25,929 nt of DNA from a virus, in IMG/VR virus record IMGVR_UViG_3300024346_004390, positions 1-25,929 of that record; one strand, given 5' to 3'. Positions 1 to 25,929 of this stretch are shown here, in pieces (the first letter of the stretch is position 1; each line of letters opens with the position of its first letter). Under the pieces are notes generated by a model, which was given only the letters and a program-made list of their open reading frames with translations, searched no databases and had not been told where the DNA came from. The translations under genes were made by a program, and so were the position numbers.

Positions 1-915
1 CCTATCGCACACCTTCTCGAGTGCTTCTCGATTAAGGATGCCTCGTTCACCTGAGAATGAGTTGTATAGTGAGGACCACTCTTCCATGAACTTACCCATA
101 GTTGGCTTGCCGTTGTAGACGGCTGAGTTGTTGGCTAGTGAGCGGTATGAGTGTGACTCAAACCAGTTACCTGACTTAGCGCCGGCCATCTCACGGTCTT
201 CGAGGTCGGATAGGGAGATCATTGCTGATCGTCGTACCCCACCAACGATGACTGATTGGGCGATGACACAACAGATGTCATGGCACTCGAGTGTAGATAG
301 TCTACGACCTCGAGCCTTGTACATCATGTTGCTTACAAACTTGAAGACTGCTTCTAGCGGGGCTGGCCCTGAGGCACGACCACCGAATGTCTTGAGTCTT
401 GCACCCTTGGGGCGTACCTTGGAGGTATCCCATGTGGGGTGAACGCCAGCATATAGGCTTGCCATCAGTGTCTTGAGGGCATCACACCAGCCTTCACGGC
501 TGTCCTCGACCACGATACAAGTATCATGTGCGCGGGTGATGATTGAGGGTACAACCGCTAGTGTGTCAACACATCGACGCTCTACTGAGTAGCCTACGCC
601 GGTGCCGCACATAAGGATGTACTGGAGGTTTGCGAAAGAATCAACTGAGTCGATCTCTAGATAGGCACAGTTGTATAGGGCGGTGTGATCACGGTCAAGT
701 GCAGCACCCGCCGTCATTAAAGCCCGCATACTAGGGAAGACGTTGCGGTTAAGCACCGCTTCCTTAATGTCGGGGCGCTCGAGTAGCGATGGTTCCTTCT
801 CTGTGAAGTAATTCCACCATCGGTCTACTGTTTCGCCCCATGTCTCTCGTCGTTCTAGGTCTTCACGCCATCGGGCATAGCGTGAGATTGCGATGAATTC
901 GTTGAATGTATCCAT
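1..915 (-). CDS. nrdJ: Class II (adenosylcobalamin-dependent) ribonucleotide reductase, N-terminal part
   Basis: The frame is open from the ATG at 915 to the window edge, giving the first 305 residues; the C-terminus lies outside. The enzyme reduces ribonucleotides to deoxyribonucleotides using a cobalamin radical. Visible motifs typical of the monomeric RTPR branch are FPSMRALMTAG (60-70), NCAYL (82-86, where C83 should be the N-terminal active-site cysteine), GTGVGYSVER (104-113), GGRASGP (178-184) and GGVRRSAMISL (225-235). The thiyl-radical cysteine and the C-terminal cysteine pair are not visible. The start overlaps the dUTPase stop by one base (TAATG), which argues for translational coupling. 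It closes the nucleotide-metabolism block of the window. A class I or III enzyme is unlikely given these motifs. Confidence 0.88.
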   Translation of the reverse strand, partial: MDTFNEFIAISRYARWREDLERRETWGETVDRWWNYFTEKEPSLLERPDIKEAVLNRNVFPSMRALMTAGAALDRDHTALYNCAYLEIDSVDSFANLQYILMCGTGVGYSVERRCVDTLAVVPSIITRAHDTCIVVEDSREGWCDALKTLMASLYAGVHPTWDTSKVRPKGARLKTFGGRASGPAPLEAVFKFVSNMMYKARGRRLSTLECHDICCVIAQSVIVGGVRRSAMISLSDLEDREMAGAKSGNWFESHSYRSLANNSAVYNGKPTMGKFMEEWSSLYNSFSGERGILNREALEKVCDR

Positions 916-1478
916 TACTTGGTTCCTGTAGTTCCGAACCCCTCAGGTGAGCGGTCGGTGTCTCTATTGATTGCCTGTACGGATACAAGATCGGGAGAGA
1001 TGTAAGTTAAGAAGATGAGTTGAGCTACGCGGTCGCCATCTTGAACGGTAAACGATTGGTTACTTGTGTTCTTGAGTGCGATGCGGATCTCACCAGTGAA
1101 GTCGGAGTCGATGATTCCGACGGAGTTAGCTAAGGTGATGCCTTGCTTTGTAGATAGACCCGAACGGGGTACTAACATGGCAAAGAGGCTACGAGGTAGA
1201 TCGAGGTAGACGCCGGTACCAACCATAACGGTTTGATCTGGGGGTACTTCGACGGTTGTTGTCGATCTAATATCGTAAGCGGCAGCTCCAGTAGTAGCCT
1301 TGTTGGGCATTGGGTGCTTGGTTGATACGATCTTTACTGTGTCACGGGGGACGTAGGTGAACGACTCTACTTTGAACCGTTCTGGATTGTCGAACACTTG
1401 CTGATCTACTACTAAGTTGGTGTGGTTAGTGAATAGGGTAGAATCTGTGAGGTATTCTGTCTTATTGATCTTTGTCAT
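915..1478 (-). CDS. dut: dUTP diphosphatase (dUTPase)
   Basis: A 187-residue trimeric-type dUTPase that hydrolyses dUTP to dUMP and pyrophosphate, keeping uracil out of DNA and feeding ThyX. All five family motifs are visible: ATTGAAAYDIRS (61-72), PRSGLS (104-109), GIIDSDFTGEI (121-131), GDRVAQL (148-154) and RSPEGFGTTG (176-185). About 50 residues before motif 1 form an extension longer than the usual N-terminus and of unknown use. A longer frame begins at 1520, but the ATG at 1478 has an AAGGAG five bases upstream and is preferred. The gene is preceded by a 78-bp intergenic gap with the repeated 20-nt element, and is followed by the reductase with a one-base overlap. Confidence 0.92.
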   Translation of the reverse strand: MTKINKTEYLTDSTLFTNHTNLVVDQQVFDNPERFKVESFTYVPRDTVKIVSTKHPMPNKATTGAAAYDIRSTTTVEVPPDQTVMVGTGVYLDLPRSLFAMLVPRSGLSTKQGITLANSVGIIDSDFTGEIRIALKNTSNQSFTVQDGDRVAQLIFLTYISPDLVSVQAINRDTDRSPEGFGTTGTK

Positions 1479-1520
1479 TGTGTCTCCTTTGTTGGGTGTT
1501 GTGTGTCTAGAGTTGATCAT

Positions 1521-1544
1521 CTCTGTTATGCTTGTAGGCAGCTC
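1521..1544 (-). promoter_or_regulatory. Repeated 20-nt element, copy 1 (candidate phage-polymerase promoter)
   Basis: On the minus strand the sequence TGCCTACAAGCATAACAGAG lies in the only sizeable gap between the exonuclease and dUTPase genes, 43 bases before the dUTPase ATG. The same 20 bases occur in the same orientation ahead of the RNA polymerase gene (16640-16659). The match extends to 24 positions with one mismatch (GAGC versus GAGA at the 5' side). T7-like phages use short conserved promoters recognised by their own polymerase, so this is the natural reading, but nothing in the sequence proves the start of transcription. Confidence 0.5.
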
Positions 1545-1556
1545 GAGCTATTGGCA

Positions 1557-2285
1557 TTATTGGTACCCCGCTGGCATCCAGAACATCTCGTCATAGCTCC
1601 TAAGGATCCGTACTCCCTTAGCCTGAGCAATAGCGTCCTTCAGGGTATACTTACCGCCCTCTTTGTTAGGGCGTTGTTCATACAGCGCCATCACGCAATG
1701 AGTCCACTCAAGGGGGTTGACTGAATTAAGGGCATCTTCCGCCTTCTGAGGGCCCATCTTCCAGATGCCGCCGATGTTGTCGGTCGCATCCCCAGTAATC
1801 CACTGGCGGTGGAAGGTGTAGTCGGCTGACTGTTCGCAGATGTACTCGACATCTCTGGGGAACTCACCCTCCGCCGTCGGCTTCCAGTGATACCCCGGCA
1901 CAGTCCGCAGATCCTTATCAATGGTGACGCAGATGGCCTCGCCCCTAGCGGTAGCAATCCCCATCAGATCGTCAGCCTCTAGGTGGGCAGCACGGACCGA
2001 TGGGAAGCTCTGCTCTAGGTAGGCCATAGCATCCTTGAGGTAGGTTGGCGTGACCCTAGCGCCACGGTGGGCCTTGTATTCAGGTAACCAGCGGCGGCGG
2101 AAGTTAGTGTCTCTGGTACAGCTCAGGGCGATCTCAATTGTGTCGCATCCAGCTGGGGTCCACGCCTTGACATCGTGCTTAAGGCGGTCCTCAAGGTACT
2201 CAGGGCCGTCTGACTCAGCCCAGAAGGCTGCCTTGTAGGCGATGATGTCCCCATCTAGGATGGCCTTGGTTGGCTTAGTTATCAT
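1557..2285 (-). CDS. 5'-3' exonuclease of the FEN/Pol I N-terminal family (T7 gp6-like)
   Basis: A 242-residue nuclease expected to remove RNA primers and degrade host DNA to nucleotides. Acidic clusters of the family are visible: DGDII (11-15), EADD (103-106), TIDKD (121-125) and GDATDNIGGI (165-174), the last matching the helix-hairpin-helix entry. The ATG at 2285 is chosen over the upstream frame because GGAGG sits nine bases before it; it overlaps the end of the kinase gene by 11 bases. The position between DNA polymerase-linked genes and nucleotide-metabolism genes parallels T7-like phages. The C-terminus seems complete. Confidence 0.85.
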   Translation of the reverse strand: MITKPTKAILDGDIIAYKAAFWAESDGPEYLEDRLKHDVKAWTPAGCDTIEIALSCTRDTNFRRRWLPEYKAHRGARVTPTYLKDAMAYLEQSFPSVRAAHLEADDLMGIATARGEAICVTIDKDLRTVPGYHWKPTAEGEFPRDVEYICEQSADYTFHRQWITGDATDNIGGIWKMGPQKAEDALNSVNPLEWTHCVMALYEQRPNKEGGKYTLKDAIAQAKGVRILRSYDEMFWMPAGYQ

Positions 2286-3060
2286 GTGTATCGTCCTCCA
2301 AGTCATCGTCATTTAATAGATCATCAATCATGTCTGGGATGTCTTCGATCTCCTCGTCGTCAGTCTCCAGCATAGCCCAGAGGAGGTTGTAGAAGCCCAT
2401 CTCTACCGGAGACATGTCCTTCTTAAACAGTCTACAGGATTTGCAGTCACAACCAACCATAGACACTGGGTCGGCGTTAGTCCACGCCACAACTCGGGAG
2501 TAGAGCTTGTTCTGGAAGACTGTCTTGGAGGCACCGTTCATAAGGACCCACTCAAACAGATCTTGGTAGTCTTTATTACCACCCTCGAACTGGTTGGCTA
2601 GGTCTTCGGACTCATGGTTACGCCACTCACCCTTGGCATCTTCTAGTACCCGCCCACCATCTGAGATGAATACGGTAACGGCACCGATAGACTTAGCGTA
2701 GTTCAATTCATTCATGTAACGACAGTCATCTACAATGACTACGGTCTCTTCAAAGATTCCGTTACTCTCCAGTACCCGCTCTTCAGCTGCCTGTAGTTCT
2801 CGCCACGCTGCGTTGAACATGTTGACCCAGTGATCGGGTTCCGTTGCTCTCTTACTACCGCCAACAGTCTGACAGTAAGAACGATACAGCTCTGGGTTAG
2901 TTTCCTTACTCAGCCCCATATTCATAGCCTCATCCTTGATCGCCTTAGCGAAGGGGAGGATGACGGGGTTAAGTCCCAGCTCCTTACAGATCTTAGCAAT
3001 CTCGTTAGCTGCCGTTGTCTTACCAACTCTAGCCTTACCCGCTAATAGAATCGTAATCAT
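2275..3060 (-). CDS. Deoxynucleoside monophosphate kinase-like P-loop protein
   Basis: A 261-residue protein with an N-terminal Walker A loop, GKARVGKTT (8-16), a hydrophobic strand ending in VIVDDCRY (108-115, Walker B-like), and the overall pattern of phage dNMP kinases, which phosphorylate dNMPs to dNDPs. A CDCKSC cysteine cluster (204-209) and a strongly acidic tail (about 232-261) follow the kinase region. They are unusual and could bind a metal or a partner. The ATG at 3060 has AGGAG eight bases upstream and overlaps the previous stop as ATGA; an upstream in-frame start at 3099 is less likely. Another P-loop NTPase is possible because the substrate-binding residues are not diagnostic here. 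Confidence 0.72.
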   Translation of the reverse strand: MITILLAGKARVGKTTAANEIAKICKELGLNPVILPFAKAIKDEAMNMGLSKETNPELYRSYCQTVGGSKRATEPDHWVNMFNAAWRELQAAEERVLESNGIFEETVVIVDDCRYMNELNYAKSIGAVTVFISDGGRVLEDAKGEWRNHESEDLANQFEGGNKDYQDLFEWVLMNGASKTVFQNKLYSRVVAWTNADPVSMVGCDCKSCRLFKKDMSPVEMGFYNLLWAMLETDDEEIEDIPDMIDDLLNDDDLEDDTHDN

Positions 3061-3530
3061 TTCTTCAGTCTCCTGTATAGTGTGGCTGGTTCCCAGCATT
3101 CTTTTAACTTAAACATGTCGCAGACGAATGTCGTGCAAACTCTCGGTCTTGTCAGTCCTATGAACCTACCGAAGAAGTACCAGAATAGGCAATCTAGTAG
3201 GGTGGTGTCACAGTATCCTGACGCTTGGTGGAATAGATCATCGAGATTTAAGTCCACCTCTCCCATGTCAACCCTATGTAGCAGCACTGCACCGCCACGC
3301 TCTAACACCTCAGATCGGCACAGCTTAACACCGCCGGTAACTAGCACTAGGCATAGCTCCAGATCGTTAGAGGCCGGGACATGAATGATTGGCCCAACAT
3401 GGGTGATGTTACTTAGGCCAAAGAGCTTAGCGAAGTTACCGCCGGGCTGCTTAAGATCGTAGAAGCCAAGCTCACACCTGTACTTACTAGTGGGTCTGGG
3501 CCCAATTGCTCCCGATCTTATACTCTGCAT
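3057..3530 (-). CDS. Putative permuted papain-like (NlpC/P60, YiiX-type) cysteine hydrolase
   Basis: A 157-residue protein (from the ATG at 3530, overlapping the polymerase 3' end by 44 bases) or shorter if a non-ATG start is used; no good Shine-Dalgarno is visible, so the start is uncertain. THVGPIIHV (43-51) resembles the His-containing strand, and RPRVCTTFVCDM (128-139) the Cys-containing helix, of circularly permuted papain-fold hydrolases, in which His precedes Cys. Candidate catalytic residues are H44 and C132. Such enzymes cleave peptide or amide bonds, for instance in cell wall or lipids. The assignment is by motif style only. The stop overlaps the kinase start as ATGA. Confidence 0.45.
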   Translation of the reverse strand: MQSIRSGAIGPRPTSKYRCELGFYDLKQPGGNFAKLFGLSNITHVGPIIHVPASNDLELCLVLVTGGVKLCRSEVLERGGAVLLHRVDMGEVDLNLDDLFHQASGYCDTTLLDCLFWYFFGRFIGLTRPRVCTTFVCDMFKLKECWEPATLYRRLKK

Positions 3531-5199
3531 CGATGCGGATATTGATTCCAAGTCTTTCTCCTGCCTCTGTTGCGGAGGCTGTAATGATTTTTCCTGCCTC
3601 TTCAGCAATGCCTTCGGGACATGAGAACTGAAGTTCGTCGTGAACATATGCCATCTGGCGTACCCTACTACCGAACCTAGCCTTGAGGTTCTTGTTGGCA
3701 ACAATCATCCAGTACTTACTTAGCACAGCCCCTGCCCCCTGTAGTAGGGTATTGAGAGCGGCATGTTGTGATCGGATCGGTACTCGTCTGCCGTCAGGCA
3801 GCGTTACCTTCTTGTCCTTAAGGTAGTGGAACTCAACCTCTGCCTTCACCTTAGCTAGAGCGGGTAGAGACTCGAGGAACTTAACCTTGAGTGACTTACC
3901 TTGCTTAGCTGTGCCCTTGATGATCGACCCTACCTTGGCATCTCCAGCCCCATAGAGGAAGCCGTAGATGAATACCTTAGCGGTGTTACGGGTAGGTAGG
4001 CCAGCCATAGTCTGATTGTGTGTGTGGATGTCACCGTTTAGGATGACCTCGCCGTAGGCCCCGCCGTCATACTTGTGCATATAGTGTGCCAGCATTCTCA
4101 GCTCGAGGCCACTAAGGTCTGAACCTAAGATGACCTCGTTGTTGTACACTGGACCCCACAGTTCTCTTGCACGGTGGTCGGTAGCCACTTGTGCCATGTT
4201 AGGCTGAGCGTGGGTACATCTCCCTGTGGCTGCCCCCTGTCCGTTGACTGAGCCGTGGATACGACCGTCTCGGGAGCTAGAAGCCCGCAGTACCCAATCC
4301 TCCACCTGACCGATTAACTTAACGATGTCGAAGTACTGGACTAGCTTCTTAGCTTCGGGGTAGTCAAGATCCTCGAGTGTCTCGGAGTCAACATTAGGGT
4401 TGCCCTTCTCGGTAAGAGGGGCATCCCACCCATACTTAGTGTGCAACCTACTAGCAATCTGTTGTCTAGATCCGGGGTTGAAGACCTCGACTTCATCCTT
4501 CAGGCGCTTGCCGGTCTTCTCTGACCAGCGCTCTCTAACGATAGTAGGGAACACGGTATGCATCTCGTCTTCGATGCCGGCCTTGTCGCCTAGTAACTCC
4601 ATCAGTAACTTCTCACCAGCCTCGACGTTAAAGCCGAAGCCGGTGTTGGTCTGCTCCATTAAGATGGCAGATGATAGATGCTCAAACGCTACGATCTTCT
4701 CGTACTTGTTTTCTTGAATCCACTTGGCTTGCTTAAGGAAGATGTCATGCGCTACATGGACATCCTGTATACAGTAGTCAAGCATCTCTTGTGTAAGCGT
4801 TTCCCATGTACCAGTGTAGTTAGTCTTCTCATTACCTAGGTGTTTACCCCACGCCTCTAGTGAGTTGCCGCCAAGCGGGTGATCTCTAAGGTCTGGGTAC
4901 ATAAGCTTACTAACTATTAGGCTATCGTATACCTTAGCATTAAGCTTGAAGTTAAGTAGCCGTGTCAGACAGGTAAGGTCGAACCCAAGGATGTTATGTC
5001 CAATGAGTAGGGTAGCCTTGTTAAGATCTCTGATGAGGTCAGACTTAAGCTCGTCGCCAGTGTAAACCTTGACCTCGTTGGTATCGATGTTCTTAGTAAC
5101 AACGCAGTGGACTACAGTACCCTCACTAACAGGCCGGCCCTTACTGTCGATCACTAGCTCCATCAACCCGTTAGATTCAATGTCTATCACTAGTTGCAT
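3487..5199 (-). CDS. Family A (T7-like) DNA polymerase with 3'-5' exonuclease
   Basis: This 570-residue replicative polymerase has the proofreading acidic residues D6/E8 (DIESNGL), the Exo II segment GHNILGFDL (67-75) and Exo III YCIQD (142-146). Polymerase motif A is SDLSGLELRML (360-370, D361), motif B runs from R404 to Y416 with Tyr at the Pol I 762 position (Y412, as in T7), and motif C is VHDELQF (519-525). T7 gp5 has about 704 residues; the shortfall suggests that the thioredoxin-binding loop in the thumb is missing, so processivity may be achieved differently. AAGGAGGAG lies just before the ATG. The start lies inside the 3' end of a small coiled-coil gene. Confidence 0.95.
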   Translation of the reverse strand: MQLVIDIESNGLMELVIDSKGRPVSEGTVVHCVVTKNIDTNEVKVYTGDELKSDLIRDLNKATLLIGHNILGFDLTCLTRLLNFKLNAKVYDSLIVSKLMYPDLRDHPLGGNSLEAWGKHLGNEKTNYTGTWETLTQEMLDYCIQDVHVAHDIFLKQAKWIQENKYEKIVAFEHLSSAILMEQTNTGFGFNVEAGEKLLMELLGDKAGIEDEMHTVFPTIVRERWSEKTGKRLKDEVEVFNPGSRQQIASRLHTKYGWDAPLTEKGNPNVDSETLEDLDYPEAKKLVQYFDIVKLIGQVEDWVLRASSSRDGRIHGSVNGQGAATGRCTHAQPNMAQVATDHRARELWGPVYNNEVILGSDLSGLELRMLAHYMHKYDGGAYGEVILNGDIHTHNQTMAGLPTRNTAKVFIYGFLYGAGDAKVGSIIKGTAKQGKSLKVKFLESLPALAKVKAEVEFHYLKDKKVTLPDGRRVPIRSQHAALNTLLQGAGAVLSKYWMIVANKNLKARFGSRVRQMAYVHDELQFSCPEGIAEEAGKIITASATEAGERLGINIRIDAEYKIGSNWAQTH

Positions 5200-5329
5200 C
5201 TAGCTCCTCCTTAAGTTTCTGGATAGCTAAGTTAAGCTTATCAACTAACTTCTTAAGGTGAGCTGTCTCATTCCGAAGATCCAAGATCTCCTGATTCTTC
5301 TTTGTTGACTTCGTTATTCTTGATGCCAT
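5177..5329 (-). CDS. Small coiled-coil protein nested between holin-like and polymerase genes
   Basis: A 50-residue ORF starting at ATG 5329 with AAGGAG seven bases upstream. It overlaps the holin-like gene by 62 bases in another frame and the DNA polymerase start by 23 bases. The protein is lysine-rich at the N-terminus and then shows a leucine heptad helix ([18 protein letters not shown], 15-32, continuing to LKEEL). No signal peptide or membrane segment is visible. Regulation of translation of the polymerase by passage of ribosomes is possible. Function is unknown; the good ribosome-binding site and the helical pattern are the evidence that it is real. Confidence 0.6.
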   Translation of the reverse strand: MASRITKSTKKNQEILDLRNETAHLKKLVDKLNLAIQKLKEELDATSDRH

Positions 5330-5507
5330 GAGTGATCTCCTTTGCTTTAAGTACTGTGCGGCTGATGATATAGGTGAAGGCTAGTGCGCTGCCCATGACC
5401 ATAAGGTACAACCCCATCTCACGGTCACCTTTCATACTCTCTACTAGTCCAGCTAGTACTGGTCCAACTGATACCCAGAACTCGGTGGAGTTAATGCCCG
5501 GCTTCAT
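5268..5507 (-). CDS. Holin-like small membrane protein
   Basis: A 79-residue protein with [16 protein letters not shown] (6-21) followed by a clear hydrophobic segment (about 32-48, [17 protein letters not shown]) and then [10 protein letters not shown] and a polar tail. The STEFW...SRT..K layout recurs in small phage membrane proteins often annotated as holins, which form lesions in the inner membrane at lysis. One sure and one weak transmembrane segment can be seen. There is no endolysin next to it except, possibly, the papain-like protein beyond the polymerase, so a lysis role is only suggested. The stop lies 62 bases inside the nested coiled-coil gene. Confidence 0.5.
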
Positions 5508-5688
5508 CTTGGTACCTCCCGAATCGAATGTCTCTCTCTCCTAGCATGAGGTCAGCAATCCTCGCACACTCAGCTGGTGTGCGTGGTTGTGCCGAATCCC
5601 GGGTAGTACCGGGGTGCATACTCATAGCCATAGTAGCGCTGAAGTATGAATCCCATGCTGCTCTACGCATAATTTCAGATTGGTTCAA
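5491..5688 (-). CDS. Hypothetical protein, 65 aa
   Basis: A short hydrophilic protein, mostly helical by composition, containing [22 protein letters not shown] (split: [13 protein letters not shown] at 36-48, then LGERD). It overlaps the primase-helicase 3' end by 14 bases and the holin-like start by 17 bases, as expected in this tightly packed block. I do not recognise the family. No membrane segment, cysteine pair or nucleotide-binding motif is visible. Confidence 0.6.
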
Positions 5689-7393
5689 AGACTGCTTCTC
5701 CTTCGTCGTTAAAGGCTACATCAATTTCTTGGAGTCTACCACTCATGCGGTCATAGTAAAGAGCGGAAGCAACACCAGATCTACCAGTGAGGCGGTTCTT
5801 CAGGACACGGACGATGGTGGTATTGGCTACCTTCTCGTCTTGGTTCTGTCGATCTCGCTCAAGGGCAATCACCGTATTAGGAACTGAAGCTAAGGCTCCA
5901 GACCCACGGAGATCCTGTAGTGTGATGCGGTCTCCTTCTTCGTATGCCTTGTCTGTCTTCTTAAGCTGTGACACGATGTCAACATGGACTCCTGTTCGTA
6001 CACTGAGTGAGCGTAGCTCCTTCATCAGGGTGTCAATGATCAACCGTTCTGATCCACCGCCCTCAGTATCCTTGTTCTGGATACCCATTAGGCCAGCAGC
6101 TGCTGCTGTGATGTGATCTAGGATGATGACATCAACCTTCAGGGATACTGCCATGTACTCCATACGGGCTAACAGATTCGACATGGCGTTGTTGCCAAGG
6201 TGATCGTAGATGTATAGGGAAGTACCGGCAAGCTTAGCCTTAGCGTCGAGGTACTCTTCTTCGGAGTATGCATCGACGAACTGCACATTGATGGGCGGCT
6301 TGCCCGTCTTAGCTCGTAACTCATTCATCATCGATGCTGCTCTCATTGCTCTCACGGGTTTGTTAATGATAAGGGAAATCATATCATCCATTGTTTCCTG
6401 TGGAGATTCCTCCAACATGATAGCACCAACACTACGGCCATCCTCAAGGTGGTTCATCATAAGTTCACGAAGGATCGTTGACTTACCAGAGCCAGTACCA
6501 GATGCCCACAGTGTAATCTCACCTGATCGTTGACCGATCAAGAACTCACTGAGGTTGTCGAAAGGGAACGGATACACCCGCACCTTACTCTGATCAGTAC
6601 TAGAACAGACAGCTGAGACATGCAAGATCTCATCAGGACTATAGACCTGAGCTTCCCACAGGGCGCTGACGACTTGCCTGCCTAGGTTGGCAAGCAGACA
6701 CTCGTTAGCATCCTTGAGGGAAAGCTTAACGATCTTAGCCTTACCGGGTGGCAGTAGTGCTGACACTTCCTTGGCTGCTTCCTGTCCGGGGCCGTCCATG
6801 TCGAAGCATAGCACAACCTCCTGATAGGTAGATAGGAATGCTAGGTTATCCTTGACAGACTTGACAGCTGACGCTACCCCATTAGGTAGCGACACTACTG
6901 CCCATGTGCCGCCCAGTAGCTGACACACTGTCATGCAATCAATCTCACCTTCAGTGATGATGATTCGCTTACCGCCCTCACGCCACAGATGCTGACCGAA
7001 CAACTGTGTGCCACGGGGTGAACCCTTCCAGATGAACTGCTTGTTGGGTCCACGGATATGCTGAGCCGATAGCTCACCACTCTGGTTGTAGTAGTTAGCA
7101 ATCTCGATGTCCTTACCGTTGGCCACAGCTACCTGATAGTCGTACTTACGGGCGATGTCTTCATGGATTCGTCGGTGAGTAAGCTCACTATACGATCCTT
7201 GGATAGGCTTGAAGTCTACTGCGACTAAGTTGATCTCTGTCATTTGTTTAGTTCCTCCTGTGTGGTACTTACACGCAAAACAATAACCATGTCCGTCACT
7301 ATAGATAGCGAGGTTATCTCCGCTTCTATCGTTACCCTCCGCCGCACACTTAGGGCAGCGGTCTTTACCGATAACAACTACATCTTCATTCAA
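5675..7393 (-). CDS. Bifunctional DNA primase-helicase (T7 gp4-like)
   Basis: Read from a TTG at 7393 this gives 572 residues, close to T7 gp4 (566). A zinc-binding primase domain has CPKC (13-16) and CFAC (38-41); a TOPRIM domain has TEGEID (148-153) and DMDG (198-201); the hexameric helicase has Walker [10 protein letters not shown] (about 298-306) and a Walker B strand VDVIILDHI. It synthesises primers and unwinds the fork. AGGAGG lies five bases before the TTG; the longer ATG frame at 7450 has no ribosome-binding site. An internal ATG at 7243, just past the zinc fingers, has its own AGGAGG, so a helicase-only product like gp4B is predicted. Confidence 0.93.
7251..7266 (-). promoter_or_regulatory. 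Internal ribosome-binding site for a helicase-only product
   Basis: The minus strand reads ACCACACAGGAGGAAC here, with AGGAGG ten bases before an in-frame ATG at 7243 that lies just after the zinc-binding motif. The same 16 bases occur at 7396-7411, ahead of the main TTG start. In T7 the internal start of gene 4 likewise separates full-length primase-helicase from a helicase lacking the zinc domain. Confidence 0.6.
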
Positions 7394-7559
7394 GGGTTCC
7401 TCCTGTGTGGTCGTAGTAACATTTGATTGATCCGTTGGCAATGCCATCAAGGAATGATGTCAGCTGGTGCATTAGGAACTTGTCCTCTGGCTCCGTCTGT
7501 TCATTCACGATGGCAATCATCTGATACAGTTTCGTCTTGTCGATAGGGCACGGGCTCAT
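7386..7559 (-). CDS. Hypothetical protein, 57 aa
   Basis: An ORF from ATG 7559, which overlaps the deaminase stop as ATGA, to a TGA that overlaps the primase TTG start by eight bases. The protein begins MSPCPIDKTKLYQMIAIV and is a soluble, helical, mildly acidic sequence with no recognised motif. It fills exactly the gap that would otherwise exist between deaminase and primase. Its last codons contain the primase ribosome-binding site, so translation of this ORF may couple to the primase. Real expression is inferred from this tiling, not from homology. Confidence 0.55.
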   Translation of the reverse strand: MSPCPIDKTKLYQMIAIVNEQTEPEDKFLMHQLTSFLDGIANGSIKCYYDHTGGTLE

Positions 7560-7906
7560 AGTTTAACTAAGACTCCTTTGTCATTGGTGTACCATACTTC
7601 ATCGAACAGTTCGCAGACCCAAGGCATACAATACTTGCATGGCTTGGACATCCCAAGTTTCTTTGTTGGGCTGATTCTAAAGTTCATCAGTGTCATACCT
7701 CTTAAGGATTTTTGTTTCTTCGTGAGTTGTCGATACGCATCGAACTCACTATGAATGGTGGGGTAGGGGTAGCCCATCTCCTTAGCAAGGGGGTGGGTCT
7801 TTGCCCTGTCCTCCGTACCGTGTGAGATGATCTTGTTCTTATACAGAATGAGCGAGTGATGTGTTCTGTCCTCTCTCTCGCCCACTATGAATGAGTTAAA
7901 GTTCAC
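7556..7906 (-). CDS. Cytidine/deoxycytidylate deaminase-like protein
   Basis: A 116-residue protein with the zinc-ligand pattern of the cytidine deaminase superfamily: HSEFDA (52-57, H52 ligand and E54 proton shuttle) and SKPCKYC (87-93, C90 and C93). Deamination of dCMP or (deoxy)cytidine would supply dUMP or its precursor to the adjacent ThyX, a common phage pairing. Start is a GTG at 7906 inside the end of thyX; GGAGG lies a rather long 13 bases upstream, so coupling to ThyX translation probably matters. The substrate cannot be told from sequence; a nucleic-acid editing role is formally possible but less likely. Confidence 0.68.
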   Translation of the reverse strand: MNFNSFIVGEREDRTHHSLILYKNKIISHGTEDRAKTHPLAKEMGYPYPTIHSEFDAYRQLTKKQKSLRGMTLMNFRISPTKKLGMSKPCKYCMPWVCELFDEVWYTNDKGVLVKL

Positions 7907-8564
7907 GGGAACTTAATGCCCTCCAACTGAGTGGGAATAGGCGGGAACAGATAGCCCCCACTAGGTGAGCATAGTGTTGCACCTCCCGCTGAGAGTGAGC
8001 GTCTACTCTCAGTTCATACATTCTAGACCAGCCGTATAGGCTGCCAGTCCAGATCCAGTCCGTCATCATTGACTGCGGTAGAATAGCTCTAGCCTGTTCA
8101 GCACAGACGCCGTCTGCTAACATTGCATTGTATGCTTGTAGAGCAGCACGGCAACTAGTGTTCATAGCAAGACGGTGGGAGGATGTAAACATATTGATTA
8201 CATCAGACGATCCCTGCTTTACATTATCTGCTGAGTTGCGGAGTGAGTCTGGCAACCAGAACTCTGGCTCAGAGTTAACATACCGGCGGCTCACCTCATT
8301 CCACGAGAACCCAACCTGATGCTTAGCTAACTGTCTAGCTACAAAGATTGGAGCTTTGAACCGCAGCTGTAGGGTACAGTGTGCGAACGGGCTCCAGTGA
8401 TTGTGCTTTGCTAGGTAGGTAATTAACTTCTCGTTCTGATGTGGTGTGAATGCGTCTGCCGTCTTATCCATTGAGACTCGAGCTGAGTCACACACCGTAT
8501 CGTCTCCTCCCATATGATTCATGTACTGAACTAAGCTGTCTTCATTGCCTGTGTAGATCTTCAT
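7896..8564 (-). CDS. thyX: Flavin-dependent thymidylate synthase
   Basis: A 222-residue ThyX that methylates dUMP to dTMP with methylene-tetrahydrofolate and reduced FAD. The segment KHQVGFSWNEVSRRY (81-95) matches the ThyX signature in its second half (SxNExSxRY), while the canonical RHR at its start is replaced. Histidine- and arginine-rich segments near the C-terminus (VDAHSQREVQHYAHL) fit the nucleotide-binding helix. The ATG at 8564 has AAGGAG six bases upstream. It lies directly downstream of the tRNA-Arg gene and overlaps the deaminase by 11 bases, forming a dTMP-supply pair. Confidence 0.9.
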   Translation of the reverse strand: MKIYTGNEDSLVQYMNHMGGDDTVCDSARVSMDKTADAFTPHQNEKLITYLAKHNHWSPFAHCTLQLRFKAPIFVARQLAKHQVGFSWNEVSRRYVNSEPEFWLPDSLRNSADNVKQGSSDVINMFTSSHRLAMNTSCRAALQAYNAMLADGVCAEQARAILPQSMMTDWIWTGSLYGWSRMYELRVDAHSQREVQHYAHLVGAICSRLFPLSWRALSSREL

Positions 8565-8580
8565 AGCTGTCTCCTTGTAA

Positions 8581-8654
8581 CATTCCCGATTGGACTTGAA
8601 CCAATAACCCCCAGCTTAGAAGGCTGGTGCTCTATCCAGTTGAGCTACGGGAAT
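8581..8654 (-). tRNA. tRNA-Arg (anticodon UCU)
   Basis: A 74-nt cloverleaf: acceptor ATTCCCG pairs with CGGGAAT, D-stem GCTC/GAGC, anticodon stem CCAGC/GCTGG around the loop CTTCTAA (anticodon TCT), T-arm ATTGG-TTCAAGT-CCAAT, discriminator G. No CCA is encoded (TTA follows). It reads AGA/AGG codons. It sits between thyX and the first dockerin gene and is transcribed with them. Confidence 0.93.
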
Positions 8655-8659
8655 AATGT

Positions 8660-9343
8660 TTAGTTGGTCGGTGTCCATGCCTCTAAGAGTAGAGTCATGT
8701 CAGCTGCGCTGGTTGTACCGTCTCCAGTCACATCCCCCAGTGGGGTGTTCCATGCTACGGTAAGCATAGCTAGATCAGCACTGTTGACGGCACCATCCAT
8801 GTTGAGGTCAGCAGCCGCATAGTAGTGGCACCCAAACTCACCATGAGTGTGAGCCCGAATGTTAACACCGATAGAGTGTCTAACCCACGGAGTACTGAGG
8901 GTCTCAATATCCTCTGGCATACTCCACAGTAGCACCTGTTCGGTACTAGTTGTAGAGATGACGAGAGGTAGTAGTGAGTCGAACATGATCTCATTCTTGA
9001 ATGTGAACCAGTGCTTCCACCCGGCCTCTACTAGATCTAGTCGCTGTGCCTCGAGGTCTGCATGACATGAGGCGGGATACGATAGCTTGATACGCCACGA
9101 CTTATTAGCGTCGTAACGATCAGAGCTTAGATCAATGGCGAACCCTGCATCTCTGTCAGAGCCGTTAACACAGGTGATCACCGTACCATTTGCCTCGACG
9201 GCAGATATGGCTCCCAGTTGACCACTGGTTATGATTGCGTTGCCCGTAGATTCCATGTGACCAATGTGATTAAGATGACGGACATGATCTAGGTTAATTG
9301 GTAGGAGCCTCAGCCCCACGTAAAGATAATACATTGTTGTCAT
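8660..9343 (-). CDS. Dockerin-repeat protein with an unrecognised N-terminal domain
   Basis: A 227-residue protein. The last 50 residues hold two dockerin type I/EF-hand-like calcium-binding repeats, DLNMDGAVNSADLAMLTVAW (179-198) and DVTGDGTTSAADMTLLLEAW (204-223), with the DxNxDG...DL..L pattern. The first 175 residues are beta-rich by composition and unrecognised. No convincing signal peptide is seen. Such repeats are abundant in planctomycete extracellular proteins and rare in phages. AAAGGAA precedes the ATG by six bases. The gene lies between two tRNA genes and next to a second dockerin gene, together looking like a host-derived cargo block. A virion or cell-surface role is possible; function is unknown. 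Confidence 0.75.
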   Translation of the reverse strand: MTTMYYLYVGLRLLPINLDHVRHLNHIGHMESTGNAIITSGQLGAISAVEANGTVITCVNGSDRDAGFAIDLSSDRYDANKSWRIKLSYPASCHADLEAQRLDLVEAGWKHWFTFKNEIMFDSLLPLVISTTSTEQVLLWSMPEDIETLSTPWVRHSIGVNIRAHTHGEFGCHYYAAADLNMDGAVNSADLAMLTVAWNTPLGDVTGDGTTSAADMTLLLEAWTPTN

Positions 9344-9480
9344 TGTTGTTCCTTTCTAAGTGTGCCTGTAAGGTACGATCTTACATTCCGCTATAACTTC
9401 TAAGGCCGTAGAGTTAACTGTTGTGGCGGGTAATTCCGAGGTAGGGTATCTCAACCCATCTATTTATACGAAAGCACGGA
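9344..9480. other. Gene-free spacer between dockerin gene and tRNA-Leu
   Basis: Contains no ORF with a ribosome-binding site. One perfect short hairpin is visible: TGTAAG, a seven-base loop, CTTACA, at about 9367-9385. It has no adjoining T-run, so it is not a textbook terminator; it could process the tRNA transcript. I looked for a second tRNA here and found no credible T-arm or anticodon arm. Confidence 0.4.
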
Positions 9481-9562
9481 TGGCTATGGCGGGACTTGAA
9501 CCCGCATACTTTAGGGTGTCAGATTTTAAGTCTGATGCGTTTGCCAATTTCGCCACACAGCC
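9481..9562 (-). tRNA. tRNA-Leu (anticodon UAA)
   Basis: An 82-nt class II tRNA. Acceptor GGCTGTG pairs with CATAGCC (one wobble), D-loop contains the conserved GG, anticodon stem TCAGA/TCTGA encloses CTTAAAA (anticodon TAA), the variable arm is 13 bases, and the T-arm is GCGGG-TTCAAGT-CCCGC; discriminator A. No CCA is encoded. It reads UUA/UUG codons. It lies between the two dockerin genes. Confidence 0.94.
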
Positions 9563-9585
9563 TATAGGTCTAAATTATTTGGGCC

Positions 9586-10389
9586 TTATTGATCACATAC
9601 ACCACAGTGGGGACACGGCCCCCATGCGGATAGTAGGATTGATAAATCTTGAGTGTCAACTCCGCCGTCATGGTTGAAGTCTCCAAACTGGGGGTCTATT
9701 AGTCCCCCCCAGTTCTGCATTAAGAGGGCAAGGTCGGTTGCGTTAACCTCCACATTTCCATTCTCGTCTGTACCAGACAGGTTCCCGATGCACTCACAGT
9801 CATCGGGAATAAAGTTATGGTTGTAATCACTACAGAGAACGTCTAAGATCTCAGCAAGATCAACGATGCCGTTGCTATTGCAGTCGCTCTCATACTCAGC
9901 TAGGTAAGTTCTAACCATCTCGTTTCCACACGGAACAGAACACTGGCCGGTTGGAAGCGTGTCCCAACACATGACCGGACCAATCACACACTCTTGATTA
10001 CGGAACATGAGGTAGTTACTACATCCATTGGGGGGCGAGTACATACCACCCAACCACGGTGACCATGACCACGGCTCGTCTCGTACCCATTTCCATACCC
10101 CGTCTTCCTTATAGGCACCAATCCACGGGCCGAAGACTCCGTTCCATCCGCCCCTAGTAGTTCTAATAACGTTCTGAAGTACCCAGACTGACTCAGCCTC
10201 CGTTGTTAATGTGGCTAAGTGTCCGTTGGTTTGATTCAATGCGCCCACAGAATCTGACCAGCTCTTATTAGTTCCACTGAGGATACCGTAGACGTGACCA
10301 TTGCCTCCGTCCTCTACACGCCAGATGACCCACTTAGTGGGGGGCGCTGATACGAGAATACTTGCGATAATAGATGTCATAATAATCAT
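9586..10389 (-). CDS. Secreted C-type lectin-like protein with dockerin repeats
   Basis: A 267-residue protein starting at ATG 10389 (AAGGA eight bases upstream; ATGA overlap with the previous gene). Residues 1-16 form a short hydrophobic signal-peptide-like segment (MTSIIASILVSAPP from residue 4). Residues about 43-167 resemble a C-type lectin domain (SWSDSVGALNQTNGHLATLT, WIGAYKEDGVWKWV, final YLAEYE). A DCNSNGIVDLAEI segment (169-181) and two dockerin-like repeats (208-228 and 237-257, the latter DFNHDGGVDTQDLSILLSAW) follow, then a Cys-rich end. Lectin plus 'DCNxNGxxD' plus dockerin is a planctomycete extracellular signature. Likely calcium- and glycan-binding, exported from the infected cell; role in infection unknown. 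Confidence 0.75.
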   Translation of the reverse strand: MIIMTSIIASILVSAPPTKWVIWRVEDGGNGHVYGILSGTNKSWSDSVGALNQTNGHLATLTTEAESVWVLQNVIRTTRGGWNGVFGPWIGAYKEDGVWKWVRDEPWSWSPWLGGMYSPPNGCSNYLMFRNQECVIGPVMCWDTLPTGQCSVPCGNEMVRTYLAEYESDCNSNGIVDLAEILDVLCSDYNHNFIPDDCECIGNLSGTDENGNVEVNATDLALLMQNWGGLIDPQFGDFNHDGGVDTQDLSILLSAWGPCPHCGVCDQ

Positions 10390-10733
10390 GGTGTTTCCTT
10401 GTAGCAGTCCCATCCCCGATCTTCCGCACATTCTGCTTGATCATCAACATGGTAATAGGTAGAATAAATTGCGGACAAATTACAAACCTCACGCCGCGCC
10501 TCGTCCCGTTCCTCACGGAGTTTGTCGCGCTCCGTGCGAATTGTCTGCCAGTTGATATCGGCGGCTGTCAGCCACATCTTGTGTTGGACAAGCTCCTCTC
10601 GAAGGTCTTTGAGGTCTTCCTTAAGTGCTCTGTTCCACAGGCAAACCCCCATGATTCCCATGTGGTCTGCCCAAGGCACACCGCACGATGCACATGTTGG
10701 TTTGGGTTCGTTACTAATAGCGTCTCTGGTCAC
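10386..10733 (-). CDS. Hypothetical protein with zinc-knuckle-like N-terminus and coiled coil
   Basis: A 115-residue protein starting with GTG at 10733, overlapping the upstream stop as GTGA. It has CASCGVPW (14-21) with further His/Cys residues (H24, C31), a long charged helix (about 36-85, many E/R/K heptads), and a C-terminal ECAEDRGWDCYKE motif like those that end small phage proteins of unknown function. The cysteine pair plus H/C could bind one zinc ion. It is immediately upstream of the lectin-dockerin gene and co-translated with it. Confidence 0.65.
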   Translation of the reverse strand: MTRDAISNEPKPTCASCGVPWADHMGIMGVCLWNRALKEDLKDLREELVQHKMWLTAADINWQTIRTERDKLREERDEARREVCNLSAIYSTYYHVDDQAECAEDRGWDCYKETP

Positions 10734-10906
10734 GGTGTTCCCTCTGCGTTCATGTCGATATACTCTCTACCCCACTCAATCATGCCGCACTCGATGTCAT
10801 CTGCGTCTACGCCCCGCAACTCTTCTTCCGTCCAAATGACAACCGCACATCCTTGACCGTGTAACCATTGCATTATGGAAGCTATGTTTGGATCGAGTTG
10901 TTTCAT
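10730..10906 (-). CDS. Hypothetical protein, 58 aa
   Basis: An ORF starting at ATG 10906 with AGGAGG six bases upstream, overlapping the previous stop by one base (TAATG) and the next GTG by four bases. The protein, beginning MKQLDPNIASIMQWLHGQ, is small, acidic and without recognised motif. The strong ribosome-binding site and exact tiling support it. Confidence 0.6.
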   Translation of the reverse strand: MKQLDPNIASIMQWLHGQGCAVVIWTEEELRGVDADDIECGMIEWGREYIDMNAEGTP

Positions 10907-11328
10907 TATGCCTCCTGTATTGACTCAAAGATAAGTTCGGTGCACCCTAAGAACTCATCTTCACCTTCTGGCTCAATCTGCGGCCCACAGTACACTTGCC
11001 ACGGATCATCCTTGATGTCCTGCTCCAACTCCTCAAGGGGTTTACTTGAGTAGACCTCGTAAGACTCGCGAATCTGATGTGTTGCAATTACGGTGACGGT
11101 GTACTTTTTCATGGTGTCTACTTCTTTAGTCTTCATACTTTCAAAGTACAGGCTATGTGTGTGGACAGGATCTGAATCTGTCATGTCTCCTTCGAGTTCA
11201 CGAATAACCATGTAAGGATCATCACGAATCGCCTGAGCTAGTTGCTTAGCGTCGGTTTCATCGGGAACATCAATCTCCCATAGCTCTCTATCTTCGCGGG
11301 TGCATTTCAAAATAACCGTGTACTTCAT
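10906..11328 (-). CDS. Internally duplicated small protein (two 65-residue repeats)
   Basis: A 140-residue protein made of two related halves. The first starts KYTVILKCTREDRELWEIDV and ends HTHSLYFESM; the second starts KKYTVTVIATHQIRESYEV and ends TELIFESIQ. Both share the plan of strand, acidic linker, 'L.Q.I.DDP' helix (AQAIRDDPYMV and EQDIKDDPWQV) and a final strand. This looks like tandem duplication of one domain followed by divergence. AAGGAG lies six bases upstream of the ATG. An internal ATG (11106) stands at the repeat junction. No known family recognised. Confidence 0.65.
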   Translation of the reverse strand: MKYTVILKCTREDRELWEIDVPDETDAKQLAQAIRDDPYMVIRELEGDMTDSDPVHTHSLYFESMKTKEVDTMKKYTVTVIATHQIRESYEVYSSKPLEELEQDIKDDPWQVYCGPQIEPEGEDEFLGCTELIFESIQEA

Positions 11329-11337
11329 AGTATCTCC

Positions 11338-11577
11338 TTAGAATGAGAGGGTATCGAGGATGCGAACTAAAGTCTTGGTGTCGAACGATGCAACAGAGGT
11401 ATTACCCTCAGAATCAGTGAGGTGGATTTCAACCACGCCTTCGTTGTCTGAGTCATACTTAATGATCATGAGGGGGATGTTAGTGTTGTCATCTCCCATA
11501 TAGCCATCAATCTCTGCCGTCATACCAAATGATTGCTGCATTGTGGATGCGATGTCGTAGTTGTAAAGGTTACTCAT
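11338..11577 (-). CDS. Hypothetical protein, 79 aa
   Basis: Starts at ATG 11577, two bases after the stop of the RusA gene; a TTG six bases earlier is possible but the ATG has GGAG at suitable spacing. The acidic protein begins MSNLYNYDIASTMQQSFG and has an alternating beta pattern (MIIKYDSDNEGVVEIHL). Family not recognised. Confidence 0.6.
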   Translation of the reverse strand: MSNLYNYDIASTMQQSFGMTAEIDGYMGDDNTNIPLMIIKYDSDNEGVVEIHLTDSEGNTSVASFDTKTLVRILDTLSF

Positions 11578-11579
11578 TT

Positions 11580-11945
11580 TCAATACTCCTTGATTGTTAG
11601 GGTGAAATATCCATCTGACTTAGACCATGACTTGTTTACTTCTAGCTCAACGATAAGACTATCATCGACCCAGACTAACTCATTGCATGAGTCTAGAACT
11701 GCCTTAGCATAGTTGTCAACATCTGGCTTGGGATACTTTAACTTACTCGTCTTTGGTTTCTTAGGGTGGATCCCAACTGTTACTGACATGCAGTAATCAA
11801 GAGGAACCCACCCCTTAAACATCTCACGAAGTACTGGTTGTACGGAGTCACGAAAGACTACATACGGGCCAGTGTAGTAAGATCCCCATCTGCCCACCCT
11901 AGGTCTACTAGCGGGGACAGGATTAACGGGGATCGTCCACTTCAT
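11580..11945 (-). CDS. RusA-family Holliday junction resolvase
   Basis: A 121-residue protein with the family layout: N-terminal WTIPVNPVPASRPRVGR, then PKPDVDNYAKAVLD (72-85) and VWVDDSLIVEL (91-101). D75, D77, K81 and D94/D95 correspond to the catalytic acids and lysine of E. coli RusA (D70, D72, K76, D91). It cleaves branched DNA formed in replication and recombination before packaging. T7 uses the unrelated gp3 endonuclease I at this map position, directly after the single-strand-binding protein, so RusA appears to substitute for it. One-base TAATG overlap with the upstream SSB gene. Confidence 0.85.
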   Translation of the reverse strand: MKWTIPVNPVPASRPRVGRWGSYYTGPYVVFRDSVQPVLREMFKGWVPLDYCMSVTVGIHPKKPKTSKLKYPKPDVDNYAKAVLDSCNELVWVDDSLIVELEVNKSWSKSDGYFTLTIKEY

Positions 11946-12487
11946 TAGAATGGAATCTCGTCATCAGTAATCCCTACTGTCGGATCCTTGCTGAACTTTG
12001 CTGGCGCTTCCGCTGCGGTACCGACGAAGCCGCCGTCCACAGTAGAGAATCCATTAGTCGTAACAACCGCCACAGCGTTCTTCTGAACAATCTGTACTCC
12101 ATTGAGGTAGAAGGACATGGACTTGTTAGCGCCCTTGACCACGGTGAATGGCCCAAGGCGGAGGCGAACAACATCGGTTGCCCACGGAACTTCTTCCGTG
12201 TACTGAGCTGTTGCATCCTGACATGGGAACTTCGTCATGCCCTTCTTAGCAAACTGGTTAGACTTGAATGAGATGGCACGGATACCGTCCTTCTCATAGA
12301 TGCCGTTGATCTTCTTGACCCCGTTCTCCTTAGCAACAGCGTTGAGCTGAGCCTCGAGTTCCTTGGTCAGAAGGACGGTGATGTTATGCACACCCTCGTC
12401 GCTGAAGCGGGTGTCCAACTTATTAAGGTTGGACCACTTGACTTCGATCTGCGCTGTCACGATACCCTTGATGCGTTCATTGGCCAT
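11945..12487 (-). CDS. Single-stranded DNA-binding protein (T7 gp2.5-like)
   Basis: A 180-residue beta-rich protein with an acidic, aromatic C-terminal tail (ITDDEIPF), the hallmark by which gp2.5 and bacterial SSB proteins contact polymerase and helicase. Context is typical: after RNA polymerase and before the resolvase, primase-helicase and polymerase. Basic and aromatic residues in the core (e.g. AISFKSNQFAKKGMTKFP) fit an OB fold. It coats template strands and recruits replication partners. Overlaps the preceding small gene by 11 bases. Assignment rests on tail, size and synteny more than on core motifs. Confidence 0.75.
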   Translation of the reverse strand: MANERIKGIVTAQIEVKWSNLNKLDTRFSDEGVHNITVLLTKELEAQLNAVAKENGVKKINGIYEKDGIRAISFKSNQFAKKGMTKFPCQDATAQYTEEVPWATDVVRLRLGPFTVVKGANKSMSFYLNGVQIVQKNAVAVVTTNGFSTVDGGFVGTAAEAPAKFSKDPTVGITDDEIPF

Positions 12488-12674
12488 TTGTGTCGTTATC
12501 CTTGTTGATGTTATCGATGTTGCCGTCTACATATGCCTTGACTTCGGTAAGAGTTGCCTGCCAGTTAGCAAGGCACTGAGAGATCTGTCCCAGTACCGAT
12601 ACAACTTCATCAGCACGGATGATCTTCATCTTCTCGTCTGGGGTTCCTACTACGCCTGTTTGTTCATCACTCAT
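12477..12674 (-). CDS. Hypothetical protein, 65 aa
   Basis: A small acidic protein beginning MSDEQTGVVGTPDEKMKII, with a helical middle (VSVLGQISQCLANWQATLTE). It is linked by ATGA to the HExxH protein upstream and overlaps the SSB start by 11 bases. No family recognised. Its start resembles, in the first five residues only, that of the gene at 17257-17520. Confidence 0.55.
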   Translation of the reverse strand: MSDEQTGVVGTPDEKMKIIRADEVVSVLGQISQCLANWQATLTEVKAYVDGNIDNINKDNDTNGQ

Positions 12675-13039
12675 GGGGTTTCCTTTAATAGAGCACTTGA
12701 AAGAATGTTAATAAACTGTTCCGCTGCCAGTTCCCAGTGCTCATCGGGAACTTTGGTAGCGAAGCCAGCTGCTGCTTCGAGAGGGAAAAGGCTTAGGTGC
12801 AGAAGCTCATGCACCAAAGTCTGGATTGGAAGGTCTGTCTTGTCAATGGCTAGGTTGACATGGTACTTAGGGTGGAGGATCATGATACTAGACACCATGT
12901 GATTGGGGTCGAAGTCATTAGATCCATAAGCTTGAGGGTGGTCTGTTGGTTTAGACCAGTTCACGCTTATCTTCCACTGCTGTAGTCCAAGTCTGCCTTG
13001 CCAGAACTTACATTCCTTACGCAATTGTGTGATGTTCAC
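12671..13039 (-). CDS. HExxH zinc-metallopeptidase-like protein
   Basis: A 122-residue protein with LVHELLHL (75-82): H77, E78 and H81 form the HExxH zinc site on a predicted helix. A downstream acidic helix (EHWELAAEQFINIL) may supply a third ligand, E103 or nearby. The size and the N-terminal WQGRLGLQQWKISV resemble small phage-encoded minimal metallopeptidase-fold proteins. Whether it cleaves a host protein, such as a repressor or defence factor, cannot be told. Overlaps the phosphoesterase and the following gene as ATGA. Confidence 0.6.
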   Translation of the reverse strand: MNITQLRKECKFWQGRLGLQQWKISVNWSKPTDHPQAYGSNDFDPNHMVSSIMILHPKYHVNLAIDKTDLPIQTLVHELLHLSLFPLEAAAGFATKVPDEHWELAAEQFINILSSALLKETP

Positions 13040-13692
13040 AGGTCCATTAACTCCAAATATGGTTGACCGTCAATCACAACACCACAGGACACAATGGGCT
13101 TCTTAAGGAATGATGCCCCGTAGGACATCAATGGGTGGTTACGATCCACTCCAGACCCAACACTCATGCCGAACAACTTAGTGTTCGGCCCACAGATCCA
13201 GTTGATGCTAGCCACACTGTGGTAGTGACCGATCACAACACTTTGAAGTCGCATCTTCGCAGCGTTGAATGCTGGATACTGTGAACTAGCGCCCACCCCA
13301 TGATAGAAGTGAACCCCGTCAAACTCTACTGACCGTACCCAATCCCATGTCGGGGTGTTGTACACCTCAGCATAGCCCTTGAGGTAGCAGTCAGGGATAC
13401 CAGAGTCAGCAGCCAGACGAGCAACTCGCTCGTCGTGATTGCCGATGGTAACAGTAGCCGTAGGAAATGCACGGCTCCACTTAGTGATGCCCTTCATAGC
13501 CTGATGGTACTCATCCATTGCAGCGGGATGCTCTGGATGCTTCTTATGGAAGGAGATCGACGCATGATCCACCACATCACCAATGAATACAGTGTTGTTA
13601 GTCTTGTATTTGTCCCTTATTTTCCTCACAAAGTCAAGGTACTTAGGGTGGGTGGCAGGGCAGTGAAGATCACCGATGATTAAAGTTCGCAT
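13036..13692 (-). CDS. Calcineurin-like metallophosphoesterase
   Basis: A 218-residue enzyme with the complete metallophosphoesterase motif series: GDLH (7-10), GDVVDH (38-43), GNHDE (84-88), YHG (130-132) and GHYHS (155-159). These residues hold two metal ions for phosphoester hydrolysis. The ATG at 13692 has GGAGG four bases upstream; an upstream frame extension lacks one. It overlaps the previous small gene by 23 bases. Phage members of this superfamily include nucleases, phosphatases and cyclic-nucleotide hydrolases; substrate is not evident here. It lies between RNA polymerase and the SSB. Confidence 0.85.
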   Translation of the reverse strand: MRTLIIGDLHCPATHPKYLDFVRKIRDKYKTNNTVFIGDVVDHASISFHKKHPEHPAAMDEYHQAMKGITKWSRAFPTATVTIGNHDERVARLAADSGIPDCYLKGYAEVYNTPTWDWVRSVEFDGVHFYHGVGASSQYPAFNAAKMRLQSVVIGHYHSVASINWICGPNTKLFGMSVGSGVDRNHPLMSYGASFLKKPIVSCGVVIDGQPYLELMDL

Positions 13693-13864
13693 TGAACCTC
13701 CACAGATCAGCGATGCTTGGATCTCCCTCGTACACATCGACTTCACCACGGCGGTGAGCCTTCTGTGTTTCATTCAGGTGAGAGATGTCATCGTATGTGA
13801 ACACCTTACCATTTGGCCTTACTAAGTCAGTCTTCTTCTTCTTCATCGGTGGAAGTTCTTCCAT
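13670..13864 (-). CDS. Hypothetical protein, 64 aa
   Basis: Begins at ATG 13864 with AGGAGG nine bases upstream; overlaps neighbouring genes by 38 and 23 bases. The protein starts MEELPPMKKKKTDLVRPNG, basic first and then polar (FTYDDISHLNETQKAHRRG). A second in-frame ATG at 13846 is possible but lacks a ribosome-binding site. No recognised family. Confidence 0.55.
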   Translation of the reverse strand: MEELPPMKKKKTDLVRPNGKVFTYDDISHLNETQKAHRRGEVDVYEGDPSIADLWRFNANFNHR

Positions 13865-14108
13865 GATTTTTATCCTCCTCTACAAAGATGTCAAGTACGA
13901 CATGGTTAACCTTCTTAGCCTTCTTAGCCTCGAGGTATTGGATTAGAAACTCTAGCAACGTCTTGTGAACGAACGGCGTTGAGCACAAGAACCTAAGGGT
14001 TACCTTCTCACGGGGTGGCGGGTCTAGCATCATGGTGTTGTAGATTAGTAACACTGATGCTTCGATTGCCCCCTCACAATTAACTAGAACAACTTCGTCT
14101 TCTTTCAA
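13827..14108 (-). CDS. Hypothetical protein, 93 aa
   Basis: Probably starts with TTG at 14108, overlapping the RNA polymerase stop as TTGA; the ribosome-binding site is weak, so translational coupling is inferred. The protein has mixed alpha/beta character (VTLRFLCSTPFVHKTLLEFL) and a very acidic C-terminus (DEEEED). Function unknown. The 3' end overlaps the next gene by 38 bases. Confidence 0.55.
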   Translation of the reverse strand: MKEDEVVLVNCEGAIEASVLLIYNTMMLDPPPREKVTLRFLCSTPFVHKTLLEFLIQYLEAKKAKKVNHVVLDIFVEEDKNHGRTSTDEEEED

Positions 14109-16585
14109 TGGAAGAAGTACTCGCTTTCTAATACCTGATTGATGTCGAGATCCCCTCTAGGCGGTAGGGGATCAAGGGTAATGTTATACCGTGTCTCCCA
14201 CTCAGTCTTAAGCTTCTCAAAGAGGGGCTCTTGATGAATGAGAACGAATGTCTCTCGAGTAACTCGACGCATCGTGTCGATGTTCGGGCCGTGTGTACCG
14301 AATGAGTCGTGGATGAAGCAGTACTCGGTGATGTCTCCCATACCTTCGATGGTAATGAACATATGGGATGAATCAAACGAGTGGATGACATTGGGGGAGA
14401 TGCCATTACGGTGATCTGCTTTCTCTATCCCACTCTTATCGAACTGGGATATTAAGATTGTCTCTACTGGCTGCCCCTTAGTTCTAGCGCTTCTCTTATT
14501 CCCGATGGTGTACTTAGCGGACACTGTCGGGAAGTACTCCTGTTTAACGAGGAAGCCACTAGGTGTTGTCCATGAGGGGTGATTACCTGAATCAACAATC
14601 ATGTTACTAGCGTCACGCACCCACTTCTTATAAGAGTTGGCGGTGACTAGCACCGAATCCTTTGCAAGACAGATGATCTTGGTAAGCCCTGTGGCTGCCA
14701 AGTTCTTGTCCTTCTCGGTAAACCCAGATAGAAAGCCATCGGCTAATAGACCCTGCTTAATACCAGCAACCGTCACACCATATGGATCCGTCATCACTGA
14801 CCTCTTAACAACCTTACGCCACTTCTTAGGTGTGTCGTAGATTGAAGCGAATGAGAGATGCCACGGATCTATAGGAGTAGAGACGATGTCAACACATTTG
14901 TTAGCAACATCTAGGTAGATGTCTTCTGGTGTAGCACAAGGCAATAGGTTAACCTTACGACCGACATGAGAATCTCTAGTCACTGCTGCCCACCACTGGA
15001 TGCCATTACAACTACCGTCCATCTGAATAGGTAACTGTGTCATGCCGTCCTTGCGGAACAACTCGAACACAGCGGCCAACTTCTGAAAGGACTTATCCTT
15101 CTTGATACGATCCTCTTCGTTAGATGCCCACAACTTGAGGTTACCTAGAGGATCCTCATTGATTAACGATAGCATCTTTATGTTATCGTCAACCCACTTT
15201 ACACGATCATCGAAACTTACCTTGTCTTGATCAAAGCAGTTAGCGGTATGTACCTTGAGCCAGTACATACCACGCTCTGTCTGAGGAATAGTATTAGCAA
15301 ACAACATGAGAGACCGATCATGGTCACCCGACTGCGGTGACAAGAGATCAGTCGTAGCATAAGCACGGCCACGGAAGTCACAGGTGTAGACATGGAAGAA
15401 TGTAAGCTTAGCCTTGACTAGGTCTCTGGCTATACGAAGACGGAGGAATGTCCGTTGTCTATCGTTCTCTCTTTCATGCCAACGATTGTAAGCAAGGATC
15501 TTGGTGAACTTGAACTGTCTAATGTCCTCCTTGTCAGTACTCTCACACCGTGTGTTGTTAAGTAGTAGTTCACACTGCTCCAACTCAGGTATGTTACCAT
15601 ACCCAGATGAAGACTTGAACATCTCATCCATCACTGCTAGTACCTTTTCATTAACAGCCCACTCAGTAGCCATGAGTTTGTTAAGGCCGTCGATAGTCAA
15701 CTGACTAGGCACGGACTCACGGTACCTTGTGGATATTTCACCACCCACAAAGTAAACCTCAGCCCTACCTACTGCACCCTTCCGTAACTGAACCATCAAG
15801 GCACCGCCCGTTTCACCAATCTTATGAGGGATGGGTGGAACAATCATAGGACGGTACTTCATAGCACAGTTCTCCATGAAGTGCGAGTGTGCTACTGTTA
15901 AGCCATGCTCAACATCAGCTGAGAAGCTGATGATACTAACCTTCTTAGCATTAGTGTTAGAGTCGATGACCAACCGCCTAGTGATGATGCCAGCCACCTC
16001 AAGGATCTTACACAGATGCAGACCAAGGTTGGCTCGTTCCTTTACGGACAAGTGAATGTGAGAGGATGGGGGGTACTTCTTCAAGAACCTTTTAACAGCA
16101 CGGGGTGTCCACTGTTTAATGATTGAAGACACATAGTTCCAATCCTTCCGATGCTCTTTCTGGGTTAGTGTGTACTCAGCAGTTTGACACAGTTCTTGTA
16201 TCATCTGACGAATGAACACTACCTCAGCCACACTACCATATGCAATGCGTAGATCCCTAATGTCGTGACGACGAGACAGAATCATTGTCTTATACGCAGT
16301 CATCAGGAGTGAGTGAGCCACCCTACATGGTCCAAGTTCCACGATTGGTGTGAAGGATGAAACTTTCTGAATAGGTAGAGAATCTAGATAGTTAAGGATA
16401 GCCTCAGCCACGGTAGTAATTAACTCCCTAGTTAACTGTCTCTCTGGTGACCCATCCCCCGGACTTCTAATATGGTTGTCAATGTATGATGCCATTGACA
16501 TATCCATAATCTCTTCTTCGTTTGCTAGTTGAAGGGATAGCAGCCGCGCCTTCTCACTTGGTGTCTTATCTTGCCATAAGGTCAT
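14105..16585 (-). CDS. T7-type single-subunit DNA-dependent RNA polymerase
   Basis: An 826-residue polymerase (T7: 883). Catalytic motifs are intact: motif A MDGSCNGIQ (522-530, D523), motif B KRSVMTDPYG (594-603, K594 and the nucleotide-selecting Y602), and HDSFGTHG (759-766, H759/D760). The N-terminus LANEEEIMDMSMASY matches the early helix of T7 gp1 in style. In-frame ATGs at 16660 and 16750 would add 25 or 55 residues; 16585 is preferred because the candidate promoter lies at 16640-16659 and AAGGG precedes 16585, though at loose spacing. It would transcribe the middle and late genes and marks this as a T7-like phage. Ends in HSFD-type thumb/finger context and FFH at the C-terminus (T7 ends FAFA). 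Confidence 0.96.
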   Translation of the reverse strand: MTLWQDKTPSEKARLLSLQLANEEEIMDMSMASYIDNHIRSPGDGSPERQLTRELITTVAEAILNYLDSLPIQKVSSFTPIVELGPCRVAHSLLMTAYKTMILSRRHDIRDLRIAYGSVAEVVFIRQMIQELCQTAEYTLTQKEHRKDWNYVSSIIKQWTPRAVKRFLKKYPPSSHIHLSVKERANLGLHLCKILEVAGIITRRLVIDSNTNAKKVSIISFSADVEHGLTVAHSHFMENCAMKYRPMIVPPIPHKIGETGGALMVQLRKGAVGRAEVYFVGGEISTRYRESVPSQLTIDGLNKLMATEWAVNEKVLAVMDEMFKSSSGYGNIPELEQCELLLNNTRCESTDKEDIRQFKFTKILAYNRWHERENDRQRTFLRLRIARDLVKAKLTFFHVYTCDFRGRAYATTDLLSPQSGDHDRSLMLFANTIPQTERGMYWLKVHTANCFDQDKVSFDDRVKWVDDNIKMLSLINEDPLGNLKLWASNEEDRIKKDKSFQKLAAVFELFRKDGMTQLPIQMDGSCNGIQWWAAVTRDSHVGRKVNLLPCATPEDIYLDVANKCVDIVSTPIDPWHLSFASIYDTPKKWRKVVKRSVMTDPYGVTVAGIKQGLLADGFLSGFTEKDKNLAATGLTKIICLAKDSVLVTANSYKKWVRDASNMIVDSGNHPSWTTPSGFLVKQEYFPTVSAKYTIGNKRSARTKGQPVETILISQFDKSGIEKADHRNGISPNVIHSFDSSHMFITIEGMGDITEYCFIHDSFGTHGPNIDTMRRVTRETFVLIHQEPLFEKLKTEWETRYNITLDPLPPRGDLDINQVLESEYFFH

Positions 16586-16639
16586 ACAGGTTTCATCCCT
16601 TCTGGGTTGGTGTAATAATTTTTTAGGTGTGAGAGAGTA

Positions 16640-16663
16640 CTCTGTTATGCTTGTAGGCATCTC
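16640..16663 (-). promoter_or_regulatory. Repeated 20-nt element, copy 2 (candidate phage-polymerase promoter)
   Basis: Exact copy of TGCCTACAAGCATAACAGAG on the minus strand, 55 bases before the polymerase ATG and inside the only gene-free gap of the neighbourhood. It is flanked by an imperfect inverted repeat (TTAGGTGAGA on one side, TCTCACACCTAA on the other) that could put the element in a hairpin loop. Autoregulated transcription of the polymerase gene would fit. Confidence 0.5.
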
Positions 16664-16682
16664 ACCTAAGGTATTCACCCCA

Positions 16683-16841
16683 CTAGATCTCAATCCAATC
16701 GTTCTCGAATCCATCCTCTGGTCCGCCACGAATGCGGTCAACCAGTTCACGTTGAATGCTTGGCAGATTCTCGATGATACTGATGCGTCGATGCAACTCG
16801 ACCGCCAGTAGTTCCATCATCTCTTCATTCGTCATCGACAT
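16683..16841 (-). CDS. Hypothetical protein, 52 aa
   Basis: Start chosen at ATG 16841, where GAGGA stands eight bases upstream; ATGs at 16835 and 16877 are alternatives. The product, beginning MSMTNEEMMELLAVELHRR, is a helical acidic protein ending in a Gly-rich, acidic tail. It is the last small gene before the RNA polymerase. No family recognised. Confidence 0.55.
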   Translation of the reverse strand: MSMTNEEMMELLAVELHRRISIIENLPSIQRELVDRIRGGPEDGFENDWIEI

Positions 16842-16977
16842 CGGTGTCATCCTCAGGGTAGGGTGAGTGGTAGTCACTCACATAGTTATCGTACAGGTCA
16901 GACTCCAACTCATCGAACCGAAGTTCACCAATGAGTTCATCTCCACCGTCATCGTTCGTCGGGCATGTCGGGTTCAA
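16825..16977 (-). CDS. Small acidic protein, 50 aa
   Basis: Read from a TTG at 16977 with AGAGG nine bases upstream; there is no ATG in the supported part of this frame. The product is about one-third acidic (e.g. GGDELIGELRFDELESDLYD and the end PYPEDDTDVDDE), plausibly a DNA-mimic-like or partner-binding protein. It overlaps the preceding gene by 29 bases and the next by 17. The longer frame reaching 17154 looks like a shadow of the neighbouring gene. Confidence 0.4.
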   Translation of the reverse strand: MNPTCPTNDDGGDELIGELRFDELESDLYDNYVSDYHSPYPEDDTDVDDE

Positions 16978-17257
16978 AGCGGTAGTCCTCTCGTAGTGCA
17001 GGGATAAGTCGAATAGCAATCTCCTCATCGGAGGCTGGACACTTGAAGTTACCAACCGTAGTAGTAGCCTGAAGACTACAGTCATCAACATCCATGATCG
17101 TGTCAAGGTACTCACCGTAGGTAATCCACCCACTAACCAAGTACTCCCCGCCACGGTAGGTAATGACTACCTCATCAAACTCAATCATAGTTGTATCGAT
17201 CATACTGTCTTCACCGTATGCCATACCATCATCCTCGAATTCAAAAGTGTCTGACAT
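16949..17257 (-). CDS. Acidic hypothetical protein, 102 aa
   Basis: Starts at ATG 17257 (ATGA overlap). A beta-rich acidic protein: MSDTFEFEDDGMAYGEDSM, then ITYRGGEYLVSGWITYGEY and a C-terminal SDEEIAIRLIPALREDYRF. No recognised family; the composition is like other early inhibitors of host enzymes, but this is not evidence of function. Confidence 0.6.
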   Translation of the reverse strand: MSDTFEFEDDGMAYGEDSMIDTTMIEFDEVVITYRGGEYLVSGWITYGEYLDTIMDVDDCSLQATTTVGNFKCPASDEEIAIRLIPALREDYRFEPDMPDER

Positions 17258-17520
17258 CAATAGATCCCCGTGTTGGAGTGAAAGGAAGCGAAGCGAACGG
17301 TGGCTGAACCATCAGCCAGTGCATACATGAGGGCAGCAGCGCCCATCATAAGCTCACCATCCCTAGTGTTAGGCATCTGAAAGGACAAGCGATACAGTAG
17401 GGCTGCTTGCAAGGAAGCCACATCGCGGTTAGTGTCACGGTCAACACGGTATGCCGTGTGAACCGTCGAGACTACGCGCTCAGGTTGTTGTTCATCAGAC
17501 ATTTGTTGTTCATCAGACAT
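17257..17520 (-). CDS. Hypothetical protein with duplicated start segment, 87 aa
   Basis: The first 36 bases are an exact tandem duplication of an 18-base unit encoding MSDEQQ, start codon included, so the protein begins MSDEQQMSDEQQ. The first ATG (17520) has GGAG ten bases upstream. The rest is helical (VASLQAALLYRLSFQM, LMMGAAALMYALADG). Overlaps the previous gene by eight bases and the next as ATGA. Function unknown. Confidence 0.6.
   Translation of the reverse strand: MSDEQQMSDEQQPERVVSTVHTAYRVDRDTNRDVASLQAALLYRLSFQMPNTRDGELMMGAAALMYALADGSATVRFASFHSNTGIY
17485..17520 (-). repeat. Tandem 18-bp duplication spanning a start codon
   Basis: Two identical, adjacent 18-base units, each reading ATG then codons for SDEQQ on the minus strand. 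Only the outer copy has an upstream Shine-Dalgarno. A recent slippage or duplication event is the simplest cause. Confidence 0.9.
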
Positions 17521-17764
17521 TAGGATTATTCTCCAAGTAAGAGTTGATAGAAGACTTGAGTGTGTCAACAGTAAGCGGGATGTCTTCACACTGCGAGTCA
17601 TGAAGATCATCCAAGACGGTCTCGATCATGACTGCATCGTATGATGTAGTGGGGTGGTAACAGGTCATAGCCCAGTGGATATCCTCTGCTGTCCACAGAC
17701 TAAAGGCACACGGCGCACAGTCAGTAAGATCCTTGATTGATTCGCGGAGTTCACCGATTGTCAT
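17513..17764 (-). CDS. Hypothetical protein, 83 aa
   Basis: ATG at 17764 with GAGG six bases upstream, overlapping the coiled-coil gene by 14 bases. Acidic helical protein (MTIGELRESIKDLTDCAPC..., VMIETVLDDLHDSQCED). Four cysteines, not in a clear zinc pattern. No family recognised. Confidence 0.6.
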   Translation of the reverse strand: MTIGELRESIKDLTDCAPCAFSLWTAEDIHWAMTCYHPTTSYDAVMIETVLDDLHDSQCEDIPLTVDTLKSSINSYLENNPNV

Positions 17765-18386
17765 TGCGAGCCTCGTACTTATTCATACAGATGGACACAA
17801 GGGTATCGATGAGCAACGACTGACCAGCATAGGTCTTGAAGAAGGCATCAAGGATTGATGGGTCACTACGGACGGCAGTTGAAACAGCGTCTGCCATGAG
17901 GGCTGGCGTTGTTGCTCGACCAATAGCAGAGTTGATGGTGGCTTCTATGCAATCACTAGCAGCCTCCACCAGTTCATTAGTGTCGATGTGGTCTTGGAGT
18001 GCGAAGTTGTAGGAGAAGTAATCGCCTACCTTATCTGATACCATGACCTCAATGTCATCGACCTTATCCGCAAGGACATCCACCTTAGATGCAAGGTCAT
18101 CGACCTTAGTGTCAAGGTTGTCCACATTATCCTTACACTCTTCCACTTCACTATTCATGTGGTCAAGGTCATCCACCTTAGAGTCTAAGGTATCGATCTT
18201 ATCTGAGATGTTGTCGAGTTCAAAGTCATCAACCTTATTGTCAAGGTCATCAAACTTAGCGTCAAGGTCAGCAAACTTATTGAGGAGATAGTTAGCCGTG
18301 CTATCAAGACCTACGATGTAGGATTGAAATGCGGCGAAGCCAGAGACCATCGTCTCCATGTTTTCATTTTCTTTTTCGGGTGTCAT
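17751..18386 (-). CDS. Heptad-repeat coiled-coil protein, 211 aa
   Basis: Residues about 30-120 consist of near-perfect heptads of the type KVDDLDS/KVDDLAS, with hydrophobic a and d positions and Asp-rich surfaces. At DNA level this gives 21-base imperfect repeats (18040-18290). A globular helical C-terminus follows (ALQDHIDTNELVEAASDC..., SILDAFFKTYAGQSLLIDTL). It is likely to oligomerise; fibre-like or scaffold roles are possible, but its place in the early region argues against a virion fibre. AAGGA precedes the ATG. No named family can be given. Confidence 0.7.
   Translation of the reverse strand: MTPEKENENMETMVSGFAAFQSYIVGLDSTANYLLNKFADLDAKFDDLDNKVDDFELDNISDKIDTLDSKVDDLDHMNSEVEECKDNVDNLDTKVDDLASKVDVLADKVDDIEVMVSDKVGDYFSYNFALQDHIDTNELVEAASDCIEATINSAIGRATTPALMADAVSTAVRSDPSILDAFFKTYAGQSLLIDTLVSICMNKYEARNDNR
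18040..18290 (-). repeat. Imperfect 21-bp coding repeats (heptads)
   Basis: Repeated units like AAGGTCGATGACCTTGAC on the coding strand, with period 21 and drift, specify the heptads of the coiled-coil protein. Expansion or contraction by recombination is likely over time. Confidence 0.7.
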
Positions 18387-18394
18387 GTTATTCC

Positions 18395-18931
18395 TTAGTT
18401 AGGGGTGACAATAATCGTCGATGAGCCACACGACTCATCATCATTCAACCATCCAGCAATCTGCATTCCTTCTTCCTTGTAGAACCAATTGATGTGGATC
18501 TCAGGGAAGTTCCGACGAATCCAAGCGTAGATCTCTTCGGGTGGATTCCATGCCGTATCGAAGGAGAGGCGGGCTTCTCCGAATTCCTCACTCAGTCCAC
18601 AGTACTCAACAAAGTGGGCATCCCACTTGCAGCCCCAACGGGATAAGCACCAATCATACCAATTGGCTGCGCCGTATTCCTCATACAGTGCGGTGATTTG
18701 ATCATCACCAATGCCCGTCTGAGTCCCGTCTGCATTCTCGTACCACTCAGTGTATACTACACCGTTGATGGTGATGCCACCACTATGGGTGAGAGTAAGG
18801 GCAGTAGGGATTGGCAAGAGGTTATTAAACTTAAAGTCTTCCGCCTCAATACCAGACACCTCAATAAATTTCTTGAAAACTTCGGGGTTATCACATGAGA
18901 ATGTTACTTCATTCTGGCACCAGTTAGGCAT
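18395..18931 (-). CDS. Api92-like protein (ferredoxin-like, DUF1281/YubB type)
   Basis: A 178-residue protein beginning MPNWCQNEVTFSCDNPE and containing FNNLLPIPTAL, AANWYDWCLSRWGCKWDA and FDTAWNPPEEI. This is the conserved layout of the Api92-like family found in phages and plasmids; its biochemical role is not established. Start at ATG 18931, AGGA eight bases upstream, one-base TAATG overlap with the previous gene. Neighbouring DUF3846-like gene is also a recurrent mobile-element family. Confidence 0.8.
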   Translation of the reverse strand: MPNWCQNEVTFSCDNPEVFKKFIEVSGIEAEDFKFNNLLPIPTALTLTHSGGITINGVVYTEWYENADGTQTGIGDDQITALYEEYGAANWYDWCLSRWGCKWDAHFVEYCGLSEEFGEARLSFDTAWNPPEEIYAWIRRNFPEIHINWFYKEEGMQIAGWLNDDESCGSSTIIVTPN

Positions 18932-19266
18932 TAGATTGATCCTGTCCAACGGAGATAGATCTCCATTAGTTGAAGGTGTTGATCGGGATCGATGGAGAGG
19001 GTATCACCTTCTTCATCATGAGCAGTAAGGAGGGCATCACCATATAGGGTCTGACCTGAAAGATAGGAAGCAAACGCATTGATGAACTTAGGATCCTTGA
19101 AGAGACCCTCTTCATCAACGATGAGATCAAGAGAGTTGGGGATGCGGGGCATGTGTACCATCTCGAAGTAATCAGCACCGATCAACTCTGCGAAGTTGAA
19201 CAGACTCTTGTCTTGGTTGAAGTAGATGGGTGGCTGCCCCACCTTGAGGAGGATAAGATTAATCAT
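18931..19266 (-). CDS. DUF3846-like protein
   Basis: A 111-residue protein with LIGADYFEMVHMP, LIVDEEGLFKD and LSGQTLYGDALLT, matching in order the pattern of DUF3846 (surface residue index, 'DEEG', then 'GDALL' near the C-terminus). The family is common in plasmids and phages and has no established function. One-base TAATG overlaps on both sides. Confidence 0.65.
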   Translation of the reverse strand: MINLILLKVGQPPIYFNQDKSLFNFAELIGADYFEMVHMPRIPNSLDLIVDEEGLFKDPKFINAFASYLSGQTLYGDALLTAHDEEGDTLSIDPDQHLQLMEIYLRWTGSI

Positions 19267-19337
19267 TACTTATCACCCTTCTCTACTAGGATAGCAACGA
19301 AGATGCTAACAGCCACTAAGGCAACAAAGACTATCAT
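19266..19337 (-). CDS. Membrane micropeptide, 23 aa
   Basis: ATG 19337 to a TAA that overlaps the next ATG by one base. The peptide is one hydrophobic helix, MIVFVALVAVSIFVAILV, with an EKGDK tail. Upstream Shine-Dalgarno is weak (GGAG is 21 bases away). The perfect transmembrane profile and the exact TAATG tiling suggest that it is translated. Role unknown. Confidence 0.42.
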   Translation of the reverse strand: MIVFVALVAVSIFVAILVEKGDK

Positions 19338-19345
19338 GAGATAAT

Positions 19346-19606
19346 TCAACAGACTTCTCCTGTATCGGGGTTATAATCGGGGTGTGAATTGTTACGGTAG
19401 GGTGGAACACGGAATGTCTTAAGGCTATCAAGCCCAATCACCTTGAGTGTCTCTTGCGGAGCCAGTTGAACTGACGAACAGAAGTATGCCTCAATCTGTT
19501 TATCTGTCATAGGTGAGTCAGACTCCACGATGTATGACGAACTGTCCATGAAGGTGGCACCATTCCACATGATGGTGGCAAGGTAACTATAAGGTGCTGG
19601 CTTCAT
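19346..19606 (-). CDS. Hypothetical protein, 86 aa
   Basis: ATGA-coupled to the upstream gene. The protein begins MKPAPYSYLATIMWNGATF and ends PDYNPDTGEVC. No recognised family, membrane segment or nucleotide-binding motif. Confidence 0.58.
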   Translation of the reverse strand: MKPAPYSYLATIMWNGATFMDSSSYIVESDSPMTDKQIEAYFCSSVQLAPQETLKVIGLDSLKTFRVPPYRNNSHPDYNPDTGEVC

Positions 19607-20037
19607 GCTCGAGTCCAGTTCTGAGGGTAGAACACCTCGAATGTTTCACCATTTAGGTCAGAGTCGTATTGGATTCGGAAGAGGGCGTCACTATCTACCC
19701 ACCTAACTACTAGGTTGTTCACGACGATGTCATCGACGGAAGTAAAGTAGGATGGGCGCTTATTGCGGCGTCCCCTAAGGATCCACATGATCATATCAGA
19801 GTGGAACATCCACTCCTCTTGACTGGCTAAGTCAGATGACCAACGCCCACGCTCAGCCACCAACACAGCCACCTTAAGGCTGCATAAGTGCTTCACTCGA
19901 CCCTTATTGTCTACTATAAGGTTAGAGGTGGCAATGTCACCATTGTATTGAGCAATGATATCAAGTACCTCTTGGACGGCGTTAGCGGGGGAGGTAGACG
20001 ATTCAATACGCTTCTGAATCAGATCGATGTAGTTCAT
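19603..20037 (-). CDS. Hypothetical protein, 144 aa
   Basis: A mixed alpha/beta protein (MNYIDLIQKRIESSTSPANA..., LCSLKVAVLVAERGRW, VVRWVDSDALFRIQYDSD). Overlaps the upstream stop by one base (TAATG) and the next start as ATGA. Unrecognised. Confidence 0.6.
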   Translation of the reverse strand: MNYIDLIQKRIESSTSPANAVQEVLDIIAQYNGDIATSNLIVDNKGRVKHLCSLKVAVLVAERGRWSSDLASQEEWMFHSDMIMWILRGRRNKRPSYFTSVDDIVVNNLVVRWVDSDALFRIQYDSDLNGETFEVFYPQNWTRA

Positions 20038-20324
20038 TAGTGGTTTCCTATGATGTCGTCCATGTAAGTGTTGGGGTCAAAGGCTTTAGCCCACTGGACG
20101 AGGGCTTCCTCTGGCGGATCTTCATCCGTATCTAGGGAGTACGCAGTCAGGTCGAAGGTGTAATCAACGATGGTATAGTCATCATCTTCCACGGTGTAAT
20201 CAATCTCAACTGCTGCCACGCAGTGCCATGTGATGCCGCAGATTACCTTACTATCCTTGAGTTCACGGTAATCACAGACGAATGTATACACATCCTCCGT
20301 GAAGTCTTCGTCATCAGGTTCCAT
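20037..20324 (-). CDS. Acidic hypothetical protein, 95 aa
   Basis: A very acidic, beta-strand-like protein (MEPDDEDFTEDVYTFVCDYR, VEIDYTVEDDDYTIVDYTFD). The charge and strand alternation resemble DNA-mimic inhibitors in composition only. Overlaps the preceding small gene by 11 bases. Confidence 0.6.
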   Translation of the reverse strand: MEPDDEDFTEDVYTFVCDYRELKDSKVICGITWHCVAAVEIDYTVEDDDYTIVDYTFDLTAYSLDTDEDPPEEALVQWAKAFDPNTYMDDIIGNH

Positions 20325-20466
20325 ACTTAGCCTCGCAAGTTACTAGAAAAGACTGAGCGTCATCGAGGTTATCGAATGACTCGACATGAGTACCAAGGTA
20401 GTACGCTTCGTACCACCCTGCTACCCACAGGACATAACTAGTGGAGACGATTGGTTCAGAACCCAC
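20314..20466 (-). CDS. Hypothetical protein, 50 aa, GTG start
   Basis: Starts with GTG at 20466, six bases after GGAGG within GGAGGTGATC, a very strong match to the 16S rRNA 3' end. That site lies in the last codons of the gene upstream. The product begins MGSEPIVSTSYVLWVAGWYE and has a FDNLDDAQSFLVTCEAKYG segment like small phage 'AxxA' proteins, but it is unrecognised. It fills what would otherwise be a 130-base gap. Confidence 0.65.
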   Translation of the reverse strand: MGSEPIVSTSYVLWVAGWYEAYYLGTHVESFDNLDDAQSFLVTCEAKYGT

Positions 20467-20788
20467 GGATCACCTCCACATGGGACATGGTAACCAGCAT
20501 CTGCTGCTGGTTGGTGTAACTCTTGAGCCAACGCATGATGTCTGGCGCCTTGTCATTCCAATCTTCTGTGCTGGCAACAAGCACATGAACCATAGCCACA
20601 CGATCCAACACCACATTGAGATCTGGTGTCTCCCAGTAGCCGTATGCATCACAGTTGTCCACGGTGGCGCCACCAAAGGCGGCGGTCAGCTTGTCGGTGA
20701 GGATGCCCACCACATTGAATGCATAGGCGCAAGGCAATCCGTCCTGATCTGCCACTTGAAGTGGGCAGTAGATCACATACTTCTGCAT
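20456..20788 (-). CDS. Hypothetical protein, 110 aa
   Basis: ATG 20788 with AGGAG five bases upstream; a longer frame to 20866 overlaps the neighbour and lacks support. Begins MQKYVIYCPLQVADQDGLPC and contains strand-helix alternation (AYAFNVVGILTDKLTAAF). Unrecognised; soluble, five cysteines overall. Confidence 0.6.
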   Translation of the reverse strand: MQKYVIYCPLQVADQDGLPCAYAFNVVGILTDKLTAAFGGATVDNCDAYGYWETPDLNVVLDRVAMVHVLVASTEDWNDKAPDIMRWLKSYTNQQQMLVTMSHVEVIRGF

Positions 20789-20819
20789 GGTCTCTCCTAA
20801 TTGGGTGTTGGAATGGGTG

Positions 20820-21215
20820 TCACTCGTAGTGACGGATACCCGGTTGATAAAGATCTGGCAACTCATCTGTCACACAAACATAAAACGAATCAGGACCTGA
20901 CACCTCAGGCAGGGTGTCGTAGTCGTCTCCTCTTGCGTCACACGCATCGAGGCTGCGACTACAGCCCTCATTAAACTCACGGGCTGCGTCGATGCTGAGT
21001 TGCTTAGCAAGCACTCGCATCTCTTCAGCCGCATTGTCTGCTTGCTCAAGGGTAGGGAATTGGGCATATCGAACGAGTGTACGGTCAGTACCGTACCACC
21101 CGCCTTCCTCTGGCCCTCCGTAATACTGCTCATTCTGCATGAGACAGACATAGTACCTGTTGGGTACCTTACTGAGATTACCCACGACTACATCGAATGC
21201 GTCTGCAATGTTCAT
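20820..21215 (-). CDS. Phage-type hypothetical protein with GGPEEGGWY motif
   Basis: A 131-residue protein with NRYYVCLMQNEQYYGGPEEG followed by GWYGTDRTL, a motif I recall from hypothetical proteins of actinophages and other phages and plasmids, then a charged helix and an SGPDSFYVCVTDELPDL end. No function known. ATGA overlap with the previous gene. Confidence 0.62.
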   Translation of the reverse strand: MNIADAFDVVVGNLSKVPNRYYVCLMQNEQYYGGPEEGGWYGTDRTLVRYAQFPTLEQADNAAEEMRVLAKQLSIDAAREFNEGCSRSLDACDARGDDYDTLPEVSGPDSFYVCVTDELPDLYQPGIRHYE

Positions 21216-21628
21216 AGTGATACCCCTGAGTGGGAGGCAAGTGCAGCCCCGATGTTATCCTGACATAGACGATCATCAGTATCCACGCCGAAGATCATGT
21301 GGAATTGACCCGCTAATTCCTGAGGGGTACGCCACACCACCACCCCTAGTAGATCCTTGATGATGTCCTTGTAGATCACCTCAGAGGGGGGCAGACGATC
21401 ATGATCGTACTCCACCGCCTGAAGGGCGGCATCATACGCACTGAGACAGTCATCACAATGGGCACAAGTCCCATAGTTCTGACCGATGATGGCATACTTG
21501 CTACTAGTAGACGCAAGGAGATACCATGTGCAGCCAGCCCAATCACCTGTTGATTCAGCATGGATGCAAGTAGCACCCTTGCCCTCGAGGTTGCACACCA
21601 ATTGACCCAGCGTCACTTGTTTAACCAC
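21212..21628 (-). CDS. Cysteine-rich hypothetical protein, about 138 aa
   Basis: Start is GTG at 21628 or GTG at 21616; the latter makes the GTGA overlap typical here. Contains GTCAHCDDCLSAYDAALQAV (C-xx-H/C-xx-C) as a possible metal site and a LGVVVWRTPQELAGQFHMIFG stretch. Not recognised. Confidence 0.58.
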   Translation of the reverse strand: MVKQVTLGQLVCNLEGKGATCIHAESTGDWAGCTWYLLASTSSKYAIIGQNYGTCAHCDDCLSAYDAALQAVEYDHDRLPPSEVIYKDIIKDLLGVVVWRTPQELAGQFHMIFGVDTDDRLCQDNIGAALASHSGVSL

Positions 21629-21855
21629 CCCGCCTTGATGGCGGTGTATGTGGCATCCTGATGGGCATTGCCGTGAACCATGTCACGGTATTCTTGGAGG
21701 GTTGCCTCCAAGTTCTCGATGTACTGCTGAGCAGCACGGAGTACATTGAAGTCATACCCACTAGGGTAGTCATCACTCAGTTTACGAACCAGTTCATCCC
21801 GACAGATTTCGTATCCGTTGTATCCCACGATCATGGTGTTGGTATCATTAGTCAT
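21613..21855 (-). CDS. Hypothetical protein, 80 aa
   Basis: ATG 21855 with AAGGAG upstream; the longer frame lacks support. Begins MTNDTNTMIVGYNGYEICRD; the helix AAQQYIENLEATLQEYRDMV suggests a coiled coil. Unrecognised. Overlaps both neighbours by 8 to 16 bases. Confidence 0.58.
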   Translation of the reverse strand: MTNDTNTMIVGYNGYEICRDELVRKLSDDYPSGYDFNVLRAAQQYIENLEATLQEYRDMVHGNAHQDATYTAIKAGWLNK

Positions 21856-22066
21856 TGTCTTCAATCTCCTTGGTTGGGGCGGTGTTGACCGCCTGTAGAA
21901 TACTGCCGAAGAACTCACGCTCTTCATCCGTGAAGTAGTAGTTAGTTTGAACGAGCGCAAGACGCACCCATCTCACATCTGACACCGTCATGTCACCGTC
22001 ATGGCATAGCATGATCAATGATTGGATCGCATCGCTATGGGCAAATGTGGGTAGGTTATCCTCCAT
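21848..22066 (-). CDS. Hypothetical protein, 72 aa
   Basis: ATG 22066 preceded by GGAGG eight bases upstream, within a 19-base sequence repeated before the next upstream gene. Begins MEDNLPTFAHSDAIQSLIML, helical, acidic. Unrecognised. Confidence 0.58.
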   Translation of the reverse strand: MEDNLPTFAHSDAIQSLIMLCHDGDMTVSDVRWVRLALVQTNYYFTDEEREFFGSILQAVNTAPTKEIEDND

Positions 22067-22208
22067 TGGAACGACCTCCCCACTCCACCTGAAGGTTGTT
22101 CACGGACGCAATCTTCAGGGAGATTGCATCAGTCAGACGAGTGACCTCAGCCTGTGCCTCCGCACGGCATCTTAGTAGGATGTCAAGGGTTGGGAAGGTA
22201 TCATCCAT
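22056..22208 (-). CDS. Hypothetical protein, 50 aa
   Basis: ATG 22208, eight bases after GGAGG; the larger frame to 22379 is a shadow. Begins MDDTFPTLDILLRCRAEAQA, helical, and ends GGRSNGG, nearly identical to the end of the next upstream gene because both contain the same repeated junction sequence. Confidence 0.58.
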   Translation of the reverse strand: MDDTFPTLDILLRCRAEAQAEVTRLTDAISLKIASVNNLQVEWGGRSNGG

Positions 22209-22220
22209 TGGAACGACCTC
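22058..22220 (-). repeat. Duplicated gene-junction sequence (two copies, 19 bp)
   Basis: The minus-strand sequence GGGAGGTCGTTCCAATGGA occurs at 22062-22080 and 22204-22222. Each copy encodes the GGRSNG end of one gene and at the same time supplies the ribosome-binding site and ATG of the next. Duplication of a complete junction is the likely origin. Confidence 0.8.
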
Positions 22221-22494
22221 CCGCCAAGGTGATGGCTGTCCGTGTATCCTGAGCATTCTCATACTCACGCTCAGCATCAGCAAGGGCAGCAGTAGCACGG
22301 GCTGACTCAGCACACCGCTTCCCCAAAGCCTTGTACTCCTTGCCTGTGTCCAGAGTGGGCGAGGTGAACGCCCATGCATGGAACGCCTTGTCGGCTGCCG
22401 CCTTGCACTTCCATTCCAACTTACGAGCAGCCATCAGGCTTAGGAATGCGGCTCCGCATTCCCGCCACGACTGAATGTATGCTTCACTCTGCAT
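22201..22494 (-). CDS. Hypothetical alanine-rich helical protein, 97 aa
   Basis: ATG 22494, six bases after AGGAGG. Begins MQSEAYIQSWRECGAAFLSL, mostly helix (RATAALADAEREYENAQDTR), ends in GGRSNG. Unrecognised. Confidence 0.58.
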   Translation of the reverse strand: MQSEAYIQSWRECGAAFLSLMAARKLEWKCKAAADKAFHAWAFTSPTLDTGKEYKALGKRCAESARATAALADAEREYENAQDTRTAITLAGGRSNG

Positions 22495-22627
22495 CGCTGT
22501 CCTCCTGCCATGTACAATCATGGCATATCAAATAGGATACTCGGTACTTCGTGTTGGTGTACGATACACCACACGATTGACACTCACACGTCTCATCTTT
22601 CCACACTAAAGGATTACCTTCCCACAT
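22484..22627 (-). CDS. Mini zinc-ribbon protein, 47 aa
   Basis: ATG 22627, two bases past the upstream stop (TAAGATG), with GAGG upstream. Product begins MWEGNPLVWKDETCECQSCG and has CECQSC (14-19) and CHDC (35-38), two knuckles 16 residues apart, fitting one zinc ribbon. Likely binds nucleic acid or a protein partner. The stop overlaps the next gene by 11 bases. Confidence 0.62.
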   Translation of the reverse strand: MWEGNPLVWKDETCECQSCGVSYTNTKYRVSYLICHDCTWQEDSDAE

Positions 22628-22628
22628 C

Positions 22629-22889
22629 TTAGTCCCTCTCGATCTGGGTATAGTACCCTAGTGAACCCGTGATTCGGTCTGTACCCTTACGGTACACTAG
22701 TACCTCAAACTCACGCTCACCCCCTGATGAGCGTTGCATTGATATACCAGTATCAACACGGTCTGTGTTGATAAGATCGAGGTGCGATCTAATGAGACGC
22801 ATGACCTCATCGCGAGTCCCACACCAGCCAACTGGCTGGCTCAGGTCTTCACCGTGTGGTGTGAAGACGACCTTGAAGTTGTTACACAT
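22629..22889 (-). CDS. Hypothetical protein, 86 aa
   Basis: ATG 22889 with GGAGGG six bases upstream. Starts MCNNFKVVFTPHGEDLSQPV; central RDEVMRLIRSHLDLINTDR helix; C-terminal EFEVLVYRKGTDRITGSLGY. Unrecognised. Confidence 0.58.
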   Translation of the reverse strand: MCNNFKVVFTPHGEDLSQPVGWCGTRDEVMRLIRSHLDLINTDRVDTGISMQRSSGGEREFEVLVYRKGTDRITGSLGYYTQIERD

Positions 22890-23259
22890 CGGTTCCCTCC
22901 ATCTTCCTGATCTGCTGCGACAGACCGTATAGCCGCATCTCAAGGCGAGAGACAAGGCTTGCCGCCTCAAGGCGGCTGACCTCAGCCGCCGCCGCTGTCA
23001 CTACTGTAGCCTCCGATGCGATACGGGCGTGATTCAGGTATTCCCTGCACGACACCCGCAGATCAATCAATTCATCGAGAGTCCGTACACCAGACTCTTT
23101 CTGAAGGGTGGTTAGTTCCTTCATCATGTCAACTCTCATCTCCCCTAACACCACGATGGTGTCTCCCGCCTGAGATGGCGGGAGATGGTACATCTCCGCA
23201 TCAGCACGGTCAAGCCGTGCAAGATGTGACTCCAACCTCTTGATTTTTTCAAGGCTCAT
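22882..23259 (-). CDS. Coiled-coil hypothetical protein rich in hairpin-forming codons
   Basis: A 125-residue helical protein (MSLEKIKRLESHLARLDRAD..., AEVSRLEAASLVSRLEMRLY). AAGGAGGAG precedes the ATG, which overlaps the previous stop as ATGA. Its DNA holds many perfect inverted repeats, e.g. 22961-22976, 22971-22990, 23162-23185, 23181-23197 and 23204-23220. Function unknown. Confidence 0.62.
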   Translation of the reverse strand: MSLEKIKRLESHLARLDRADAEMYHLPPSQAGDTIVVLGEMRVDMMKELTTLQKESGVRTLDELIDLRVSCREYLNHARIASEATVVTAAAAEVSRLEAASLVSRLEMRLYGLSQQIRKMEGTDV

Positions 23260-23810
23260 CGCGACTCCTCCTTGTTAACGGTGAATGTACTGATGTCGCG
23301 AGCGAACTCACGCATCTCTTCGAGCGAGAGTTCAACGCCTCGCTTGTTGGCGGGGAGATCCAACTCCACCACCACCACGCTACAACACATCGCTGCCAAG
23401 TTAAGTGGCAGTACACCCGCAACTCGACGCCCCCTGAGTTGGGTGTCGCCGTCTGTCACATGACTAAGAACCTGAGTGGAGGCATCAGCATAACCCTTCT
23501 CGATGAGATACAGGACGAGGCTATGGTGACGGGTCACCACTAGGTCTACCTTATTAGGAGCGGGGTCTACACCCCATCCCAGATCCCGTTGAGCGTATTC
23601 CCACTCAGACCTTGCCTCCTCCTCAGCCTGCCACTCGGCTGCCCATCGTGCTGACTGAGCACGGAGTGCAACCAGCACCGCCTCATGGGCTTCAGCCCAA
23701 CCGTATTGGGCGGGAGTCTTCCAGATCTCCTCTTGAATAGCCCAAAGACGGTTGATCTCCGCCTCCTCTGCCGCCGTATCTCGATGGCGCTTTGAGATGG
23801 GGTCGCTCAT
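23256..23810 (-). CDS. Csx16-like (type III CRISPR-associated) domain protein, candidate ring nuclease
   Basis: A 184-residue protein. Residues 1-85 are a charged, Trp/Ala/Glu-rich helical region. Residues 88-177 match the layout of the Csx16/VVA1548 family: VDLVVTRHHSLVLYLIEKG (88-106), HV (117-118), GRRVAGVLPLNLAA (127-140), VELDLPANKRGVELSLEEM (148-166) and a final ISTFTV. Csx16 occurs beside type III CRISPR loci and, as I recall, has been reported to cleave cyclic oligoadenylate. In a phage early region it would be expected to switch off the host's cOA signal, an anti-CRISPR role. GAGG lies seven bases before the ATG; coupled by ATGA on both sides. The match is by eye; catalytic residues are not established here. 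Confidence 0.7.
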   Translation of the reverse strand: MSDPISKRHRDTAAEEAEINRLWAIQEEIWKTPAQYGWAEAHEAVLVALRAQSARWAAEWQAEEEARSEWEYAQRDLGWGVDPAPNKVDLVVTRHHSLVLYLIEKGYADASTQVLSHVTDGDTQLRGRRVAGVLPLNLAAMCCSVVVVELDLPANKRGVELSLEEMREFARDISTFTVNKEESR

Positions 23811-24010
23811 CGAGCCACCTCACACAATTCGCGGGTCGATGACCCGTCTTGACGAGTCAAGATGCGCCACTCGTTACCATCCCGATCCACATAGCGGGTG
23901 ATCACGGTATTCGCCGCCTTCCCCGCCGCATTGCGGCTAGAACGGGTGCTGCCGCGCTTAGCGCGGTGTAACTTGCTAGCGCCGATGATCGAACTGAACT
24001 TAGTAGGCAT
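23807..24010 (-). CDS. Small basic protein, 67 aa
   Basis: ATG 24010 with GGAG eight bases upstream, behind structured leader 1. A strongly basic N-terminal half (SKLHRAKRGSTRSSRNAAGK) suggests nucleic-acid binding; the C-terminal half is beta-like (VITRYVDRDGNEWRILTRQD). Several perfect hairpins lie in its coding sequence (23832-23862, 23952-23966). Precedes the Csx16-like gene with ATGA coupling. Confidence 0.62.
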   Translation of the reverse strand: MPTKFSSIIGASKLHRAKRGSTRSSRNAAGKAANTVITRYVDRDGNEWRILTRQDGSSTRELCEVAR

Positions 24011-24118
24011 GGGGTAAACTCCATTAGAGGGAAGGTGGTAGAACGGCATTGATAGAGTTATCAATGTCGAGTGAGTGCGGAAAGGCTAGGATACCCGTCA
24101 AGGTAGCGAAGCCGTTGG
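24011..24118 (-). promoter_or_regulatory. Structured leader 1
   Basis: Homologous to leaders 2 and 3. In transcript order: a hairpin at 24084-24113 (GGCT/AGCC outer and TACC/GGTA inner stems with a CGTCAA loop, plus strand), the box CTTTCCGCACTCA, a second hairpin at 24047-24066 (CATTGAT/ATCAATG), then CCTTCCCTCTAATGGAGTTT and the ATG. Confidence 0.6.
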
Positions 24119-24211
24119 TCAATCGTTGTCGAACATCAGTTGCAGCGCTATACACAAGACGCTACAGATGATCGCACTAAACAGGGTCATCATGCCCATT
24201 AAGTACATCAT
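24119..24211 (-). CDS. Membrane micropeptide, 30 aa
   Basis: ATG 24211 overlaps the upstream TGA. The product is one hydrophobic segment, MMYLMGMMTLFSAIICSVLC (first 20 residues), continuing to a short acidic FDND tail. Shine-Dalgarno is weak, so coupling to the upstream gene is likely. Function unknown; an early inner-membrane peptide. Confidence 0.5.
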   Translation of the reverse strand: MMYLMGMMTLFSAIICSVLCIALQLMFDND

Positions 24212-24543
24212 CGTCGCACCGCCTTCGATGAAAGGACGAGGTCGAGACGGGCTTGCACCGCTTCTACCAATCCCTTGCGGGGGAACGGCGCCATCACCTC
24301 GTTCAGACGCTTGACCCAAGAGGGAGCCTCCTTGCGATAGAAGGCTACCAATCGTTCGGCTTGCGACTCAACGGACTGAGCGCCGTAAGTCGGCGCAATA
24401 GCGTCGAAGATATCCACTAGTCCTTTCGTGTCCCCGTCGATGTTACAGAGTTCAACGGCGCAAGCCCTATCGCGAGCAGCGCCGAAGTCCCCGTCTGATT
24501 CAACGCATAGACGATGGGCGTAGGCTGTCAGTTGGCAAGTCAT
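24208..24543 (-). CDS. Early hypothetical protein, 111 aa
   Basis: ATG 24543, seven bases after GGAG, behind structured leader 2. Helical protein starting MTCQLTAYAHRLCVESDGDF and ending RLDLVLSSKAVRR; no motif recognised. Its distinct leader suggests separate regulation from neighbours. Confidence 0.62.
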   Translation of the reverse strand: MTCQLTAYAHRLCVESDGDFGAARDRACAVELCNIDGDTKGLVDIFDAIAPTYGAQSVESQAERLVAFYRKEAPSWVKRLNEVMAPFPRKGLVEAVQARLDLVLSSKAVRR

Positions 24544-24672
24544 GGGAAGACTCCATTAGAGGGAAGGTGCGAACGGCATTGATAGAGTTATCAATACCGA
24601 TGAATGCGGAAAGGCTCCACCATCCGCTAGGATGGCAGAGCCGTTGGGGTAGGGTGAATGCGGGGCGGTTGC
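24544..24672 (-). promoter_or_regulatory. Structured leader 2
   Basis: Hairpin at 24613-24642 pairs GGCTC with GAGCC and CCATCC with GGATGG around GCTA, an 11-bp stem with a symmetric CA/CA internal loop. The box CTTTCCGCATTCA, a second hairpin at 24578-24595 (ATTGAT/ATCAAT) and CCTTCCCTCTAATGGAGTCT follow, as in leader 1. Confidence 0.65.
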
Positions 24673-25158
24673 TTAACGCATAGCCTTGAGAATGTCCTTG
24701 AACGAGATCTTCGAGTTGCCGTCACCAATGACGGCGCCGATGGCTTGACGGGCGGTGAGGGTAAACCCCTTCACCTTCAGCGAGTAGTTCCAGCCGTTAA
24801 TGAGACCACCCTTTCCTGCAACGATCAGTTCCCAAGTAGCGACAATCTTCTGAATGTCTTCGGTCACTTGGTCAAGGAAGCCCGATGGAATCGAAGATGA
24901 CCAGATGCGGTCGAACACACTCATGTCGAACTCAGCGTCATCGCCGCCTTCATCGCGGTGCTTATCCAAAGCCTTCTGGGCTTTCTCAATCTGCTTCACG
25001 GTAACGGTATTGAGCAGCAAGGGACAAGCCTCGCTGCCAACAAGACCGCCACCGAAGGCGGCAACGCGATTGAAGGCGGCGGTCATCTCAGCAACTGATG
25101 CGAAGACCGTAGTGACCGATGGCGCAGATACGAAAGTGACTTTGGATGCTTTGGACAT
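24673..25158 (-). CDS. First early protein, 161 aa, unrecognised
   Basis: The gene nearest to the right end and so probably the first transcribed. ATG 25158, nine bases after GGAG, behind structured leader 3. The protein has a polar start (MSKASKVTFVSAPSVTTVFA), a helical charged middle (IEKAQKALDKHRDEGGDDAE) and a C-terminus with LINGWNYSLKVKGFTLTARQ. No known family is recognised. First early genes of T7-like phages commonly counter host defences or host enzymes, but that is position-based inference. Confidence 0.65.
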   Translation of the reverse strand: MSKASKVTFVSAPSVTTVFASVAEMTAAFNRVAAFGGGLVGSEACPLLLNTVTVKQIEKAQKALDKHRDEGGDDAEFDMSVFDRIWSSSIPSGFLDQVTEDIQKIVATWELIVAGKGGLINGWNYSLKVKGFTLTARQAIGAVIGDGNSKISFKDILKAMR

Positions 25159-25256
25159 AGTGGTAAACTCCGATAGAGTGCGAAGGGTAACATCGAACGA
25201 TGCTATACCCGATTGAATGCAGAACGACTCTGCTACCCGTCAAGGTAGCAAAGTCG
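25159..25256 (-). promoter_or_regulatory. Structured leader 3
   Basis: Hairpin at 25225-25256 pairs CGACT with AGTCG and TGCTACC with GGTAGCA around CGTCAA: 12 base pairs and one mismatch. A TTCTGCATTCA box, a small hairpin at 25191-25202 (CATCG-AA-CGATG) and CTATCGGAGTTTACC precede the first early ATG. Stem sequence differs from leaders 1 and 2 while pairing is kept. Confidence 0.65.
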
Positions 25257-25273
25257 GGCAACGACGATGAATC

Positions 25274-25315
25274 GGCGTTGTTCGTTTGGCGTTGGTCGGT
25301 CGGCGTTGAAACAAA
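25274..25315. repeat. Three direct repeats with 14-bp period
   Basis: GGCGTTG occurs at 25274, 25288 and 25302, exactly 14 bases apart (CAACGCC on the minus strand), just upstream of leader 3 in the direction of transcription. The spacing, near one and a third helical turns, suggests an iteron-like or operator site for an early regulator. Confidence 0.6.
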
Positions 25316-25929
25316 GTAGGAGTTGCTATGACCCACTTCGAGTTATCGTATTTCATCCTATTCCATATTCTTGACCTGATATCGTCCGACGATGCAAGCA
25401 TGGATTGATGCATTCACCCTACTGAACAGTTTAGAGCCTTTAATTCTCTTATCTGCTACGACTTCGGGGTGTTATACCAACCGTCATTAATCGTCCATCG
25501 AGACCCGTCAAGGTACTTCCGAATGAAACTTGTTTGATTAGGGAATATCTTCGCTTTCATGGTAACATCAAGGTTGATCCTCAATGGTATGGCAGTACCT
25601 TCCGTCTCCCCGCAACTTGGCAGGATCGAACTAGAACCGTTCATAGGAACTAGAACGATGCATCAAGCGCATCGGACGGGGCATCTTAGCAGAGTGATAG
25701 CCCTGCTAGCGAACCCTAAGTTATACAATCCACCGATGACCCGTGAGGGTAATATCGCCCACTAGCAGCACCTGCCGCCAATGGCTCTCTATCGGTGATT
25801 AGTTGTCTGTACTAGGCATCTTGACTGCCTACACTCATAGGTGGGGAGCGGGGAGTGTCCAACGGTATAGCGGCAATGTGGGCAAATTGGGGGGGGACAC
25901 CGGTGGGGGGGGAGGGGGGGCGGTGAAAC
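25316..25929. other. Gene-free right end with candidate promoter signals and poly-G tail
   Basis: No ORF here has a convincing ribosome-binding site. ACCCGTCAAGGTA, the loop-side sequence of leaders 1 and 3, recurs at 25503-25515. An extended -10-like TGGTATAAC reads leftward at 25471-25479 and another TATAAC at about 25720-25725; neither has a good -35 box, so host promoters are only suggested. The last 45 bases contain runs of 7 to 9 G, unlike anything else in the window; they may be a sequencing or assembly artefact at a contig end, or less likely a real terminus. A terminal repeat cannot be tested from this window. Confidence 0.45.

Follow-up and report, generated by a model that had tools for sequence, protein, structure and literature searches.

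This locus raises the question of whether a phage with a T7-like RNA polymerase encodes, ahead of that polymerase, an enzyme able to shut down type III CRISPR signalling. The stretch of DNA analyzed (the window) is a virus record of 25,929 bases, which encodes a T7-like RNA polymerase, a DNA polymerase and a primase-helicase, and further a dUTPase, ThyX and a 5'-3' exonuclease-like protein, the last below the Pfam cut-off. The phage origin assumed in the initial annotation is borne out by this gene content. The features used below are:

14105-16750, minus strand: T7-like RNA polymerase, 881 aa (PF00940, E 1.7e-81; phrog_414, E 1.6e-147)
22882-23259, minus strand: downstream gene, 125 aa, no confident family; its start shares a 4-nt ATGA overlap with csx16
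23256-23810, minus strand: csx16-like gene, viral-type Csx16 with an N-terminal extension; ATG start, 184 aa (PF09652, 63.9 bits; PADLOC Csx16, 2.5e-15)
23277-23540, minus strand: Csx16 domain, residues 91-178; full-length profile match, conserved residues, domain model with pLDDT 95.4
23553-23810, minus strand: N-terminal helical extension, residues 1-86; helices 12-31 and 38-79, coding signal, no known relatives
23807-24064, minus strand: upstream gene, up to 85 aa, no confident family; its stop overlaps the csx16 start by 4 nt
23815-23821, minus strand: Shine-Dalgarno-like GAGGTGG, 4 nt ahead of the ATG, read from the sequence

The Csx16 domain and its genomic setting

Membership of the 184-aa protein in the Csx16 family is directly established. 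PF09652 (Cas_VVA1548/Csx16) matches residues 91-178 with an E value of 1.7e-17 and 63.9 bits (Pfam cut-off 25 bits), positions 2-90 of the 91 profile positions being covered, and the PADLOC Csx16 model agrees (2.5e-15). PF09652 is the sole Pfam match at E values up to 1, and the AcrIII-1 domain PF08960 was not found. TIGR02620, the NCBIfam equivalog for Csx16 of CRISPR loci, scores 19.2 bits only, below its cut-off of 46.35 bits; of the two profiles to which the initial annotation had appealed, the first recognizes the protein and the second hits it only weakly. Such a low TIGR02620 score is in line with a divergent subfamily, and does not point to a spurious hit. PF09652 matches all 59 aligned homologues, TIGR02620 43 of them (best E 1.5e-10), and the copy from an Allochromatium CRISPR locus scores 113 bits on the latter profile.

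The Csx16 motifs that had been picked out by eye are all present and in the order given, and the composite motif occurs once in the window, never in 200 shuffles. The signature residues are T93-R94-H95, H117, G132/L134/P135 and R157-G158-x-E160-L161. H95, G132, L134, P135 and G158 are invariant across the 59 homologues, T93, R94, H117 and R157 nearly so; the window protein keeps each of them, as well as the family-conserved L161. The conserved set is common to Csx16 of CRISPR loci, but S replaces T at the first position there. Residues T93, R94, H95, H117, R157 and G158, the putative active site, are all retained.

Modelled alone, the domain reaches a pLDDT of 95.4 and a pTM of 0.84. Foldseek comparison of the full model and of the domain with PDB and BFVD gave no significant match, and a sequence search of solved structures yielded nothing relevant. 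The top PDB entries for the domain, neither significant, are the cA4-bound CARF protein Cad1 (E 0.3) and Cam1 (E 1.0), and the similarity of the predicted fold to Cad1 is only suggestive. In a published DALI comparison, too, the similarity of a modelled Csx16 to a viral Crn2 homologue was no more than modest (Z 4.8; PMC12409355).

The RNA polymerase gene lies about 6.5 kb downstream of csx16, on the same strand. In T7-like phages the stretch upstream of the RNA polymerase gene is the early region, and csx16 can on this ground be placed among the early genes, as had been proposed. It is surrounded by many small genes without confident domains. Cas effector genes were not recognized in the window, and scans for promoters and terminators gave results at chance level.

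A sister contig (L095) encodes a DNA polymerase 96% identical to that of the window, the early region falling outside its coverage. An Api92-like protein with a DUF1281 domain is encoded in the window at 18395-18949 (minus strand); since its relative in L095 is found at a different place (7218-7721), this gene was moved or exchanged. Beside the phage nucleotide-metabolism genes reside two genes, at 8660-9343 and 9586-10431 (both minus strand), coding for proteins with C-terminal type I dockerin domains (PF00404). These proteins are not present in L095, and dockerin proteins were found in 4 of 46 related phage records. Their layout recalls secreted proteins of planctomycetes, and may hint at the host.

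The N-terminal extension

Residues 1-86 very probably belong to the translated protein, because a Shine-Dalgarno-like GAGGTGG precedes the ATG, the gene overlaps its neighbors by 4 nt on both sides, codon usage across these residues is like that of the Csx16 domain and other phage genes, and the two other reading frames contain stops. AlphaFold2 predicts helices at 12-31 and 38-79, followed by the confidently predicted domain. The helical region described in the initial annotation is confirmed by these data, at about 86 residues. A start inside the gene, at GTG 91 or 92, was judged untenable, as part of the first strand would be lost, and ATG 1 has a good Shine-Dalgarno-like site and the 4-nt overlaps.

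Relatives of the extension were found neither in the phage collection nor in a peptide-pattern scan of viral contigs. The fusion had been regarded as unusual, yet fusions of this sort recur: N-terminal extensions, unrelated to that of the window, are carried by about nine further viral Csx16 proteins, and extensions of 60-80 aa are known in some phage and plasmid Crn4 proteins (PMC12830947). The extensions vary in type. Those of four viral Csx16 proteins (L039, L068, L080 and L086) are zinc-ribbon-like by cysteine pattern, with weak or absent Pfam matches; that of L073 is winged-helix-like (MarR_2, E 4e-4, below cut-off); the N-terminal part of the viral Csx16 protein at L067:9689-10003 resembles, on visual inspection, a MazG-type all-alpha pyrophosphatase with its E-rich helices, but has no Pfam match.

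Viral and plasmid relatives

Csx16 relatives reside in 72 viral contigs of IMG/VR, and correspond to 64 distinct proteins, two alignment-based scan rounds being combined. The first round, in which an alignment of the window domain and three plasmid copies was used, detected 38 viral contigs, the second 69. Scans of the viral contigs with single proteins (window, Deinococcus and Allochromatium sequences) found nothing, because lone sequences yield narrow peptide patterns; alignments succeeded. A six-sequence alignment was discarded as a query, being too diverse. When Csx16 proteins of CRISPR loci were aligned and used as query, one viral contig was found, resembling an archaeal plasmid copy. 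In prokaryotes, the paired scan, which covered 84,980 genomes (257 Gb), revealed one locus, in Meiothermus luteus, with patterns slightly stricter than the viral ones, exactly those patterns matching 21 of the 72 viral contigs. In Deinococcota, matches were found in two genomes, and include plasmid copies already found. There is thus a group of Csx16 proteins, little described before, residing mostly in phages and plasmids and not in bacterial CRISPR loci, as judged from queries of the mobile-element type, from pattern scans that are not exhaustive and from a small sample of CRISPR loci.

In a tree built on 91 columns, a split with support of 99/97 sets three copies from CRISPR loci and one archaeal plasmid copy apart from every viral copy and the remaining plasmid copies. 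The window protein is on the viral and plasmid side, within which branching order is not supported. Grouping of the Methanobacterium virus PhiF3 copy with those of CRISPR loci was not rejected in a tree test.

Copies from CRISPR loci adjoin csm6, cas1, cas6 or cmr6, and a phage could have acquired the gene there, carrying it as a passenger of no use to itself. Such a passenger gene is very improbable. The Cas10 palm domain is missing in all of the 49 Csx16-bearing virus records tested (a terminase was found in 24 of them, a lower bound obtained with one PHROG profile), just as no cas effector was recognized in the window. Moreover, the viral subfamily is widespread and diverged and has kept the conserved residues, which implies selection in viruses, and csx16 in the window shows no disruption and forms part of a compact operon. 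AcrIII-1 (PF08960) is likewise missing in the 49 records.

Two of the 49 records (L070 and L072) are T7-like. In L070, whose genome is indicated to be complete by a 127-base exact overlap of its ends, csx16 is located about 9 kb upstream of the RNA polymerase gene, the distance being measured across the genome junction. In L072 csx16 is about 9.7 kb upstream of the gene for an RNA polymerase 34% identical to that of the window, followed by a metallophosphatase gene whose product is 58% identical to its window counterpart. A metallophosphatase scan revealed 55 related loci. Among the 44 metallophosphatase-linked records searched, 42 encode a T7-type RNA polymerase and one, L072, a Csx16; many of the 44 are fragments, and L072 alone has Csx16 among those of at least 55 kb. 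By this distribution csx16 is a patchy accessory gene in its phage group, as would be expected for counter-defence.

One phage of the group (L101, IMGVR_UViG_3300044591_000410) has two T7-type RNA polymerase genes, at 3683-5716 and 11961-14441, and a second, more distant T7-type RNA polymerase is found also in several other records of the same group.

Proposed function and known ring nucleases

One Csx16, a CRISPR-locus member, degrades cyclic tetra-adenylate (cA4), and not cA6, in EDTA buffer (PMC12409355). Since cA4 ring nuclease activity is proven for one member and the window protein keeps the conserved residues, the viral ring nuclease suggested in the initial annotation is the best-supported reading, and the phage protein would most likely serve to destroy cA4 early in infection. 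We hold this viral-type ring nuclease to be the best explanation of the locus, and probably the correct one. The host would sense phage RNA through a type III CRISPR system, whose Cas10 makes cA4. The Csx16 domain, which would probably act as a dimer, would bind this signal at a surface formed by the conserved T-R-H, H and R-G-x-E-L residues, and cut it, in a metal-free reaction, into short linear oligoadenylates. Effectors activated by cA4 would remain off, and the phage would survive.

The protein might instead act as a sponge, binding cA4 tightly, perhaps as a multimer held by the N-terminal helices, and sequestering the signal while cleaving it scarcely or not at all. Csx15, which published work places together with Csx16, has been characterized as an effective cA4 sponge that is very slow as a nuclease (PMC13148439), phage sponges are known for other nucleotide signals (PMC12409355, PMC13148439), and the predicted helices of the extension could promote assembly. 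The tested Csx16, however, degrades cA4 at a 100-fold excess of substrate (PMC12409355), and the polar conserved residues are kept here; type III systems make so much signal that sponging has been argued to be unprofitable (PMC13148439). We regard a sponge as improbable.

The specificity of the viral-type subfamily could have changed relative to Csx16 of CRISPR loci, and the protein, as a ring nuclease or phosphodiesterase, might act on a different cyclic nucleotide, whether cA3, cA5, cA6 or a CBASS signal; it would then be aimed at a defence other than type III CRISPR signalling by cA4. The divergence of the subfamily from CRISPR-locus Csx16 is in line with such a shift, as is the cleavage of several cyclic oligoadenylates by Crn4 (PMC12830947). 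Yet the proposed site is lined by the motifs found also in Csx16 of CRISPR loci, whose tested member is specific for cA4, and little weight is given to this possibility.

The subfamily as a whole, enriched in phages and plasmids and endowed with variable N-terminal modules, is most likely made up of type III anti-CRISPR ring nucleases. A further proposal, rather unlikely as it stands, is that the unrelated modules are targeting or oligomerising adaptors through which the ring nuclease reaches a complex of the host, perhaps that of Cas10, and that viral Csx16 is a distinct virus-based subfamily, a modular type III anti-CRISPR class from which Csx16 of CRISPR loci may have been recruited.

The known viral ring nucleases are few. 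Proven ones are AcrIII-1 and AcrIII-2; phage copies of Crn4b, Csx16 and Csx20 are proposed ones (PMC12751052). Against this small set stand 72 environmental viral contigs with a separate Csx16 subfamily, which a comparable search hardly detects in prokaryote genomes and which is easily missed because it scores below the NCBIfam cut-off. If active, these proteins would represent a widespread type III anti-CRISPR and provide ready candidates for assay, and would point to phages being under pressure from type III CRISPR more often than isolate genomes show.

The window protein shares with Csx16/Cas_VVA1548 (PF09652, TIGR02620) the full-length domain and the T/S-R-H, H, G-x-LP and R-G-x-E-L motifs. 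It differs from Csx16 of CRISPR loci in being phage-borne, away from cas genes, in the extension of about 86 residues, in scoring below the TIGR02620 cut-off, and in residing on the opposite side of the supported tree split. Location in a phage, also regarded as unusual in the initial annotation, has precedents: Csx16 was found in 2 of 28,114 phage genomes (PMC12409355), and ORF30 of PhiF3 is annotated as Csx16, with no cas genes beside it in the stretch seen. PhiF3, in contrast, is an archaeal virus, and its protein stands alone (104 aa), is 33.7% identical to that of the window over the matched part, and has an unsure place in the tree. The closest named relatives, 42-47% identical, reside in plasmids pDEIPR02 (Deinococcus) and pMESIL02 (Allomeiothermus), and like the window copy have no cas genes in the stretches read. 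The pDEIPR02 copy stands alone, whereas those of pMESIL02, a Meiothermus-type plasmid, are embedded in larger proteins, one of 671 aa with an N-terminal Csx16 domain (L014:99-2114, minus strand), the other of 261 aa with a pair of Csx16 domains, of which the second has diverged and lost several conserved residues (L003:6055-6840, plus strand).

If the proposed function is correct, the window protein would resemble AcrIII-1, the viral Crn2 homologue (PF08960), as a viral enzyme destroying cA4 (PMC12409355), but the two belong to different families, PF08960 not being found in the window protein. AcrIII-2 (viral SAVED) and, as proposed, phage or plasmid Crn4b are likewise viral ring nucleases related to CRISPR-associated proteins (PMC12830947); they differ from the window protein in fold and family, and AcrIII-2 is biochemically proven, whereas the protein described here is a candidate.
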